Assembly (NCBI RefSeq): GCF_000172155.1
Contig: NZ_ABIZ01000001.1
Location: 2,699,105 to 2,763,104 of the forward strand
Direction: 5' to 3'
DNA: 64,000 bases
Source of the DNA: Verrucomicrobium spinosum DSM 4136 = JCM 18804
GTDB taxonomy: Bacteria; Verrucomicrobiota; Verrucomicrobiia; Verrucomicrobiales; Verrucomicrobiaceae
Shown here: one piece after another, positions 1 through 64,000 of the stretch
Position numbering within the stretch: the stretch's first letter is position 1
Layout of the letters: every line of letters starts with the position of its first letter
Program-made: the position numbers and the translations under genes
The notes under the pieces: model-generated
What the model saw: the letters and a program-made list of their open reading frames with translations, nothing else
Told to the model about the DNA's origin: nothing
The model's database searches: none

Positions 1-939
1 CAAGATCTGGGGGATCCGCGCTACTTTGGACAGGTGGCTTTGGCTGACCCTAACAAGAGCGGCACGGTGACAAAGGCCTTTGAGCAACTCATCCAGCAGC
101 AGATGCAGCAGGCCATTGATGAGCGGCGGGATGACCCGAAGGCGGAAGGGGACCCGGAGAAGCTTGGGATCGAGATCGGCTGGGAGCGTGGGGTGCATCT
201 CATCCAGAGGATCAGTGCGAATTCCCGCTACTTCACAGACAATGCCACAAAGATTCCGCTTGAGGTGTCTCAAGGGGATGCCGCCGCTGGTATGTGCATC
301 GATTTCTATGGCTGGACGTTTGAGGACATGGTGCGCAGGCCAGATGGCACCTCGCGAATGGGCTATGTGACTCCGCTGGGAGGCACCTCCATGGGCGTGG
401 ACCCGATAGGCATGCTGCGGGGCGCGCCGGAGCCGGAGGTGGCCGCCGCATTTATGGAGTTCGTGCTCAGTGATGCAGGGCAAAAGCTCTGGAACTTCAA
501 CCCCGGTACGGCCGGTGGACCCGTCCGCACCCCGCTCCGTCGTCTGCCCGTGCGGCTCGATTTTTATAATGAGGTCAACCGCGTCTCCATGACGGATTCC
601 CATGCTGACCCGATGGAGACGTCCCGTGCCTTCACCTACCATCCTGAATGGACCAGCCACCTCTTTGGTGTGGTGCGGTATCTGGTGAAGGTCATGTGTG
701 TGGACACTCATGAGGAGCAACGTCGTGCCTGGGAAATGCTGATCAGCCGCAACTTCCCACCCCGGGCCACGGCAGTCTTTGAAGACACCCGCTTGCTCAA
801 CTACCAGAACGCCCAAGACCTCGCCGCCCTCTTGCAAAAGAAGGACAAGGTTCAAGAAGCCCGCAAGGCCACGGAACTGAGTGTCGCCTTTCGCAATCAA
901 TACCGTCGTGCCTACGAACTGGCCAAAGACGGGTTCTAA
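1..939 (+). CDS. ABC importer solute-binding protein, ferric/thiamine type (5' end missing)
   Basis: The reading frame is open from the first base of the window, so this is the C-terminal ~312 residues of a longer protein whose start lies upstream. A typical periplasmic binding-protein stretch reads DLGDPRYFG followed by ALADPNKSGT. Later a segment PEVAAAFMEFVLSDAGQKLW resembles the C-lobe helix of Fe(III)/2-aminoethylphosphonate/thiamine class binding proteins. The gene is followed after 143 bp by a double-domain permease on the same strand, as in FbpABC-like loci. The ATPase would be expected upstream of the window. The substrate cannot be fixed from this fragment; iron is only the commonest for the family. 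Confidence 0.85.
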   Translation, partial: QDLGDPRYFGQVALADPNKSGTVTKAFEQLIQQQMQQAIDERRDDPKAEGDPEKLGIEIGWERGVHLIQRISANSRYFTDNATKIPLEVSQGDAAAGMCIDFYGWTFEDMVRRPDGTSRMGYVTPLGGTSMGVDPIGMLRGAPEPEVAAAFMEFVLSDAGQKLWNFNPGTAGGPVRTPLRRLPVRLDFYNEVNRVSMTDSHADPMETSRAFTYHPEWTSHLFGVVRYLVKVMCVDTHEEQRRAWEMLISRNFPPRATAVFEDTRLLNYQNAQDLAALLQKKDKVQEARKATELSVAFRNQYRRAYELAKDGF

Positions 940-1019
940 GAATGCCGGTGCGTCTTGATCTGGCCTGCACGGGGAAGTATCTGGAGAACCAGAAAGCGCC
1001 GATGCAAACCAAGCGCTAG

Positions 1020-1067
1020 GAACCAAGCACCAAGGATCAAGAACGAAGAACGAAGAACCAAGAACCT
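1020..1067. repeat. ACCAAG/GAACGAA-rich intergenic repeat
   Basis: The spacer between the binding-protein and permease genes is built from overlapping short repeats (ACCAAGCACCAAG, GAACGAAGAACGAAGAACCAAGAACC). The same ACCAAGC word forms a perfect heptamer array at 63721-63750, so this is probably a dispersed low-complexity element rather than a regulatory site. Confidence 0.6.
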
Positions 1068-1082
1068 CCCCCCCCCCCCCCC
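1068..1082. repeat. Poly-C tract (15 C) touching the permease start codon
   Basis: Fifteen consecutive C residues end directly at the ATG at 1083, where a ribosome-binding site would normally lie. No purine-rich Shine-Dalgarno sequence is visible. An in-frame TAG at 1017-1019, with no start codon between it and 1083, rules out an upstream ATG, GTG or TTG start. Tracts of this kind are prone to slipped-strand length change and to sequencing error. Confidence 0.8.
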
Positions 1083-2777
1083 ATGCCTCGCTCTTTCAAC
1101 TACGCAGTGTTCGTGGTGATGGCGTTCTTCTTCGCCTGTTTCTTCCTCATGCCCATCTGGAGCACGCTGGAGGTGGCGTTTCTAGGAGTGAAGGGCCAGT
1201 TCACCTTGGATTACCTGGCGGGCATTTTTCGCAGTCCCATGTACCGGGAAGGGCTGGCGAATGCCTTCATCATCGGAGTGTGGACCACCCTGGGCTGCTT
1301 GCTGCTCTCCCTGCCACTCGCGGTGCTTTACCACCGCTTTGAATACCCGGGAAAGAATGTCCTCAATGGGTTGATGCTGCTGCCCATGATCCTCCCCCCT
1401 TTTGTAGGTGCAGTGGGGGTTCGTGCCATGCTGGGGCAGGCAGGAGCCTTTAACAGCCTGCTCATCAAGCTGGGGCTCATGGACCCATCGCACCCGAAGG
1501 ATTGGCTGGGGGAGGGGCAAATGGTTGGGGTCATCATCATGACGACGCTGCATCTTTTCCCCATCCTCTACCTCAATGTGACGGCGTCACTCTCCAATCT
1601 GGACCCTGCCCTGGATGAGGCTGCGGCAAATCTAGGGTGCCCTCCCTGGCGTCGTTTCTGGCGCATTACGCTACCGCTCATTATGCCTGGGGTTTTCGCC
1701 GGAGGCACCATCGTCTTCATCTGGGCTTTCACTGAGCTGGGGGTGCCGCTGGTTTTTGACTACACCCGGGTCACCTCTGTGCAGATCTACAATTCCTTGC
1801 GCGATCTGAGTGACAATCCCCAGCCCTACGCGCTGGTGGTGGTGGTGATGCTTGCCACCGTGCTGATTTATCTCGTCAGCAAGTACCTCTTCGGGCGCAG
1901 TCATGTGCTTGGGGGCGGGCGCAACGTCGTCGCGCGGGAGCCGGTGCGGCTCGGTCCAGTATGGGCATGGGGTGTGACGGCACTTTTCGGCGGGATCATC
2001 CTCATCGCCATGGTGCCGCACATCGGCGTCGTCCTGCTTTCTCTTTCCAAGGGGTGGTATCAGTCCGTGTTCCCAGAGGGGCTGACGCTTCAACACTATC
2101 GTGATGCACTCAGTCATGAGATGACGCTCAATGCTGTATCAAACAGCCTGAAGTACGCGTCACTGGCCACTTTGCTGGATGTCGTGTTGGGGCTGGGGAT
2201 TGCCTACGTGAACGTGCGCTCCCGGTTGCCTGCCCGGCATCTGCTGGATGTGATGGCCATGTTGCCCCTGGCGGTGCCTGGCATCGTCCTTGCCTTTGGC
2301 TACCTTGCCATGGCCAGGGAAGGGGCGCCCTTTCACTGGCTCATGCTTGGGGAGGATCCAGTTTTGCTGATGGTGATTGCGTATTCCGTGCGCCGTCTGC
2401 CCTATGTGGTGCGGTCAGCCACCGCCGGGCTCCAGCAGGTGAGTCCCGATCTGGAGGACGCCGCGCAAAACCTGGGCGCTCCGCCGTGGCGGGCTCTGCT
2501 CCGCGTGACGCTGCCTCTAATCACTCCGAATCTCATTGCGGGTGGGCTTCTGGCCTTCGCCTTTGCCATGCTGGAGGTAGCCGACTCGATGGTGCTCGCC
2601 CAGCAGGCCGGTCACTATCCGATTACCAAGGCCATTTACCTCCTCCTCCACTCGCTGGGGAATGGTCCGTACCTCTCGGCCGCCCTAGGCGTCTGGGCCA
2701 TGATTTTCCTCGGGGTCACCTTGCTCGGGGCGGCGCTGGTGCTCGGGAAGAAGCTCGGGGCCCTCTTCAGGGCGTAG
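1083..2777 (+). CDS. ABC importer permease, two fused membrane domains (FbpB/ThiP type)
   Basis: This 564-residue inner-membrane protein has two homologous permease halves, each carrying the cytoplasmic EAA loop that contacts the ATPase. The first reads DEAAANLGCPPWRRFWRITLP near residues 178-198 and the second EDAAQNLGAPPWRALLRVTLP near 459-479. About twelve hydrophobic segments fit the ~550-residue length of ferric-iron and thiamine permeases. It follows the solute-binding gene on the same strand, so the two should form one importer. The start is the ATG directly after a 15-C tract and lacks a visible Shine-Dalgarno sequence, which makes translation efficiency uncertain. Family assignment is firm; substrate is not. 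Confidence 0.9.
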   Translation: MPRSFNYAVFVVMAFFFACFFLMPIWSTLEVAFLGVKGQFTLDYLAGIFRSPMYREGLANAFIIGVWTTLGCLLLSLPLAVLYHRFEYPGKNVLNGLMLLPMILPPFVGAVGVRAMLGQAGAFNSLLIKLGLMDPSHPKDWLGEGQMVGVIIMTTLHLFPILYLNVTASLSNLDPALDEAAANLGCPPWRRFWRITLPLIMPGVFAGGTIVFIWAFTELGVPLVFDYTRVTSVQIYNSLRDLSDNPQPYALVVVVMLATVLIYLVSKYLFGRSHVLGGGRNVVAREPVRLGPVWAWGVTALFGGIILIAMVPHIGVVLLSLSKGWYQSVFPEGLTLQHYRDALSHEMTLNAVSNSLKYASLATLLDVVLGLGIAYVNVRSRLPARHLLDVMAMLPLAVPGIVLAFGYLAMAREGAPFHWLMLGEDPVLLMVIAYSVRRLPYVVRSATAGLQQVSPDLEDAAQNLGAPPWRALLRVTLPLITPNLIAGGLLAFAFAMLEVADSMVLAQQAGHYPITKAIYLLLHSLGNGPYLSAALGVWAMIFLGVTLLGAALVLGKKLGALFRA

Positions 2778-2987
2778 CGGGAACGGCTCGGCTGGATGTT
2801 GCCAGAGCGGGGCGCTTTCACAGATTCAGTGACTGACACCGTCCAAAAATTTCTTGCAAGGTCGCAAACCTCGTGTTTCTTCCCCGCCCCTTGCGAGCCA
2901 GCCTATCCGCTGTTGGTCTTCGGGTCCCCTTTTCTTTAGATTGGGGGATAGCTCGCGCCGAAGGCAACCCAGCTATTCTACTACACT

Positions 2988-4103
2988 ATGTCCATCCGTC
3001 TTGCCCGCTTCGAGATGCCGAACCGCCTTGTGAAAAACGAGGCGACCGCCACCGATTATTACGCTCAATTTGTCGCTGAACCTTTCGACCGTGGTTATGG
3101 CCACACGATCGGCAACAGCCTGCGCCGCGTGCTGCTTTCCTCGCTGGAAGGTGCCTCCATCACCAGCGTGCGTATCAAAGGGGCTGAACATGAGTTCACC
3201 ACCCTTCCGGGCGTTCTCGAAGACGTGACCCAGATCGTTCTCAACCTGAAGAAGGTGAAGTTTCGCCACTTTGAGAACAAGGAAACCCGCCTCCTTCAGG
3301 TCTCCGTGGACAAAGAAGGCGTCGTGACCGCTGGCGACATCAAAGACGACACCAGCTACCAGGTCATCAACAAGGACCAGGTCATCTGCACCCTTGACCG
3401 CAAGGGCAAATTTGAAGCCGAACTCGAAGTCAAGGTCGGCCGTGGTTTCGCCACCAACGAAGACAACAAGCGTCCGGACATGCCGATTGGTGTGATCCCG
3501 ATCGACTCCATTTTCTCCCCGGTGACCCGCGTGAAGTACGGAGTGGAAGCCACTCGTGTGGGCCAGAACACCGACTACGACAAGCTTCTGATCGACGTTT
3601 GGACCGACGGCCGCATCACCCCGCAGGATGCTCTGCTCCAGTCCTCCGCCATCCTTCGCAAGCACCTCGATGTGTTCGTCAACTATGACGACAATCAGGT
3701 CGAGTTTGAAGTGGCTCCGGAAGCCCAGAGCGAGGAAAATCTTGAGCTGCGCAAGCTGCTCAACATGTCCGTCAACGAGATCGAACTCTCCGTCCGCGCT
3801 GCGAACTGCCTCAACAACGCAAATATCACCAGCGTGGGCCAGCTCGCCATGAAGAGCGAAGCCGAGATGCTCCGCTATCGCAACTTCGGCAAAAAGTCCC
3901 TCACCGAGATCAAGGAAAAGCTCTCCGAGCTGGGCCTTACTCTCGGCATGAAGCTCGACCCCTCGCTGCTTGAGCCGCTGCCTGGTGGCGTCTCCATGCT
4001 GCGTGCTGGTGGCTTCCGTCGCGATGACGATGATGAGGCTGATGCCGACAGCTTCTCCCGCTTGATCAGCGCCAACCTGGGCGATGATGACGATGAAGAA
4101 TAA
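2988..4103 (+). CDS. rpoA: DNA-directed RNA polymerase subunit alpha
   Basis: This is the RNA polymerase alpha subunit, which dimerises to nucleate core assembly and contacts activators and UP elements. The N-terminal domain holds the classic GYGHTIGNSLRRVLLSSLEG segment (residues ~37-56). The C-terminal domain shows the helix-hairpin-helix region NEIELSVRAANCL and GKKSLTEIKEKL. At 371 residues it is longer than the ~330 typical of proteobacteria because of a tail after the CTD that ends in an acidic run (GDDDDEE). It is followed after 53 bp by rplQ, as usual, but rpsM, rpsK and rpsD are not directly upstream; an ABC transporter is. The ATG at 2988 gives the expected N terminus. Confidence 0.98.
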   Translation: MSIRLARFEMPNRLVKNEATATDYYAQFVAEPFDRGYGHTIGNSLRRVLLSSLEGASITSVRIKGAEHEFTTLPGVLEDVTQIVLNLKKVKFRHFENKETRLLQVSVDKEGVVTAGDIKDDTSYQVINKDQVICTLDRKGKFEAELEVKVGRGFATNEDNKRPDMPIGVIPIDSIFSPVTRVKYGVEATRVGQNTDYDKLLIDVWTDGRITPQDALLQSSAILRKHLDVFVNYDDNQVEFEVAPEAQSEENLELRKLLNMSVNEIELSVRAANCLNNANITSVGQLAMKSEAEMLRYRNFGKKSLTEIKEKLSELGLTLGMKLDPSLLEPLPGGVSMLRAGGFRRDDDDEADADSFSRLISANLGDDDDEE

Positions 4104-4156
4104 TCGCCTGCGCCCCGCCCAAGGTAAGGTTAATTGACTAACAGGAAATTGAGACA

Positions 4157-4576
4157 ATGAGACATCAACGCAAAACCGTCAAACTGCAGCGCAAGGCCAG
4201 CCATCGCGATGCATTGCTGAAGAACCTCTGCAAGAGCCTGATCGAGCACCGTCGCATCCGCACGACTTTGGCCAAGGCCAAGGCCCTGCGCCCCGTGGTT
4301 GAGAAGCTTGTGACCCTTGGCAAGCGTGACACCGTGCACGCCCGCCGCCAGGCCTTCGCCGTGCTTCGCAGCAAGAACCTTGTCAGCAAGCTCTTCGGTG
4401 AGATCGCCGTGGCTTCCAAGGAGCGCCAGGGTGGCTATACCCGCATCACCAAGCTCGGCCAGCGCCAGAGCGACTCCGCTCCGATGGCTTTCATCGAGTG
4501 GGTTGACGCCTTCGCTCCCGCTGCTGCAACGGCTTCCGTCAAGGAAGTGGAAGCCGAAGTAGTCGGCAAGGAATAA
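4157..4576 (+). CDS. rplQ: 50S ribosomal protein L17
   Basis: This is the large-subunit ribosomal protein bL17, 139 residues. It is recognised by the start MRHQRKTVKLQRKASHRDAL, by the KNLCKSLIEHRRIRTTLAKAK segment, and by a central region ending GGYTRITKLGQRQSDSAPMA. It sits in its usual place just downstream of rpoA on the same strand. A short Ala/Glu-rich tail (about 25 residues) extends past the conserved domain. A rho-independent terminator follows within 30 bp, so rpoA-rplQ probably ends a transcription unit. Confidence 0.97.
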   Translation: MRHQRKTVKLQRKASHRDALLKNLCKSLIEHRRIRTTLAKAKALRPVVEKLVTLGKRDTVHARRQAFAVLRSKNLVSKLFGEIAVASKERQGGYTRITKLGQRQSDSAPMAFIEWVDAFAPAAATASVKEVEAEVVGKE

Positions 4577-4605
4577 GGTCGTCCAGCACGATTGATCCAA
4601 TTTCA

Positions 4606-4647
4606 GGAACGCGGTGGTCGCCAGGCCTCCGCGTTCCTTTGTTTGTT
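4606..4647 (+). terminator. Rho-independent terminator after rplQ
   Basis: A perfect 9-bp inverted repeat GGAACGCGG (4606-4614) / CCGCGTTCC (4629-4637) is followed by a T-rich run TTTGTTTGTTT. It lies 30 bp after the rplQ stop codon. Confidence 0.85.
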
Positions 4648-4918
4648 TATGGGGGAGTTCAGACTGCTCTTCAGTGATGCTCAGCGATGGCTGCTCCAAC
4701 CAACGCGCCAGCGTCTTGGAGTACGGTGGCTCGACACCGTTTTCTGACGGCGAGGGAGTGTTTCCAGCCGGGTCGTTCCAACGAAGTCCAACGCCCGGCT
4801 CGTGACTCCCAGTGGGCGTCAGCCGTCGTCCTGTCAATTCCTGTTTGGAAGTGAGCCGTGGCCACATCCTGCGTGACATTTGCCTCAATGCACGCAATCC
4901 TCTCGAAAAATATTCGCC
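4648..4918. other. Non-coding spacer, possible remnant of a dispersed element
   Basis: No plausible gene. The stretch contains a small hairpin CGGTG-GCTCGA-CACCG near 4725-4740 and the half-repeats CCGGGTCGTTCCAACG and CCAACGCCCGGCTCGTG. Its look resembles the decayed short elements found elsewhere in the window, but no second copy was found here. Confidence 0.35.
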
Positions 4919-5347
4919 ATGGATTCTTCCAGCCCCATCCCTATCAACCCGAAGGACGCTGAGCATCTCAAGCTCCTCTCGATCTTTCACTACGTCTCGG
5001 CTGGCCTGTCCCTGGCAGGTTTGGGGTTCATGTTCCTGCACTTCCTCTTCTTCAAATCCATGATGTCCGACCCCGGCACGTGGAGCGGGGCCAGGGGAGG
5101 TGCTCCGCCTCAGGCGTTTTTCACATTCATGAAGTTCACCTACGGTTTCATGGGGTTCTTCTTCATGGGCTATGCCGTTGCCAACCTCCTCTCCGCCAGG
5201 TACTTGGCGCAGCGCCGTCGGCGAATGTTCTCCTATGTCGTGGCAGCCTTGAACTGCTTGCATGTCCCTATCGGCACCACATTGGGGGTGTTCACCATCA
5301 TCGTTCTCTCTCGGGACTCGGTGCTGAGGGCGTATGGGGACGACTGA
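4919..5347 (+). CDS. Small integral membrane protein of unknown function
   Basis: This 142-residue protein starts at the ATG at 4919 (MDSSSPIP). An alternative start at 4880 would add 13 hydrophilic residues. A short soluble N terminus (HLKLLSIFHYVSAGL) leads into three to four hydrophobic segments at about residues 22-46, 68-94, 104-122 and 120-138, with a basic RRRRMF patch between them and a last stretch TLGVFTIIVL. No catalytic motif is visible. It is on the same strand as its neighbours but lies between the rplQ terminator and a secreted-protein gene, so it is probably transcribed separately. Function unknown. Confidence 0.7.
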   Translation: MDSSSPIPINPKDAEHLKLLSIFHYVSAGLSLAGLGFMFLHFLFFKSMMSDPGTWSGARGGAPPQAFFTFMKFTYGFMGFFFMGYAVANLLSARYLAQRRRRMFSYVVAALNCLHVPIGTTLGVFTIIVLSRDSVLRAYGDD

Positions 5348-5427
5348 TCGCCCAGATGCCGCGATTCTAGACTTGCAGCGAAGAAAGCACCTCAAATTGA
5401 GCGTTAAACACCCTGCTCCTGAACCGG

Positions 5428-6648
5428 ATGGTCAGGCCCTTTCTTATGAGTGCATTGCCGTTTTCGCTCCCATTCTTAATTTTGTGGGCCATTGCCGCAG
5501 GCAGTGCCGCTGCGGCGGAGGGTGAATCCTCGGGTTCGCCTACCGGTCAGGAGCGTGCTGAAGACCGCGGTTGGCAAAAACACGGCCTGATGTTCAAAAT
5601 GGAGCCGGGCGTGCTGGTGCAGAATTTTACGAGCCCCGCTGAACCCTTGGATGGTGGTCGCTGGCGAATCTGGTGCAGCCTTTCAGGGGCCACTCGGGAG
5701 AAAAATCTCGCGTTCGCCGAGGGCAAACCCGGTGGAGAGTGGAAAGTCACGGAGGCGGTGTTGTCCTCCGGTGAACCGGACGCTTCGGCTCCGTTTGCCA
5801 TTGGCGGTCTGCCAGGCGGGTGGCATCCGGTGCAGGGGGTGCATGTCGAGCTTCCGAAGGGTGGCCAGCGACTCTATTTCTGGGTCCATGGCCCCGGGGT
5901 GGTGAGGTATGTGGCGGCAGACCGCATCGGCGCGCAGGGGGATCGCTATCAGGTGATCAATGTCGCCTCGCCCTGTCTCTACCATCCTGCCGACCGGGCG
6001 GTGGGCGGTGCGGCGGCTGTGGAGGCGAACCTGCCGAAGTGGGCCAAGAAGGTGGCAGCCCCGGCAGAGGGGGAGGTGCTCGCGCCAGCGAGTCTGATCT
6101 CCAACGATGCAACCAATGTGTACTCCCTGCCAGATGGCTCCTTTGAGATGTACACGGTAGGCCTCGTCCAGGTGTCCAAAGAAGATCCCAGGTACCAGCC
6201 GCAGGACAATGTCCCCGGCCTGTTGCGTGTGATTGACCGGCTTACCAGCGCTGATGGTCTCCAGTGGGGCAACCGGGAGCGGGTCATCGAGCGGGACGGA
6301 AAAGACCCTGTTGATCAGCAATTCTATTTCCTCTCCGTGACCCACACCGACAAGGGGAGGGTGGGGCTGTTGGGGCACTATCGCCTGGGGGCGCAGACGA
6401 TTGACCTGGAGCGCTGCAATTCCACAGATGGCATCAAATGGGACCGACTGGCGCGCGAACCGTGGATTTCACGAGGAGAGCAGGGAGCTTTGGATGGCTA
6501 TCTCCTGCATGCTCCTCATGCCATGGTGAAGCACGAGGGGAAGTGGTGGCTCTTCTACACCGGGGGGAACTTTACCCACAACCACAAGCAGGCCTACGGA
6601 CCCGAGCATCGAGGCATCTTTCTCGCCACCCGGGAGAGGGTGGAGTAG
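5428..6648 (+). CDS. Secreted glycosidase-like beta-propeller protein
   Basis: This 406-residue exported protein begins with a hydrophobic signal peptide (MSALPFSLPFLILWAIAAGSAAAA, written from the second Met at 5446) and a likely cleavage after AAA. The mature part has repeated blade-like segments of the type WRIWCSLSGA, SNDATNVYSLPDGSFEMY, and a C-terminal GKWWLFYTGG followed by GIFLATRE. These resemble the five-bladed propellers of GH43/GH32/DUF-type glycosyl-hydrolase families. Catalytic acids cannot be assigned with confidence, so an inactive sugar-binding role is possible. It stands alone with short gaps on both sides. Confidence 0.75.
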   Translation: MVRPFLMSALPFSLPFLILWAIAAGSAAAAEGESSGSPTGQERAEDRGWQKHGLMFKMEPGVLVQNFTSPAEPLDGGRWRIWCSLSGATREKNLAFAEGKPGGEWKVTEAVLSSGEPDASAPFAIGGLPGGWHPVQGVHVELPKGGQRLYFWVHGPGVVRYVAADRIGAQGDRYQVINVASPCLYHPADRAVGGAAAVEANLPKWAKKVAAPAEGEVLAPASLISNDATNVYSLPDGSFEMYTVGLVQVSKEDPRYQPQDNVPGLLRVIDRLTSADGLQWGNRERVIERDGKDPVDQQFYFLSVTHTDKGRVGLLGHYRLGAQTIDLERCNSTDGIKWDRLAREPWISRGEQGALDGYLLHAPHAMVKHEGKWWLFYTGGNFTHNHKQAYGPEHRGIFLATRERVE

Positions 6649-6712
6649 GGAGAGTTGGCTTGTCACGGGGGCGCCTCAAGAGCGGGGGCCGCTTTGCCCC
6701 GATCAAACCAAA

Positions 6713-7323
6713 TCAATCCGTGAACGATTCCATACGGGTTAAATCCTTCATGACCCTGTAACGTGCATGGTTCTTGTAGTGCAACGTTGTCGTCACCTTG
6801 CCATGGGGGGCGAGCTTCATGTAGTCCCCATTGCCATCACCAAGGTAGGTGAGGTTTTCGATTTACGGTGGATTGATGGCCCGGCTGTACCCAGTGCCCG
6901 CAGGAAGGTTCGCATAGGCGGTCGGGCCTCCAACCAGCTGAGCGAATCCAGGTTGGTCCCTTCACTGGCACCAAAATAGAACGGATGCCAATCCTTGGGG
7001 GCGGAGAACGCCCAGGCGAAATCCTGGAGAGGGGCCTTGGGAGTCTGGATCCGTATCGCTACTGCCGAGCCTCGATGGGGGATCGGAACTAGAATTTGCC
7101 CGAGATTGACTTCGACTGGCTCAGGTGTGCCGCTCTTCTCGCCGAGAGTCACGAGGGGGAAGTGATTCGTCTGCGCGTAAAGAAGGGGTCCGGGATCTGC
7201 GGGGAGCTCCGAGGCAGAGGGGGGCGGGTCTGCTGCACCGAGCGCCGAAGCAGCGGCGAGAAGACTGCTCAGCAGGAAAATCGATGAGCCATGGATTTTC
7301 TTGCCCCTAAGTGAGACGCGCAA
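6713..7323 (-). pseudogene. Secreted hypothetical protein gene with a frameshift
   Basis: On the minus strand an intact start (MRVSLRGKKIHG at 7323) and signal peptide (IFLLSSLLAAASALGAADPP) lead into about 155 residues of coding-like sequence. The frame then drifts into a poor tail and stops at 6817. The next frame continues with protein-like sequence, ENLTYLGDGNGDYMKLAPHG through KDLTRMESFTD, and stops at 6713. An in-frame TAA just before that segment places the shift near 6854-6866, in CGTAAATCGAAAACC, consistent with loss of one base. The restored product would be about 203 residues. It is either a recent pseudogene or an assembly error. No family was recognised. Confidence 0.6.
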
Positions 7324-7474
7324 GACCTTGAAACTACCGGAATTTACCGGTCAGGAGCAGGAACTTTTGAGCTGATTCTCCATCCGGCATAAAAGCTGCG
7401 TCAGCCCCACAGCACAAGGGGTGTACAGGGACATCGCGGGTTGCCAAAAAGTTCAAAATTCTTCATTTCCATTC

Positions 7475-7529
7475 TTGCAAACAACTGCCAGCATCCTACA
7501 GTGAATCCCCTTGTGAAATTTTTCACAAG
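7475..7529 (+). promoter_or_regulatory. Candidate promoter with palindromic operator upstream of actA
   Basis: TTGCAA (7475-7480) and TACAGT (7497-7502), 16 bp apart, fit a sigma-70 promoter. Directly after the expected start point lies CTTGTGAAA-TT-TTTCACAAG (7510-7529), a 9-bp perfect palindrome ending 17 bp before the actA ATG. Its position would allow a dimeric regulator to block initiation, or a small leader hairpin to form. The palindrome is seen; its role is inference. Confidence 0.45.
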
Positions 7530-7546
7530 CGCAGACTCTGAACCTT

Positions 7547-8362
7547 ATGGGCAATTTTTTTCCTCGCTGGACCAACTGGGTGCCGTTGAAGATTGCGGTG
7601 TGCCTTGGATTTGTACTGGTGGGCGTGGCCGTTGGTGCCTCCTACTATTTCACCCCAAAGTACACCCGGGTGGGCTATGAGCCGACGCAACCGGTGGCAT
7701 TCTCGCACAAACAACACGTAGGGGAGCTCGGCCTCGACTGTCGCTACTGTCACTCCTATGTGGAGCAGTCCAGCCACTCAAACGTGCCGACCAACCAGAC
7801 CTGCTACAACTGTCACGGGCCGGACAAGGGTCAGGTCAAGAAGGACAGCCCGAAGCTCGCCCAGGTTCGTGAAGCCAACATCACCGGCAAGCCCATCGAG
7901 TGGGTGAAGGTGCACAAGGCCCCGGACTACGTTTACTTCAACCACAGCGTGCACGTGAACCGCGGCGTTTCCTGCGTCAGCTGCCACGGCAAGATCAACG
8001 AGATGGAAGTGGTGAAACACGCTGAGCCTCAGAGCATGGGCTGGTGCCTTGACTGTCACCGCCAGCCGGAGAAGAATCTCCGCCCGCTCGACCAGATTAC
8101 CAACCTGAATTACAAGCCTGAGCAGCTCAATCGCGACGCCTTCTATCAGGGTCTGACTGACAAAGGTGCCAAGATCGAAGACCTCGCCAAGACGGTCCTC
8201 AATGGCAAATCGGTGGAGAAGCTTCCCGCCGACCTGAACGCTCTTGTGGCCCTCGCCACGGATACCTACGGCCCAACGGTCACGCAGCAGGAGGTCGGCA
8301 GCCAGCTCAAACACAACTGGCGCATCCATGCTCCCGAGGATTGCACCACCTGTCACCGCTAA
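7547..8362 (+). CDS. actA: Alternative complex III subunit A, pentaheme cytochrome c
   Basis: ActA is the multiheme c-type subunit of alternative complex III, the quinol:electron acceptor oxidoreductase that replaces bc1 in many non-proteobacteria. The 271-residue protein has one N-terminal membrane anchor (residues ~14-34) and five CxxCH motifs: CRYCH 65-69, CYNCH 86-90, CVSCH 143-147, CLDCH 167-171 and CTTCH at the C terminus. Further histidines (SHKQH, NHSVH) can serve as second axial ligands. It is the first gene of a 17-kb co-oriented respiratory cluster and overlies no other gene. A palindromic site precedes it. Confidence 0.95.
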   Translation: MGNFFPRWTNWVPLKIAVCLGFVLVGVAVGASYYFTPKYTRVGYEPTQPVAFSHKQHVGELGLDCRYCHSYVEQSSHSNVPTNQTCYNCHGPDKGQVKKDSPKLAQVREANITGKPIEWVKVHKAPDYVYFNHSVHVNRGVSCVSCHGKINEMEVVKHAEPQSMGWCLDCHRQPEKNLRPLDQITNLNYKPEQLNRDAFYQGLTDKGAKIEDLAKTVLNGKSVEKLPADLNALVALATDTYGPTVTQQEVGSQLKHNWRIHAPEDCTTCHR

Positions 8363-8383
8363 CCTTTCGCGCCACGTCCAAGC

Positions 8384-11300
8384 ATGAAACGCATCTGGCA
8401 ACATCCCGAAGTCAAGTCTGAGCGTCGCTACTGGCGCAGTCTTGGTGAGTACTCCAGCACGCCGGAGTTCACCGAGAAAGTGGGCCGTGAGTTCGACCCC
8501 TCCATCAGTCTGGAATCGGCTGAAGAGCGCGAAAACTCGCGCCGTGACTTCATGAAGATCATGGGCGGCATCGCCGCCGTGGCCGGTCTGGCAAGCTGCC
8601 GCCGTCCCCAGCAGAAGATCCTTCCTTTCACCAAGCACGTTGAATGGATCGTGCCGGGCAAGTCGCTTCTTTACGCGACCGTAATGCCCCGTCCGTATGG
8701 GGCCACCCCAGTGGTGGCAGTGACCCACGAAGGTCGCCCGACTCACGTTCAAGGCAACCCGCTGCATCCTACCAACGGTGGTCTGGATATCTTTGCCCAG
8801 GCTTCCGTGCTGGACCTCTACAGTGAGTCCCGCGTCAAGAAAGTCGTCGGCAAAGGTGCTCCGACCTCCTGGAGCAAGTTCGAGCGCGAACTTCGCGGAT
8901 GGTGGGAACACAGCTGGTCCAAGAATGGCGGCGAAGGTCTCGCCCTCCTCCTGAGCCCCAGCACCTCGCCCACCCGTGCTGGTCTGTTGGCGGACTTTGC
9001 CAAGACCTATCCCAAAGCAGCCGTTTACAGCTATGCTCCCGTCAGCCGGACCAATGAGCTTAATGCGGTGAAGGCGCTCTTTGGTGAAGGCGTTTCCCTC
9101 CTCCCAAAATACGACAAGGCAAAGGTCGTTTTCTCCCTGGATGCCGACTTCCTCGGCGTGGACTCCTCCACAGAGTTCCACACCAAATCCTTCATGAAAA
9201 ACCGTGGTCCTGAAAAGGGCACGGATGGCATGAGCCGGCTCTACGTCTTGGAAAACCGCTACACCCTCACGGGTGGGATTTCTGACCACCGTAAGCCCAT
9301 TGCTGCCAGCCTCATTCCCGCCGCGGCCGCTGTGCTCGCGCAGGAAGTGGCCAAGCTCACGAAAGACAGCGCTCTGGCCAAGGCCGCTGCGCCGCTTGCA
9401 CAGGGACTCAGCGACAACCACAAGCAGTGGATCGCGGTTGCTGCTGAAGATCTATTCGCAAACCTTGGCAAATCCATCGTGGTTGCTGGTTCAGGGCAAA
9501 GCGAAGCGGTGCACGCTTTGGTGCTCGCGATCAACGACTCCCTCAAGGCGTTTGGTTCGGTGATCGACACCGTGACCGTCCCGGTGAGCAAGTCCGGCAG
9601 CATCGAGCAGCTCACTGCCGACCTCACAGCCAAGAAGGTGAAGCAGCTCTTCATCCTTGCTGATACCGACCCGGTGTATGATGCCGTCGGTTTCGCTGAT
9701 GCCGCCAAGGCCAGCGAGGCGAAAATCGTGACGTTGGCTCTCCGGGCCAACCACACGGCGAAGCACTCCCACTGGATCCTCCCTGCCGCCCACTACCTGG
9801 AAGCATGGGATGACGTCCGCTCCGCTGAAGGCGTGTACTCCGTGGTGCAGCCGATGATCCAGCCCCTCTTTGATGGTGCTTCCGTCAACGACATGCTGCT
9901 GGCTCTTCTTGGCCGCAAACACCCCGGCCCGGCTCGTGCCAAAGCTGTGGAGCCCTCCAAGGACCCCGCTGCTCCGGTGCCCGCCCCGGTGTTCGAAGTG
10001 GACCCCGCCTATGTGGCCGTGAAGGAGAGCTTCACGAAGACTGTAGGGGCATGGGACGAAGAGAAGTGGAATCACGTGTTGCGTGATGGATTCCTCCCCA
10101 AGACCTATTATCCAAAGGCCTCTGTTTCCCTGAACCGCGGTGCAGTCGCCGGGCTGGTGGCAAAGGCTCCCAAACTCTCCGCCCCGACGGAGCTGGCCCT
10201 GGAAATCGTGCTGGCACCTGATGCCAGCGTCTATGATGGTCGCTACGTTGACAACGCCTGGTTGCAGGAAGCTCCGGATCCCATCACGAAATTGACTTGG
10301 GACAATGCCGCCTGGCTGAGCCCGCGGACATTCAAGCGCCTTGGTCTCAAAACCGAAGGTGACTTCATCGAAGTCAAAGTAGGGGACAAGACTCTCAAGA
10401 TTGCAGCGATCGCCTGCCCGGGACATGCTCATGATTCCGTGACCATCCCTCTTGGCTACGGCCAGAAGGTGACCACTTATGTGGGCAAGGGTACGGGCTT
10501 CAATGCCTACCCGCTGCGCTCCGCCATCACTGACTACATCATCAGTGGCGCGACGGTGGCCAAGGTGGAGGGGACGTACGAGCTCGCCATCACTCAGGAG
10601 AACTACACGATGGAAGCCCGCTCGCAGGTGCGCGAAGCGACGCTCGAGACGTTCAAAAACGACGAGCATTTCGCCTCCCATCAGGGCATGGACTCCCACA
10701 TCCCGCCGGAGATGAGCATCTACAAGGGGCGCATCGGGGTAAAGTCTGAGGAGAACCCGAATGGCTTCGACTACGAGAACATCCCGCAGTGGGGGATGGT
10801 GATCGACCTTTCCAAGTGCCTTGGCTGCTCCGCGTGCATCGTGGCCTGCCAGAGCGAGAACAACATTCCCGTGGTGGGCAAGGACCAGGTTCGCAAGGGC
10901 CGTGTCATGCAGTGGATCCGTATGGACCGCTACTTCGCCACGCCGGACAATGTGGACACCGATCCGACTCTCGAAGATCTGGACAACCCGGAAATGGTGA
11001 GCCAGCCAGTGGCCTGTCAGCAGTGTGAATCCGCCCCGTGTGAAACTGTCTGCCCCGTGAACGCCACCGTTCACACCGAAGACGGCCTCAACGCCATGGC
11101 GTACAACCGCTGCATCGGTACCCGCTACTGCGCCAACAACTGTCCCTATACCGCCCGTCGCTTCAATTTCTTCGACTACAACAAGCGCAACCCGCTGATC
11201 GAAACCAAGGTGTTGGGTCTCAAGACGAACAACATCTACGCTGGCCCGCTTGGTGAGAAGAAGCCCCAGGAGATGGAGCAGCTTCAGAAGAACCCGAATG

Positions 11301-11677
11301 TCACTGTTCGCATGCGTGGGGTGATCGAGAAATGCACCTACTGCGTGCAGCGTCTCGAGGAAGCCAAGATCAATCAGCGTCGGATCGCCCGTGATGACGC
11401 CAGCAAGCTGATGGTGAAGGGGGACGGCCTCAAGGTAGCCTGCCAGGCCTCCTGTTCCGCTGACGCCATTGTCTTTGGCAACCTCGCCGACAAAGACGGA
11501 GCGGTGGCGAAGATGAAAGAACATCCGCGCAACTACCAGGTGCTCAAGTACCTTGGCACCCGCCCGCGTACGAGCTACCTGGCCCGCATCCGGAACGTCA
11601 ATCCCGCGATGGCGAGCCTCGAAACCGACCGCACGGTGCCGACGGGTACCTCCAGCAGCATGGAACGCTCATTCTAA
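8384..11677 (+). CDS. actB: Alternative complex III subunit B, molybdopterin-like/iron-sulfur protein
   Basis: ActB is the large periplasmic iron-sulfur subunit of alternative complex III. It has 1097 residues, the expected fusion size. An N-terminal region before residue 50 is followed by a Tat-type motif NSRRDFMKIMGG (about 52-62) and a cysteine in LASC (72) that could be lipidated. Residues ~80-760 resemble a molybdopterin oxidoreductase fold, which in this family carries no molybdenum. The C-terminal part is a four-cluster ferredoxin: CLGCSACIVAC, CQQCESAPCETVC, CIGTRYCANNC, and CTYC with CQASC. It lies 21 bp after actA and 6 bp before actC, clearly co-transcribed. Confidence 0.95.
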   Translation: MKRIWQHPEVKSERRYWRSLGEYSSTPEFTEKVGREFDPSISLESAEERENSRRDFMKIMGGIAAVAGLASCRRPQQKILPFTKHVEWIVPGKSLLYATVMPRPYGATPVVAVTHEGRPTHVQGNPLHPTNGGLDIFAQASVLDLYSESRVKKVVGKGAPTSWSKFERELRGWWEHSWSKNGGEGLALLLSPSTSPTRAGLLADFAKTYPKAAVYSYAPVSRTNELNAVKALFGEGVSLLPKYDKAKVVFSLDADFLGVDSSTEFHTKSFMKNRGPEKGTDGMSRLYVLENRYTLTGGISDHRKPIAASLIPAAAAVLAQEVAKLTKDSALAKAAAPLAQGLSDNHKQWIAVAAEDLFANLGKSIVVAGSGQSEAVHALVLAINDSLKAFGSVIDTVTVPVSKSGSIEQLTADLTAKKVKQLFILADTDPVYDAVGFADAAKASEAKIVTLALRANHTAKHSHWILPAAHYLEAWDDVRSAEGVYSVVQPMIQPLFDGASVNDMLLALLGRKHPGPARAKAVEPSKDPAAPVPAPVFEVDPAYVAVKESFTKTVGAWDEEKWNHVLRDGFLPKTYYPKASVSLNRGAVAGLVAKAPKLSAPTELALEIVLAPDASVYDGRYVDNAWLQEAPDPITKLTWDNAAWLSPRTFKRLGLKTEGDFIEVKVGDKTLKIAAIACPGHAHDSVTIPLGYGQKVTTYVGKGTGFNAYPLRSAITDYIISGATVAKVEGTYELAITQENYTMEARSQVREATLETFKNDEHFASHQGMDSHIPPEMSIYKGRIGVKSEENPNGFDYENIPQWGMVIDLSKCLGCSACIVACQSENNIPVVGKDQVRKGRVMQWIRMDRYFATPDNVDTDPTLEDLDNPEMVSQPVACQQCESAPCETVCPVNATVHTEDGLNAMAYNRCIGTRYCANNCPYTARRFNFFDYNKRNPLIETKVLGLKTNNIYAGPLGEKKPQEMEQLQKNPNVTVRMRGVIEKCTYCVQRLEEAKINQRRIARDDASKLMVKGDGLKVACQASCSADAIVFGNLADKDGAVAKMKEHPRNYQVLKYLGTRPRTSYLARIRNVNPAMASLETDRTVPTGTSSSMERSF

Positions 11678-11683
11678 TTTGTC

Positions 11684-13144
11684 ATGGCCCAGCAAACGGC
11701 GACCGCCTCCCACTCATCCTCAAGCCAGCCGCGCATCCTTGATCGCGAACCGCTGGTCCTGAACAACCGCAGCTACAGCTGGATCACGAACCGCATTTGC
11801 GGCATCGTGGAAAACCGGCAGCCCAAGCTGTGGTGGATTCTCTTCATCCCGTCGGTGATCCTGACGGGCATCATGGCCTTCTGCTTTGTGTATCTCATCT
11901 CCACCGGGGTGGGTGTCTGGGGGCAGAAACAGCCGGTTGCCTGGGCGTGGGACATCACGAACTTCGTGTTCTGGATCGGTATCGGTCACGCTGGCACCCT
12001 CATTTCCGCCATTCTTTTCCTCACCCGTCAGAAATGGCGTACGGCGGTGAACCGGGCCTCGGAGGCCATGACCCTCTTCGCAGTGATGTGCGCCGGTCTC
12101 TTCCCGGCCTTCCACGTGGGGCGCGTCTGGATGGTGTGGTTCCTCGCACCCGTGCCGAATGCGAACGCGATCTGGCAGAACTTCAAGTCACCGCTCCTTT
12201 GGGACGTTTTCGCGGTTTCCACCTATTTCACGGTGTCCGTGATGTTCTGGTTCATCGGTCTTGTACCTGACCTCGCTACCCTTCGTGATCGTTGTAAGCC
12301 TGGTATCCGACGCACGCTTTACGGGATCTTCGCCCTCGGCTGGCGTGGCGGCAACCGCCAGTGGAACCACTATGAAATGGCCTACCTCCTTCTGGCGGCC
12401 CTTTCGACCCCGCTGGTGCTCTCCGTGCACTCCGTGGTGTCCTTCGACTTCGCCACCTCCGTGGTTCCTGGCTGGCACACCACTATCTTCCCGCCCTACT
12501 TCGTGGCTGGCGCTATCTTCGGTGGCTTCGCGATGGTGCTTACACTGATGATCCCCGCCCGGCGGATCTACGGTCTCTACGACCTGATCACGGAGAAGCA
12601 CATCGACAACATGGCCAAGATCATCCTGTTGACCGGTACCATCGTCGGGTACGGCTACAGCATGGAGTTCTTCATGGCCTACTACTCGGGCAACCAGTAC
12701 GAACTCCAGACCTTCCAGCTCCGCGGCCTGTACGGCCCGTCCGTCTGGTACTACTACTGCATGTTCGGCTTCAACGTCTTCGCGCCGCAGCTGTTCTGGT
12801 TCCGGTGGTGCCGTAAGAATCTCTTCGTCGTCCTCTTTGTCTGCATGTGCGTGAACGCGGGCATGTGGTATGAGCGCTACGTCATCATTGTGACGACACT
12901 GGAGCGCCACTTCATGCCAGGCTCCTGGCGCGTGTTCGACGCCACCTGGGTGGACAACTGGACCTTCATTGGCACGTTCGGCTTCTTCATGATGAACTTC
13001 CTGCTCTTCCTGCGCTTCCTGCCGGTGATTGCCGTGGCTGAAGTGAAGGCAGTGCTCCCTGAGGCCAACCCGCATCATGACGACCATCACGAGAAGGGTG
13101 TTCACGAACTGGAGATTGAGTACGGAAAGGTCAAAGTCTCCTAA
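11684..13144 (+). CDS. actC: Alternative complex III subunit C, NrfD/PsrC-like quinol-binding membrane protein
   Basis: ActC is the NrfD-family membrane subunit that contacts ActB and carries a quinol site. The 486-residue protein has about ten transmembrane helices after a ~50-residue cytoplasmic N terminus. Recognisable family stretches are [18 protein letters not shown] near residue 90-107 and [20 protein letters not shown] near 220-240. The C terminus is soluble and His-rich ([12 protein letters not shown]). The start is 6 bp after the actB stop, so translation is probably coupled. Confidence 0.94.
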
Positions 13145-13167
13145 CCCCTCGCTGGAGGATTTTTCAC

Positions 13168-13725
13168 ATGGCACGAACCACTCTCAAACGAGTCCACGGC
13201 TACCTGGCTGAATTTGACAGCGCCAAGGACGTTTATCACGCATCCGAGCAGATCCGAGACGCTGGGTTTCAGCGCTGGGACGTCCACTCGCCTTTCCCGA
13301 TCCACGGATTGAACGAGGCGATGGGCCTCAAGCGGTCTATCCTTCCCTGGTTTGTCTTTTTCGGCGGTGCAGCGGGCATCACGACGGCATTCTGCCTGGC
13401 GTATATCACCCAGGTTGGCATCTATCCCACGGTAGTGCAGTCCAAGCCGGCGAACATCTTCACAACGGCGGCCTTTTTCCCGATCATGTTCGAGCTGACG
13501 ATTCTGTTCTCCGCCTTCACGACGGTCTTTGGATGTTTTGCTCTCATGGGCCTTCCGCGTCTGAACCATCCGCTCTTCGCGGCCAAGACCTTCAAGAAGT
13601 TCTCCGACGACGGGTTCTTCATTTGCATCGAGGCCCGGGATCCGAAGTTCCACCAGGCTGAAACCAGGGCTCTTTTGGAAGGGCTCGGTGGGAAGAACAT
13701 CGAACTCGTTGAGGACGAACTGTAA
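13168..13725 (+). CDS. actD: Alternative complex III subunit D (DUF3341 membrane protein)
   Basis: ActD is a small two-helix membrane subunit of alternative complex III, of DUF3341 type. In 185 residues it has an N-terminal ferredoxin-like soluble part ending in the diagnostic segment WDVHSPFPIHGLNEAMGLKR (residues ~40-60). Two transmembrane helices follow (about 61-84 and 100-126), then a soluble C-terminal domain (FSDDGFFICIEARDPKF). A good ribosome-binding site GGAGG lies 11-12 bp before the ATG. The gene lies 23 bp after actC. Confidence 0.93.
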   Translation: MARTTLKRVHGYLAEFDSAKDVYHASEQIRDAGFQRWDVHSPFPIHGLNEAMGLKRSILPWFVFFGGAAGITTAFCLAYITQVGIYPTVVQSKPANIFTTAAFFPIMFELTILFSAFTTVFGCFALMGLPRLNHPLFAAKTFKKFSDDGFFICIEARDPKFHQAETRALLEGLGGKNIELVEDEL

Positions 13726-13740
13726 GCATCACGACTGTCC

Positions 13741-14391
13741 ATGAAATACTTCTTTCTCAGTTACTTTCTCGTCGTGGTGACGGTGGTGAGCTTCGCGGGT
13801 TTCCGCGGCCACAAGTTCGAAAAGCCCCCGATCCAGGTCTTCCCGGACATGGATGATCAGGCTAAAGTCAAGGCCCAGGTGAAGAGTGAGTTCTTTGCGG
13901 ACGGTGTGGGCATGCGGCACCCAGTGACGGGCACCCTGCCAATGGGGTTTGAACAGCCCAGCAAGCCGGCGAGCGAAGGCTACACGCCTCAGACTTTGGA
14001 ATTTACCCACGGCAGTACGTATTACTACACCGGCAAGGTGGGGGACTACTATGGGGATGGTTTCCCCGAGGAGTTGAAGGTGACTACCGAGTTCCTCAAG
14101 CGGGGGCAGGAGCGCTACAACATCCAGTGCGCCATCTGCCACGGCACCTCCGGAAATGGCAAGGGTGTGTTCACCAAGTACTCGACCGTCGTTCCCGCGG
14201 ATCTGACTGGCCCGGGTTTTGATGATGCGGCGAATCCCGCCTATCGTCCGGACGGCAAGATCTACGATACCATCACGAACGGCTGGAACCAGATGGGTGG
14301 CTACGGTCCCAACATCAGCGTGCAGGACCGCTGGGCCATCGTTGCCTACGTCCGCGCCCTCCAACATGCGGCAAAAAATCCGGTCAAGTAA
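13741..14391 (+). CDS. actE: Alternative complex III subunit E, monoheme cytochrome c
   Basis: ActE is the monoheme class I cytochrome c of the complex, a likely exit point for electrons toward the oxidase. Its 216 residues comprise an N-terminal anchor or lipoprotein-like signal (residues 3-20), a proline-rich linker, and a cytochrome c domain with CAICH at 130-134 followed by GTSGNGKGVF. A downstream NQMGGYGPNISVQDRW region probably supplies the methionine ligand. It lies 15 bp after actD and 12 bp before actF. Confidence 0.93.
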   Translation: MKYFFLSYFLVVVTVVSFAGFRGHKFEKPPIQVFPDMDDQAKVKAQVKSEFFADGVGMRHPVTGTLPMGFEQPSKPASEGYTPQTLEFTHGSTYYYTGKVGDYYGDGFPEELKVTTEFLKRGQERYNIQCAICHGTSGNGKGVFTKYSTVVPADLTGPGFDDAANPAYRPDGKIYDTITNGWNQMGGYGPNISVQDRWAIVAYVRALQHAAKNPVK

Positions 14392-14403
14392 TTCATTTCA
14401 AGC

Positions 14404-15756
14404 ATGAGCGCCCATCCCATCACTCTTGACGATCTGCCGAAAGACGGCGAAAAGCTCGACCTCACGAAGGTTAGCAAGCTGAATGGCTTGTTCCTTGTGG
14501 TTGGCGGTCTTGGTCTGGTGGCCTCCCTGGCCTACCTCTTCGGCTTCCTCGGCGAGCAAAAACAGGCGGAATTCGCCTACAGCTGGCTCTTCGCCTTCTT
14601 CTTCTTCTTCACCATCACCTGCGGCGGCATTTTCTGGACCATGCTACAGCATGCCTCCAACTCCGGGTGGAGTGTCTCTGTCCGTCGTCTGTTTGAGAAC
14701 CTCGGTTCCAACGTGATCTGGATGGCAGTCTTTGCCCTTCCGTTCGTGTTTGTGCCCTCCATCAAGAATGCCCTTTGGGAGTGGATTCCGATTCATCACC
14801 ATGCAGCAGAGGTGGCAGCCAAGCATAACGCTGAACACGCTGGCGACAATTGGGGCACCTATGAGGGACTTCACCACATGGTGGAGGAGGGGGATCACTC
14901 CGTGCACATCCTCACGTCCAAGTACGGCTACTTGAATGAAACGTTCTGGGTGATTCGGGCCATCGGCTACTTTCTCATTCTTGGTTCCCTTTCCTATTTC
15001 CTGCGCAAGTGGTCCATCCAGCAGGACAAGGATGGCAGCTTCAAGCACACGTTCCGCTCCCGTGCGTTCTGCTGTCTTCTCCTCCTTCCTTATGCGCTGG
15101 CGGTGACCTTTGCGGCCGTTGACTGGATCATGGCCATGGACTACACATGGTTCTCCACTCTCTGGGGCGTGTACATTTTCGCTGGCGGTGCCTGGGGTGC
15201 GATGGCAGTCTCGATCCTGGCCCTCACCTACGTGCGCAGCCATGGCTATCTTCACAAGGTGACTTCAGGTGAGCACTACCACTTGATGGGCAAGCTCCTC
15301 TTCGCCTTCACGGTGTTCTGGGCGTACATCGCCTTCAGCCAGTTCTTCCTCATCTGGTATGCGAACATCACGGAAGAGACCCGCTTCTACCTGCTGCGCA
15401 ACACGGGTGGCTGGTGGTACTTGAGCCACACGTTGGTCTGGCTGCACTTCGCGGCAACATTCGTTCTCCTTCTTTCCGCTGGACGCAAAAAACGCACTGG
15501 CGTGATGAATGCCCTCTGCTTCTGGGTGTTGCTGATGCACGTGGTGGATTGGTACTGGCTGGTGATCCCCGAGCGTGGCCCATCCCTGACAAAGGGGGGA
15601 GCTCTCTGGATTGACGGAGCCTGGATGGGGGACATCATTGCGTTCCTCGCCATTGGTGGTCTGAGCGGTTGGGCCTACCTTCGCCGCTTGTCCAAAGCCA
15701 GCCTTTATCCCTGCCGTGACCCCCGTTTGCTCGAGTCTGTCACCGCTACCAACTAA
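14404..15756 (+). CDS. actF: Alternative complex III subunit F, second NrfD-like membrane protein
   Basis: ActF is the second NrfD/PsrC-related membrane subunit, about ten helices in 450 residues, thought in the family to pair with ActC. Family-like segments include FFFTITCGGIFWTMLQHASNSGW (residues ~62-84), a large His-rich periplasmic loop (HHHAAEVAAKHNAEHAGDNW) and LMHVVDWYWLVIPERG near 378-393. It closes the six-gene act set. The next gene begins 9 bp later, so the downstream Pro/Ala-rich gene appears to belong to the same operon. Confidence 0.93.
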   Translation: MSAHPITLDDLPKDGEKLDLTKVSKLNGLFLVVGGLGLVASLAYLFGFLGEQKQAEFAYSWLFAFFFFFTITCGGIFWTMLQHASNSGWSVSVRRLFENLGSNVIWMAVFALPFVFVPSIKNALWEWIPIHHHAAEVAAKHNAEHAGDNWGTYEGLHHMVEEGDHSVHILTSKYGYLNETFWVIRAIGYFLILGSLSYFLRKWSIQQDKDGSFKHTFRSRAFCCLLLLPYALAVTFAAVDWIMAMDYTWFSTLWGVYIFAGGAWGAMAVSILALTYVRSHGYLHKVTSGEHYHLMGKLLFAFTVFWAYIAFSQFFLIWYANITEETRFYLLRNTGGWWYLSHTLVWLHFAATFVLLLSAGRKKRTGVMNALCFWVLLMHVVDWYWLVIPERGPSLTKGGALWIDGAWMGDIIAFLAIGGLSGWAYLRRLSKASLYPCRDPRLLESVTATN

Positions 15757-15765
15757 GAGTTTCCC

Positions 15766-16692
15766 ATGTCGTCTCCCACGCCACCCACACCCTCCCGAGC
15801 GCTCTCTGTTTTTCTGGGCACGCTGGCGGCATTTGCCAGCTTCGCCGTCGTGGCTGCCTTGCTGCAAGCCATCGCTGGCGGTACGCCCGAGTACCGGGAC
15901 CATGATGCTCGCGTCAAAGTCAAAGAAGGCGTCGCTGCTGAACAGGACGCCCTCGTTGAAAAGTACGGTCTGAAGCATGATGCAACGCCTGTGCTTACGA
16001 AGGCCGCAGAACTTGTGAAGGGTCGCAAACCCTCCACCTCCACTCAGGTGGTGCCCGGTTCTCCGACAGCGTTGAAGGCAGCTGCTGTACCAGCAGCGGC
16101 TCCTGCACCCGCTCCGGAGGCTGCGAAGAAGGCGGAGGAGAAGCCGACTGCAGCCCCAGCGCCAGTTCCTACGCCGGAAGCACCGAAGGTCGAGACTCCC
16201 GCACCTGCTCCTGCTCCAATGCCTGCACCGGCACCTGAACCTCCCAAGACGGTGGTGCCAGCCCCGACACCCGCTCCTGCTACGCCGCCGCCAGCGCCAG
16301 CACCTGAAGGTCCGAAGCCTGAAGCGCCTGCACCGATGCCCGCCCCTGCTCCTGAGGCACCGAAGCCAACTCCGGCTCCAGCACCTGAAGGTCCGAAGCC
16401 CGAAGCGCCTGTACCGATGCCCGCCCCTGCTCCTGAAGCACCGAAGCCAACTCCGGCTCCAGCACCAGAAGCTCCGGAGCCTGAAGCGCCTGCGCCGATG
16501 CCCGCCCCCGCCCCCGCTCCTGAGGCAGCCAAGCCAGCTCCCCAAGTTCCGGTCCCTGCACCCACTCCCACTCCCGAGGCCCCCAAGACGGAAGCTCCAA
16601 CTCCAACTCCTGCCCCGGCACCTAACACTCCCACACCTGAGGCTCCGGCTCCGCCTGCCGCTCCGGAAACTCCCGCTCCCCAACCTCAGTAA
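15766..16692 (+). CDS. Membrane-anchored Pro/Ala-rich protein between ACIII and oxidase genes
   Basis: The 308-residue product has one hydrophobic helix (about residues 12-34) and a ~70-residue segment with conserved-looking character (ARVKVKEGVAAEQDALVEKYG through VLTKAAELVKG). Its final ~210 residues are almost only Pro, Ala, Glu, Lys and Thr. The tail has an internal 27-residue repeat of the pattern EGPKPEAPAPMPAPAPEAPK. Such tails form extended, stiff rods (as in TonB linkers), so it could span the periplasm. The short head resembles the ALVEKYG...AAELVKG pattern of small proteins near cytochrome oxidase genes in PVC bacteria, from memory only. It is 9 bp after actF and 31 bp before the ccoN-like gene. 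Function unknown. Confidence 0.8.
   Translation: MSSPTPPTPSRALSVFLGTLAAFASFAVVAALLQAIAGGTPEYRDHDARVKVKEGVAAEQDALVEKYGLKHDATPVLTKAAELVKGRKPSTSTQVVPGSPTALKAAAVPAAAPAPAPEAAKKAEEKPTAAPAPVPTPEAPKVETPAPAPAPMPAPAPEPPKTVVPAPTPAPATPPPAPAPEGPKPEAPAPMPAPAPEAPKPTPAPAPEGPKPEAPVPMPAPAPEAPKPTPAPAPEAPEPEAPAPMPAPAPAPEAAKPAPQVPVPAPTPTPEAPKTEAPTPTPAPAPNTPTPEAPAPPAAPETPAPQPQ
16309..16530 (+). repeat. 81-bp tandem repeat inside the Pro/Ala-rich gene
   Basis: Units begin at 16309, 16390 and 16471 with a period of exactly 81 bp (27 codons), about 2.7 copies. The differences are mostly single bases. Because the period is a multiple of three, copy-number change would lengthen or shorten the rod-like tail without breaking the frame. 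Confidence 0.85.
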
Positions 16693-16723
16693 AGCTTCGT
16701 TTTTTCCTTTTACCTGACCTGCC

Positions 16724-18235
16724 ATGGAGACAACTGACACGACCGTCTCAAACAGCGACAGCCTACGCCGCGCGGCCATTGACCGCTCGGTGAAGGGGCC
16801 GGTGCTTTTCCTGTTTGCCAATGCCGCCCTTTGGCTGCTTGCATCGACCATCATGGGCTTGATCGCCTCTGTGAAACTTGTTAAGCCGGGTTTCCTGGAC
16901 TACGACTGGCTCTGGTTCCTCAACTATGGGCGCCTGCAGCCTGCCCACCTTACGGCCTTGGTCTATGGCTGGGCCATTCAGTCCGGCCTGGGTGCCAGCA
17001 TCTGGATCCTTGCCCGTCGCTCCGGGCTTGCTCTTGAGCGAGGCGCTGGCTCCATGGTGACTGCCGGAGTCTTCTGGAACATCGGGGTGACCCTCGGTGT
17101 CCTCGGGATCCTCTTTGGCGGCAGTACTTCGCTGACGTGGTTGGAGTTTCCGGCGTTCGTCTGGCCGCTTTTCCTGGTTGCCTTCCTCATCATCGCGGGT
17201 CGCATGGTGTTGCATTACAATGCCGTGCAGCGTGAGAACTGGTTCTTCCTTTCCTCCTGGTACATCCTTGCGGGTCTCTTCTGCTTCCCCTGGATTTTTG
17301 CGACGGTGAACTTGCTCCTCAACCACTACGCTCCGGCTTCTCCTCTTGGCGCGATTGGGGCTGGTATCAACGCCTGGTATGTGAGCAACATCATCTGGTT
17401 GTTCTTTACTCCGATCGGCCTGGGTGCGTGTTACTACTTCATTCCGAAGATCACTGGCAAGCCGGTGTTCAGTGGCCAGCTCGCGCAGCTCGGGTTCTGG
17501 GGGCTGATCGTCCTTGGTGGCTGGACTGGCTACCAGAAGTACATGGGGGGACCGCTTCCCGCCTGGATGTCCGCAGTGGGCGGCACCGCGGCACTTCTTC
17601 TGCTTGTTCCTGCTGGCATTGTGGCGCTCAACAACCACCTCACCACTGAGGGCAAGCGCGGTCTTATCGAGACTAGCCCCACGCTCCGCTTCGTCTTCGT
17701 CGGTTCCTTCTGTTACGTGATCATGAGCGGTGTCAGTGCGTTGCTCGGCACGTTCTGGACGGGGTCAAACACCCAGTTCACTTACGCTGAGTACGGGTAC
17801 CAGCTTCTTGCGGTGTACGGCTTCTTTAGCATGACGATGTTCGGTGCGATTTACTACATTGTTCCCAGACTGGCCAACTGTGAGTGGCTGAGCGCCCGCC
17901 TGATCCGCCAGCATTTCTGGTTCTCCGTTTATGGTATCAGCGCCATGGTAGTCTGTATGCTTGTTGGTGGTTTGTTCCAGGGTGCAAGCGTGAACAGCCC
18001 CGACAACTGGAATCAACCCATGGTCGGCAGCGTCATCAACGCCCGTGGTTATCTTGTCGGCCGCTCCCTCGCTTGGGTTTTCATCTTGTGGTCGAACTTC
18101 TGGTTCTTTGTCCACCTTGTGTTCATGGTGCTGGGTCTTGGACGTCGCAGCACGACGCCGACCCTGCTTGTGCACGACCGTCACCATGACTACGTCCCCG
18201 GAACTTTAACATCGGTTACCACCAAAGAAGCATGA
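16724..18235 (+). CDS. CcoN-like membrane protein lacking oxidase metal ligands
   Basis: The fold is that of the cbb3 oxidase catalytic subunit: 503 residues, about twelve helices, with family stretches RLQPAHLTALVYGW and FGAIYYIVPRL. Compared with CcoN (Pseudomonas stutzeri numbering recalled from the literature), only the helix-II histidine is kept, as H75. The CuB ligand positions are S221 (in NAWYVSN), Q271 and K272 (in GWTGYQKY). The heme b3 ligand position is Y359 and the second heme b ligand position is L361 (in YGYQLLAVYG). These alignments are gap-free around anchors W267/L278-P279-W281 and P381-R382. The protein should therefore not reduce oxygen. It overlaps the CcoO-like gene by 4 bp (ATGA). 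A scaffold or electron-relay role is inference. Confidence 0.85.
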   Translation: METTDTTVSNSDSLRRAAIDRSVKGPVLFLFANAALWLLASTIMGLIASVKLVKPGFLDYDWLWFLNYGRLQPAHLTALVYGWAIQSGLGASIWILARRSGLALERGAGSMVTAGVFWNIGVTLGVLGILFGGSTSLTWLEFPAFVWPLFLVAFLIIAGRMVLHYNAVQRENWFFLSSWYILAGLFCFPWIFATVNLLLNHYAPASPLGAIGAGINAWYVSNIIWLFFTPIGLGACYYFIPKITGKPVFSGQLAQLGFWGLIVLGGWTGYQKYMGGPLPAWMSAVGGTAALLLLVPAGIVALNNHLTTEGKRGLIETSPTLRFVFVGSFCYVIMSGVSALLGTFWTGSNTQFTYAEYGYQLLAVYGFFSMTMFGAIYYIVPRLANCEWLSARLIRQHFWFSVYGISAMVVCMLVGGLFQGASVNSPDNWNQPMVGSVINARGYLVGRSLAWVFILWSNFWFFVHLVFMVLGLGRRSTTPTLLVHDRHHDYVPGTLTSVTTKEA

Positions 18236-18909
18236 CCAGCTTGCGCAAACTCGTGATTGGATTGGGTGTCAGTTTCGGAGCTCCGTGGCTCCTGCTGGTC
18301 GTCATTCCTGCCCTGAAAGCCCAGAAGACCGTTCCCATTCCCTACGACAAGGATCGTGATGGATTGACTGGTTTCTACCCGGCTGATGGTGTGTACCGCC
18401 AAGGTCAGCTGGTGTATCTCAAAGAGGGATGCGTGCAGTGCCACACCCAGGTCATCCGGACCACCTTCAACAACATCTCTGATGGCTGGAAGAAGGGTTG
18501 GGGGAGTGATCAAAGCCCTGAACCCAAAAATGTGGTGCGCGCCAGCACCATGCGTGACTACCTCGGTGAACCAGTGGCACCTCTTGGGGTGCAGCGCAAT
18601 GGTCCGGATCTCGCCAACTTCGGCTATCGTGTGGTTGGTGAAACTGGCCGTGAAGCCCTGCACGTGAAGCTGTATGCGCCGCGCTCCCAGAATGAGTGGA
18701 GCATTATGCCGTCCTACCGGCACCTGTACAAGGTGCAGAAGATTCAAGGTGTTGGTTCTCCTGACGCCCTGAAGCTTCCCAAGGATCTAGCTCCCAAGAA
18801 AGGCTACGAAGTGGTGCCGACCGCCGAAGCCGTGGAACTGGTGAACTACCTTTGCTCCCTGAAAAAAGACGCCCCCGAGCCCGGCAAGGTGGTGGCTGAC
18901 AGCAAGTAA
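18232..18909 (+). CDS. CcoO-like membrane-anchored monoheme cytochrome c
   Basis: This 225-residue homologue of the cbb3 oxidase CcoO subunit has an N-terminal membrane anchor (residues ~6-28). The typical CcoO segment EGCVQCHTQVIR carries the heme-c motif at C67, C70 and H71. RNGPDLANFGYR and SIMPSYRHLY follow, with M159 as the probable axial ligand. Unlike its neighbour the CcoN-like protein, it keeps every residue needed to bind heme. The ATG overlaps the ccoN-like stop, so the two are translationally coupled and probably form a pair. Confidence 0.88.
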   Translation: MTSLRKLVIGLGVSFGAPWLLLVVIPALKAQKTVPIPYDKDRDGLTGFYPADGVYRQGQLVYLKEGCVQCHTQVIRTTFNNISDGWKKGWGSDQSPEPKNVVRASTMRDYLGEPVAPLGVQRNGPDLANFGYRVVGETGREALHVKLYAPRSQNEWSIMPSYRHLYKVQKIQGVGSPDALKLPKDLAPKKGYEVVPTAEAVELVNYLCSLKKDAPEPGKVVADSK

Positions 18910-18918
18910 CGACGAGCC

Positions 18919-19635
18919 ATGAACGAGAATCAGCCCCAAAACTTTGACAACACTGACCTCGACCGCCTTCACGCTGCTGTGAAGCGCGAGAAGCCTGACG
19001 CTCAGCCAGGTCGCGAACCAGCGCCCCTCTGGGTGTTCGTGGCCAGCATGGCCGCCATGGTCCTCGCCGGTGGCTACGCGGGAGCTTATGTCGGCGGTTT
19101 TGATTTTGAACAGAACTCGCCCTATCTCGGGAAAGTGAAGGACACCCGTCCCATCGACCACACGGTTGGTGCGGACCTCGATCCTTTTGCTCTGGCCATG
19201 AAAAAAGGTGCCGATGCCTACAACAGCTGCCAGGGCTGTCATGGTGCCTCGGGTGGTGGTCAGCCCGGTCTGATCCCACCGCTTGCTGGCTCAGAGTGGG
19301 TGTTGGGTGGGACTGAGCGTATCGCGCGTATCGCCCTCCACGGCCTGAGTGGAAGTGTCACTGTAAAAGGTGCCAACTACAACGGCGTGATGCCCCCGCA
19401 GTCTGGCCTTTCGGACAAGGAGCTTTCCTACGTGATCACCTACATCCGCAACTCTTGGGGCAATAAAGGCTCTTTGGTGACACCGGACATGGTGAAAAAA
19501 GTCCGGAACGAAACGAAGGCCCATATTGGCCCTTGGACAGCAGCGACACTCTTGGAGTTTGCCGAGAAGGACATTCCGGGCGAAGCTCCCGCCGCAGGTG
19601 CCGCAGCCGCAACGCCCGCGCCCGCAGCCAAGTAG
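18919..19635 (+). CDS. Membrane-anchored monoheme cytochrome c (CcoP-position)
   Basis: The product has 238 residues: a cytoplasmic N terminus of about 36 residues, one helix (~37-59), and a class I cytochrome c domain with CQGCH at 104-108. YNGVMPPQSGLSDKELSYVITYIR follows, a classic methionine-ligand and C-terminal helix pair. An Ala/Pro-rich tail ends the protein. CcoP of true cbb3 oxidases usually carries two hemes; this has one. It lies 9 bp after the ccoO-like gene and 88 bp before oxidase subunit I, so it could be the electron donor to the CuA oxidase. Confidence 0.85.
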   Translation: MNENQPQNFDNTDLDRLHAAVKREKPDAQPGREPAPLWVFVASMAAMVLAGGYAGAYVGGFDFEQNSPYLGKVKDTRPIDHTVGADLDPFALAMKKGADAYNSCQGCHGASGGGQPGLIPPLAGSEWVLGGTERIARIALHGLSGSVTVKGANYNGVMPPQSGLSDKELSYVITYIRNSWGNKGSLVTPDMVKKVRNETKAHIGPWTAATLLEFAEKDIPGEAPAAGAAAATPAPAAK

Positions 19636-19723
19636 TAATCGCAATTCACCGGCATCCTGACTCTCTGAGCTTGAGCACCGCACCTCCCCAATCCCCCGTT
19701 TTCCGAACCACCTGCTTTTATTC

Positions 19724-21577
19724 ATGAGCGCTGTTACCGCCCACCACGATCACTCGCATGCGGATCATGCTCACGAGCACGATCACCCGAAGCAGAGCTT
19801 CCTCTATAAGTACATCTTCAGCACGGACCACAAGGTCATCGGGATCCAATATGGTCTCACTGCCATGTGCTTCCTGCTGTGGGGCTTCTTCCTGATGATG
19901 GTGATGCGCTGGAGCATTGCTTTCCCAGGCACGGAAATGCCCATCTTTGGTCAGTTGATGGGCGAGCGCTGGGCTCCTGGCGGGGTCGTCAGTCCCGAGC
20001 TCTATAACATGTTTGGAGCCATGCACGGTACCATCATGGTGTTCTTGGGCGTGGTGCCCCTCGGTTTCGCTGCTTTCGGCAACTACATCATGCCCCTGCA
20101 GATTGGAGCAGTGGATATGGCGTTCCCCAAGCTCAATGCGTGGAGCTACTGGCTCTATTTCATCGGCGGCGTGCTCATGATGCTCAGCTTCTTCCTGCCG
20201 ACGGGTGCAGCCCAGGTGGGGTGGACGAACTACTCTCCGCTGGCCACCACCGCGCAGATTGACGTGAAGAACATCTTCTTCACCGGCCAGACGCAGTGGT
20301 TGTTCTCCATGGTGTTCCTGATTTCCTCCTCGCTGCTGGGTTCAGTGAACTTCATCACCACGATCCTCAACCTGCGCTGCAAAGGGATGACCTGGATGCG
20401 CCTGCCCTTCTTCTGCTGGGCTATGCTGGTCGTCGGTTTCCTTCTGCTTCTTGCATTCCCGCCTCTTGAAGTCGCAGCCATCATGCAGCTTGCAGACCGA
20501 CTCTTCGGTTCCAGCTTCTTCCTCCCTACCGGCCTGGTTGAGGCTAACAAGCATCTTGACATCGCTGGCGGTGGCAGCCCGCTGCTCTACCAGCACTTGT
20601 TCTGGTTCTTGGGTCACCCGGAAGTGTACGTGCTCATTCTCCCGGCTGTCGCCATTGTTTCGGACGTGATTCCGGCCAACATCCGCCGTCCGCTCTGGGG
20701 CTACAAGTCGATGATCTACGGCGTACTCACCCTCGGCTTCCTGAGCTTCATCGTATGGGCTCACCACATGTACCTCACGGGCATGGGACCGGTGGTCTCC
20801 ACCTTCTTCCAGATCACCACGGTGTTGATCTCGGTGCCTTCCGTGATCCTGCTGACGTGCTTGATGATCACACTCTGGGGCGGTTCCATCCGTTTCAATA
20901 CGGCGATGCTTTTCGCCTGCGCCTTCCTTCCGATGTTCGGGATTGGCGGTCTTACCGGTCTGCCACTGGCCTTCAGCACGATCGACCTTTACTTGCACGA
21001 TACCTACTACGTCATCGGCCACTTCCACTACGTGGTGGCGCCTGGTACGATCTTCGGGCTTTTCGCGGGCATCTATCACTGGTACCCCAAGATGACGGGT
21101 CGATTCATGAACGAGACGCTCGGCCGCCTGCACTTCTGGCCCTCGCTGCTGTGCATGAACCTGCTGTTCTCCCCGATGTTGATCCAGGGCATGGCTGGCT
21201 TCCACCGCCGCTGGCATGATGGTGGTGTCGCCTTCGCTGGCACTTCCAGTGGCGATTGGATGGGAATCCCGCTGCTTAAGCTCAACGAGGTGATGTCCTT
21301 TGCAGCATGGGGTCTGGCCATTGCCCAGGTGCCCTTCATCCTAAACCTGTTCTTCAGCATCAAGGGTGGCAAAAAGGTGAAGTCGGACAACCCCTGGCAG
21401 GCTACAACGCTCGAGTGGGCGACTCCGACACCTCCCGGGCATGGCAACTTCCTTCAAGAGCCCGTGGTTTACCGCGACGCTTACGATTACAGCGTTCCCG
21501 GTGCCGAAACAGACTACTCCCCGCAGTGGCTGCCTGAAGGTGTGAAGCCTGAGGAAAAGCTCACCCACATGCATTGA
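19724..21577 (+). CDS. ctaD: Cytochrome c oxidase subunit I, aa3 type
   Basis: This is the heme-copper oxidase catalytic subunit, 617 residues, 12+ helices and a His-rich N terminus. All ligands are present: H101 (MHGT) and H435 for low-spin heme, H433 for the active-site heme, and H298, H347 and H348 for CuB, with the cross-link tyrosine Y302 in GHPEVY. D-channel residues are visible (N120, D131, E300). At the position of the K-channel lysine (bovine K319) a gap-free alignment from the HH pair gives L376 in VPSVILL, so the usual K pathway looks altered. It is followed by subunit III. Confidence 0.96.
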
Positions 21578-21641
21578 TCCCAGGGGCCAACACTCCAGAT
21601 CCAGTCAATCACTTCTCCCAACTGACAACTTTCTCGCTCTG

Positions 21642-23060
21642 ATGGAAATTCCATACACCGTCAAACCCCGGCCGGATACCGGACTGTTCAATGCGAAGAT
21701 CGGCATCTGGCTCTTCCTCGCCTCTGAGGTGATGCTCTTCGGCGGTCTGTTCTCTGCTTACATCTTCCTGCGTATCGCTCCTGAAGGCCCCTGGCCGGTT
21801 CAGGTGCTCACCGTGAAGTGGGGGTTCATCAACACCCTCGTGCTCATCTTCTCCAGTGTCACTGTGCTACAGGCATGGGTGTCTCTGAAGTTGCGCAAGT
21901 TCCGGATGTTCCAACTTTGGATGACCCTGACCATTCTCTGCGCTGGCGGATTCATGGCCATCAAGTCCGTGGAATACGCTGACAAGTTCCATCACTATGG
22001 CGTTTTGCTTAAGGACGGCAGTTCGGTGGAAGGTCACTTCCCTGCGGATCATCCTTATCACATCAAGTTCGATGAGGTGAAAACGGTGACCTTGGCCTCC
22101 AAACACACCGACAAGGGGCTCTTTGGTCTCAGCTTGTTCCGTCATGGTTCCGATGGTGGGTTCCTGAAATACATCGTTGATGGCAAACCCGAGTTCAAAG
22201 ACTCAGCCGGCAATGTGGTCATGCTGGATGCGGTGACAGTGAAAAAGCTGGTTCATGAAGCCCAGGAGAAGAAGATCGACTTCATCACACTGACGGCGAC
22301 CAATCCGCTTAAGTTTGACATCCCGCCGTCGAAGCTCTTCGACAATGCCTATGATGCGCACAAGGCCCATTTCCGTGATGGCACAGTGATCGAAGGCAAG
22401 CTTGCTTACGATTCGATGCATCTCGAAGCGGATCGTATCGACCTGCGCCGCCTCTTCGCCGCTGACGAGAAGAGCGACCAGAAGGCACTGGAAAGCGTGC
22501 AGAATGCTGACGTGTGGCGCATCCTCGGTGGTGACTGGAAGAAGAAGTTCAACGAGCATCATGATGCCGAGCTGAAGAAGTTCGAGGAGAAGCACAAGGG
22601 CAAACAGCAGCCCATGGACAACAGCGACTACGTTCGCCACGTCTATGCGATGAAGATCAGCCTGGACGACTCTCATGGTCACGCCAGCACGGTTAAGTCG
22701 GGAGGCGAGGGCCTTGCAGCCGAAGCTGCTGCTGATTCCCACGGAACGCATGCTGTGGAATCACATGCTGGCAGCCATGGCCATCCTCTTGTCGTGATCG
22801 AGAAGAAGGACATCTCCTTCTGGTCCAACTTCACTCCCAAGTACGGCAACTACTTCGCGATCTACTTCACGCTGACGGGCCTGCACGGTCTTCACGTGAT
22901 CGGGGGGGCCATCGTTCTGGGGCACATGCTGCTTTTCGGCAAAAGGATCTACGACAAGGACCCTGATCACCTGGCAAACCGGGTGGAAGTGGGCGGCCTG
23001 TTCTGGCACTTCGTGGATCTGGTCTGGATCTTCCTGTTCCCGTTGCTGTATCTCCTTTAA
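21642..23060 (+). CDS. ctaE: Cytochrome c oxidase subunit III with large soluble insertion
   Basis: The ends match a five-helix subunit III: TM1-3 at residues ~19-43, 58-82 and 91-110, then TM4-5 at ~402-431 and 449-472, including [12 protein letters not shown] and [16 protein letters not shown]. Between TM3 and TM4, where the family normally has a short loop, lie about 280 hydrophilic residues (~115-395). They are rich in Asp, Lys and His and end in a His-rich stretch ([16 protein letters not shown]). The frame is open throughout, so this is a real insertion and not a frameshift. The total of 472 residues is about twice the family norm. It lies 64 bp after ctaD. Confidence 0.92.
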
Positions 23061-23114
23061 CCTGACGCTCCGGGGCTGCGGTGCCCGGATTTGATTTCCA
23101 GCTTTATTACCATC

Positions 23115-23450
23115 ATGGCTCACGACCATCACGACCACGACAGTCCGGAATACTACAAGAAGCAGGCCAAGATCATCTGGGCCGTTGGTGGCGTTCTTGT
23201 CCTTGGCACCCTCATCACCGTTGGAGTGATGAATTGGGACATGGGCTCCCGCGCCGCCAACATTGCCTTCGGCATGTTCATCGCCCTGGTGAAAGCCAGC
23301 TTTGTGGCGCTTATCTTCATGCACTTGAAGAGTGAACGTGGCCTTATCTACAAGGTCCTCTTCTTCACGGTGCTCTTTGCGATTGGCCTCTTTGTGCTGA
23401 CCTACCTCGGCTACGCTGATCCCCTGCACTCCAAGTTTATCAGTTACTGA
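23115..23450 (+). CDS. Cytochrome c oxidase subunit IV-like protein
   Basis: This 111-residue protein has a His-rich start (MAHDHHDHDSPEYYKKQ) and three transmembrane helices, matching the caa3/prokaryotic COX4 family, including the segment KASFVALIFMHLKSERG. The ATG at 23115 is chosen because an upstream alternative at 23091 adds eight unlikely residues. It probably stabilises the oxidase; family members carry no cofactor. It lies 54 bp after subunit III and 9 bp before a tiny membrane protein gene. Confidence 0.88.
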   Translation: MAHDHHDHDSPEYYKKQAKIIWAVGGVLVLGTLITVGVMNWDMGSRAANIAFGMFIALVKASFVALIFMHLKSERGLIYKVLFFTVLFAIGLFVLTYLGYADPLHSKFISY

Positions 23451-23459
23451 AATCCCGCC

Positions 23460-23666
23460 ATGTCCCTCAAAGGCTTCCACATTCTTTTCATTGTTCTGGC
23501 GTTTCTCTGCACGGCGGGGTTCTGGGCTTGGACGGTGGTGGAGGTGGACCAGGCGAGGGAGGCCCGGGCTGTGGTTGCCGGGAATCTGAGCGGTTCCCTG
23601 GCGATTCTTCTGCTCGTTTACGGGATTTGGTTTGTCGCCAAAAAGAGCAAGACCATCAAGGTTTGA
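23460..23666 (+). CDS. Small two-helix membrane protein in oxidase operon
   Basis: The 68 residues have two hydrophobic helices (about 6-27 and 41-60) joined by VEVDQAREARAVVAGN, and a basic end (KKSKTIKV). It fits tightly between subunit IV and the next small gene on the same strand, which makes a real gene likely despite its size. No family was recognised; it may be an accessory or assembly peptide of the oxidase. Confidence 0.7.
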   Translation: MSLKGFHILFIVLAFLCTAGFWAWTVVEVDQAREARAVVAGNLSGSLAILLLVYGIWFVAKKSKTIKV

Positions 23667-23686
23667 GATCCTGACCCTATCACACC

Positions 23687-23878
23687 ATGAGCCTCTTTCA
23701 TCTGCACCAGCTTGCCTGTTCCGTCTGCCTTCCGGACCAATCCTCCGAGGTGGCCAAGGCTTCGAACACGGCCATTCTTTTCATGGTCGTTGTGGTCTTC
23801 TGCATGCTGGGCTTGCTCGTCAAAATCATGTTCAACTTTGCACGCAAGCAGCGTGAGTTCGAAAATTCGTCCCTGTAA
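23687..23878 (+). CDS. Small single-helix membrane protein in oxidase operon
   Basis: The 63 residues have one strong transmembrane helix (about 30-51) and a basic tail FARKQREFENSSL. A short Cys-containing head (LACSVCLPDQ) precedes the helix. The stop codon is 6 bp before the subunit II start, so the two should be translated together. Function unknown. The CxxC pair could bind copper or form a disulfide, but this is only a possibility. Confidence 0.65.
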   Translation: MSLFHLHQLACSVCLPDQSSEVAKASNTAILFMVVVVFCMLGLLVKIMFNFARKQREFENSSL

Positions 23879-23884
23879 TTTCCC

Positions 23885-24724
23885 ATGACTCCTGATTCGT
23901 TGATCACCCTCGCCACCCTGAACAAGCTTTTGGGGATTCCTGCCCTTGCTTCTGAACATGGCGAGATGGTGGACCACATGCTTGAGCTGGTGCACTGGTT
24001 CATGTTGCTCCTTTTCGTTGGCTGGTCAGCTTTCCTGGTGGTGGTATTCACCAAGTTCCGCCGGAGCAAGAATCCCAAGGCCGACTATCACGGTGTCCGC
24101 GGGCACGCCTCCACCCACATCGAAATCGGCGTGGTCATCGTGGAAGCCATCTTGCTTCTCGGTTTTGCCTTCCCGCTATGGGGGCAGCAATCTGAAAAGT
24201 ACCCCTCCGGTAGCAACGTACTGAAGGTGCGTGCGGTGGGCGAGAAGTTCCTGTGGAGCTTCCAGTACGGTGGTACGGACAACACTCTAGGGCGTACCGC
24301 GTTGAAGTTGATCGACATCGGTTCCAACCCTCCCAACACGATCGGTCGTGACATGAAGGACCCGAATGGCAAGGATGACTTTGTGAAGGTCGGGGTGATG
24401 ACTCTGCCGGTGAACCGACCCGTGATCGTTGACGTGACCAGCAAGGACGTGATTCACAACCTTGCACTCGTGCCGATGCGTATGGCACAGGATGCCACCC
24501 CCGGAGTTCGCAGCCATGCTTGGTTCAAGCCCACCAAGACCGGATCGTGGGACATCATCTGCGGTCAGCTTTGTGGTCCTGGCCACTCCGGCATGAAGGC
24601 GACACTCAACGTGATTCCTGAGAAGGAGTTCGACGAGTTCGTGAAGGAGGCCAGCGACACTGCCAAGGCGGCCGTGGAAGCGACGCCGGCTCCTGCTGTA
24701 GGCGCTGCCCCAGCCGCCCATTGA
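23885..24724 (+). CDS. ctaC: Cytochrome c oxidase subunit II with CuA site
   Basis: Subunit II accepts electrons from cytochrome c at a dinuclear copper centre. The protein has 279 residues, two transmembrane helices (about 32-56 and 79-100) and a cupredoxin domain with the full CuA set: H191 (VIHNLALVP), C226, C230, H234 and M237 in CGQLCGPGHSGM. The usual Glu between the two cysteines is Gln (Q228). No fused C-terminal cytochrome c is present, so the oxidase is aa3 rather than caa3. It relies on separate cytochromes, such as those encoded just upstream. Subunit II comes last in the operon instead of first, followed by a strong terminator. Confidence 0.95.
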   Translation: MTPDSLITLATLNKLLGIPALASEHGEMVDHMLELVHWFMLLLFVGWSAFLVVVFTKFRRSKNPKADYHGVRGHASTHIEIGVVIVEAILLLGFAFPLWGQQSEKYPSGSNVLKVRAVGEKFLWSFQYGGTDNTLGRTALKLIDIGSNPPNTIGRDMKDPNGKDDFVKVGVMTLPVNRPVIVDVTSKDVIHNLALVPMRMAQDATPGVRSHAWFKPTKTGSWDIICGQLCGPGHSGMKATLNVIPEKEFDEFVKEASDTAKAAVEATPAPAVGAAPAAH

Positions 24725-24796
24725 TTCCTGGCGGGCTTGTCCTGCACGCGAGCGACAGAACACTGTTCCGACCTTGATTCTCCTTTGATCTTTCTG

Positions 24797-24834
24797 CGAA
24801 CGGCAAAGCCCAGGCTTTGCCGTTCGTCGTTTTA
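24797..24834 (+). terminator. Rho-independent terminator closing the respiratory operon
   Basis: A perfect 14-bp inverted repeat (24797-24810 and 24813-24826, arms CGAACGGCAAAGCC / GGCTTTGCCGTTCG) is followed by TCGTTTTA. It lies 72 bp after the subunit II stop and separates the oxidase genes from the ctaA group. Confidence 0.9.
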
Positions 24835-24872
24835 GCCCCTCCTTTTCGCCTACCTCTGACTCCATTCCTGGC

Positions 24873-25922
24873 ATGATCTGGACCCGATTTCAAAAGCTGG
24901 CGCTGATAGCGTTTATTTCAGTGGAGGTGCTGATCTTCGTGGGTGCGGTGGTGCGGGCGACGGGGTCTGGGCTGGGGTGTCCGGACTGGCCCTTGTGTTA
25001 TGGTTGCTGGACGCCTCCTACCAAGGCGGAAGACATCGATTTTCAAAAACTGAACATCGAGAAGTTCCGGGCCAAGGCAGCGCGGTTAGGGCGGGATCCG
25101 GCTTCCATCACCCCCGAAACCCTTCGGGAGGAGTTTGATCCCGTAGCGACATGGGTCGAGTACATCAACCGCCTTACCAGCCTGCCAGTGGGGCTTTCCG
25201 TGACTGCCCTACTCATTGCGTCATTCTGGCAAATCTGGGCGGGACGCTTCCGGGTGTTTGTCGGGGCTCTGGGCTCGTTTGCCCTCGTGTTGATCAATGC
25301 CTGGTTGGGAGCGCGGGTGGTCTTGAGCGGCCTCAAGCCGGGCATCATCACTCTGCACATGGCCCTGGCGATCCTGTTGCAGTGTTTTCTAGTGTACACC
25401 GCCTGGCGTGGTACCGCCCAGCCATGGGGGCTCCCGGTGATCGGGGAAGGAGGCAAGGCGTTGCATCGCATTGGCTTGCTGCTCTTCGCCCTGGTGGTGG
25501 TGGAAGGCGTCATGGGCTCCCAGGTTCGTGAAATGACTGACCATCTCGCCATGCTCCACGCTGGTGAAAAGCGGGAACTGTGGGTGAAGGAACTGGAGCA
25601 GACGGTCGTGTACCTGCTCCATCGGAGCTTTTCGTGGATCATCTTGGGTATGGCTTTCCTGTTCCATTGGAAGTCGGGCCAGGTTCTTGGTCGGGCAAAG
25701 TGGTTGGAGCGGGGGATTCTAGGGTTGGTGTGTGCCCAGATGGTGCTTGGGGTCGTGCTGTCGCAGGTGGGAATCGTCCGGATTGCACAGATTCTGCACA
25801 TTGGCTTGTCTTCGCTGCTGGTGAGTGGATTGTTCCTCTGGCTGCTCGGTAGCCACCGGGCAACGCGGGCCACGGCGGGGCCTGACCCGGTAGAACCCAT
25901 CGCTTCCAACCCCGTCGTCTGA
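24873..25922 (+). CDS. ctaA: Heme A synthase (COX15/CtaA family)
   Basis: The enzyme oxidises the C8 methyl of heme O to a formyl, giving heme A for the aa3 oxidase. The 349-residue, eight-helix protein shows the N-terminal GAVVRATGSGLGCPDWPLCYG with cysteines C36 and C42, and histidines in ITLHMALAI, LLHRSFSWI and QILHIGLSS. At the first heme-ligand position, usually EYIHRL, the sequence reads EYINRL (N99), a departure from the Bacillus/mitochondrial pattern. It is directly followed by ctaB. Confidence 0.92.
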   Translation: MIWTRFQKLALIAFISVEVLIFVGAVVRATGSGLGCPDWPLCYGCWTPPTKAEDIDFQKLNIEKFRAKAARLGRDPASITPETLREEFDPVATWVEYINRLTSLPVGLSVTALLIASFWQIWAGRFRVFVGALGSFALVLINAWLGARVVLSGLKPGIITLHMALAILLQCFLVYTAWRGTAQPWGLPVIGEGGKALHRIGLLLFALVVVEGVMGSQVREMTDHLAMLHAGEKRELWVKELEQTVVYLLHRSFSWIILGMAFLFHWKSGQVLGRAKWLERGILGLVCAQMVLGVVLSQVGIVRIAQILHIGLSSLLVSGLFLWLLGSHRATRATAGPDPVEPIASNPVV

Positions 25923-25952
25923 GTTTCCTTGCCACGTTTTCCAGAGAGTCTG

Positions 25953-26903
25953 ATGCAGCGCCCCGTCATGTCTGAGACCGCCACCTCTTCGAATCCCCAA
26001 TCCAGCGTCATGATGAAGGACTTCATGTCGCTGACGAAGTTCCGGCTCAGTGTGCTCGTTTTGGTCACCACCTTCGTGGGATACTGGCTGGGGCGGAGCG
26101 GGAAGGACTTGGACCTGGCGCTGATGTTTCACACGCTGCTGGGCAGCGCCTTGGCAGCCTTTGGTGCGGCAGTGTTCAATCAGTTGATGGAAATCGAGCC
26201 GGATAGGCGCATGGAGCGCACCGCTGATCGCCCGCTTCCTTCCCGGCGCATGGAGCCGGGTGTGGCCTTTGGGGTGGGTTGGCTGCTCAGTGCCTTTGCG
26301 TTGCTGCACCTGGGGAAAATGGTGAACATAGAGGCGGCCGCGCTTTGTGCCATGACCTTGGGGGTGTATCTTTTCGTTTACACGCCGATGAAGCAGCAAT
26401 CGGCGTGGAATACGATCGTTGGGGCGGTGTCGGGCGCTCTGCCACCGCTCATTGGATGGGCAGGAGCCGCCGGCCCGCCTGTCAACAATGATGCCTATTT
26501 CCGTCTGGAACTCATCTCGTCGAGCGGAGCCATCTATCTCTTTTCCCTTCTCTTCCTCTGGCAGCTCCCGCACTTCCTGGCGATCAACTGGATGTACCGT
26601 GACGAGTATCGCAAAGGCGGTTTTGTCATGTGGGCGAACGAGGATCATACCGGTGGCAAGACCTCCAAGCTGGCCCTGCTGTTCTCATTTTGCGCCGTGG
26701 CGCTGATGTTCCTGCCTCCGCTGGCCGGCGACACCAGTTACTGGTTCCTTCCTTTCGCCCTGCTAGTGAACCTGATACTGGTCTGGCTGGCCTGGAAGTT
26801 CTACAAGATCCGCGACCGTGCCAGCGCGCGGAAGTTGTTCTTCTTCACCCTCATGTACCTGCCGTTGTTGTTGGGCATCAGCATGGTGTTCTGGAAACCC
26901 TGA
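25953..26903 (+). CDS. ctaB: Heme O synthase (protoheme IX farnesyltransferase)
   Basis: The membrane UbiA-family prenyltransferase adds farnesyl to heme B, giving heme O for CtaA. The diagnostic Asp-rich segment NQLMEIEPDRRMERTADRPL lies at about residues 78-97, and a second loop reads YRDEYRKGGFVMW. About nine helices. The ATG at 25953 with GAGAG 5 bp upstream is preferred; ATG at 25968 and TTG at 25929 are alternatives. The gene lies 30 bp after ctaA. Confidence 0.95.
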   Translation: MQRPVMSETATSSNPQSSVMMKDFMSLTKFRLSVLVLVTTFVGYWLGRSGKDLDLALMFHTLLGSALAAFGAAVFNQLMEIEPDRRMERTADRPLPSRRMEPGVAFGVGWLLSAFALLHLGKMVNIEAAALCAMTLGVYLFVYTPMKQQSAWNTIVGAVSGALPPLIGWAGAAGPPVNNDAYFRLELISSSGAIYLFSLLFLWQLPHFLAINWMYRDEYRKGGFVMWANEDHTGGKTSKLALLFSFCAVALMFLPPLAGDTSYWFLPFALLVNLILVWLAWKFYKIRDRASARKLFFFTLMYLPLLLGISMVFWKP

Positions 26904-27032
26904 CCTTCAGCCAGCTGACGCCCCACGTGGCATTTTGCCGCGTGGCCGACTCACTATTCGTAAGCGTACAGGTTCCTGTTACCGTTCCCTCTTTCAACTT
27001 TCGTCCTTGTTCATCCTGTGTCCGATCCATCC

Positions 27033-27788
27033 ATGAGTACACCCACGCCGCCATCCTCACCAACCCCGCCTTCACCGGATGAGGTGCCCAGGAGCATCAA
27101 CCCCCTGACGGTCTGGGTGCCCATCATCGTCATTGTCTGTGGCATCGTGATCGGGTGGAACTACATGCTGCACCAGATCAAGAAGGAAAGGGAAGAGTCG
27201 GCTGGTATGGTGGAGCAACGCCTGCCCATGCTCTCGCGGCTGGAGAAGAACATCGGCTTTGTCGAACGGAATGGTCAGAAGGTGGAGCTGGCCGCTCTAA
27301 AGGGGAAGATCATCGTGGCGTGCTGGGTGTACACTCATTGCCCACGTGGTTGTTCTGGGGTGGTGGGTGAGCTTCTCAGCCTGCACAATGACCTTGAGGC
27401 CAATCCTGATGTCCACTTTCTTTCTGTGAGCGTCGATCCCGCTGATGGCCCGGAAGAACTCAGCAAGTTCGCTGAGGGGCTCAAGATCAAGGGCGACAAC
27501 TGGTGGTTTGTGAATGGTGAGACCAAGGAAGTCCGCTCGTACATGACCCGCTACTTTGGATTTCAGGGGGTGCAGGATGTGCCCGAGAAAGACCGTCTCT
27601 CCCCGGATGACAAGTACATCCACGATATGAAGGTGGCCTTGGTGGACCATAAAGGACATGTACGGGGCATGTATGACGTGGCCAGCTTCGATCCTGAGTT
27701 CAAGGCGTTCTGGAAGGACAAAATCCGCAAGGACATCGGCACTCTTCTCAAAGACAAGGCCGAGGACGAGGGCAAAAACGGCAAGTAA
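27033..27788 (+). CDS. SCO1/SenC-type copper chaperone
   Basis: This thioredoxin-fold, membrane-anchored protein delivers copper to the CuA site of oxidase subunit II. Residues ~25-44 form the anchor. The copper-binding set is C103 and C107 in THCPRGCSG plus H197 in YIHDMKVALVD. SVSVDPADGPEEL is also typical. Length is 251 residues from the ATG at 27033; a GTG at 27018 would add five residues. It lies 129 bp after ctaB on the same strand, in line with an oxidase-assembly group. Confidence 0.93.
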   Translation: MSTPTPPSSPTPPSPDEVPRSINPLTVWVPIIVIVCGIVIGWNYMLHQIKKEREESAGMVEQRLPMLSRLEKNIGFVERNGQKVELAALKGKIIVACWVYTHCPRGCSGVVGELLSLHNDLEANPDVHFLSVSVDPADGPEELSKFAEGLKIKGDNWWFVNGETKEVRSYMTRYFGFQGVQDVPEKDRLSPDDKYIHDMKVALVDHKGHVRGMYDVASFDPEFKAFWKDKIRKDIGTLLKDKAEDEGKNGK

Positions 27789-27965
27789 GAATGTCCAGGG
27801 GCTGCACGCATCTGGTTCTGGGTTTGGCAGTTATCCAGTGTCAGTTTCTCCCAGACCGATTCTGCCCGGAATTGCATGATTTGTTTGATTGGGAGGCAAA
27901 TGAAGCGGAAAGGCAGTCGCGCTCTCATCCCCCGCTATTCTTTCACGATTGATTGATCCACTACC

Positions 27966-28391
27966 ATGGAAGTTTACGAACTCCCTGCTCTCAACGCCAC
28001 CCTCAACGCCGCTGCGGCCGTTCTGCTGCTGTCGGGTTGGATTTGTATCAAGCTGGGCAAGCGATCTGCCCACATTGCCTTGATGTCTCTGGCTTTGGTG
28101 GTGTCCGCCGCTTTTCTTACGAGCTACCTGATCTACCACTTCCATGTGCCCAGCATGAAGTTTCAGGGCAAGGGCGGGATCCGGTGGGTGTACTACACCA
28201 TCCTGATCACCCATGTCTTTCTTGCGATCGTCAACCTGCCCATGATCATCTTGACCGTGGTGCCCGCGCTGAAACGGAAGTTTGACAAGCACAAACGTCT
28301 CGCCCGCTGGACCTTTCCCGTGTGGATGTATGTCTCAGTGACGGGCGTGTTGGTGTACCTGATGTGTTACCATTGGTACGCGCTCGGGTGA
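27966..28391 (+). CDS. DUF420 membrane protein, oxidase assembly-associated
   Basis: The 141 residues span four helices (about 10-29, 36-58, 73-97 and 113-134), matching the DUF420/CtaM-like family that often accompanies aa3 oxidase genes. Family features include the first-helix region LNAAAAVLLLSGWICIKLGK, the histidines in YLIYHFHVPSMKFQG, ITHVFLAIVNLPMIILT and the terminal YLMCYHWY. It follows the SCO gene after 178 bp and closes the rightward respiratory set. A maturation role for aa3 oxidase is known for some relatives and inferred here. Confidence 0.85.
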   Translation: MEVYELPALNATLNAAAAVLLLSGWICIKLGKRSAHIALMSLALVVSAAFLTSYLIYHFHVPSMKFQGKGGIRWVYYTILITHVFLAIVNLPMIILTVVPALKRKFDKHKRLARWTFPVWMYVSVTGVLVYLMCYHWYALG

Positions 28392-28736
28392 GGGGGGAGT
28401 GCAGGGGAGCTTGCGATGTTTTAAGCCGGGGGCAGATGCTTCCAGCCTCCGTTGACGCTTTACCTGGGGGCGCAGCCGTTCTAGGAAAGTGCGTGAGAGA
28501 ATAGCCGCTTTTGAGAGGCCTGTTTGGAACCAGAGCGGAGGAAGGGGCCTGAGCTTCGGCGGCAGGGGAAGTGTCTAGAACCTGTCACGAGCCGTAGCCA
28601 AAAGCGGTGATGCTCACCGCAGTCCCACAAAAGCGCTGCGCGCTCAGGTGTTGGGGGATGGTGGAGCGATCGACGGAGCGAGAACTTCCGATGTCGCAGG
28701 CCATGCGGTCCACCCCCAACCAACAAACCCCACGCC
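28392..28736. repeat. Intergenic region with dispersed repeat, copy A
   Basis: The gap between the convergent DUF420 and lepB genes holds no credible gene. At 28601-28627 it contains AAAGCGGTGATGCTCACCGC followed by AGTCCCA, exactly as at 53631-53657 and partly as at 34316-34342. GATGGTGGAGCG and CTTCCGATGTCGCAGGC follow. The core can form a hairpin (GCGGTGA-TGC-TCACCGC). Confidence 0.7.
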
Positions 28737-29951
28737 TTACCGGATCACGCCCCAGTGGCTGGTCAGCGGCCAGTAGCAGAACCAGCCCGGGCCGACGACG
28801 TTCTGCTCTGGTACGGGGCCCCAGTAGCGGCTGTCAGAGCTCTGGTAGCTGTTGTCTCCCAAGGCGAGGTACTGCTTCTTTTGAAGGGCAATTTCGCGTA
28901 CAGGTACGCGACGGCCCGTGAAGTCCTGGATGGCGTCTTCATAACCACGGTAGCCGTCTTTGGGTTCAGTGTAAGTCCCGGTCATCACCCGCTTGAAACC
29001 GGGTTCTGTGGCGAGCTGGCCGTTGATGAAGAGCTGGGAGTCCTTGATGGACACGGTGTCTTCAGGGACACCGCCGAGGCGTTTGATATAGTGTTGAGAG
29101 CCCCAGCGTTCGTCGAAGTTGCGACCTTCGATACCGGCGATGTTCTTGGTGGTGAACACAAACACCTCCCCGCGGGTGGGGCGGCGGAAGTGGTAGGCGA
29201 ACTTGTTTACGATGACATGGTCACCGTTCTGCACGATGCCGCGGGCCAGCACCTGGCCCTTGCGGACATAAATGCTGCTGGCGTTTGCCATCTGCATGGT
29301 GGCACGACGGTCAGGGGTATCGCTGTTGCCTTCCATCATCTCCGTCCGGAGGTGGGCCCCGATGTTTAGCTCGCGTTCGAGCTGGATCTTGGGGCAGGAG
29401 ATCCTGATGTCGTGTCCGTCTGCGAAGTGCAGGCGGCTGTAGGGACGGAAGATGAGGAACTTGTGTTCAGTGATGGTGTCTGAAAGACGGAGTGGTCCCT
29501 CATGGTCAGAGACCACATTCAAGTAGGTGGTGCCGGTAAAGAAGCCGCCGAGTTTGCCCAGAAAACCGGGATTGGGGTCTTTTTCAGTCGCTTCAGCGCG
29601 GATGCCGTTGAGCGTGGGTTGCATGGATCCGGTGGGGATCTGGAAAGGCTGGGCGATATAGGAGCGGATGCCCAGGGCGATGACGATGGAGACGAAGAAG
29701 ACCTCGATGTTCTCTGCCCACTCCGTGGTGCGGGCGTCCGGCAGGGCCCGCTCACACACCTGGTTCAGCTGCTTGCTCAGCTCATCAATGCGAGTGCTGT
29801 TGCGCTGGCTGATGGCGGCGTCCAGCTCACCACGCAGGCCGATGATCTCGTCCACCTTGGCGGTGGGCAGCAGGTCCCGCTTGTAGTGGAGGAAACGGGT
29901 GACCCCCTTGCGGAGCAGCTTGGCGTGCTTGATGAAGCGCGGTTGGAACAT
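28737..29951 (-). CDS. lepB: Signal peptidase I, enlarged
   Basis: This membrane serine protease removes signal peptides from exported proteins. The start at 29951 (MFQPRFIKHAK) is preferred over an upstream start that adds 40 low-quality residues. The catalytic serine is S109 in QIPTGSMQPTL, the general-base lysine is K250 in GDHVIVNKFAYHFRRP, and the final box is LGDNSYQSSDSRYWG. The 404-residue protein carries about 140 residues between Ser and Lys where E. coli LepB has about 55, plus an ~80-residue N-terminal soluble part before its single clear helix. It lies 116 bp downstream of lepA on the same strand, the classical pairing. Confidence 0.93.
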   Translation of the reverse strand: MFQPRFIKHAKLLRKGVTRFLHYKRDLLPTAKVDEIIGLRGELDAAISQRNSTRIDELSKQLNQVCERALPDARTTEWAENIEVFFVSIVIALGIRSYIAQPFQIPTGSMQPTLNGIRAEATEKDPNPGFLGKLGGFFTGTTYLNVVSDHEGPLRLSDTITEHKFLIFRPYSRLHFADGHDIRISCPKIQLERELNIGAHLRTEMMEGNSDTPDRRATMQMANASSIYVRKGQVLARGIVQNGDHVIVNKFAYHFRRPTRGEVFVFTTKNIAGIEGRNFDERWGSQHYIKRLGGVPEDTVSIKDSQLFINGQLATEPGFKRVMTGTYTEPKDGYRGYEDAIQDFTGRRVPVREIALQKKQYLALGDNSYQSSDSRYWGPVPEQNVVGPGWFCYWPLTSHWGVIR

Positions 29952-30067
29952 GGCTGGCTGTGACTGGGTGGTGGTCGGTTGGTGAGGCGCTTGTGGGCGC
30001 GGAAAGAGGGAGGGGCGGTGGCCTGCCCCTGCACTGACGCACCAGGAGCAGCGTGATGAGGGGCTGC

Positions 30068-31867
30068 TCAATCCCCGGTCTTGAGCACCTGGATGAAGGC
30101 CTCCTGCGGGATGTTGACGCGGCCAATGGCTTTCATGCGCTTCTTGCCTTCCTTCTGCTTTTCCAAGAGCTTGCGCTTGCGGGAGATGTCACCGCCGTAG
30201 CACTTGGCAGTCACGTCCTTGCGCATGGCGCTGATGGATTCGCGGGCAATGACCTTGCCGCCGATGGCGGCCTGGATGGCGACAACGAAGAGCTGCACTG
30301 GGATGACCTCCTTGAGTTTGGCGGCGAGAGCGCGGCCGCGGGATTCCGCCTTGCTGCGGTGGACGATGCAGGAGAAGGCGTCCACGGGCTCACCGGCGAT
30401 GAGCATGTCCATCTTAACGAGGTCGGACGCCACATAGCCTGCATGTTCATAGTCCATGCTGCCGTAGCCGCGGGTCACGCTCTTGAGCTTGTCGTTGAAG
30501 TCCACGAGGATTTCGTTGAGCGGCAGCATGCACTGCAGCATCACGCGGTTGTCATCGAGTGTCTCGGTGTGCTGCACGTCGCCACGCTTGTCCATGACAA
30601 GTTGCATCATGTCTCCGATGTACTCGTTGGGCACCATGAGGAAGATCTTCACCATGGGCTCGCGGATTTCCTCGATCTCCGGAACGGGCGGGAGGAAAGA
30701 GGGGTTGTCCACGATGACCAACTCACCGTTGGTCTTCAGCACCTCGTAGATAACGCTCGGGTACGTGGAAATCACGTCCATCTGGAACTCCCGGCGAAGG
30801 CGCTCCTGGATGATCTCCATGTGGAGCAGTCCCAGGAAGCCGCAGCGAAAGCCGAAGCCCAGGGCGGCGGAGCTTTCCGCCATGTAGCTGAAGGCGGCAT
30901 CGTTGATCTGCAGCTTGCCCATCGCCATCTTCAGCGACTCAAAGTCATCGGTGCTCACGGGGTAAATGCCGCTGAACACGAGGGGGTGAATTTCTTTGAA
31001 GCCAGGGAGGGGCTCGGGGGCGGGCCTGCGAGTCTCTGTGACGGTGTCGCCGATCTTCACATCCGACGTGGCTTTCACGTTGGCAATGATGTAGCCGACA
31101 TCGCCGACGTGCAGCTCTGGCACGGTGGACATCTTGGGGCGGAAGACGCCGACATCCTTTACTTCATAGTCCAGTCCGGTGGACATCATGCGCACCTTCA
31201 TGCCTCGCTTCACGCTGCCGCTGAAAATTCGGACATAGGAAACCACGCCGCGGTAGGCATCGAAGACGGAGTCAAACACCGAGGCGCGCAGGTGTTCTTC
31301 ACCGAGGGACGTGGGAGCGGGGATGTACTTCACCACGGCCTCCAGAATGTCCTCAATACCGATGCCCATCTTGGCGCTGGCCGGCACGGCTTCATCGGAG
31401 GAGAGCTGGAGAATGTCCTCCAGCTGCTTTTTCACCCGCGGCACGTCGGCGCTGGGAAGGTCGATCTTGTTGATGACCGGGATGACGTGCAGGTTCTGCT
31501 GCATCGCCAGGTTCAGGTTGGCGACGGTCTGGGCCTCCACACCCTGGGACGCATCAACCAGGAGCAGGGCACCTTCACAGGCTGCAAGGGAGCGTGAGAC
31601 TTCGTAAGAGAAGTCCACGTGTCCCGGGGTGTCTAGAAGGTTGAGTTTGTAGGTCTTCCCGTCCTTGGCCTTGTAGCTCATGGTCACCGGGTGCGCCTTG
31701 ATCGTGATGCCACGTTCGCGCTCCAGATCCATGGAATCGAGCAACTGATCTTGCTGCTGACGCTCTGAGATGGTCTTCGTGAACTCCAGCAACCGGTCGG
31801 AGAGAGTGGTCTTCCCGTGGTCAATGTGGGCGATGATGGAGAAGTTGCGGGTCAGTTCGATGGACAT
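30068..31867 (-). CDS. lepA: Elongation factor 4 (LepA), ribosomal GTPase
   Basis: This is the translational GTPase that acts on stalled or mistranslocated ribosomes. Its 599 residues match the family exactly. The G-domain motifs are AHIDHGKTTLSDRLLE (P-loop), ERERGITIKA, DTPGHVDFSYEVSR, and NKIDLPSADVPRV. The LepA-specific C-terminal domain ends CYGGDISRKRKLLEKQKEGKKRMK, followed by VNIPQEAF. It is the upstream gene of a lepA-lepB pair. Confidence 0.98.
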   Translation of the reverse strand: MSIELTRNFSIIAHIDHGKTTLSDRLLEFTKTISERQQQDQLLDSMDLERERGITIKAHPVTMSYKAKDGKTYKLNLLDTPGHVDFSYEVSRSLAACEGALLLVDASQGVEAQTVANLNLAMQQNLHVIPVINKIDLPSADVPRVKKQLEDILQLSSDEAVPASAKMGIGIEDILEAVVKYIPAPTSLGEEHLRASVFDSVFDAYRGVVSYVRIFSGSVKRGMKVRMMSTGLDYEVKDVGVFRPKMSTVPELHVGDVGYIIANVKATSDVKIGDTVTETRRPAPEPLPGFKEIHPLVFSGIYPVSTDDFESLKMAMGKLQINDAAFSYMAESSAALGFGFRCGFLGLLHMEIIQERLRREFQMDVISTYPSVIYEVLKTNGELVIVDNPSFLPPVPEIEEIREPMVKIFLMVPNEYIGDMMQLVMDKRGDVQHTETLDDNRVMLQCMLPLNEILVDFNDKLKSVTRGYGSMDYEHAGYVASDLVKMDMLIAGEPVDAFSCIVHRSKAESRGRALAAKLKEVIPVQLFVVAIQAAIGGKVIARESISAMRKDVTAKCYGGDISRKRKLLEKQKEGKKRMKAIGRVNIPQEAFIQVLKTGD

Positions 31868-31936
31868 CAGAGGTCGGGGGGACGGGAAAAAGGGGGATGA
31901 GACTTAATCGCTGAACTGCAACTTGGCAAGGGGGGC

Positions 31937-33388
31937 TTATCCGCCGGAGAAGTGGGAGAGGAGGGTGACGGCGAGGTTGCTGCCGGCGTGCACGAACATA
32001 CTGGCGGCCAGTTTCCCGGTCCGCTGATACACCCAGCAGAAAAGCAGGCCGTAGAGGAAGACATGAACGGTGCCGTTCACGCTGTAAAAATGGGACCCCG
32101 CGAAGACGAAGCTGGAAATCGCCATGCCAACCAGGGTGCCCCACCGGGCCTGCACGGACCTGAAGATGAAGCCGCGGAAGATGATCTCCTCGACAAAGGG
32201 AGCCATGAGCACGCTCCAAAAGATGCTCAGGGGGAGTGCAAGTTCGCCTTGGTCCGAGAAGGACCGGCTGAGGCCATCCAGCACGCTGGAGGCGGAGCCC
32301 AGGCACGCCAGACCGGCATCGACGAAGTGGAAAAGCCACGGCAGCAGGCCCATGCTGGTGACCCCTAAACCGAGGTAACTGAGCGAGACGAAGTCGCGAT
32401 TCAGGAAACCAAAGACCTCGGCCAGTCGCGAGAATCGGGGGCCATATGTGCTGCAGAGAGGGAGCAACGGCAGCGCAGCCATCGCGGTGGCCCAGCCCAG
32501 CCAGATCCACGTGTTGGTCTGCCACGCCGCGTATTCGTCCACGATTGACCCAATCATGGCCGCCACCCAAGGGTACAGCGAGGCGAAGACGTGTTGATTC
32601 AGCCAGAGTGCCGCCAGTGCCGCCAGGGCGAAGGTGCCGACTACGCGAGGGCCCGGCCAGAGCCGATAGAGGCGGCGATGGGACGCAGGTTGCTTCAGGC
32701 GGGGCCGGGACAGGGCCATCCAGGCCGCCGGAATGGCCAGCAGCCCCAGCACCGTGAGATCTACCAACACGATGGCGGCGAACACGATGTTGCCCATTGC
32801 GTTTTCCTGGGCCTTCCGGAGAGCTGGTTGATCGATTCGGTCCTGCAGTTGGTACTGGGCAGCGAGAAATGCCACCCACCAATCGACCGGTTGCTTGCGG
32901 AGGTACTCCTCGAAATCGTTGCGTTCGCCTTCTGCCAGCGGGGTGCCATCCACAGCGCCTTTTACATAGCGGTAGGTGGGCTCTTTCCGTCCTTTCTCGC
33001 TGACGGATTCCAGTGCCTCAAGAGCAATTTCCTTCCAGTCTCCTGAAGCATCCCCTTTGTCCTGACTGAAGCGCAGGCTCACCAAGGCCAGGTCCAATTG
33101 CAAGAGGTCCGATGAATATCCTTCTTCTTCCACGGACTTGAAGGTTTCATAGACATCGTCTGGGATGGCTTCCAACTCGAGCATCCACTTGATCAAGCCC
33201 GGCCCGTTGTACCCCTCCTGAGTGTACTCGTCATGAACGAGCATGGAGTTGGCGATGTAGTTGCGGAACGCCTCTGAGGTGCTTGCGCTCGCGCCTGAGC
33301 CGCCGTTCCACGACCATTCCGTCGCCCACCAGATGGAAAGGATGACGGCGGTCAATGCCCAGAGTTGCATTTCATGCACCAGCCCCAT
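31937..33388 (-). CDS. CPBP-family intramembrane metalloprotease
   Basis: This is a membrane protease of the CAAX/ABI (CPBP) family. The C-terminal domain holds all the motifs: VEEIIFRGFIFRS (EExxxR), FVFAGSHF (FxxxH) and FVHAGSNLA, the metal-binding third motif. About eight helices cluster in the C-terminal half, after an unusual ~190-residue extracytoplasmic N-terminal part following the first helix. The start at 33388 has AGGGTGG just upstream; a longer frame opens at 33514 with a disordered Pro/Ser-rich head. The gene lies 69 bp upstream of lepA on the same strand and may be co-transcribed. Substrate unknown. Confidence 0.85.
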   Translation of the reverse strand: MGLVHEMQLWALTAVILSIWWATEWSWNGGSGASASTSEAFRNYIANSMLVHDEYTQEGYNGPGLIKWMLELEAIPDDVYETFKSVEEEGYSSDLLQLDLALVSLRFSQDKGDASGDWKEIALEALESVSEKGRKEPTYRYVKGAVDGTPLAEGERNDFEEYLRKQPVDWWVAFLAAQYQLQDRIDQPALRKAQENAMGNIVFAAIVLVDLTVLGLLAIPAAWMALSRPRLKQPASHRRLYRLWPGPRVVGTFALAALAALWLNQHVFASLYPWVAAMIGSIVDEYAAWQTNTWIWLGWATAMAALPLLPLCSTYGPRFSRLAEVFGFLNRDFVSLSYLGLGVTSMGLLPWLFHFVDAGLACLGSASSVLDGLSRSFSDQGELALPLSIFWSVLMAPFVEEIIFRGFIFRSVQARWGTLVGMAISSFVFAGSHFYSVNGTVHVFLYGLLFCWVYQRTGKLAASMFVHAGSNLAVTLLSHFSGG

Positions 33389-33647
33389 GCCACCCTGAAC
33401 TTGGCGATTGGAGGAGTGCCCGGTGACGTTCCGGTTGCCGTGGGCCGCGGGGTCTGGAGGAGAAGACGAGGGTCTGGGTTCTATGCCAGATTCGTCACCA
33501 GAGGTTGGGGGCATCCTGTCGTCCTACTGGAAGTTTCACGACTGGACAAGTGAAAGCGCTTTTACGGCGAGCTGCTGACCAGCATCGCCGATAAACCTGA
33601 CCGCCGCAGGGCTCAAATCCAGAGCCTCGCTGCGTCCGCCATGCTGC

Positions 33648-34115
33648 TCAGATTGAAGCAGGCTCTGCGTGGGGCGATAGTCGCCACACGATGCGCACCC
33701 GAACTTCTTCCGGGCTATTGAGCCGGAGATCGGACTCAAACGCCTCCTGCTGAGCACGTCGTGTCAGGTGCCGGAGATCACGGCAGCGGAAATTCACCGA
33801 CTCCTGGCGGGTTGGGAAATCTTGGGCAGTGGTTTCAAGACCAAAGGAGGGCTCCAGCACACGACGAAGCCGAAAGAAAAGCAGATAGTGCTCGCTTTCA
33901 AGGCGATTGCGCGCGGCAAAGAAGGCGGAAAGCACGGTCTGGGCGGAAGCCTGGCTGTCGAGCAGCATCATGCGGAGATCGAGGACTTCATCCGCGGCGG
34001 AAGGGGACACTTCACAAAGCAACTGGGCGGCCAGACGGGCAGCATCAGCTCGCCATCTTGCCAAATGCCGCCGGGAGCCGGTGGCCGGGGAAGAAACGCC
34101 AGTGTGAACTTGCAT
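33648..34115 (-). CDS. Hypothetical helical protein, possibly frameshifted at its end
   Basis: The minus-strand frame encodes about 155 residues from the ATG at 34115; a TTG at 34148 is an alternative. The composition is helix-like (DEVLDLRMMLLDSQASAQTV and RDLRHLTRRAQQEAFESDL). No family was recognised. After the stop at 33648 the next frame stays open with protein-like sequence (GGRSEALDLSPAAVRFIGDA) to a stop at 33536, which suggests a lost base or a decayed 3' end. A frame on the other strand (33768-34160) also exists but looks less protein-like. Confidence is limited. Confidence 0.45.
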   Translation of the reverse strand: MQVHTGVSSPATGSRRHLARWRADAARLAAQLLCEVSPSAADEVLDLRMMLLDSQASAQTVLSAFFAARNRLESEHYLLFFRLRRVLEPSFGLETTAQDFPTRQESVNFRCRDLRHLTRRAQQEAFESDLRLNSPEEVRVRIVWRLSPHAEPASI

Positions 34116-34315
34116 GCTAAAAGAAGGATCAGAAGCGTGAGAATGCAAATGAAATCGTGAGAATGGGTCTCAGTAGCCTGTGCTCAGTGACGAAACGGTC
34201 AAATAATGTCCCGTCTTGCGAGGAAATTGAGCGTGGGGCGGTGGAGTGGTGGAGGAATGGAGGAGGCGGGCTGCGGTGGATGTTAAAGGGTGGCTGTCCG
34301 TCACAAGGCACCTTC

Positions 34316-34440
34316 AAAGCGGTGATTCTCCCTCCAGTCCCAAAATCCTGCTGCGCGGGATCAGGTATTGTGGGCAGTGAGGTGAGGGGGACGAGGCGGA
34401 GCCATTTGCATCGCAGGCGATTTGAGATGGCCCGCGATAC
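34316..34440. repeat. Dispersed repeat, copy B (diverged)
   Basis: AAAGCGGTGATTCTCCCTCC followed by AGTCCCA (34316-34342) matches copies at 28601 and 53631 with four changes. It continues with CTGCTGCGCGGGATCAGG, GAGGCGGAGCC and CATTTGCATCGCAGGCGA, echoing the same order of blocks in the other copies. The surrounding gap (34149-34563) contains no gene. Confidence 0.6.
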
Positions 34441-34490
34441 CCAAGATCAGCATTGCCTGGATTCCGCCTTCATCTCGAACCCCCAACAAC

Positions 34491-34525
34491 AGAAAAGACC
34501 AGCTCCTGAGAGCTGGTCTTTGGTA
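34491..34525 (-). terminator. Rho-independent terminator of dps
   Basis: AAAGACCAGCTC (34494-34505) and GAGCTGGTCTTT (34510-34521) form a perfect 12-bp stem with a 4-nt loop. Read on the minus strand it ends in TTTTCTGTTG, 39 bp beyond the dps stop codon. Confidence 0.88.
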
Positions 34526-34563
34526 AGGGATTGGTCAAAACCTGAGCCGCTGTGAACCAGCGC

Positions 34564-35040
34564 TTACAGATTTTTGAGGTAGCTCTTCAGCATCCATAGA
34601 GTCTTGTCGTGATATTGGATGCGCTTGATCGCGAGGTCTTGCGTTTCAAGGTCGTGGGCCTGCTCAGCGGTGTCGCGAAGTTTCTTCGCAGACTCGTTGG
34701 TCGTCTCGTTGCCTTCGATGATCGCGGCAACAAAATCTTTGGCAGGAGCGGCTCCGACAGGGGCACCAGGGATGGAACTGGCTTTTGCAAAGACAGCCAA
34801 GCCGCCGGGGGAGTAGTCACCCAAGGCGCGAATGCGCTCGGCAATTTCGTCAACGGCTTCGAAAAGCTCCTCATACTGTTTCTGAAATGCGCCGTGAAGT
34901 TCGAAGAAAGCAGGGCCTTCCACGTTCCAGTGAGCGAGGTGAGTTTCCGCCATGAGGCTGTAGGAATCAGCAAGCAGGGTGGAGAGGGCGGCTGTCACTG
35001 CGCTCTGGGTTTTACCGGGAGAAGTTTTCGTGGTGCTCAT
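34564..35040 (-). CDS. dps: Dps-family DNA-binding ferritin-like protein
   Basis: Dps stores iron and protects DNA in a 12-subunit shell, using hydrogen peroxide to oxidise Fe(II) at dimer interfaces. The 158-residue protein shows the family block HLAHWNVEGPAFFELHGAF followed by QYEELFEAVDEIAERIRALG, with the ferroxidase His and Asp/Glu residues in place. A Lys/Thr-rich N-terminal tail (MSTTKTSPGKTQ) may touch DNA. It has its own terminator and is divergent from a small Cys-rich gene, with three TTGAGAA repeats in the shared upstream region. Confidence 0.95.
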   Translation of the reverse strand: MSTTKTSPGKTQSAVTAALSTLLADSYSLMAETHLAHWNVEGPAFFELHGAFQKQYEELFEAVDEIAERIRALGDYSPGGLAVFAKASSIPGAPVGAAPAKDFVAAIIEGNETTNESAKKLRDTAEQAHDLETQDLAIKRIQYHDKTLWMLKSYLKNL

Positions 35041-35056
35041 ATAGCTAAATACGTTA

Positions 35057-35137
35057 TTGAGAAAGTAGGTGGTTGTTGAGAATGGTGCAACCGATGATTT
35101 CGCTGTAACTTGCTGGAATCTGAATTAGGATTGAGAA
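35057..35137. promoter_or_regulatory. Divergent control region with three TTGAGAA repeats
   Basis: The 100-bp gap between dps (minus) and the small gene at 35141 (plus) contains TTGAGAA at 35057, 35076 and 35131, all in the same direction. The first two are 19 bp apart, close to two helix turns. They could be half-sites for a regulator of dps. This is pattern only. Confidence 0.3.
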
Positions 35138-35140
35138 TCT

Positions 35141-35347
35141 ATGTCAAGAACACTGTGCGACTGGAGCAAGAAGGATATTCAGCGGCATGCCGATGAGCTG
35201 CTGGAGATTGTCTCGCCCCAGCTTTACCTCTGTGAGAAGTGCGCCCGCACGGCATGCGATGACCGGTACCTGTGCCGGGGGGTGGAGATTGCCAAGCTGC
35301 GTCGCCGCCATGAACGTGAACTGGCGCATCAGGGGCATGATGATTGA
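35141..35347 (+). CDS. Small Cys-rich protein of unknown function
   Basis: The 68 residues begin MSRTLCDWSKKDIQRHADELLEIV and continue with YLCEKCARTACDDRYLCRG and a highly charged helix (EIAKLRRRHERELAHQ). The CEKC plus two further cysteines look like a small zinc- or iron-binding knuckle. From memory, similar short proteins beginning LCDWSKK occur in other verrucomicrobia. It diverges from dps and precedes the dihydrouridine synthase gene by 85 bp. Confidence 0.75.
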   Translation: MSRTLCDWSKKDIQRHADELLEIVSPQLYLCEKCARTACDDRYLCRGVEIAKLRRRHERELAHQGHDD

Positions 35348-35432
35348 CGGGTCGTGTTGTTGAGGTGAGATGTATCAACAGATTGATTGAAGAACTGGAA
35401 GAGTGGTTTCCCAAAGGAGCAGTGATCCGGTA

Positions 35433-36533
35433 ATGTTGTTTCCTGAAGATGAACCGGTTGTGGCGCAGCCTGTTGCAACAGAGCTCCCGGTGAAAGAGTT
35501 CGAGGGTCTTATGGCGCGACCGGGCCCGGTGCTTGCGCTGGCCCCCATGCAGGATGTGACGGATCTGCCCTTCTGGAGGCTCATGGCGGACTATGGTGGT
35601 GCGGATCTCTACTATACCGAGTACTTCCGGGTCCATGCGGACTCCAATCTTGAGAAGCCGATTCTGCGGTCCGTGACGGAGAATCCCACGGGACGCCCTG
35701 TGGCGGCGCAGATGATCGGAAACGACATCGCCTCGCTCGTGCGCACCGCACGGGAGTTGCAGGAGCATCCCATTGCCGCTGTGGATCTGAATCTGGGCTG
35801 TCCGGCCCCGGTGGTGTACAAGAAGTGTGCCGGGGGCGGTCTGCTGCGGGATCCGCGTCATGTGGATGCCATTCTGGGGGCGCTCAGGGATGCAGTGGTG
35901 AAGTGCAAGTTCACGGTGAAGACGCGCATTGGCTTCGATGACGCTGGCGTGTTCGAGCAATTCCTCCCCCTCTTCGCAAAGCACGACATTGACCTTCTGA
36001 CCGTGCATGGTCGTACCGTGGCGGAAATGTACCGGAGCGAGGTGCACTACGACTTTATCGCCCGTGCTGTGGAGGCGATGAAGTGCCCAGTGCTGGCCAA
36101 CGGCAATGTCTCGTCAGCAGCGAAGGCTGAGGAGATTCTCCAGTTGACGGGAGCCCGCGGCCTGATGATCGGGCGCGGGGCGATCCGCAATCCGTGGATG
36201 TTCCGGCAGATCCGCCAGCATCTTGCCAGGCAGCCGGTCATCGTACCAAGAGGGGGGGAGGTGCTGGACTACATTCATCGCCTCTATGAGGCTGTGACCA
36301 GCCCGGAGGTGCCGGAGACGTTGCAGGTACAGAAGATGAAAAAGTACCTGAACTTCCTCGGCCTGGGGGTTGAGCCGACTGGAGCATTTCTGCATGCCAT
36401 GCGACGCACCAAGACCAAGGCGGAGCTTTTCTCCGTGTGTGCGAGCCACCTGGAGCACGAGGAACCGATGGCGCTGGAGCCCTTTAGTCTGGAACTCAAG
36501 GCCACCGACGTGATGGCCGGGGCGCATTTATAG
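35433..36533 (+). CDS. tRNA-dihydrouridine synthase
   Basis: The FMN enzyme reduces uridine to dihydrouridine in tRNA D-loops. Its TIM-barrel shows APMQDVTDLPFWRLM at the N terminus, the catalytic cysteine in NLGCPAPVVYKKCAGGGLL, VKTRIGFDD, VHGRTVAEMY, LANGNVSSAAKA and IGRGAIRNPWMF. Length is 366 residues from the ATG at 35433; a GTG at 35403 would add ten. Which Dus subclass it is cannot be fixed by eye. Confidence 0.92.
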   Translation: MLFPEDEPVVAQPVATELPVKEFEGLMARPGPVLALAPMQDVTDLPFWRLMADYGGADLYYTEYFRVHADSNLEKPILRSVTENPTGRPVAAQMIGNDIASLVRTARELQEHPIAAVDLNLGCPAPVVYKKCAGGGLLRDPRHVDAILGALRDAVVKCKFTVKTRIGFDDAGVFEQFLPLFAKHDIDLLTVHGRTVAEMYRSEVHYDFIARAVEAMKCPVLANGNVSSAAKAEEILQLTGARGLMIGRGAIRNPWMFRQIRQHLARQPVIVPRGGEVLDYIHRLYEAVTSPEVPETLQVQKMKKYLNFLGLGVEPTGAFLHAMRRTKTKAELFSVCASHLEHEEPMALEPFSLELKATDVMAGAHL

Positions 36534-36603
36534 GAAATCTCAGTACCACTTGCCGGGTTGGTGGCTCTTTGACAAGGCGGCCTTGCTTCACAGAGTGGGA
36601 GGC

Positions 36604-39213
36604 ATGCATCACCTGTACCGCTTCCTGGTTCTCCCGATTCTCCTGGGGGCCTCGCCAATTGTGGCCGGGGCCGAGTTTCACGTTTCGCCCTCGGGCCTGG
36701 ACACGGCGGCGGGCACGGAGGACGCTCCCTTTGCGACCCTGATCCGGGCGAGGGATGCCATCCGGGAGCTTCGCAAGAAAGCCGGGCTCAAGGAGCCGGG
36801 CCGGGTGGTGGTGCATGAGGGGATCTACGAAATGCAGCAGCCGCTGGAAATGGACGTGGTGGACGGACGGTCTGACGGCCAGCCAGTGACCTGGGAAGCC
36901 GCGCCGGGGGCAAAGCCCAAGTTTATCGGGGCGCGAAAGGTGTCGGGCTGGACGCCACATGAGGGCAACATCCTCAAGGCAGACGTCGCCAGTCTGAACT
37001 TGAGCAAACTTCAGATCCGGCAGTTGCTGCTGGATGGTGAGCGCCAGCCGCTGGCGCGCTATCCCAACTTTGACCCTGCCAATCCGCTCTACGGTGGCTG
37101 GGCGTTTCTCACCGAACTGCCGGAAGGGGCCAGTGAGGGGCATGTGTGGAAACGGGAAGGCTATGTGAAGGAGGCGGACGTGCGCAAGTGGTCCCGGCCG
37201 GAGGAGGTGGAGCTCTTCATCTTCGCCCAGTACGGGTGGTGGAATTTCATTGAACCGGTGAAGTCGCTGGATCCGGTGACTCGCAAGCTGACACTGGCCA
37301 AAGACTGCGGGTATGACCTGCACCCGCACAATCGCTACTTCTTCCAGAATGCACTGGAGGAGCTGGATGCCCCTGGCGAGTGGTATCTGGACCAGAAGAG
37401 CGCCACGCTGTACTTCTGGCCGCCCAAGCCGCTGGATCAGGCAGACGTTCGGATTCCGGTGGTGGAGAGCTTCATACGCATGCGTGCCGGGGTGAAGGGC
37501 ATCACCGTGCGCGGGCTGTCCTTCCTGGGCTGCAATGGCACGGCGGTCACCATGGAAGGCACGGAAGACTGCCTCGTGACCCAGTGCGTCATTGAGCACT
37601 GCGGCAGCATGCGTGGCTCCGGAGTAAGTCTGCAGGGTGGCAAAAACAACCGGGTGGAGCGCAATGAGATTTCCCATATTGGCAACACCGGCGTGGGCGT
37701 GGGGGGCGGGGATCGCAAGACGCTGGTGCCGGCCAACAACGTGGTGACAAACAACCACATCCATCATGTGGGCGTCATCAACAAGAATGCCGCAGGGGTG
37801 GGTCTGGGTGGGGTGGGGAATGTCGTGACGCACAACCTGATCCACGACGGTCCGCGCATGGGCGTGCAGTTCAGTGGAAACAACCTGGTCATCGAGTGCA
37901 ACCATATTCACCACGTGATGCTGGAGACCCAGGATGGGGGCGGCGTGTACACCGGTGGGCGTGACTGGATCAGCTCCCGGGGCACAAGCCTGAAGTACAA
38001 CTTCATCCATGACATCGTGGGCGTGGGGCAGGAGTCTGCCGGGCTCAAAGTGCCGTTCTTCGCCTGGGGCATCTATATGGACGACAATGCCGGTGGACTG
38101 GACATTGTGGGCAACATCGTGGCCCGCTGCTCCCGCGCAGCCATTCATCTGCACAATGGGCGGGATCACCACATCCTGAACAACATCTTTGTGGACGGGG
38201 GTGAACGGCAGATTGAGTTCAACGGCTGGCGGCCTGAGCACAGTTACATCAAAAACCACCTGACCACCATGGTCGAGGGATGGTCCAGTGTGAAAGACCT
38301 GCCCGCATGGAAGGGGATGCGCGGCATGGACATCGATCCGCGGAACGCCTTCTTCCCTGACCAGACGATGATGAGCGGCAATGTCATAGAGCGAAACATC
38401 GTGGTCTGGAGCAAGCCGGAACTGCGCTATGTGGATGCCCGTAATTGCCTGCCGGAGCACAATCTCTGCGACTACAACCTGGCTTGGAATGGCGGTCAAC
38501 CGATCCGCACGGCGGTCTCCAAAGTGGGCCCCGATCAGGGCGATGACCTGCTGGCTGGAGCAGGCAGCTTTCAGGGTGTTGCTGAGGGTGCCACCCCCAA
38601 GGGCTGGGGATGGAACCACAAGCCTCTCAAAGAGTTGAAATCTGCGGTGCAGGGTGGGGTGCTGATGACGGATGGGGCGGTCAGCAAGGATCCAAAAAAC
38701 CCCCACAGCGTGATTCACAGTCCCTTCGTGCCCTTCAAGGCGGGAGCTTCCTTTCGCGCCCGGTTGAAGGTGCGCTCCACCAAGCCGGAGGCCAAGGTTT
38801 CGGCCGCGTTCATGATGTTCGTAGCTGGCAAGGGCTACTGGGAAGGGGCGCGTACGGAGATCCACCTCACGCCCGAGTGGCAGGAGGTGGAAGTGACCGG
38901 GGCCATGCCCCGTGAGACCGATGGAAAGTGGAAAGACTGGATGAGCCAGTTTTGTGTGAGATTCGACTTCCCCGTGGAAGGGGCAGTGCTGGAACTCAAG
39001 GATCTCAGCATTCGTGAGGCGGGTCCCATGGACGAATGGAGCGCCTGGCAGAGCGAAGGCTGGGACATGCACTCACTGGTGGCGGATCCGCGCTTTGTGG
39101 ACGCCGCCAGGGATGACTACCGGCTCAAGCCAGAGTCCCCAGCCTTCAAGCTCGGCTTCAAGGCACTCCCCTTGCAGAAGATCGGGGTGGTGGCGGAGGG
39201 AGAGGAGAATTAG
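36604..39213 (+). CDS. Secreted right-handed parallel beta-helix protein
   Basis: This 869-residue exported protein has a signal peptide MHHLYRFLVLPILLGAS followed by PIVAGA, and a start of the type FHVSPSGLDTAAGTEDAPFATLIRARDAI common to beta-helix glycan-active proteins. Many turns of the NxI/GNxI type follow (for example NRVERNEISHIGNTGVGVGG, HNLIHDGPRMGVQF, NIVARCSRAAIHLHNG). The C-terminal ~200 residues (after ~670) look like a carbohydrate-binding beta-sandwich (FRARLKVRSTKPEAKVSAAF). It resembles GH141-like or alginate-lyase-like families, but no catalytic site was assigned. GGGAGG stands almost directly before the ATG. Confidence 0.85.
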   Translation: MHHLYRFLVLPILLGASPIVAGAEFHVSPSGLDTAAGTEDAPFATLIRARDAIRELRKKAGLKEPGRVVVHEGIYEMQQPLEMDVVDGRSDGQPVTWEAAPGAKPKFIGARKVSGWTPHEGNILKADVASLNLSKLQIRQLLLDGERQPLARYPNFDPANPLYGGWAFLTELPEGASEGHVWKREGYVKEADVRKWSRPEEVELFIFAQYGWWNFIEPVKSLDPVTRKLTLAKDCGYDLHPHNRYFFQNALEELDAPGEWYLDQKSATLYFWPPKPLDQADVRIPVVESFIRMRAGVKGITVRGLSFLGCNGTAVTMEGTEDCLVTQCVIEHCGSMRGSGVSLQGGKNNRVERNEISHIGNTGVGVGGGDRKTLVPANNVVTNNHIHHVGVINKNAAGVGLGGVGNVVTHNLIHDGPRMGVQFSGNNLVIECNHIHHVMLETQDGGGVYTGGRDWISSRGTSLKYNFIHDIVGVGQESAGLKVPFFAWGIYMDDNAGGLDIVGNIVARCSRAAIHLHNGRDHHILNNIFVDGGERQIEFNGWRPEHSYIKNHLTTMVEGWSSVKDLPAWKGMRGMDIDPRNAFFPDQTMMSGNVIERNIVVWSKPELRYVDARNCLPEHNLCDYNLAWNGGQPIRTAVSKVGPDQGDDLLAGAGSFQGVAEGATPKGWGWNHKPLKELKSAVQGGVLMTDGAVSKDPKNPHSVIHSPFVPFKAGASFRARLKVRSTKPEAKVSAAFMMFVAGKGYWEGARTEIHLTPEWQEVEVTGAMPRETDGKWKDWMSQFCVRFDFPVEGAVLELKDLSIREAGPMDEWSAWQSEGWDMHSLVADPRFVDAARDDYRLKPESPAFKLGFKALPLQKIGVVAEGEEN

Positions 39214-39585
39214 GAATAGCAGCTGGGGGAGGTCGGATTCGGACCATGGTCAGCATGGCGACTGAGTCGGCAGAGAGCCTTTGGCGATGTTTCAGCGTGG
39301 TCCAACGGTCCCCGTCGGGGAAGTGAACGGAGGGGGATCGCATGGAAGTATTGGGGACGTGCTGGCCGTCCCAAGGCCTTCGGTCCCAAGGCACTCCTAG
39401 GACCACAGCAGATCCTGGCATCCCCTGACGCACCCACCTCTGGACTCACGCTAACCCTTTGGTGGTACGGCTTTTCTCGAAACGATAAACATTGCTTGCT
39501 AAATAGAGGCGATATGCAAATTATGAATAGTCCAATTTCTTATGCGAGTTTCCCCCCCACTCGTCACTAGCTCTTTGCCCAGATC
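39214..39585. repeat. Intergenic region with REP-like element, copy 1
   Basis: No gene seen. The segment from ~39289 reads GTGGTCCAACGGTCCCCGTC then GGGGA and can form a hairpin. A related copy is at ~49397-49420. Further on, CCGTCCCAAGGCCTTCGGTC and CCCAAGGC form overlapping small repeats. Confidence 0.5.
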
Positions 39586-40122
39586 ATGAGAAATCTTCTG
39601 TCTGTCGTCGCTGCGTTGGTAGGATTTGCAGGAGTTGGCATGGCGCAGGTGCCCGCGAATGATGTCAATCCTCCGGCGGGAAGCCTGAAGGCAGCGGAGA
39701 GGCTGGCTGAGGTAATGAATCTGAAGGGGCAGATGGGGGGCGGCTTTGAAGCACTCATGCCGATGATCAAGGGCATGGCGGACAGCATGATGATGGCACC
39801 AGAGGAGCGGAAGGCCCTGGAGAGCACCTTTCGCGACTGGTACTTGGAGGACTTCGACCACGCCAAGATTCTGACAGAGACGATCAAACTTTACGCGAGC
39901 ACTTTCTCTGAAGAGGAGTTGATCGTCCTGGCGGAGTTCTACAGCACGCCAGCTGGGCGGAAGGCACTGATTGTCATGCCGGAACTCATGAAACGCAGTG
40001 TCGTGATGGCGGCTGCGGAAAGCCAGGCCAAGCGGGAGCAGTTGAAGGTGCGCCTGGACCGACTTTTCACCGAGAAAGTGAGTCTGGCTCTGGAGCCCAA
40101 GGCGGGGCAGCGTGGGAGCTGA
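39586..40122 (+). CDS. Secreted DUF2059 protein, first of two paralogues
   Basis: The 178 residues begin with a signal peptide (MRNLLSVVAALVGFAGVGMA) and continue with an all-helical DUF2059-type domain: KAAERLAEVMNLKGQM, STFRDWYLEDFDHAKILTETIKLYAS and EEELIVLAEFYSTPAGRKAL. Function is unknown for the family. The next gene is a paralogue with the same blocks in the same order, so this is a tandem duplication with later divergence. Confidence 0.85.
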   Translation: MRNLLSVVAALVGFAGVGMAQVPANDVNPPAGSLKAAERLAEVMNLKGQMGGGFEALMPMIKGMADSMMMAPEERKALESTFRDWYLEDFDHAKILTETIKLYASTFSEEELIVLAEFYSTPAGRKALIVMPELMKRSVVMAAAESQAKREQLKVRLDRLFTEKVSLALEPKAGQRGS

Positions 40123-40262
40123 CAGGCGGCAGGACGATTGCCGGCAATCAGTGCTTGTCAGGCTGGGGTGGGCAACGGCAAGATGAACGCGGAATTTTTC
40201 CGCTCACTCACGTTCTCCCTTATCCTGCCGGCTCCAGTGCCAACTGGGTCGCACTCAAGCTT

Positions 40263-40754
40263 ATGAAAATGCTGCTTCCACTCGTTGCCATCGTGCTCGC
40301 ATTCACCTCTGCCAACGGGCAAGAGCCAACGTCCGGTGCCCTGAAGGCTGCGGAGAAGCTGGCGGAGGTCATTGATCTGAAGGCTCAGATGTCGAGCGGC
40401 TTCGAGGCGATGATGCCGATGATCAACAATATGTCGGAAAAGATGAAGCTGAATCCGACGGACTCCAAGGAATTGGAGGGGATCTTCCGCTCATGGTTCA
40501 TGGAGGACTTCGACCACGCCAAGATCTTCTCCGAGACCATCAAGCTCTATGCGGAGAATTTTACCGAGGAGGAGCTTACCGGACTGACTGCCTTCTATGA
40601 AAGCCCCTTGGGCCGCAAGTCCCTCACAGCGCTGCCCCAGTTGATGAGGAAAGGGGCGCAGCTCGGTATGGCAGAGGGGCAGGCCAAGCAGGAAAAGCTG
40701 CGCGCCCGGCTGGAGCCCTTTTTCAAAAAGCACGCTCCTTCAGGAAATCCCTGA
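40263..40754 (+). CDS. Secreted DUF2059 protein, second paralogue
   Basis: The 163 residues start at the ATG at 40263 with signal peptide MKMLLPLVAIVLAFTSANG. It repeats the neighbour's blocks: KAAEKLAEVIDLKAQM, GIFRSWFMEDFDHAKIF, FTEEELTGLTAFYESPLGRKSL. The two proteins look roughly half identical by eye. The copies are 140 bp apart on one strand and probably co-expressed. Function unknown. Confidence 0.85.
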   Translation: MKMLLPLVAIVLAFTSANGQEPTSGALKAAEKLAEVIDLKAQMSSGFEAMMPMINNMSEKMKLNPTDSKELEGIFRSWFMEDFDHAKIFSETIKLYAENFTEEELTGLTAFYESPLGRKSLTALPQLMRKGAQLGMAEGQAKQEKLRARLEPFFKKHAPSGNP

Positions 40755-40845
40755 GTGTGAAGTCTCTGGGGGGCAAAAAAGTTCGGCACCCATCGACAGG
40801 GGGAGGCGTACACCCTAAGCGCCTCCTTCTCGCAAACCCCTCCGC

Positions 40846-42051
40846 ATGTCCAAACCCCCGCTTCCGGAGCGCCCCTTGCTGCTCCTTCTTGCTGCCGTCC
40901 AGTTCACGCACATCCTGGACTTCATGGTCATGATGCCGCTGGGGCCGCAGTTGATGAGACTGTTTCAGATCCTGCCTCACCAGTTCAGCAATCTGGTGGC
41001 TTCCTACACGTTCAGTGCGGCGGTGGCGGGGCTACTTGGTGCATTTCTGGTGGATCGATTTGACCGGAAGGTGGCCCTGCTCTTCTGCTATGCCGGATTT
41101 CTGTTGGGGACGTTGGCCTGTGCATTGTCGCCCACCTATGAAACGCTGCTCATGGCACGCATCGTGAGCGGGGCCTTTGGAGGAGTGTCAGGGGCGATGG
41201 TATTGACAATCGTGGGCGACATCGTGCCGCTGGAACGGAGGGCTTCGGCCATGGGTATCATCATGTCCTCCTTTGCGCTGGCCTCCATCCTGGGGGTGCC
41301 GGTTGGTCTCTGGCTGGCGGCGGTGTGGAGCTGGCATGCCCCGTTCCTCATTGTGGTGGCAATGGGCTCGGTGGTGTGGTTGGTGACGTTGCTGCGTTTT
41401 CCCAATCTCCGTGGGCATCTGGCCGCAGCGGGGCAGCACACCAAGCAGGCCATTGCGGGCCTGTTTGAGTTGCTGACGAATCGCAACACCCTCACCGCTC
41501 TGGGATTTATGATGGTGATGGTGTTCGGCCACTTCGTTATCATTCCCTTCTTAAGCCCTAGCATGGTGGCCAATGCGGGGCTGGCAGAGAAGGATCTGTC
41601 CTACTTTTACCTGGCAGGGGGTGTCGCCAGCTTTCTGACGTCGCCGGTGGTAGGACGAATGGCGGATCGCTATGGCCGTCTGCGGCTTTTTGCGATCATG
41701 ATCGTGGGAGCGCTGCTGCCGGTGTACCTCATTGCGAATCAAGGGCCGTCTCATCTGGCGGTTATCATGTTGGTAGCGGCGCTCTTTTTTGTGTTCGGCG
41801 GCGGTCGGTTCATTCCGGGCCAGGCGATCGTGACCTCAGCGGTGCCAGCGCGTCTGCGCGGCAGCTTTATGAGCCTGAACAGCAGCGTACGCGACCTCGC
41901 GGCCGGGGCGGCTTCCATGCTGGGGGGGCACATCGTGGTAAAGGACGCGCTCACCGGCAAGCTCCTCCACTTTCCCACGCTGGGATGGATCGCGATCGCG
42001 GCCAGCCTGGCCAGTGTGGCGCTGGCTTCTCGTGTGAAGGCGGTGGCCTAG
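40846..42051 (+). CDS. MFS transporter, drug:H+ antiporter-like
   Basis: This 401-residue major-facilitator protein has twelve hydrophobic segments. Motif A between helices 2 and 3 appears as GAFLVDRFDRKVALLF, and a weaker copy in the second half as GRMADRYGRLRLF. The segment MARIVSGAFGGVSGAMVLTIVGDIVPLERR matches the DHA1/AraJ branch of sugar or drug efflux permeases. Substrate cannot be told from sequence. It is not clearly linked to a neighbour. Confidence 0.88.
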   Translation: MSKPPLPERPLLLLLAAVQFTHILDFMVMMPLGPQLMRLFQILPHQFSNLVASYTFSAAVAGLLGAFLVDRFDRKVALLFCYAGFLLGTLACALSPTYETLLMARIVSGAFGGVSGAMVLTIVGDIVPLERRASAMGIIMSSFALASILGVPVGLWLAAVWSWHAPFLIVVAMGSVVWLVTLLRFPNLRGHLAAAGQHTKQAIAGLFELLTNRNTLTALGFMMVMVFGHFVIIPFLSPSMVANAGLAEKDLSYFYLAGGVASFLTSPVVGRMADRYGRLRLFAIMIVGALLPVYLIANQGPSHLAVIMLVAALFFVFGGGRFIPGQAIVTSAVPARLRGSFMSLNSSVRDLAAGAASMLGGHIVVKDALTGKLLHFPTLGWIAIAASLASVALASRVKAVA

Positions 42052-42276
42052 CCATGGCCCCACCTTTGGTCATGACTGTTCTGTGCATAGTGTCTTGAAG
42101 ATGATGCCGGTGTAACTGCGTCATCCAAGACGCTGCCACAAAGGGTGCTTGCAACTTCGCAAGGCCGAGTTCGGCTGGATGAACGATCTTTCAGAAAGGG
42201 GATGAGCCCGCATAGGTCTCACTCTGCTGAGAAGAGCGCATTCGGTTGGTGGATTTAATTGTCGTTTCTCCTGATC

Positions 42277-43749
42277 ATGGAACTTAACGTTCAACAGCGT
42301 CGCGGCTTTTACGCAGGGGACGCCATTCAACGCCGGATCGGGGAGTTTCTCGGCGGAAGGTTCCCAGATGGGGGGACTGCCGTGTACTTCGCGCCCGGCA
42401 CGGAGTCTGAGTCGATGTATCGGCGGCGGTATCCGTTGAAGGAACTGCCCGGCTGGCTGAACGGGGGATCTGAGATCAATCGTTCCCTCTGGGATCACGA
42501 GTATCTCCTGGCCCATCTGGACATTGAGTACGTGAACTTCGACCGGCCTGGGGAGATTTACCTCGATCCGGAACGCGGCTTTTCCCTGCAACAGCCTGTG
42601 CAGCGTGCGGTGAAGGACATTCTTTTCTCTTACGGCATCCGTCCGCTGCATTTGCTGACCGGGCGGGGGCACCATTTTGTGTGGCAGGTGCGCAGGGAGA
42701 GCGAGGTTTTTCAGAAGCTGGCCGGGTTTGGCCGGCTTTCCGACACGCTTGAGCGGCTCTATGAAAACTCGCCCGCGCCCACTGGGGAGCTCGTGGAGCC
42801 TGAACTGGGGAAGGCCTTTGCCGGTCTGGGGTTGGTGATGGAGTATCTGGCCCATCAAGTGAAGACGGTGGCGGCGGGGGAATGCGAGATCCCGGTGGAG
42901 ATGGCGGCAATAGAAGTGGGCGCGGATGATCATGGCCGTGAGATGGTATCGGTGGACATCACAGAGTATGCCGATCCGCTCATCGCAAGGGCGGTGAGGG
43001 TGCCGTTCAGTGTTTACCTCAAACCGCGACAGCAGACGTGGAAGCTGGGCTCGGAGGCGGTGGACAGCATGCCTCCCATCTTCAGCATTCCCATGCCAGC
43101 CGGCGTGCGGCTGGGGCGGGCCTTGCAGATGATGCGGGAGGTGGGAAAAGTGAACCGGCTGGCGGAGAGATCTTCCACCCGCATCCCGGATGCTTCAGAA
43201 GCCATGGAGCGCCTGGTGGAGGACTATGCGGTCTCAAGGTTGAGGAAATTTCACGACTGGTTTTATGAGGCCGAGCATGATCCGGCAGACAGATGGCCGG
43301 AAACCTATGACCGGACAGATCTTTCTGAAGTGCCGCCATGTGTGCGGCTCATCCTGGAGAAGCCCAACGACCTGCTGCTGCGCCCGGCCTGTGCAGAAAG
43401 GGTGGTACGAGTGATGCTGGCCCTGGGCTGGCATCCCAGGCACATCGGTGGACTTATCCGCTCCAAGTATGAGCGTGAGCATCATGAGTGGGGGGAGCAG
43501 TGGTTTCTGTGTGACCCCGCGACGCGTGCGGACTTCTACGCCCGGCTCTTCAGCGGTCTCTTTGCCACAGGGGTCGATGACTTGGTGGACTTCAACTGCC
43601 GCTCCGCCCAGGAGGAGAATCTTTGCCTGGTGGCAGATTGCGGGCATGATATCGGGCGGTTCCGGGAATCACTTTTACACAGGAGGCAACATGAGAGACT
43701 GGGCCATCGGCCTTTCCACGGGCTGTTTCTACCAGAAGAGCATCTTTGA
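42277..43749 (+). CDS. Archaeo-eukaryotic primase (AEP)-like protein with PriL-like cysteine domain
   Basis: In 490 residues (ATG at 42277; TTG at 42259 adds six) the N-terminal half shows the ordered motifs of the AEP/PriS superfamily. These are LLAHLDIEYVNFD with catalytic-type D82 and E84, the nucleotide-binding TGRGHHFVWQV (H132, H133), the third acid D227 in VSVDITEY, then RVPFSVYLKP, which matches the R-P-S-H-K template/primer element. The C-terminal part (from PPCVRLIL, C355) has C372, C412, C441, C450 and C455 in a helical context resembling the 4Fe-4S domain of the primase large subunit. This suggests a single-chain PriS-PriL-like primase or PrimPol. It overlaps the next gene by 59 bp. 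Family call is by motif, not search. Confidence 0.65.
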   Translation: MELNVQQRRGFYAGDAIQRRIGEFLGGRFPDGGTAVYFAPGTESESMYRRRYPLKELPGWLNGGSEINRSLWDHEYLLAHLDIEYVNFDRPGEIYLDPERGFSLQQPVQRAVKDILFSYGIRPLHLLTGRGHHFVWQVRRESEVFQKLAGFGRLSDTLERLYENSPAPTGELVEPELGKAFAGLGLVMEYLAHQVKTVAAGECEIPVEMAAIEVGADDHGREMVSVDITEYADPLIARAVRVPFSVYLKPRQQTWKLGSEAVDSMPPIFSIPMPAGVRLGRALQMMREVGKVNRLAERSSTRIPDASEAMERLVEDYAVSRLRKFHDWFYEAEHDPADRWPETYDRTDLSEVPPCVRLILEKPNDLLLRPACAERVVRVMLALGWHPRHIGGLIRSKYEREHHEWGEQWFLCDPATRADFYARLFSGLFATGVDDLVDFNCRSAQEENLCLVADCGHDIGRFRESLLHRRQHERLGHRPFHGLFLPEEHL

Positions 43750-44521
43750 CTGTCTGGAAACGATTGGCTCCGGAGGGTTCAACCTCGTGGAGATCTGCTC
43801 GTTTCCTGCGCATTTGAACTACCACGATACGGGTGCGGTACACCGGGCTGCCGAGAGAATGGCAGACCTCGGGATCGAGGCGTACTCGTTCCACGCCCCC
43901 TTTGCCGACCACATCGACATTACCTCCCTTGACGCGCAACGACGTGAGCAAGGGGTGAAGGAGGTACTGGTGGCCGCAGAAGCCGCCGCCGTGCTTCGAG
44001 CGCGGCATTTTGTGATTCATCCCGGGCCAGAGCACGCGCTCTATCCTACAGGGGACGAGCGATGGTGGCGGCTTGAGCACGTGGCCCGTTCTCTCAGCGC
44101 CATTGCCACCCGTTGCCAGGAGCTGGGGGTGTTGTGTGTCCTGGAGAACAAATTGTCCCACCTGCTGTTCGGCAACATCCCAGATATGATGTGGATCCTC
44201 GGTGCCATGACGACCACGCACGTCGGTGTGTGCCTCGACACCGGGCACGCCTACCTTGCCCGCAATCTGGACAGCGCCATGCACAAGCTCGCCGGCTATT
44301 TAAAGATGATGCATGCCAGCGACAATGCGGGCCACCATGACGACCACCTGCCTCCCGGAGAGGGTCACATCGACTGGGTTAACGTCCTGAGGAAGCTTGA
44401 TGACAGCGGCTTTCAGGGCTCGATCATGTTGGAGATCGCGGGAAGAGGCGAACCGCATGAGGTGATGGCCGCAGCGCGGAAGGCCCGGAGGTATTTGCGG
44501 GATCAGGAGAGGAAATTGTAG
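43691..44521 (+). CDS. Sugar-phosphate isomerase/epimerase-like TIM-barrel protein
   Basis: The 276-residue protein has the xylose-isomerase-like AP-endonuclease-2 fold. Metal-site blocks are VLENKLSHLLFG (Glu), GVCLDTGHAYLA (Asp/His), HASDNAGHHDDHLPPGEGHIDW and IMLEIAG (Glu). The start is fixed by a perfect AGGAGG at 43681-43686, four bases before the ATG, lying inside the end of the primase-like gene. The 59-bp overlap implies coupled expression. The fold also covers endonuclease IV, so a DNA-repair role beside a primase cannot be excluded, although the sequence looks more like the sugar branch. Confidence 0.85.
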   Translation: MRDWAIGLSTGCFYQKSIFDCLETIGSGGFNLVEICSFPAHLNYHDTGAVHRAAERMADLGIEAYSFHAPFADHIDITSLDAQRREQGVKEVLVAAEAAAVLRARHFVIHPGPEHALYPTGDERWWRLEHVARSLSAIATRCQELGVLCVLENKLSHLLFGNIPDMMWILGAMTTTHVGVCLDTGHAYLARNLDSAMHKLAGYLKMMHASDNAGHHDDHLPPGEGHIDWVNVLRKLDDSGFQGSIMLEIAGRGEPHEVMAAARKARRYLRDQERKL

Positions 44522-44591
44522 ACAGGATTAACAAGATTTCTGACAGATTTACAAGATGGGCCGGCTGGCGGGTGCTTCCACCCGCTGGCCG
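44521..44591. repeat. GACAGGATTAACA-type repeat and hairpin between convergent genes
   Basis: GACAGGATTAACAAGATTTC then TGACAGATTTACAAGAT (44521-44556) belongs to the same short repeat type as 61588-61617. It is followed by a hairpin with arms GCGGGTG (44568-44574) and CACCCGC (44579-44585), extendable on both sides. The hairpin may act as a bidirectional terminator, although no long T-run follows. Confidence 0.5.
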
Positions 44592-45953
44592 CTAAGCCAA
44601 CTCCGGCAACGCTGAGTCCGCGTCGCCGAACTTGTGCATCTTCATGCCCATGCGTTCCATGACGGAGAGGTGCAGGCGGCAGAGCTTGCGGTTCTCGTTC
44701 TGGCTGTAGTCGAGCATGCGACCGCCGCGGATGGTGCCGCCACCGCCACCGGCGAGAAGCACGGGGAGCTGGCGGGAGTCGTGGGCATTGCCGTCCCAGA
44801 GGCTGGAGCAGAAGAGAATCATGCTGTTGTCCAGCAGCGAGCGTTCACCTTCGTTGGTGGCATCCATCTTCTGGAGGGTCTCGCACATGAGCTGCATGTG
44901 GTACTCGTTCACCTTCTGGTACATGGCCAGCCGTTCTGGATCGTTGGCGTGGTGGGAGAGTTCATGCTGGCCGCCCTTGATGCCGCCCAGGAAACCGAAG
45001 TTCATCTGGGAAAGGTCATTGTTGAGCATCATGGTGGCGATGCGGGTGCGGTCCATCTGGAGGGCCAGCACCATGATATCCAGCTGGAGGCGCAAGTGAT
45101 CGCGCACGTCAGCAGGGATGCCTGCGGCGGGGCGGGCAAAAGTGGGGGACTTGATGGCAGGTGACCAGCCATTGCCGTCGGTTTCCTTTTTGCTGAAGGC
45201 GTCGGCCTTTTCGATCCGTTGCTCCAGTTCGCGCACGGAGGTGAAGTACTCGTCGAGCTTCAGGGCATCGCGGCGGCTCACTTTGTTGCGCAGGCTGTTG
45301 GCATCGCCGAGCACGAGGTCGAGCACGCTCTTGTCACGCTTGCGCTTGGAGCCGTCGTCAAAGAGCTGGTCGAAGGCCTGCTGGGGATAGATTTCCTTGG
45401 GTGCGGGTGCAGTGGGGCTGCTCCAGGAAATGTAGGCGGAGTAGATGGAGGTGTAGCCGCTGTCCGTGCTGTACTTGGGACCTTCCGTGCCCAGAACGAT
45501 GCTGGAAACAGGGGTGTTCTTGCCCAACTCCTGGGCCATGAGCTGGTCCATGGTGGTGCCCACCTGCACATCCGTGGTGGTCTGCTTCACGGTCAGGCCG
45601 GAAAGCACGTTCATCTTCGGATAGTGACCGCCAGGGCCGGCCACGGTGGTGGGATTCCACAGACCTTTGAAGACGAGAAGCTTGTCCTTCACCGGCGCCA
45701 GCGGGCTGAGCGTCTTCATCAACTCCATGCCGCCGGGGCCGTTCGTCGCGCCCCAGTGGTGAGGATTCACGCCGTTCCCCATGAACATGGCGGCGAACCG
45801 GCGCGGGGCTCCCTTTGCCGAAGGGGTGGCGCTGCCCCAGGCGTTCATGGATTCCAGCCAGGGAAGGCCGAGGGCGACGCCTGCTCCACGGAGGAAATGG
45901 CGGCGGGACAATCCTGAGGAACGACTGACGGGGCGGGTGTTGAAGGAGCTCAT
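44592..45953 (-). CDS. DUF1552 exported protein (Tat signal)
   Basis: This 453-residue secreted protein is of the DUF1552 family, common in planctomycetes and verrucomicrobia and nearly always beside a DUF1592-type cytochrome-like protein, as here. The Tat signal reads SRRHFLRGAGVALGLPWLE (residues ~16-34). Family stretches include APRRFAAMFMGNGVNPHHW, VLSGLTVKQTTTDVQVGTT and NSMILFCSSLWDGNAHDSRQ. The fold is related to DUF1501/sulfatase-like proteins, but activity is unknown. It lies 90 bp downstream of the DUF1592 gene on the same strand. Confidence 0.92.
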   Translation of the reverse strand: MSSFNTRPVSRSSGLSRRHFLRGAGVALGLPWLESMNAWGSATPSAKGAPRRFAAMFMGNGVNPHHWGATNGPGGMELMKTLSPLAPVKDKLLVFKGLWNPTTVAGPGGHYPKMNVLSGLTVKQTTTDVQVGTTMDQLMAQELGKNTPVSSIVLGTEGPKYSTDSGYTSIYSAYISWSSPTAPAPKEIYPQQAFDQLFDDGSKRKRDKSVLDLVLGDANSLRNKVSRRDALKLDEYFTSVRELEQRIEKADAFSKKETDGNGWSPAIKSPTFARPAAGIPADVRDHLRLQLDIMVLALQMDRTRIATMMLNNDLSQMNFGFLGGIKGGQHELSHHANDPERLAMYQKVNEYHMQLMCETLQKMDATNEGERSLLDNSMILFCSSLWDGNAHDSRQLPVLLAGGGGGTIRGGRMLDYSQNENRKLCRLHLSVMERMGMKMHKFGDADSALPELA

Positions 45954-46043
45954 GGGGACAGGTTCGTGTGCAGGGATGGGCTTTTTTTAGCGGGGAAAGG
46001 ACGGCGATTCGGTTATAGACTATTACGCAACACGGGAGGGCGG

Positions 46044-49000
46044 TTATTCATTCCGGCGGTGCTGGAACTGGCGGCTCTGCACCAGGGTGAGGACCGCAGC
46101 AGAGAACCGGCCGCCGGACTTCTTCATTTCCTCCTGCATGGCGGCGAGGAGAGGCTTGTCGGTGGGCAGCACATTGCGTCCCAGAGCATAGCCCACGAGC
46201 TTGCGGCAGAACACGGCGTTGAATTCGTCTTCGCGGGAGCTGAGATATTCCCTCAAACCCGTCAGGCCCTTGAACGAGGCACCGCCCCTGACCTGGGCGG
46301 AGTCATCAATGGGCTGGCCGCCATCGTCCTGAGTGCGCAGGCGGCCGATGGCGTCATAGCCCTCCAGCGCGAAGCCCAGGGGGTCGATCTTGTCATGGCA
46401 GGAGGCACAGGCCTTGTCAGCGCGGTGCGCTTCCAGTCTCTGGCGGAGCGTGGTGGCCTTGGCGGCGCTGTCATCCAGCTGGGGTACATCCGGCGGGGGC
46501 GGCGGGGTGGGGGCACCCAGCACCGCGTGCAGCAGCCAGTCTCCGCGCAGTACGGGGCTGGTGCGCTGGGGATAGGAGGTCTTTGTGAGAATGCTGCCCA
46601 TGCCGAGGATGCCGCCCCGTTGGTAGGGGCCGACAGCCACCTTTTTGAACTCACTGCCGGTGACATTCGGGACGCCGTAGTGTTTGGCCAGGCGTTCGTT
46701 CAGGAAGGTGTAGTCTGCGAGGATAATTTCCTTTACCGGACGATCTTCACGAATGAGGTAGGCGAAGAACTCCGAGGTCTCGCGGTAGAGGTCGGCCCGC
46801 AGTTCAGGGGTGAACTCAGGAAACTTCCCGCCGTCCACCGTGCTGTGCTTGGAGAAGCCGTTGAACGACAGCCACTGTCCGGCGAACTCGTCTGCCAGAG
46901 CGCGGGCTCGCGGATCACGCAGCAGACGCTGTACTTCCGCGGCAAGGGTGTCCTTCTTGAGCAGACTGCCATCCGCGGCGGTCTGGGTGAGCCGGGAATC
47001 TGGCATGGATGACCAAAGGAAATAACTCAACCGGGCGGCCAGCTCCCATGGCTTCACCGGGTGCTCGCCGGGCTCATTGGCCTCCTCCAGCTTGAACACA
47101 AAATCCGGGGAGATGAAGATGCGCACCAGGACCTCCCGGGCAGCGGACTCACGATCCAGGTCGCGAGTGCGGGCGTCCGCGTAGAGCTGGGTGATCTGCT
47201 GCTTGTCACCCTCCGTGAGCGGGCGGCGCCAGGCTTTTTTGGCAAAGTGCAGCAAATGCCCCTTCAGATTCTCGTCCCATTCATTAAGATCCTTGGGATT
47301 GGGCTTGAGCGATCGCACCAACCTCCAGTCGGTGAGCATGCGGGCCATGCGGTCCTTCTCTTGTGGAGAGAGGAGAGAGGCGAGCTGCGCATCACTCAGG
47401 TAGTAAACGCCCGGGCCTTTGCCGCCGCGTTGGAAGTTGCGCGAGACCTCTTCCATCCGTCGCAGGTACTCGTCTGGGAAAGCAGTCTTCATCCGGCTGA
47501 AGTCCGCCATGGTGTTGCGGGCGGCTTCCGTCTGGCGTTTCCAGAGCGTGAGCACTCCCGGGATGATCTTCTGCGGGTCGGGGGCATGGCCGACGACGGC
47601 CGTCCATTGCATGGTGGCGAAGTCGCTGTCCGGTCCCTCAAGCACCAGTCTGCCCTTGCCGCGGAAAAGGGTGGCATCCTCTGGCAGAGGGAGGGGAATC
47701 ACCTGGGGTGCCTGCACGACGAGCGTGTCCGCATTCACGGCGGGACCCAAAGGGTTCTTGCCGAATTGGGCCAGCACTTTCTCACCCGAGGTGATGCGTT
47801 GATTCAGAGTGTTGGCATCGGCACCGGGAGTCTGGACGGCTTTGCGATCCACCTCCAGCTGGCGGCGCAGCCACACGAGGTAGGGTTCCGTCTTCTTGCC
47901 ACGGGTCACCATCAGCTCTGTGAAATGGACCCAGTCCCCACGATTGCCGTCGCCAAGATCACCAGCAACGAGTTTCACTTCTCTGTGCCCGGTCACTTCC
48001 CGGACGAAGCCATAGGGCCGCAATCCATCGGCATCCTGCTGCATACGTTGCACGCCGGTGCCGGGGCGCTTGGGGTCCCACCATGAGCGACGCTCTGCCT
48101 GAATGGCGAGGATCTTCTCGCGGACGACTGAGGGCACTTCCCGGGGCTTGGCTGCATCGGGGCCGGGCAAGTCCTTCCAGGCATTGCGGGTGATGTCCAG
48201 GAACCGGGAGTTGCTTTTGTCGTTGTTGAGCATCGTCCACCAGTTCTCCAGAAAGGCGGGGAAGAGTGAAGCCTCTTTGGCCAAGGCCTCCAGGGAGGTG
48301 GCTCCGGTCTGCTCACGATGTTTGAACTTCCAGCAGGCCAGCATGTAGTCACCTTCGCGCATGTCGTCCCCATCCTTGGGCAGGTAAGGGGCCGCCATCT
48401 TCTGGTACCAGACATACAGGGACTGCTCCGCCTGATCCCGGATCTGCTCCGGTCCGCGAAGGCCGACGCGCTGGCTTTGGAAGCTGATGCCGCGTCCAGG
48501 CAGGATGCTGGCGTGATCGGCAAGTTGCCGGGCCGCGGCCAGGTACTTGTCCAGCTGCTGGGGACTGACAAAAAGCACGTCACCCACGTTGGAGAAGCCT
48601 TCGCCGCCCCCGCCATCGGGCAGGAATTCCTTGGCAAGCTTGTAGTCCTGGCCTGTGAGGTCGCGAATCGTGTTGTCGTATTCGGAATTGGTGAGCCGTC
48701 GGATCGTCACCACGCCGGGATCGCCCGCATTGGCCAGAGCGGCAGACTCAAGCGAATGGTTCAGCCACGCCATGAGGCGGGCTTTCTCCTCGGGTTTCGG
48801 CTGGGGATCATCCTCAGGAGGCATCTCTGCGCCATGCATGGAGTCCTTGACCTTCTTCCAGAGTTCGAACTCGGTGCCCACCTTGGGATCTGCGTCCAAG
48901 GTTTTGAGATTCACGCCGCCCTTGGTCTTCTTCCCGCCGTGGCAGTCATAGCAGTACTGCGTGAAGAGGGGGCGAATGTCCTTGTCCCAGGTGGCTGTGG

Positions 49001-49148
49001 CAGACGGTTCAGCGGCTCCTGCCAGACCGTTGGGGCTGGCGCTGGCGGCCAGCACTGCCAGCGCCATCGAGAGGCGAGGACGGAGCAGGGCACTTGATTT
49101 GGAGAGGGGAGCGGTGGAGCGAAGCGGATTCCAGGTGGGGGCAATCAT
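46044..49148 (-). CDS. DUF1592/DUF1588/DUF1585-type exported cytochrome-like protein
   Basis: This 1034-residue exported protein has a planctomycete/verrucomicrobial multi-domain layout. It has a signal region (MALAVLAASASPNGLAGAA) and a PSCyt-like heme-binding segment CYDCH (C66-H70). A DUF1587 block TIRRLTNSEYDNTIRDLTG follows, then a long middle region, a DUF1592 block (ARLSYFLWSSMPDSRLTQ), a DUF1588 block with a second heme-type motif CASCH in KACASCHDKIDPLGFALEGYD, and a C-terminal DUF1585 block (SRQFQHRR). Two CxxCH motifs suggest electron transfer to a bound substrate. It forms an operon-like pair with the DUF1552 gene downstream. Confidence 0.92.
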   Translation of the reverse strand: MIAPTWNPLRSTAPLSKSSALLRPRLSMALAVLAASASPNGLAGAAEPSATATWDKDIRPLFTQYCYDCHGGKKTKGGVNLKTLDADPKVGTEFELWKKVKDSMHGAEMPPEDDPQPKPEEKARLMAWLNHSLESAALANAGDPGVVTIRRLTNSEYDNTIRDLTGQDYKLAKEFLPDGGGGEGFSNVGDVLFVSPQQLDKYLAAARQLADHASILPGRGISFQSQRVGLRGPEQIRDQAEQSLYVWYQKMAAPYLPKDGDDMREGDYMLACWKFKHREQTGATSLEALAKEASLFPAFLENWWTMLNNDKSNSRFLDITRNAWKDLPGPDAAKPREVPSVVREKILAIQAERRSWWDPKRPGTGVQRMQQDADGLRPYGFVREVTGHREVKLVAGDLGDGNRGDWVHFTELMVTRGKKTEPYLVWLRRQLEVDRKAVQTPGADANTLNQRITSGEKVLAQFGKNPLGPAVNADTLVVQAPQVIPLPLPEDATLFRGKGRLVLEGPDSDFATMQWTAVVGHAPDPQKIIPGVLTLWKRQTEAARNTMADFSRMKTAFPDEYLRRMEEVSRNFQRGGKGPGVYYLSDAQLASLLSPQEKDRMARMLTDWRLVRSLKPNPKDLNEWDENLKGHLLHFAKKAWRRPLTEGDKQQITQLYADARTRDLDRESAAREVLVRIFISPDFVFKLEEANEPGEHPVKPWELAARLSYFLWSSMPDSRLTQTAADGSLLKKDTLAAEVQRLLRDPRARALADEFAGQWLSFNGFSKHSTVDGGKFPEFTPELRADLYRETSEFFAYLIREDRPVKEIILADYTFLNERLAKHYGVPNVTGSEFKKVAVGPYQRGGILGMGSILTKTSYPQRTSPVLRGDWLLHAVLGAPTPPPPPDVPQLDDSAAKATTLRQRLEAHRADKACASCHDKIDPLGFALEGYDAIGRLRTQDDGGQPIDDSAQVRGGASFKGLTGLREYLSSREDEFNAVFCRKLVGYALGRNVLPTDKPLLAAMQEEMKKSGGRFSAAVLTLVQSRQFQHRRNE

Positions 49149-49435
49149 TGGGGGAAGTCATCTGAACGTCCTGCCGTATTTGGGGGAACACGGGAAGACG
49201 GGGAAGGCAATCAGACCAGGGCGGGTTCAGTGAGGAAGCGCTGGGGAATGCGGTGGAAGAATACGTCTTGAAGCAGGGGGTGTTTCAGAGGTGATGTTTC
49301 GATTTGCAAGTAATGGGTGGGCAGGCGTCCCCATAGGAAGGATGAATTCGGATGTTTTTTGGACGGGAAATGTGGGGGACGCTGCCTCAGGGGTGGTCCG
49401 ACGGTCTCCGTCGGGATGGAAGGCACATGGGCGAC
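49149..49435. repeat. Intergenic region with REP-like element, copy 2
   Basis: No gene seen. At ~49397-49420, GTGGTCCGACGGTCTCCGTC then GGGA contains a perfect 7-bp hairpin (CCGACGG-TCT-CCGTCGG). It matches the element at ~39289 with few changes. Confidence 0.55.
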
Positions 49436-49474
49436 CGAAAAATATCGAGGGCGTACTGATCACTCAGTACGCCC
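49436..49474 (-). terminator. Rho-independent terminator of the Tat hydrolase gene
   Basis: GGGCGTACTGA (49449-49459) and TCAGTACGCCC (49464-49474) form a perfect 11-bp stem with loop TCAC. On the minus strand the stem is followed by TCGATATTTTTCGG. It lies 52 bp beyond the stop codon of the gene at 49526. Confidence 0.85.
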
Positions 49475-49525
49475 CTCTGTCGCCTTCTGCCTCAGCCGGG
49501 AAATGGGCGGCTGGTGCTATGTATT

Positions 49526-51694
49526 CTAGGTATTCATGCCATCCATGGCACCCCAAGGCTCAAGGTTCTCCAGTTTCTTGTCTTGAAGGGCTGCGTAGAT
49601 GTCCGGCAGATCGAATTGCTTCAACACTCCGGGAAGCAGCGCGGCGTAGGGCCACTTGTAGTCCTCTGTGGTGGCGATGAGCTCGTAGGACACCAACGCG
49701 TTTTTCAAGGTGACCTGGGTGACAGCAGGGGAGAGGAGGGCCGCGAAAGCGGCTGCAAGTGCCCCCCAGCCGCGTCCGGCGAGATGAATGTCTTGATGGC
49801 CCTGGGCCTTGAGCCAGGCAATGACCCGGAGGAGGTCGCCGACTTTCTGGCCCAGATAAGGGCGGTCCAGCATGATGGCGTGGGCAGCGAGGAAATAGTC
49901 ACTGCCGTAGGGTTTCAGGAATTGATCCGCTCCGCAGGTGTCCGGCTGGGACTCGCCGATGCCTCGCACGTCACAGGCATACACGGCGGCGTCCACCAGT
50001 TCTGCCACGAGGGGTTCGGAGCGGAGTTCCGCATCAGCGGAACGGTGGGCGACGTAGAGAATGGCCCGGGTGCCGCCTTGCGGGGGACGCGAGACAAGTG
50101 AGGCGTCGTGGAGCCGGGTGACGAGGGCCTGGATGCCGGGCTCAGTTTCCACCGCATAGGTGCTGCTGCCCTTCGCGGGATATTTGCGCCCGCTGGACGG
50201 GCGGAGAATGCGGTACTCAGGAGCGGTGGTGCCGAGTGCTGCTACAGTGAGTTTAAGCGTGCTCTTGACGGCCTCCACGAGTTTGGGGCCGGTCAGGCGG
50301 GGCCGGGTGGCGGCGAGTTGTTTTGCGGTCTCGGCAGTGAGTGAAGATACGGTTCGAGGCTTTAACTCACTGATCTGCCCGCTCGTGGTGCACCAGAGCG
50401 TCTCGTCCTTTTCGATGACGAGGTCGGGCTCGCTCGTGACGGTGGACACGCCGGTCACCTTGTTGAAGAAGCGGTACATGGCCTCGCGGTTCTCCCGGGA
50501 ATAACCGTGGTAATCTGAACCGATGTGGAGCTGGATGTTTTCCGGCTTGCCCAGGAGAGCGTAGAGATGCTTGAGGCGCTCATAGGCCTCCATGCTGCCT
50601 CGCACATCAAAGAAGTCCTTCTCTTGCGCCACAATGACTACGGGCTTGGGGGCCATGGCAGCGAGGAAATCACTGTGGTCCAGGCCGAGAGCCAATGCGG
50701 CAGGCGGGCATTGCTCCGTATCGGCGGGCAGCTCGTTCTCCGCGTTGCGGCGGAAGGTGGTGACGAAGCAGGCGGGCGCGGCCATGGTAAAGCGTGGGTC
50801 CAGTCCGCAGATCCACGTCGTCTGGGTGCCGCCACCGGAGTTGCCCGTGAGGCCGATTTGCCTGGGATCGACTTCAGGGCGGGTGAGCAAGTAGTCCAGA
50901 GCGCGAATGCCATCCCAGGCAAACCAGGCACCCAGGAACTCGCCCACCAGTGCCTGTTGATTGCCGGATTGGATGTGTTCGCTCACCCCGGGGCTGAACC
51001 GGGATTTCAGCGTACCTTCGGCCAGATACTGGAAGCGCTCACCCTGGCCAATGGGATCAATGATGAAACAAACATAGCCAATGCGGGCGAGCCCTTGGGC
51101 AAAGCTTTGGTAGGCGTCGGCTGCTTTGCCGTTGAGAGAGTGTCCGCAGACTCCAATCACTCCGGGCATTTGCCCCGTGCGGCCGAGGGGCAAGTAGAGG
51201 TTCCCTGTGACGAGCAGGCCGGGGCGGCTTTCGAAGATGACGTTCTCAATCCGGTAGGTGTCGCGTTCGACGGTCCGGGTGACCCTGGCGTTGAGGGGCG
51301 TCTTTGCTGGCTCCGGTCCGAAGCAGGTGCGAATGCGATCGCGCACAGATGCCACATAGGCTTCAGCATCGGCTTGAGTCTTGAGGGCCGCCCGTTTCTG
51401 ATTCTGTTGGGATTCGACCGCACGCACCTGGTTCACCAGCCATTCCTGCATCATGCGGGGAAAGCGATTGAGCGGAGCCAGTGCAGGGGTAGCCGCGGCT
51501 GTGGTGGCGGGGGATGGAGTCGCGGCAGGCGCTGCGGCAAGAATTCGGGCACCCGGGGCGGTACTCAAAAAAGCTGGGGCGAAAGGCAAGCCAACAAGGC
51601 CGAGACTTGCTCGACGCAAAAACTCACGTCGCGGAGAATCCGGCGAGGCTTCAGTGGACGAGTCAGTGCGGGAGCGGGGAGGGGAATCGGCCAT
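49526..51694 (-). CDS. Tat-exported double alpha/beta-hydrolase (acetyl xylan esterase-like)
   Basis: This 722-residue exported protein carries the Tat motif RREFLRRASLGLVG (residues ~22-35). The first hydrolase domain (~90-430) has the nucleophile elbow LTGNSGGGTQTT with S286, plus GVCGHSLNG and FIIDPIGQGER. A second, related domain (~520-722) has AVYACDVRGIGES but, at the elbow, LAGRGWGAL, where glycine replaces the serine, so it is probably non-catalytic. Such proteins are often annotated as acetyl xylan esterases in this phylum; the true substrate is unknown. A terminator follows it. Confidence 0.85.
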   Translation of the reverse strand: MADSPPRSRTDSSTEASPDSPRREFLRRASLGLVGLPFAPAFLSTAPGARILAAAPAATPSPATTAAATPALAPLNRFPRMMQEWLVNQVRAVESQQNQKRAALKTQADAEAYVASVRDRIRTCFGPEPAKTPLNARVTRTVERDTYRIENVIFESRPGLLVTGNLYLPLGRTGQMPGVIGVCGHSLNGKAADAYQSFAQGLARIGYVCFIIDPIGQGERFQYLAEGTLKSRFSPGVSEHIQSGNQQALVGEFLGAWFAWDGIRALDYLLTRPEVDPRQIGLTGNSGGGTQTTWICGLDPRFTMAAPACFVTTFRRNAENELPADTEQCPPAALALGLDHSDFLAAMAPKPVVIVAQEKDFFDVRGSMEAYERLKHLYALLGKPENIQLHIGSDYHGYSRENREAMYRFFNKVTGVSTVTSEPDLVIEKDETLWCTTSGQISELKPRTVSSLTAETAKQLAATRPRLTGPKLVEAVKSTLKLTVAALGTTAPEYRILRPSSGRKYPAKGSSTYAVETEPGIQALVTRLHDASLVSRPPQGGTRAILYVAHRSADAELRSEPLVAELVDAAVYACDVRGIGESQPDTCGADQFLKPYGSDYFLAAHAIMLDRPYLGQKVGDLLRVIAWLKAQGHQDIHLAGRGWGALAAAFAALLSPAVTQVTLKNALVSYELIATTEDYKWPYAALLPGVLKQFDLPDIYAALQDKKLENLEPWGAMDGMNT

Positions 51695-52339
51695 GGGGCG
51701 AAAAATGAGAGGTTGGAGATGGCGGAAAGCTGGAAAGCGAACGGCGCAGGAGAGTGCGTGCGAGGCGAATGCATCACTACCAGACAGGTTGAGGGGATCT
51801 ATCCTGTTGAGACCGAGCCGGTCAGAGATGGGTGGGAATTGGGTACAAAAGTACTGGGAGAGGGATATGGGAAAAGGGAAGAGGGAGAAGGGGGTTGGTG
51901 ATGGTTGTGGAATGGTCGGGGTGTGTGACGGGGGCTTGCGGAGGCGGCAGGCAAGGAACGGGCAATTTGAGACAAAACGGTCAACATCCGCCGGAGCTTT
52001 TCCACTCGCCCACCCCGCCTGCCTCCGCCTACAACCGGCTGATCCCAGCGGGGATCTAACGTCGGACGAGCCCTGAGCGAGTCAACGGTGGGTGCCTCTG
52101 AAGCGTCTGCAATGTTTCCCCGTAGAGCACGCCCAAGTGCCCAAGAGAATGCTTCCCGGCGCAGCAAAGTAGTCACAGGCTTCAGCCTGTTCAGTCGCGC
52201 TACCCACGTCTCCCAATACCGGGCTAAAGCTCTGCACTACGTTCAGCTGCCTTCCCGGGCGTAGTCCGGTTGTGCCAACCGGCTTTGGCAGCGGAGCGAG
52301 GAAACGCATCCGGCTCTTGAGCGTGATGAGATCTGCTGC
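51695..52339. other. Gene-poor region before the tandem array
   Basis: No convincing gene. Frames on the minus strand (51799-52363) are short and Arg/Ser/Pro-rich. Towards the right it holds phrases typical of decayed elements, for example TTGTGCCAACCGGCTTTGGC (inverted halves GCCAACCGG/CCGGCTTTGGC). A promoter for the minus-strand gene at 51694 should lie at its left end. Confidence 0.4.
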
Positions 52340-53400
52340 TGCCTCAGGGGTGACGCGTGGCAAGCGGGGCGCTTGCCCTACAGCGTCAGGGGTGGGTTGG
52401 GTGTGCGAAGGTCTTTGGGGGTTCTGTTCCCGACCCCGGATACAACCACCCTGGGTCTGTAGGGCGACCGCTTCGGTTGCCTCAGTCAGGGGTGGCGCGT
52501 GGCAAGCGGGGCGCTTGCCCTACAGCGTCAGGGGTGGGTTGGGTGTGCGAAGGTCTTTGGGGGTTCTGTTCCCGACCCCGGATACAACCACCCTGGGTCT
52601 GTAGGGCGACCGCTTCGGTTGCCTCAGTCAGGGGTGGCGCGTGGCAAGCGGGGCGCTTGCCCTACAGCGTCAGGGGTGGGTTGGGTGTGCGAAGGTCTTT
52701 GGGGGCTCTGTTCCCGACCCTGGATTCAACCACCCTGGGTCTGTAGGGCGACCGCTTCGGTTGCCTCAGTCAGGGGTGGCGCGTGGCAAGCGGGGCGCTT
52801 GCCCTACAGCGTCAGGGGTGGGTTGGGTGTGCGAAGGTCTTTGGGGGTTCTGTTCCCGACCCCGGATCCAACCACCCTGGGTCTGTAGGGCGACCGCTTC
52901 GGTTGCCTCAGTCAGGGGTGGCGCGTGGCAAGCGGGGCGCTTGCCCTACAGCGTCAGGGGTGGGTTGGGTGTGCGAAGGTCTTTGGGGGTTCTGTTCCCG
53001 ACCCCGGATCCAACCACCCTGGGTCTGTAGGGCGACCGCTTCGGTTGCCTCATCAGGGGTGGCGCGTGGCAAGCGGGGCGCTTGCCCTACAGCGTCAGGG
53101 GTGGGTTGGGTGTGCGAAGGTCTTTGGGTGCTCTGTTCCCGACCCCGGATTCAACCACCCTGGGTCTGTAGGGCGACCGCTTCGGTTGCCTCATCAGGGG
53201 CGGCGCGCGGCAAGCGGGGCGCTTGCCCTACAGCGTCAGGGGCAGGTTGGGTGTGCGAAGGTCTTTGGGGGTTCTGTTCCCGACCCCGGATTCAACCACC
53301 CTGGGTCTGTAGGGCGACCGCTTCGGTTGCCTCATCAGGGGTGACGCGTGGCAAGCGGGGCGCTTGCCCTACAGGGCGTCAGGGGCGGAAGCGGGCATGC
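52340..53400. repeat. 142-bp tandem repeat array, seven full copies plus a partial
   Basis: The marker GGCAAGCGGGGCGCTTGCC occurs at 52359, 52501, 52643, 52785, 52927, 53068, 53209 and 53350. The spacing is 142 bp four times and then 141 bp three times. Units are nearly identical; most differences are single bases. Each holds two hairpins: GGCAAGCG-GGG-CGCTTGCC and GGCGACCG-CTT-CGGTTGCC. Because 142 is not a multiple of three, apparent reading frames through it have no conserved product. Both repeat and interval are conserved, so it is not CRISPR. Confidence 0.95.
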
Positions 53401-53527
53401 GACTTGCCTCAAGCTTGTGGAGTGCGTGAGCATCTCTAAACTTGGTGACTTGGCGGGAAGGCGAGGCCTGCAGACGCTTCAGCGTGTGCCTCCTGACGTC
53501 GACAACTACGGCCGCCTTCGCAGATCA
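53401..53527. other. Spacer after the tandem array
   Basis: Short non-coding stretch between the last array copy and the 3' end of the DUF4886-like gene; nothing definite seen. Confidence 0.4.
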
Positions 53528-54760
53528 TCAGGCAGAGGGGCAAAGCTCTGGAGCCGGTGAAACTTGAGGCAAGCTGAAGGAGAATATGCTGGCGAGGATG
53601 CTGGAAGGCAGGAAGTCCATCCCGCAGGCGAAAGCGGTGATGCTCACCGCAGTCCCAAAGCGGCTGCGCCGCCAGGTGGAGGAGGTGATGAGATTGGAGC
53701 GGGCAAGACGGCTTGCGACGTCGGATAAACACAAAATAGGCGTGGCGTCAGTTGACCGTGCACGCCTTAGTGAGTGAGTGAGTGAATCTACGACTTGCTT
53801 GGCAACGGTGAGTTGCGCTGTTGCGGTCTCGATGCCTCTTGCGGCCACGGCTTTGTGCGCAGTCTCCTGCAGATAGCGGGCATCTTCGGCGGTCAGGCCT
53901 TTGGGCACATAGGTGTTGCCCACGCAGCTTTGTTTGAAGAGCACTTCAAAGAAGCAGCAGCCTCCGAGATACTCACCGGCGATGTTCGCGTGATGACCGT
54001 CCATGGCCAGGGTGGTCTTGCCATCCTTGCCCTTCTTCCACTGCCAGCCCATGTGCAGGGAGTGCTTCTGATTGGGCAGTTCGCCCTGCTTCGCGGCTTT
54101 TGGATTGAAGGCAGTGTCCGGCTGGAAGCGCCATTGAGGATCGTTGTCTGCGATGTGAAAGGCGTCGCCGGTGGGGATGATGCGCAGTCCGCCGAGTTCC
54201 CTGGCAATCGTGTTGTAGGCGCTCGTGAGCCCTGTGTACATGGCCTCCTGGGTGGCAGGTTCACCGGGCTTCTCGGACGGCTTGGTGAAGCGGGGATCAT
54301 CCACCCGGTAGGCCCAGGTTTGATGCACCACGATCTCGGAGTTGGGGGCGAACTTCTTGATGTAATCACGCAACTCACTGGCGGAGGGCCGGTAGTTGGC
54401 AATGTCGTGGCTTTTGATGCTGGCCATCTGGATGGTGACGACATCCCATTGATCGGCAGCGAGCCACTCTTTCAGGCCGCGCTTGTTGGTGTAGAGCCCC
54501 TTGGGATCCTTGGGATTGGCTTCATGCAGCTTGGCCTTGTCCAGGTGCACTTGCATGCTGGCCCCGCCGATAACCAGCGGCGTGTGGATCAGGGTCTTGC
54601 CACCGGCCTTGGCCAGGCCGGGAAGATGCTTGGTGGCGTTCGCGGAAAAACTATTGCCGACCGTGAGCAACTTGACGGTGGACGGTGCGGTCTCTTCTGC
54701 GAGAAGCTGTGGGGCACAGAGGATGAGGAAAGGGAGGAGGAGAATGGCGCGACGGAGCAT
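53528..54760 (-). CDS. Secreted SGNH/DUF4886-like hydrolase with repeat-derived C terminus
   Basis: A signal peptide (MLRRAILLLPFLILCAPQLLA) precedes an SGNH-type domain: nucleophile region LLTVGNSFSANAT with S37, the block WDVVTIQMASIKSHD, and the C-terminal D254/H257 pair in MDGHHANIAGEYLGG. This matches DUF4886-like proteins and should end near residue 330. The frame continues for about 80 more residues that are out of character (Ser/Arg-rich) and are encoded by a dispersed repeat (53560-53735). The switch occurs at a CACT tetranucleotide tract at codons 326-331. With one unit fewer the protein would stop at VVDSLTH. Confidence 0.8.
   Translation of the reverse strand: MLRRAILLLPFLILCAPQLLAEETAPSTVKLLTVGNSFSANATKHLPGLAKAGGKTLIHTPLVIGGASMQVHLDKAKLHEANPKDPKGLYTNKRGLKEWLAADQWDVVTIQMASIKSHDIANYRPSASELRDYIKKFAPNSEIVVHQTWAYRVDDPRFTKPSEKPGEPATQEAMYTGLTSAYNTIARELGGLRIIPTGDAFHIADNDPQWRFQPDTAFNPKAAKQGELPNQKHSLHMGWQWKKGKDGKTTLAMDGHHANIAGEYLGGCCFFEVLFKQSCVGNTYVPKGLTAEDARYLQETAHKAVAARGIETATAQLTVAKQVVDSLTHSLRRARSTDATPILCLSDVASRLARSNLITSSTWRRSRFGTAVSITAFACGMDFLPSSILASIFSFSLPQVSPAPELCPSA
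53560..53735. repeat. Dispersed repeat, copy C, within the end of the DUF4886-like gene
   Basis: AAAGCGGTGATGCTCACCGC then AGTCCCA at 53631-53657 is identical to 28601-28627. CTGCGCCGCCAGGTGG, TTGGAGCGGG and CTTGCGACGTCGGA follow, in the same order as the blocks in copies A and B. Confidence 0.75.
53769..53784. repeat. (AGTG)4 tetranucleotide tract at a reading-frame switch point
   Basis: Four perfect AGTG units (CACT on the coding strand) lie at codons 326-331 of the DUF4886-like gene. Four units give GAT TCA CTC ACT CAC TCA CTA AGG, while three would give GAT TCA CTC ACT CAC TAA, a stop. Confidence 0.85.
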
Positions 54761-54813
54761 GGGAGCGGTGACTGGTAAGTGGTGAGCGGTAAGAGGTAGG
54801 TAGTGAAAAGAGA

Positions 54814-55680
54814 TTACAGGTGCTCCTTGATGAACTTGACCATCATGGCGCGGCCAGAGTCGTTGGCGTCGGCCATGCGGTTGCCCACGCCGCCGTGGTC
54901 GTGGCCGTCCACCTGCCGGATCTGGAAGTTCTTGCAGCCTGCGGCGGTGAGAGCCTCGGCAAAGAAGCGGTTTTCTTCAGCCCGCAAAAGCATGTCCTTC
55001 TCCGCATAGAGGATGAGCATGGGGGGAATGTCACTGCGGACGTGGTAGAGTGGGGCGGCCTCGTCCACGATCATGGTGGTCTTGGCAATGCCGCGCTCAG
55101 CACGGACGGCTGCGTGGGTAATCATCTGGCCCGCCACCGGGATGTATCCGCAGAGGTCCCCAGGCTTGAGGTTGTGCTTGCCCAGATAGCGTTCATCCAG
55201 CGCGAGCATGGTGGTGAGGTAGCCGCCGGCGGAGTGCCCCGCGACGAAGACCTTCTTTGGATCACCTCCATGATCGGCCGCGTTCTTCAGCACCCAGGCT
55301 ACGGCTGCTGCGGCATCCTCCAGATAGGCGGGGTAGGTGGCCTTGGGGCTCAGGCGGTAGTTAACAGAGGCGACCAGAAAGCCATCTTGAGCCATGCGGG
55401 TGACCACGGCGGTGGTGTCCTTGCTCCCCTTGTCGCCAGCAGTGATGCCGCCACCATGAAACCATACGATCACCGGAAGCGGCGCCCTAGGGCCGGCGGG
55501 GGTGTAGAGGTCCAGCTTGCAACGCGTAGTTTCATAGTCCGTGAGAGTGGCGCTGCTCTCCTTGTAGGGGAGATTGAGTCGGGCCGTCACGGTGGGTTCT
55601 TCTGCAACAAGGCAGCTGGCACCAGCGAGCAGAAGGCCGAGGAGGGCGGCTGCGAAAGGGAGACGGTAGGGACGAATCAT
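54814..55680 (-). CDS. Secreted alpha/beta-hydrolase (esterase, Abhydrolase_3-like)
   Basis: This 288-residue exported carboxylesterase-like protein has a signal peptide with a possible lipobox (LLGLLLAGASC). The oxyanion-hole motif reads WFHGGGITAGDKGS, the nucleophile elbow VAGHSAGGYLT (Ser about 151), and the acid and base lie near ILYAEKDMLL and DGHDHGG. This matches the hormone-sensitive-lipase/BD-FAE group. It lies 53 bp upstream of the DUF4886-like gene on the same strand, so the two are probably co-transcribed. The natural substrate is unknown; acylated plant or algal glycans are plausible from the neighbourhood. Confidence 0.9.
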   Translation of the reverse strand: MIRPYRLPFAAALLGLLLAGASCLVAEEPTVTARLNLPYKESSATLTDYETTRCKLDLYTPAGPRAPLPVIVWFHGGGITAGDKGSKDTTAVVTRMAQDGFLVASVNYRLSPKATYPAYLEDAAAAVAWVLKNAADHGGDPKKVFVAGHSAGGYLTTMLALDERYLGKHNLKPGDLCGYIPVAGQMITHAAVRAERGIAKTTMIVDEAAPLYHVRSDIPPMLILYAEKDMLLRAEENRFFAEALTAAGCKNFQIRQVDGHDHGGVGNRMADANDSGRAMMVKFIKEHL

Positions 55681-55794
55681 GGCGGGAAACGAGCGCCGTG
55701 CTGTGCTTCGATTGAGCAGGGCAGGCAGAAAAGACGCGCAGGCGCAGCGCGAAATTTCGCCAAATCATCCCATGGCCTGATACGGCAGATTGCC

Positions 55795-57012
55795 TCAAGG
55801 CTGTGCCGCCCCGATCTCCGCCACGTACAGGCGGGTCCAGGGGCCTTCGCTGACGTTGAAATAGATGCGCCTGCCGTCTGCGCTGAAAACCGGATGGGGG
55901 TGGGAGCGCCGCCAGGAGCGGGCCCCCTCGTTGTTCTGAAACTGATGGAGCATGAGGTGCTGCCCACCGCGTGCGTCGGCCAGGATGATGCCCCAGTGGT
56001 TGGAGTCGCTTCCAAACCGGTCCATCGTCGTATCGGTGACGAGCAGGCGGCCATCTGGGCTGACAGAGGGGTGGTCACCCCGGGCCACAGGAAGACCGGG
56101 CGTGCGCTGGGACTTGCCGTTGTCACTGTCGAAGATGGTGAACGTGGTCTCCACGATGTGCCGATCATCCGGATGCCAGGAGGGGTGTCCCCAGCGCTCG
56201 TTCTGGTAGAGGAAGCGCTGGTTCTGCAGGTCATAGCAGATGAGGCCCTGTCTCACACTCGCTGCGCCGCTGCGCGGGTCGGGGCCGCTGGCGGAGGCCA
56301 TCTTGAAGAACACCCGGTCGAGCTTGGGACTGAGCACCGGGAAGAAGATGGAGACTTCCTTGCCAGCATAGGCCTTTGAAAACCAGTCTGGGTACTGCTG
56401 GGTCACGTCTTCCACCTTGAGCGCGGTGGTGATTTCCCCGGTGACCACATTCACCAGTTCGAGGTTGCGGTGCGCGCCGGGATTCCAGTGTTGTCCATAG
56501 AGGGGAACTACCTGGCCCTGCGGCTGGCCCCAGCCGCTGAGGCGATCTTGGGCCAGGATGCGTTCCACGGGTGGGGAGTCGTCCACATTCACGGCAGCGA
56601 CAAACCAACTGCCATCGCGTTCCCCATGGTAGCTGACGGTGCGCCCCCCATTTACCCACTGCTGGCAGGTGACGCGGTGGGCATCCTCAGCTTTCAGTAG
56701 AGGGCTGAGCCTGCGCTCTTCGCCCGTCTTGCGGTCGCGGATCCAGACTTCCCCCGTGTGGCTGTCGGGCGAGGTGGAGACAAAGAAGAGCACCTTGCTG
56801 CCATCAGGACTCTCCGGGCAGGTATTGAAATAGGAATGGACTGTGTGGCGATCCTTTTCTGGAGAAACGGGGCGGATGCGCACGCCCGTGCGCCAAGGGG
56901 TGAGCGGATCATCTGCCGGGGGCGCTGTATTCGTGGTTTGGGCGGGCATGAGGACGTTGCCGCAAAGGAGCAACGCGGCAATCAGGGGGCGTGCGGACAG
57001 GGGGGCGGCCAT
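55795..57012 (-). CDS. Secreted beta-propeller, oligogalacturonate lyase-like
   Basis: The 405 residues begin with a signal peptide (LIAALLLCGNVLMPAQ). Repeated TolB/WD40-like blades follow, such as CPESPDGSKVLFFVS, FPVLSPKLDRVFFKM, HPSVSPDGRLLVTDT and HPVFSADGRRIYFNV. The arrangement, with histidines in WGHPSWHPDDRHIVET and HQFQNNEG, resembles oligogalacturonate lyases of family PL22 or their non-catalytic relatives. Whether the metal-binding set is complete cannot be judged by eye. It lies 114 bp upstream of the esterase gene on the same strand. Confidence 0.75.
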   Translation of the reverse strand: MAAPLSARPLIAALLLCGNVLMPAQTTNTAPPADDPLTPWRTGVRIRPVSPEKDRHTVHSYFNTCPESPDGSKVLFFVSTSPDSHTGEVWIRDRKTGEERRLSPLLKAEDAHRVTCQQWVNGGRTVSYHGERDGSWFVAAVNVDDSPPVERILAQDRLSGWGQPQGQVVPLYGQHWNPGAHRNLELVNVVTGEITTALKVEDVTQQYPDWFSKAYAGKEVSIFFPVLSPKLDRVFFKMASASGPDPRSGAASVRQGLICYDLQNQRFLYQNERWGHPSWHPDDRHIVETTFTIFDSDNGKSQRTPGLPVARGDHPSVSPDGRLLVTDTTMDRFGSDSNHWGIILADARGGQHLMLHQFQNNEGARSWRRSHPHPVFSADGRRIYFNVSEGPWTRLYVAEIGAAQP

Positions 57013-57104
57013 GGTGCGAGGAAGTCAACCCTGCACAAGACGGCGACTTGCCCATAAGCCTTGCGAAAAACAGCGGGCTCCCAAGTGATATCCGAAGGCC
57101 TGGT

Positions 57105-58865
57105 CTATCCCTCCTGCTCAAGAGCAGGCTCGTTGAGCGGGAGATCCATCACCAGCGGGCGATGGTCTGAGAGCGGCTTGCTCAGATGCTCGTTGAACAC
57201 GGCCAGCGTCTCCCCGTAGTGCGGGGCAAACTGGTACGGTCCTTTTTTGTCCCGCGGATCCTGAAGCAGGCTGGACTTGACGAAGAACCAGTCCAGCCGG
57301 TAGCGCCCCAGCGGTCCGATAGGTCGGCGTACGCTAAAGCTGGTGACCTGGCCCTTTAGACGACGGTCGTTGCTGTTTGCCAGCAAGCCTTTGCGCTGGT
57401 TGATGGAGCGTTCCCGATCGCCGCGGAAGTCAAAGGTGGAGCCGTCTTCGAAACGGAATTCCTTCACACGGTTGAAGAGCCCCACCACGTGGTTGGGGAA
57501 AATGATCGGGACGTTTGGGGCCAGAGGGCTCTGAAAATTCTTGAGCGCGTTGAGGGCCCCGCGCTCGCGGTAGAGAGGGATCATGGTGCCCCAGACCAGA
57601 CCAGAGACATTGGACGCCGTGGAGACAAAGCTGGCTGGAGTGTCGATCTGACGCCAGATGACACGCTCCACGGAGGTGGGACTCACGTCATTGGGCGCGG
57701 AGTTGTGGTCCCCGGCCATGATCACGGGATGCGGGATGTTCTTGATGTAGCCCAGGATCTCCACCATCTGGGCCTCGCGATGCTTCGGAAGCGTCTTGAT
57801 CTCCAGGTGGTTGTTGATCAAGGAAACAACTCCTCCGGGGGTGCCGGGCACCGCCACATCCACGCGGAAGTAGTTGCGTCCGCCCACCTTGAGCTCGCGG
57901 GTGATTTCGTTGTCGAAGACCAGGGCCGAGCCCACGCGGCGGCCATGCTCGGCAATATCGGCCCGCTTTTGTTCATCCTTGTACCAGTCGTAGGGCTGGG
58001 TCTTGAGTTGAAAAGCCTCGACCTTCACAATCGGGTAGCGCGACAGGATGGCGGAGCCGAAGACGCCCTTGTACTGGGCGGGGTCCACGCTGTGATACTT
58101 GGGCTTGCCTGCAGGACTATCGGGGCGGGGCTCTTGACCGAGTAGCACGGGGTCCACCTCCAGCGCCTGCGGAGCGTACGCGTAGTTCATCCCCATCGCA
58201 TGCGCGAGGGTACGGGCGGTGTCCACATAGCCGGAGCGGTTCACCCCAATGTCCATCTCCTGAAGGAAGACAATGTCCGCGCTGGCCAGACGCTGGCGCT
58301 GTCGCAGCATCTCCTCCCGCAAGTGAGAACCGGCCGGGGCTCGCTTCTCGTTGATCATCGAGGTGTAGGCGGCAGGGGATGTCAGCGCCTTGGCCACCTG
58401 GTTGATGTTGAGCGATTTCTCGATGTTCCACGTCGCCACCCTCAGTACTGGACCGAGGGCGGGGGTGCTTTGCATATGAGGATGTCGGCCAGAATGATAG
58501 GCCGCATTGCTGACGACTGGGGTTCGCCAAAAGCGCTCCAATTTTTGAGCGGTAGCGCCACTGGGAACCGGGTCCTTGCTCAACGCCACGAGCTCACCAT
58601 GGGTGAGAAAGTCTGGCGTCTGCCTGGGGGCGAGCCGGTGGTGGATGTCCGGGGGAAACGTTACCCTACCCTCGCGGGTGACCGGGTGGGTCCGGGCGGC
58701 ATTTTTCTGCGGGACGGTTGAGCAGCTGGTGCCAGCCCAGGCAAACAGCAAGAGCCCCCCTGCGGCGAGCATGGGAGCGCTGGCTTGGAGCCGGGGGAGG
58801 GCTGTTCCAGGGGCGGGGGTATGGGGACAAATCCGCATCCATAGGAGGCGGAAATCTGTGGGCAA
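57105..58865 (-). CDS. Endonuclease/exonuclease/phosphatase-family lipoprotein
   Basis: This 586-residue protein has the EEP fold. Its metal and catalytic motifs are VATWNIEKSL, VFLQEMDIGVN, INNHLEIKTL, IMAGDHNSAPND and SDHRPLVMDLPL. A hydrophobic signal ending LFAWAGTSC suggests a lipoprotein. The start may be 58865 or one of the later methionines (58838, 58772). An N-terminal ~130 residues before the EEP domain have no known match. As an exported EEP protein it could act on nucleic acids, phospholipids or inositol phosphates; the sequence does not decide. Confidence 0.85.
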   Translation of the reverse strand: MPTDFRLLWMRICPHTPAPGTALPRLQASAPMLAAGGLLLFAWAGTSCSTVPQKNAARTHPVTREGRVTFPPDIHHRLAPRQTPDFLTHGELVALSKDPVPSGATAQKLERFWRTPVVSNAAYHSGRHPHMQSTPALGPVLRVATWNIEKSLNINQVAKALTSPAAYTSMINEKRAPAGSHLREEMLRQRQRLASADIVFLQEMDIGVNRSGYVDTARTLAHAMGMNYAYAPQALEVDPVLLGQEPRPDSPAGKPKYHSVDPAQYKGVFGSAILSRYPIVKVEAFQLKTQPYDWYKDEQKRADIAEHGRRVGSALVFDNEITRELKVGGRNYFRVDVAVPGTPGGVVSLINNHLEIKTLPKHREAQMVEILGYIKNIPHPVIMAGDHNSAPNDVSPTSVERVIWRQIDTPASFVSTASNVSGLVWGTMIPLYRERGALNALKNFQSPLAPNVPIIFPNHVVGLFNRVKEFRFEDGSTFDFRGDRERSINQRKGLLANSNDRRLKGQVTSFSVRRPIGPLGRYRLDWFFVKSSLLQDPRDKKGPYQFAPHYGETLAVFNEHLSKPLSDHRPLVMDLPLNEPALEQEG

Positions 58866-58976
58866 GCAGAAACACGACCATGACGTGGAAATGGAGGCGT
58901 TTCAGCAAACTTTTTTGTGCGAAAGGGGTGGTGGGTGGGGTGGGGTTTGATGGAATAACAGGACCCGTCCGACAAC

Positions 58977-59020
58977 AAAAAACCCAACGTCATCTGCCAG
59001 GGGCAGACCAACGTTGGGCC
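58977..59020 (-). terminator. Rho-independent terminator of the ThuA-like gene
   Basis: Outer arms CCCAACGT/ACGTTGGG and an inner hairpin TCTGCC-AGG-GGCAGA (+ strand, 58983-59018) are followed on the minus strand by TTTTTTGTTGTC. It lies about 35 bp beyond the stop codon at 59054. Confidence 0.85.
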
Positions 59021-59053
59021 TCTGCAAAGGAGCGGGACTGGCTTGATCAGCCT

Positions 59054-60022
59054 CTACGGTTTCTTCTCTGCGGCTGGCTCAGGTGCGGCGGTCTTGGCTG
59101 GCTTGGGTGCCGGGGGCTTGGGCTCGACGTAAGGAGGGTTTACGTGGGCTTCGGGTGCCGTTTCTTTGAGATTCGGCGGCACATCGGCCTTCACATCACC
59201 CAGTGCCCATTTGATGCCGCCAGCCAGGATGTCCTGGAAGATGGGATTGGTCCAGACGTCTTCACGGTGGCCCATGGCGGTGTACCAGACGCGGCCTTCG
59301 CCTTCCTTGCGTGCCCAGGTGATTGGAAAGGCGGGGCGCTTGTACTCATCGCCCTTCATGGAGGTGGAGTCGATCGTGCTCAGCACGTGGATGTCTGGCG
59401 TGAAGTCTTTCAGCGAGTACCACTCCTCGGGGAAGTTGTACTCCTTGCCCACGTTCTCAAAGCCGGGGAACTTGGGATTGGTGACGGTGATCTTGGCCGG
59501 CTGTTGAGCTCCGTGCTTGATGAACTCGGCACCGAGGAAACGCACATAGGGGTCTGCCTTGTCGCCGTGGTTGCGGAAGCGCTCCGGACCCTTTTTGGAT
59601 TCGTTGTCGGTGTGGAAGGTATCGCTGGCAGAGTGGGTGCCGAGGAAACCTTTGCCACTGCGCACGTAGTCGAAGAGAGCCTGCTTGCCCTCAGCGGTCA
59701 AGGCAGGCTGGCCATCGGTGCCGGGCGTGGTGAGGTCCCCACTGGTGTAGAAGAAAACGGCGTCAAACTGGGCCAGATAGTCCTTGCTGAAGAGGGAGCC
59801 GTCTTTGGAGTAGGTGAACTCCCAGTTGTTCTTTTTGCCGAGCTCGGTGAGCACCCCCTCCGCGTGGCTGGGCTGTCCTTTTTTCCAGGAGATGACGGAG
59901 TGCTCAAATCCGCTGGATTTCGTGAAGAAGAGGATCTTGCGCTTGGGCGGCGTGGAGGCGGAGAACGCCATGGCCGCCACGACGGCCAGCAGCGTGAGTG
60001 GTGCGATGAGTTTCTTGAACAT
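59054..60022 (-). CDS. Secreted ThuA-like protein
   Basis: The 322 residues start at 60022 (MFKKLIAPLTLLAVVAAMAFSA, signal peptide), since upstream in-frame sequence is not protein-like. The ThuA/trehalose-utilisation glutamine-amidotransferase-like fold is shown by RKILFFTKSSGFEHSVI, FDAVFFYTSGDL, GKGFLGTHSASDTFH and GRVWYTAMGHREDVW. A Pro/Ala/Lys tail ends the protein. Such proteins are common in PVC genomes near carbohydrate genes; the reaction is unknown. It diverges from the sulfatase gene with 87 bp between the starts and has a strong terminator. Confidence 0.9.
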   Translation of the reverse strand: MFKKLIAPLTLLAVVAAMAFSASTPPKRKILFFTKSSGFEHSVISWKKGQPSHAEGVLTELGKKNNWEFTYSKDGSLFSKDYLAQFDAVFFYTSGDLTTPGTDGQPALTAEGKQALFDYVRSGKGFLGTHSASDTFHTDNESKKGPERFRNHGDKADPYVRFLGAEFIKHGAQQPAKITVTNPKFPGFENVGKEYNFPEEWYSLKDFTPDIHVLSTIDSTSMKGDEYKRPAFPITWARKEGEGRVWYTAMGHREDVWTNPIFQDILAGGIKWALGDVKADVPPNLKETAPEAHVNPPYVEPKPPAPKPAKTAAPEPAAEKKP

Positions 60023-60109
60023 TCCCGGGGAATACACGGTGGGGGCGCGTTTGGCGAAGAAAAAAATTACATGACAGCTGGCGGGGTGGCGCGCGTTTAC
60101 CAAGGTCTC

Positions 60110-61552
60110 ATGAAGTGTATTCTCTGGTTCGCTGCCGCGTGTATGGCAATGGTATGCACCGCAGCCCTGACGGCGGCGGAACGGCCCAACGTGCTGTTTC
60201 TGTTCAGCGACGACCAGCGGGCGGACACGATTGCTGCGTTGGGGAACACGCACCTGCAGACGCCGAACCTGGATCGCCTGGTCAGGGATGGGACGACCTT
60301 CACCCAGGCGTATTGCATGGGTTCAAATCAGGGGGCCGTCTGCGTGCCTTCCCGGGCCATGTTGATGAGTGGCCGCACGCTCTATCGTGTGCAGGAACAA
60401 CTAAAGGGCCAGGCCACCTGGCCGGAGAGCTTTGCCTCCGCTGGCTACCGGACATTCATGACGGGCAAGTGGCACAATGGCGCTCCGTCCGCCCTACGGG
60501 CCTTCCAGGAGGCGAAGGCCGTTTTCCTGGGTGGGATGGGCGATCCCGACGCCATTCCAGTGCAAGACATGTCATCGGCAGGGCAGGGTGGAAACAGGCA
60601 GTTTGTGAACCGGCGCACGGTGGAGAAGCACTGCGTGGAACTCTTTGCCGACAAGGCGGTGGAGTTTGTCCGGGCGCAAAAGCAAAGTTCGCAACCCTGG
60701 CTCTGCTATGTGGCATTCAATGCGCCACATGATCCCCGGAAAGCGCCACCCGCGTGGCACGAGCAGACCAATGCCAACAAGCCACCGATACCGGAGAACT
60801 TCCTGCCGGTGCATCCCTTCAACAACGGAGAAATGACGGTGCGAGATGAGAAGCTGGCACCCTGGCCGCGTACTGAGCCTGTGATCCGCCAGGAGCTGGC
60901 GGACTACTATGCGGCGATCATGTTCATGGACTCGCAGATTGGCAGGATTTTGGAGTCCCTTAGAGCAACCGGTCAGGATGAAAAAACGATCATCGTTTTT
61001 AGCAGCGACCACGGACTGGCCATCGGCAGTCACGGCCTGATGGGAAAACAGAGTCTCTACGACCACTCCATGCACTCGCCCCTGATCCTGGCAGGACCGG
61101 GTGTGCCCAAAGGGGAGAAGCGGGCGGCGCTCTGCTACCTGCTGGACGTCTATCCCACGCTCGGGGATCTGGCGGGGGTGAATGCTCCCGAAGGAAGTGA
61201 AGGGCTCAGTCTGGTGCCGGTGCTCAAAGGCGAGGAAATCACGCGACGACAGGCGATCATGACTGGCTATCGGAAAGTGCAGCGGGCTGTGCGGGATGAT
61301 CAGTGGAAGTTGATCGTGTATCCACAGGTGAACAAGATGCAGCTTTACGATCTGAAGTCAGATCCAGCAGAGACCAGAGATCTTGCCCGGGAGCCGGGGC
61401 ATGCTGAGGAGATTGACCGCATGCGGACGCTGCTGGAGAAGCTGCAGAAGGAGAACGGGGACACCCAGGTGTTGAGGTCGGAGCACCCGGGGCCGCTTGA
61501 GTTTGATTTTGGGAGTCAGGAGGCGGCGACAAAGAAGGGACAAGATTTTTAA
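60110..61552 (+). CDS. Secreted sulfatase
   Basis: This formylglycine-dependent sulfatase has 480 residues, with signal peptide MKCILWFAAACMAMVCTAALTA at 60110. Much longer in-frame sequence upstream is rejected because it overlies two minus-strand genes. Active-site features are FSDDQRADT (D34, D35), the maturation motif CVPSRAMLMSGR with C78 as the residue converted to formylglycine, HDPRKAPP, and the second metal block FSSDHGLAIGSHGLMGKQ. It probably removes sulfate from polysaccharides or is choline-sulfatase-like. No FGE gene is in the window. Confidence 0.94.
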   Translation: MKCILWFAAACMAMVCTAALTAAERPNVLFLFSDDQRADTIAALGNTHLQTPNLDRLVRDGTTFTQAYCMGSNQGAVCVPSRAMLMSGRTLYRVQEQLKGQATWPESFASAGYRTFMTGKWHNGAPSALRAFQEAKAVFLGGMGDPDAIPVQDMSSAGQGGNRQFVNRRTVEKHCVELFADKAVEFVRAQKQSSQPWLCYVAFNAPHDPRKAPPAWHEQTNANKPPIPENFLPVHPFNNGEMTVRDEKLAPWPRTEPVIRQELADYYAAIMFMDSQIGRILESLRATGQDEKTIIVFSSDHGLAIGSHGLMGKQSLYDHSMHSPLILAGPGVPKGEKRAALCYLLDVYPTLGDLAGVNAPEGSEGLSLVPVLKGEEITRRQAIMTGYRKVQRAVRDDQWKLIVYPQVNKMQLYDLKSDPAETRDLAREPGHAEEIDRMRTLLEKLQKENGDTQVLRSEHPGPLEFDFGSQEAATKKGQDF

Positions 61553-61587
61553 CAGATTAACCGGATGACTGAGTGGAGCTTTGATTT

Positions 61588-61702
61588 GGACAGAATTAAC
61601 AGCATTTACAAAACTGGAATTCAGGCTGGCGCGGGTTCGAGGAGATTGAATGGAATCTCCGGGAGTCCCAATTCTGTTGATTCCGTTAATTCTGTCTAAA
61701 AA
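61588..61702. repeat. Long-arm inverted repeat of the GACAG-ATTAAC type
   Basis: GACAGAATTAAC (61589-61600) and GTTAATTCTGTC (61685-61696) are perfect 12-bp inverted copies 84 bp apart, between the convergent sulfatase and cupin genes. The words match the dispersed element at 44521. They could pair in a transcript or be two independent element copies. Confidence 0.6.
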
Positions 61703-61710
61703 GCTTCTCC

Positions 61711-62163
61711 CTATGCCGTCTCCGGACGGAGGGATTTCCAAGGTTCTTCGTTGCTGACGTCCACAATGCCGGGTTCATCGGCCTTGGCTGGGGAGAGAAT
61801 GGCCAGGAAGACGAGACGTTCGTTGAAGGGGTTGTAGGTGCCGTGGACTTCGCCCTTGGGGATGAAGGCGATTTCACCAGGGCCGAGGATGCGCTTCTCC
61901 TTACCCACCCATTGCTCGGCCCGGCCAGAGACGACGTAGATGATCTCTTCACGTGTTGGGTGCGTGTGAAAGGGGTGGGAGTGAAATGGCTCCATGTTGG
62001 CGCGCACCATGAGGAGTTCCTGGTTGTTCACCACGTCGTTGCGGCACAGCCATTCCTCCAACGTCCAAGGGGAGACGAAGTCCACCTTTTCCGCGGCAGT
62101 CACGAAGCGGCGGGAGGCGATGTCTTGTGGCATGGGGGCGGGGGCGGAGTGAGCGTTGGACAT
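61711..62163 (-). CDS. Cupin-domain protein
   Basis: This 150-residue single-cupin protein starts at 62163 (MSNAHSAPAPMPQ). Metal-binding motif 1 reads FHSHPFHTHPTREEIIYVVSG and motif 2 GEIAFIPKGEVHGTYNP, giving the usual two or three His plus Glu. No signal peptide. It may bind a small sugar or act as a dioxygenase or isomerase; no specific role is visible. Confidence 0.88.
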   Translation of the reverse strand: MSNAHSAPAPMPQDIASRRFVTAAEKVDFVSPWTLEEWLCRNDVVNNQELLMVRANMEPFHSHPFHTHPTREEIIYVVSGRAEQWVGKEKRILGPGEIAFIPKGEVHGTYNPFNERLVFLAILSPAKADEPGIVDVSNEEPWKSLRPETA

Positions 62164-62432
62164 GGTCGTTGGAGAAGGGGATGAGGTAGCGCCAGTGCAA
62201 AATGGCAGTTGAGAGCCAAAACTACGTCCTGCAAACACATCCACCTTTCTAAAATCCACATTCAGGCGACTGGAGGGCACTTCAAAATACCTGGGGTTAC
62301 CTGTGAAGTGGGATCAGGGTGCGGATCACCTCAAGCCAGCGACCACTCTCACGGAGGGGGGAGAGGGTGAGATGGAATGCACGGGTGATGCCAAACAGCA
62401 AAATGGGACTGATCGCCAACGGGCGCTACGGG

Positions 62433-63638
62433 CTATCTTCCAAAACGGAACAACTCCGCGTGCTCGTTCTTCTTCCCAAGGATCTCATCTCGCACGATTT
62501 CGGCGGCGATCAGGCTGTAGATGATGCCGTTGCCTCCGAAGCCGAGGGTGAAGCTGGCGCGAGGAAACTCCGGGGTCTGGCCGATGTAGGGGAGACCATC
62601 CTTGGTTTCGCCAAATGTTCCGGCCCAGGCGAAGGCTACTTCGAAAGGGACGCTGGGGAAGAGACGGCGGAATTTGCGGAGCAAGGTTGCCGATTTGGAT
62701 TCAATGAGCGCGTCACGCCGGTCGGCGTCACGGAAGTCTTCATCCTCACCTCCGATGATGATGCGCCGGTCTTCGGTGGTGCGAAGATAAAGGTAGGGAT
62801 CGGCGTGTTCCCAGATGAGGCAGTCTTCATGCCAGATCGGGCCGCGGCCCGCGACGGGCTCGCTGACGAGTGCGAAGCTGCTGTGCAGGGAGACGATCTT
62901 CTGATCCAGATCGCCCTGGGCCTCATAACCCGTGGCGAAGACGATGTGGCGGGCCCGGATGGTGGACCCGCGCTCAGTGGTGGCGATGACATTATTGCCT
63001 TGAACCTCGTAGCCTGCCAGTCCGGTGCGGTCATGCACGCGGGCCGCCCTTTGACACGCGGCTTGCAGCAGAGTGTGGGTGAGCCTGTACGCATCCACCT
63101 GGGCTCCGTCTTGTGAGTAGATGGCGCAGGCCTTCTGGAATGCCATATGCTCTGTCACCTCCCGGGAAGACCACCATTCCACGGCGATGCCTGCCCGCCG
63201 CCGGGCGGCAAATTCCTTCTTCATGCCGGTCAGATCCCGTTTCAGTCCGCTGTAGTAGAGGCTGGGTTTGGCTTTGAATCCGCAGTCGTCATCTAGGCTG
63301 TTTACCAGAGTCTGAACCTTGTAGATGGCATCGCGGCAGGCCTGGTAGCTGCGCACCGCGTGGTCGCGCCCAAGTTTTGCCTCCAGCTCGTGCAACGGGG
63401 TGTCGATCTCATACTGCAACAAGGCGGTGCTTGCGGCAGTGCTCCCCCAACCAATATCCCGACGGTCCAAGACCATGGTGGATACGCCCGCTTCTGCCAG
63501 ATGGTAGGCGACCAGCGCCCCGGTGATTCCGCCGCCCACCACCAGGACTTCACACCGGGCATCGCGCTCCAGGGCAGGATAGGCAGTCAGCAGCCCGTTT
63601 TTCAACAACCAGTAGGGGTGGGCAGAGCGGAGATCCAT
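62433..63638 (-). CDS. FAD-dependent oxidoreductase, DAO/GlpD-like
   Basis: The 401-residue flavoprotein starts at 63638 (MDLRSAHPYWLLKNG). The FAD-binding dinucleotide fold reads VLVVGGGITGALVAYHLAEAG with LDRRDIGWGSTAAST next. Further DAO-family blocks are IVFATGYEAQ, YLYLRTTEDRRIIIGGEDEDF, and the C-terminal FAWAGTFGETKDGLPYIGQ followed by LGFGGNGIIYS. It probably oxidises an amine or amino acid substrate. The gap to the cupin gene (62164-62432) contains no gene. Confidence 0.92.
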   Translation of the reverse strand: MDLRSAHPYWLLKNGLLTAYPALERDARCEVLVVGGGITGALVAYHLAEAGVSTMVLDRRDIGWGSTAASTALLQYEIDTPLHELEAKLGRDHAVRSYQACRDAIYKVQTLVNSLDDDCGFKAKPSLYYSGLKRDLTGMKKEFAARRRAGIAVEWWSSREVTEHMAFQKACAIYSQDGAQVDAYRLTHTLLQAACQRAARVHDRTGLAGYEVQGNNVIATTERGSTIRARHIVFATGYEAQGDLDQKIVSLHSSFALVSEPVAGRGPIWHEDCLIWEHADPYLYLRTTEDRRIIIGGEDEDFRDADRRDALIESKSATLLRKFRRLFPSVPFEVAFAWAGTFGETKDGLPYIGQTPEFPRASFTLGFGGNGIIYSLIAAEIVRDEILGKKNEHAELFRFGR

Positions 63639-63720
63639 GGCAGATAAAGTTTGACGCCTCTGAATCGCTCGTGGGTCATTGTCCTGAGGTAAACTCCAGG
63701 CTGACGTTCTAAACTTCAAA

Positions 63721-63750
63721 CCAAGCACCAAGCACCAAGCACCAAGCACC
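63721..63750. repeat. (CCAAGCA)4 heptamer array
   Basis: Four perfect CCAAGCA units plus CC directly abut the stop codon of the phospholipase-like gene. The same word appears at 1020-1067. Confidence 0.8.
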
Positions 63751-64000
63751 TACCTCTCCCCGCCACGCTGCTCGGCATCCTGAAGCATGCTCTGGGCGAT
63801 GGAGAGGTCGAGGCGAACGAAGAGCCACCACGCGATTTTTTGTTTGAGGCGCTTCCACCAGGTGGTGGGGCGACGCCAGCGGACCTTTTCCACCAGGCTG
63901 CTGTGCTCAAGGTCCCGTTCAAAAGTGGCGAGGACCTGTTGGGCGAGCTCCGGGCATTCGATGCGGATCATCATCTCGAAGTTGATCGAAAGGCTGCGGG
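63750..64000 (-). CDS. Phospholipase D/cardiolipin synthase-like protein, C-terminal fragment
   Basis: The minus-strand frame is open to the window edge. It reads SLSINFEMMIRIECPELAQQ followed by TFERDLEHS, which resembles the end of the second PLD domain of cardiolipin synthases, where SxNFE follows the HKD motif. A basic, Trp-rich C terminus (WWKRLKQKIAWWLFVRLD) may lie on the membrane surface. The HKD motifs themselves are outside the window. Confidence 0.75.
   Translation of the reverse strand, partial: RSLSINFEMMIRIECPELAQQVLATFERDLEHSSLVEKVRWRRPTTWWKRLKQKIAWWLFVRLDLSIAQSMLQDAEQRGGER

Follow-up and report, generated by a model that had tools for sequence, protein, structure and literature searches.

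A CcoN-like protein stripped of nearly all its metal ligands beside alternative complex III of Verrucomicrobium spinosum: a probable assembly and wiring part, not an enzyme

In Verrucomicrobium spinosum DSM 4136, three genes resembling those of a cbb3-type oxidase lie between the genes for alternative complex III (ACIII) and those for an aa3-type oxidase, and an earlier note, made from the sequence alone, had proposed that the CcoN-like protein among their products has lost its metal ligands. What does an oxidase subunit I without ligands do at such a place? The window (the whole stretch of 64,000 nucleotides analysed, part of one 8.22 Mb contig) contains a co-directional cluster at 7547–28391, in which ActABCDEF, a Pro/Ala-rich single-TM protein and the trio of CcoN-like protein, CcoO-like protein and cytochrome c are followed by CoxA, CoxC, CoxD, CoxB, CtaA, CtaB, Sco and a DUF420 protein, in that order. 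The features up to CoxB are:

7547–8362, + strand: ActA, pentaheme cytochrome c of ACIII, with five CxxCH
8384–11677, + strand: ActB of ACIII, matching solved ACIII ActB (E 1e-131 to 9e-211)
11684–13144, + strand: ActC, named from position and sequence only
13168–13725, + strand: ActD, named from order and sequence only
13741–14391, + strand: ActE, monoheme cytochrome c
14404–15756, + strand: ActF, matching solved ActF chains
15766–16692, + strand: single-TM protein with a long Pro/Ala repeat extension, in the gap between ActF and CcoN
16724–18235, + strand: CcoN-like protein, ligandless C-type heme-copper oxidase subunit I homologue, 503 aa
18232–18909, + strand: CcoO-like monoheme cytochrome c, 225 aa, with CVQCH
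18919–19635, + strand: third cytochrome c, 238 aa, with CQGCH, one heme and a Cytochrome_CBB3 domain
19724–21577, + strand: CoxA/CtaD, subunit I of the aa3-type oxidase
21642–23060, + strand: CoxC, subunit III with a long internal insertion
23091–23450, + strand: CoxD, subunit IV
23885–24724, + strand: CoxB, CuA subunit II

The complex is assigned as ACIII from ActB and ActF, which are homologous to solved ACIII subunits, and from the pentaheme ActA. All three ORFs of the trio are intact and run in one direction, with CcoN overlapping CcoO by 4 nt; the earlier note had read an intact CcoN frame that overlaps CcoO. CoxC (472 aa) has a charged insertion of roughly 250 residues between helices, and its COX3 match is split in two stretches.

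In Pfam and NCBIfam searches, the CcoN-like protein matched COX1 (E 2e-38) and ccoN (121 bits, the equivalog cut-off being 583 bits), and its partners matched FixO and Cytochrome_CBB3. Ligand columns were located with phmmer against solved CcoN proteins (3mk7, 9g6b and 9g83) and with MAFFT among homologues. Both agree that H60, H207, Y251, H257, H258, H345 and H347 of P. stutzeri correspond to H75, S221, G265, Q271, K272, Y359 and L361 of the window protein. The three CuB histidines are gone (S221, Q271 and K272), the cross-linked Tyr is also lost (G265), and Y359 and L361 occupy the positions of the heme b3 proximal His and of one low-spin heme b ligand. Alignment with characterised CcoN sequences, the check proposed in the earlier note, thus places no His at the CuB or heme b3 positions. 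H75 is the sole ligand residue left, a claim of the earlier note borne out by phmmer, MAFFT, the predicted helices and independent genomes. Histidines occur in the protein at 75, 164, 201, 305, 397, 464, 484, 487 and 488, and the AF2 helices in which the ligands to CuB and heme b3 and the second heme b ligand should lie (209–244, 251–273 and 354–384) contain none, so that no alignment shift inside them can supply any of these ligands. The model (pLDDT 91) has the C-type subunit I fold, its closest match being cbb3 subunit I (3mk7, TM 0.82 by query and 0.89 by target).

The ligandless state is common to homologues of 98% and 73% identity, a protein 98% identical to that of the window being encoded by Verrucomicrobium sp. 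BvORR106, and nearly all Verrucomicrobiaceae/Akkermansiaceae-type loci seen are ligandless too; the loss is not chance. A normal oxidase hidden by misalignment or sequencing error has practically no probability, being refuted by the agreement of two aligners, by three helices devoid of His and by independent genomes. Since the window CcoN lacks CuB, heme b3 and at least one low-spin heme b ligand, it cannot reduce oxygen; as the earlier note had proposed, the trio is, on the evidence of these residues, nearly certain to be incapable of O2 reduction by the heme-copper mechanism.

A CcoN match was obtained from 91 of 289 Verrucomicrobiota-phylum genomes, some being ordinary cbb3 oxidases. At 65 loci of the class Verrucomicrobiae, CcoN lies between ACIII and CcoO-cytochrome c: 21 of these have all seven residues, 2 retain just the two low-spin heme b histidines, and at the other 42 the site has been lost in a variety of ways. 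A second set, the best 80 named loci from a separate scan (all Verrucomicrobiota; genomes may overlap the first set), comprised 77 ligandless, 1 heme-b-only (L184) and 2 complete loci (L175 and L181). CuB or heme b3 ligands are incomplete while both low-spin heme b histidines are kept in L088, L097 and L184. A search for the same gene order, also suggested in the earlier note, found ActABCDEF-N-O-cytochrome c throughout the class, in nearly all loci where the contig allows, and the window has the ActF-N-O-cytochrome c order of this family. The window CcoN belongs to a family of ACIII-linked C-type oxidases with both complete and ligandless members, and its loss of ligands is not a one-off but one of several across the class. 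To our knowledge of the open-access literature, ligandless ACIII-linked CcoN has not been reported earlier, although a report in a subscription journal is possible. The complete members show that the family descends from a C-type oxidase already linked to ACIII. Homologues of the same order with a complete ligand set had been named in the earlier note as evidence against its reading; L175 and L181 literally are such homologues, aa3 genes included, but they represent the ancestral state, not a return of the window protein's ligands.

In most homologous loci the gap between ActF and CcoN holds a small TM protein; outside the window the gap proteins are short TM proteins with a motif like YxWVDxxxGxVRIPIxxAM, and in some Akkermansiaceae-type loci the gap protein bears a cytochrome c domain. 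A copper chaperone in this gap, lost along with CuB, was considered and rejected, since the small TM gap gene occurs in complete and ligandless loci alike. In G078 (L072), only a short weak CcoN match was seen near a cytochrome c gene, possibly a truncated remnant.

The aa3 genes lie directly downstream in 77 of the best 80 named loci, and the gene-order survey supports the claim that the trio is fixed between ACIII and aa3, the aa3 part applying to the order Verrucomicrobiales. The bridge to the CuA oxidase suggested in the earlier note is not general, since many ligandless members, including most of family f5, adjoin ACIII without neighbouring cox genes. A strict tie of ligand loss to adjacent aa3 was likewise rejected: complete L095, L175 and L181 have cox genes alongside, and most ligandless f5 members do not. 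Every ligandless genome checked possesses another heme-copper oxidase; the window genome encodes two more subunits I, that of the adjacent aa3 oxidase and that of a fused CcoNO elsewhere (G000:C1:1043661), which scores above the ccoN cut-off and has a complete ligand set. The ACIII-linked CcoN is the only heme-copper oxidase in just two genomes, the small G001 and G146, and both have the complete set.

In a tree of ActB+ActC, which is independent of the ligand columns, the ligand state needs 9 changes, at least 6 of them forced by well supported branches, and a single clade for all ligandless members is rejected (AU test, p = 5e-6). The CcoN tree needs 4 changes for three states, 3 being forced for the ligandless label, and places 18 ligandless members in one clade; on ActB+ActC one clade of these 18 is rejected (p 6e-8), as is one of 15 of them (p 0.003), and the grouping may be a long-branch effect or reflect exchange of part of the operon. 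L043 (AAGVNQQ) sits among complete members in both trees. Since the two trees disagree (9 vs 4 changes), we count at least 3 to 6 separate losses of the active site.

Between the window and L074, a 98% relative, dN/dS (NG86, saturated for distant pairs) is 0.027 for CcoN, 0.058 for CcoO and 0.015 for CoxA, so that CcoN lies near CoxA, and other ligandless pairs give 0.06–0.29 for CcoN. The CcoN gene is under purifying selection despite its lost active site, in support of the claim that its frame is kept under selection. Its constraint in ligandless lineages is partly relaxed, not free: the CcoN/ActBC distance is 1.07x in complete pairs and 2.76x in ligandless pairs, about 2.6 times larger. This faster evolution, together with ligand positions that vary between lineages as if drifting freely, would suit a decaying, functionless relic retained only through a tight operon. 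We consider this unlikely, because the window and almost every homologue have an open frame (a single internal TAA occurs in one genome), dN/dS is low, and CcoN has survived undamaged in whole families and through several separate ligand losses. A pseudogene was rejected on the low dN/dS and long conservation. The relic would also have to account for N119, P143, W190 and P277 (window numbering), which separate the ACIII-linked family from canonical CcoN, are present in the window and are invariant or nearly so in complete and ligandless members, while the ligand columns of ligandless lineages drift to unrelated residues. Such a pattern is as expected for contacts, not for catalysis.

CxxCH is kept in 145 of 145 loci in CcoO and in 140 of 141 in the third cytochrome (surveyed and best-80 named loci). 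The window CcoO has both this motif (CVQCH) and the axial Met, as expected of a cbb3 CcoO. The description of the cytochromes as intact thus stands for the heme c motifs and for the window, but not for the axial Met of many ligandless relatives. This Met is present in 26 of 26 loci with both heme b histidines and many ligandless ones have Cys, Ser, His, Arg or Lys in its place; Cys was found in 9 of 42 ligandless loci of the first set (L080–L087 and L090) and in 32 of 77 among the best 80 named loci (L114–L193), and is expected to lower the redox potential strongly. A relay through CcoO therefore cannot be universal, and in some lineages, judged from these replacements, CcoO may have no electron-carrying role.

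That CcoN instead holds one low-spin heme b, or some other cofactor, and acts as a redox relay in the membrane has some points in its favour. H75 is present in 16 of 16 Verrucomicrobiaceae/Akkermansiaceae loci of the first set, L088, L097 and L184 keep both low-spin histidines after loss of CuB or heme b3, and the Tyr of a CxYCH motif in CcoO occurs in 26 of 26 loci with both heme b histidines vs 14 of 119 without (surveyed and best-80 named loci). However, Leu stands at the partner position in the window, on a helix without His, and 11 of the best 80 named loci have Phe instead of H75, with Ala, Gln or Ser at other loci, so that we regard the relay as improbable. Covariation of Tyr and Met in the neighbouring CcoO rather supports a real loss of heme b. 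Tyr was rejected as a perfect heme b marker, with one exception in the first set and Tyr in 13 of the 77 ligandless loci of the second. A new non-redox job unrelated to holding cytochromes, such as proton or ion conduction or quinone binding, could be suggested by the regular replacements in Verrucomicrobiales, where among the best 80 named loci H257 is Q in 65 and H258 is K or R in 60. These replacements do not recur in ligandless lineages of separate origin, whose synteny with CcoO is nevertheless constant, which makes such a job quite improbable.

We therefore favour, at a rough probability of 0.6, the reading that CcoN is a scaffold holding CcoO and the third cytochrome on ACIII and aiding electron transfer to aa3 or another acceptor; a presumed oxidase of Verrucomicrobiae is probably an assembly and wiring part, not an enzyme. 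The trio descends from a working C-type (cbb3-like) oxidase that was a fixed partner of ACIII in the class. In the window lineage CcoN, now without CuB, heme b3 and one or more ligands of low-spin heme b, would have been kept as a heme-poor, multi-helix membrane scaffold that docks both cytochromes, CcoO and the third one, on ACIII. Menaquinol electrons would exit ACIII via ActA/ActE and reach CuA of the neighbouring aa3 with the help of CcoO and the third cytochrome, or be taken by a soluble carrier where no oxidase adjoins. We infer the physical association with ACIII and aa3, the absence of heme b in vivo and this electron path beside what was observed directly, namely ligand loss, fold, gene order, repeated loss, purifying selection and heme c motif retention. 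In Flavobacterium johnsoniae, ACIII can pass electrons straight from ActA to aa3 (PMC8552683). No extra relay is thus needed in principle, and the module more likely tunes coupling, assembly or acceptor choice than forms the sole path.

The members of family f4 (2.2–2.5 Mb genomes) have the same cluster, followed by aa3, and their seven ligand positions are S E S S H F V in genus g17 and A D A A H Q T in G266. No protein above the ccoN cut-off was found in the five f4/Methylacidiphilum-like genomes. The L057 locus carries the nitrous oxide reductase genes nosZ and nosD (9400–17300) in the interval from ActF to its ligandless CcoN. Methylacidiphilum caldifontis IT6 is described with this arrangement, its aa3-type and cbb3-type oxidase genes being said to adjoin ACIII and nos genes (PMC11102522). 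For verrucomicrobial methanotrophs, a review counts cbb3 as one of three oxidases in all isolates but one and puts it directly beside ACIII (PMC8498564; also PMC6688271). These features of the f4 genomes suggest the genus Methylacidiphilum, and the cbb3 oxidase published beside ACIII in that genus appears to be one of the ligandless forms; if the genus assignment is correct, it is not an oxidase. At slightly less than even odds, we extend this tentatively: a heme-copper subunit I would repeatedly have become an obligate non-catalytic module, ACIII-aa3 of Verrucomicrobiae would be built around a dead cbb3 core, and the methanotroph cbb3 would be the same scaffold. If so, homology annotation overcounts high-affinity oxidases in Verrucomicrobiota, and the cbb3 listed with the terminal oxidases of Methylacidiphilum would have no catalytic activity. 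Complete, heme-b-only and empty members form a natural series on which two questions can be tested directly: what an oxidase core contributes to a complex III partner beyond catalysis, and which cytochromes carry electrons out of ACIII.

The window trio shares with the cbb3-type (C-family) oxidase CcoNOP its fold, the gene order N-O-cytochrome c and the heme c of CcoO, but lacks the ligands of CuB and heme b3, the other heme b ligand and the cross-link Tyr; it is far under the ccoN, ccoO and ccoP equivalog cut-offs, its third subunit has one heme, and it is tied to ACIII. The core proteins of mitochondrial bc1 are enzyme-derived structural subunits, likewise catalytic proteins turned into subunits of a complex, but of another enzyme class, and in Verrucomicrobiae the loss recurs within one family. 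In the supercomplex of F. johnsoniae (Sun 2018 as described in PMC8361435 and PMC8552683), ACIII likewise works with aa3; these descriptions report no CcoNO pair and place the contact at oxidase subunit III and the electron path in ActA/ActE. The C-type oxidase next to ACIII in Opitutaceae and in verrucomicrobial methanotrophs (Refojo 2010 as cited in PMC8498564) is, by order and sequence, the same syntenic family as far as that citation describes it, and is ligand-complete in many class members; it is presented there as an oxidase, whereas the window and the Methylacidiphilum-like members have no active site.
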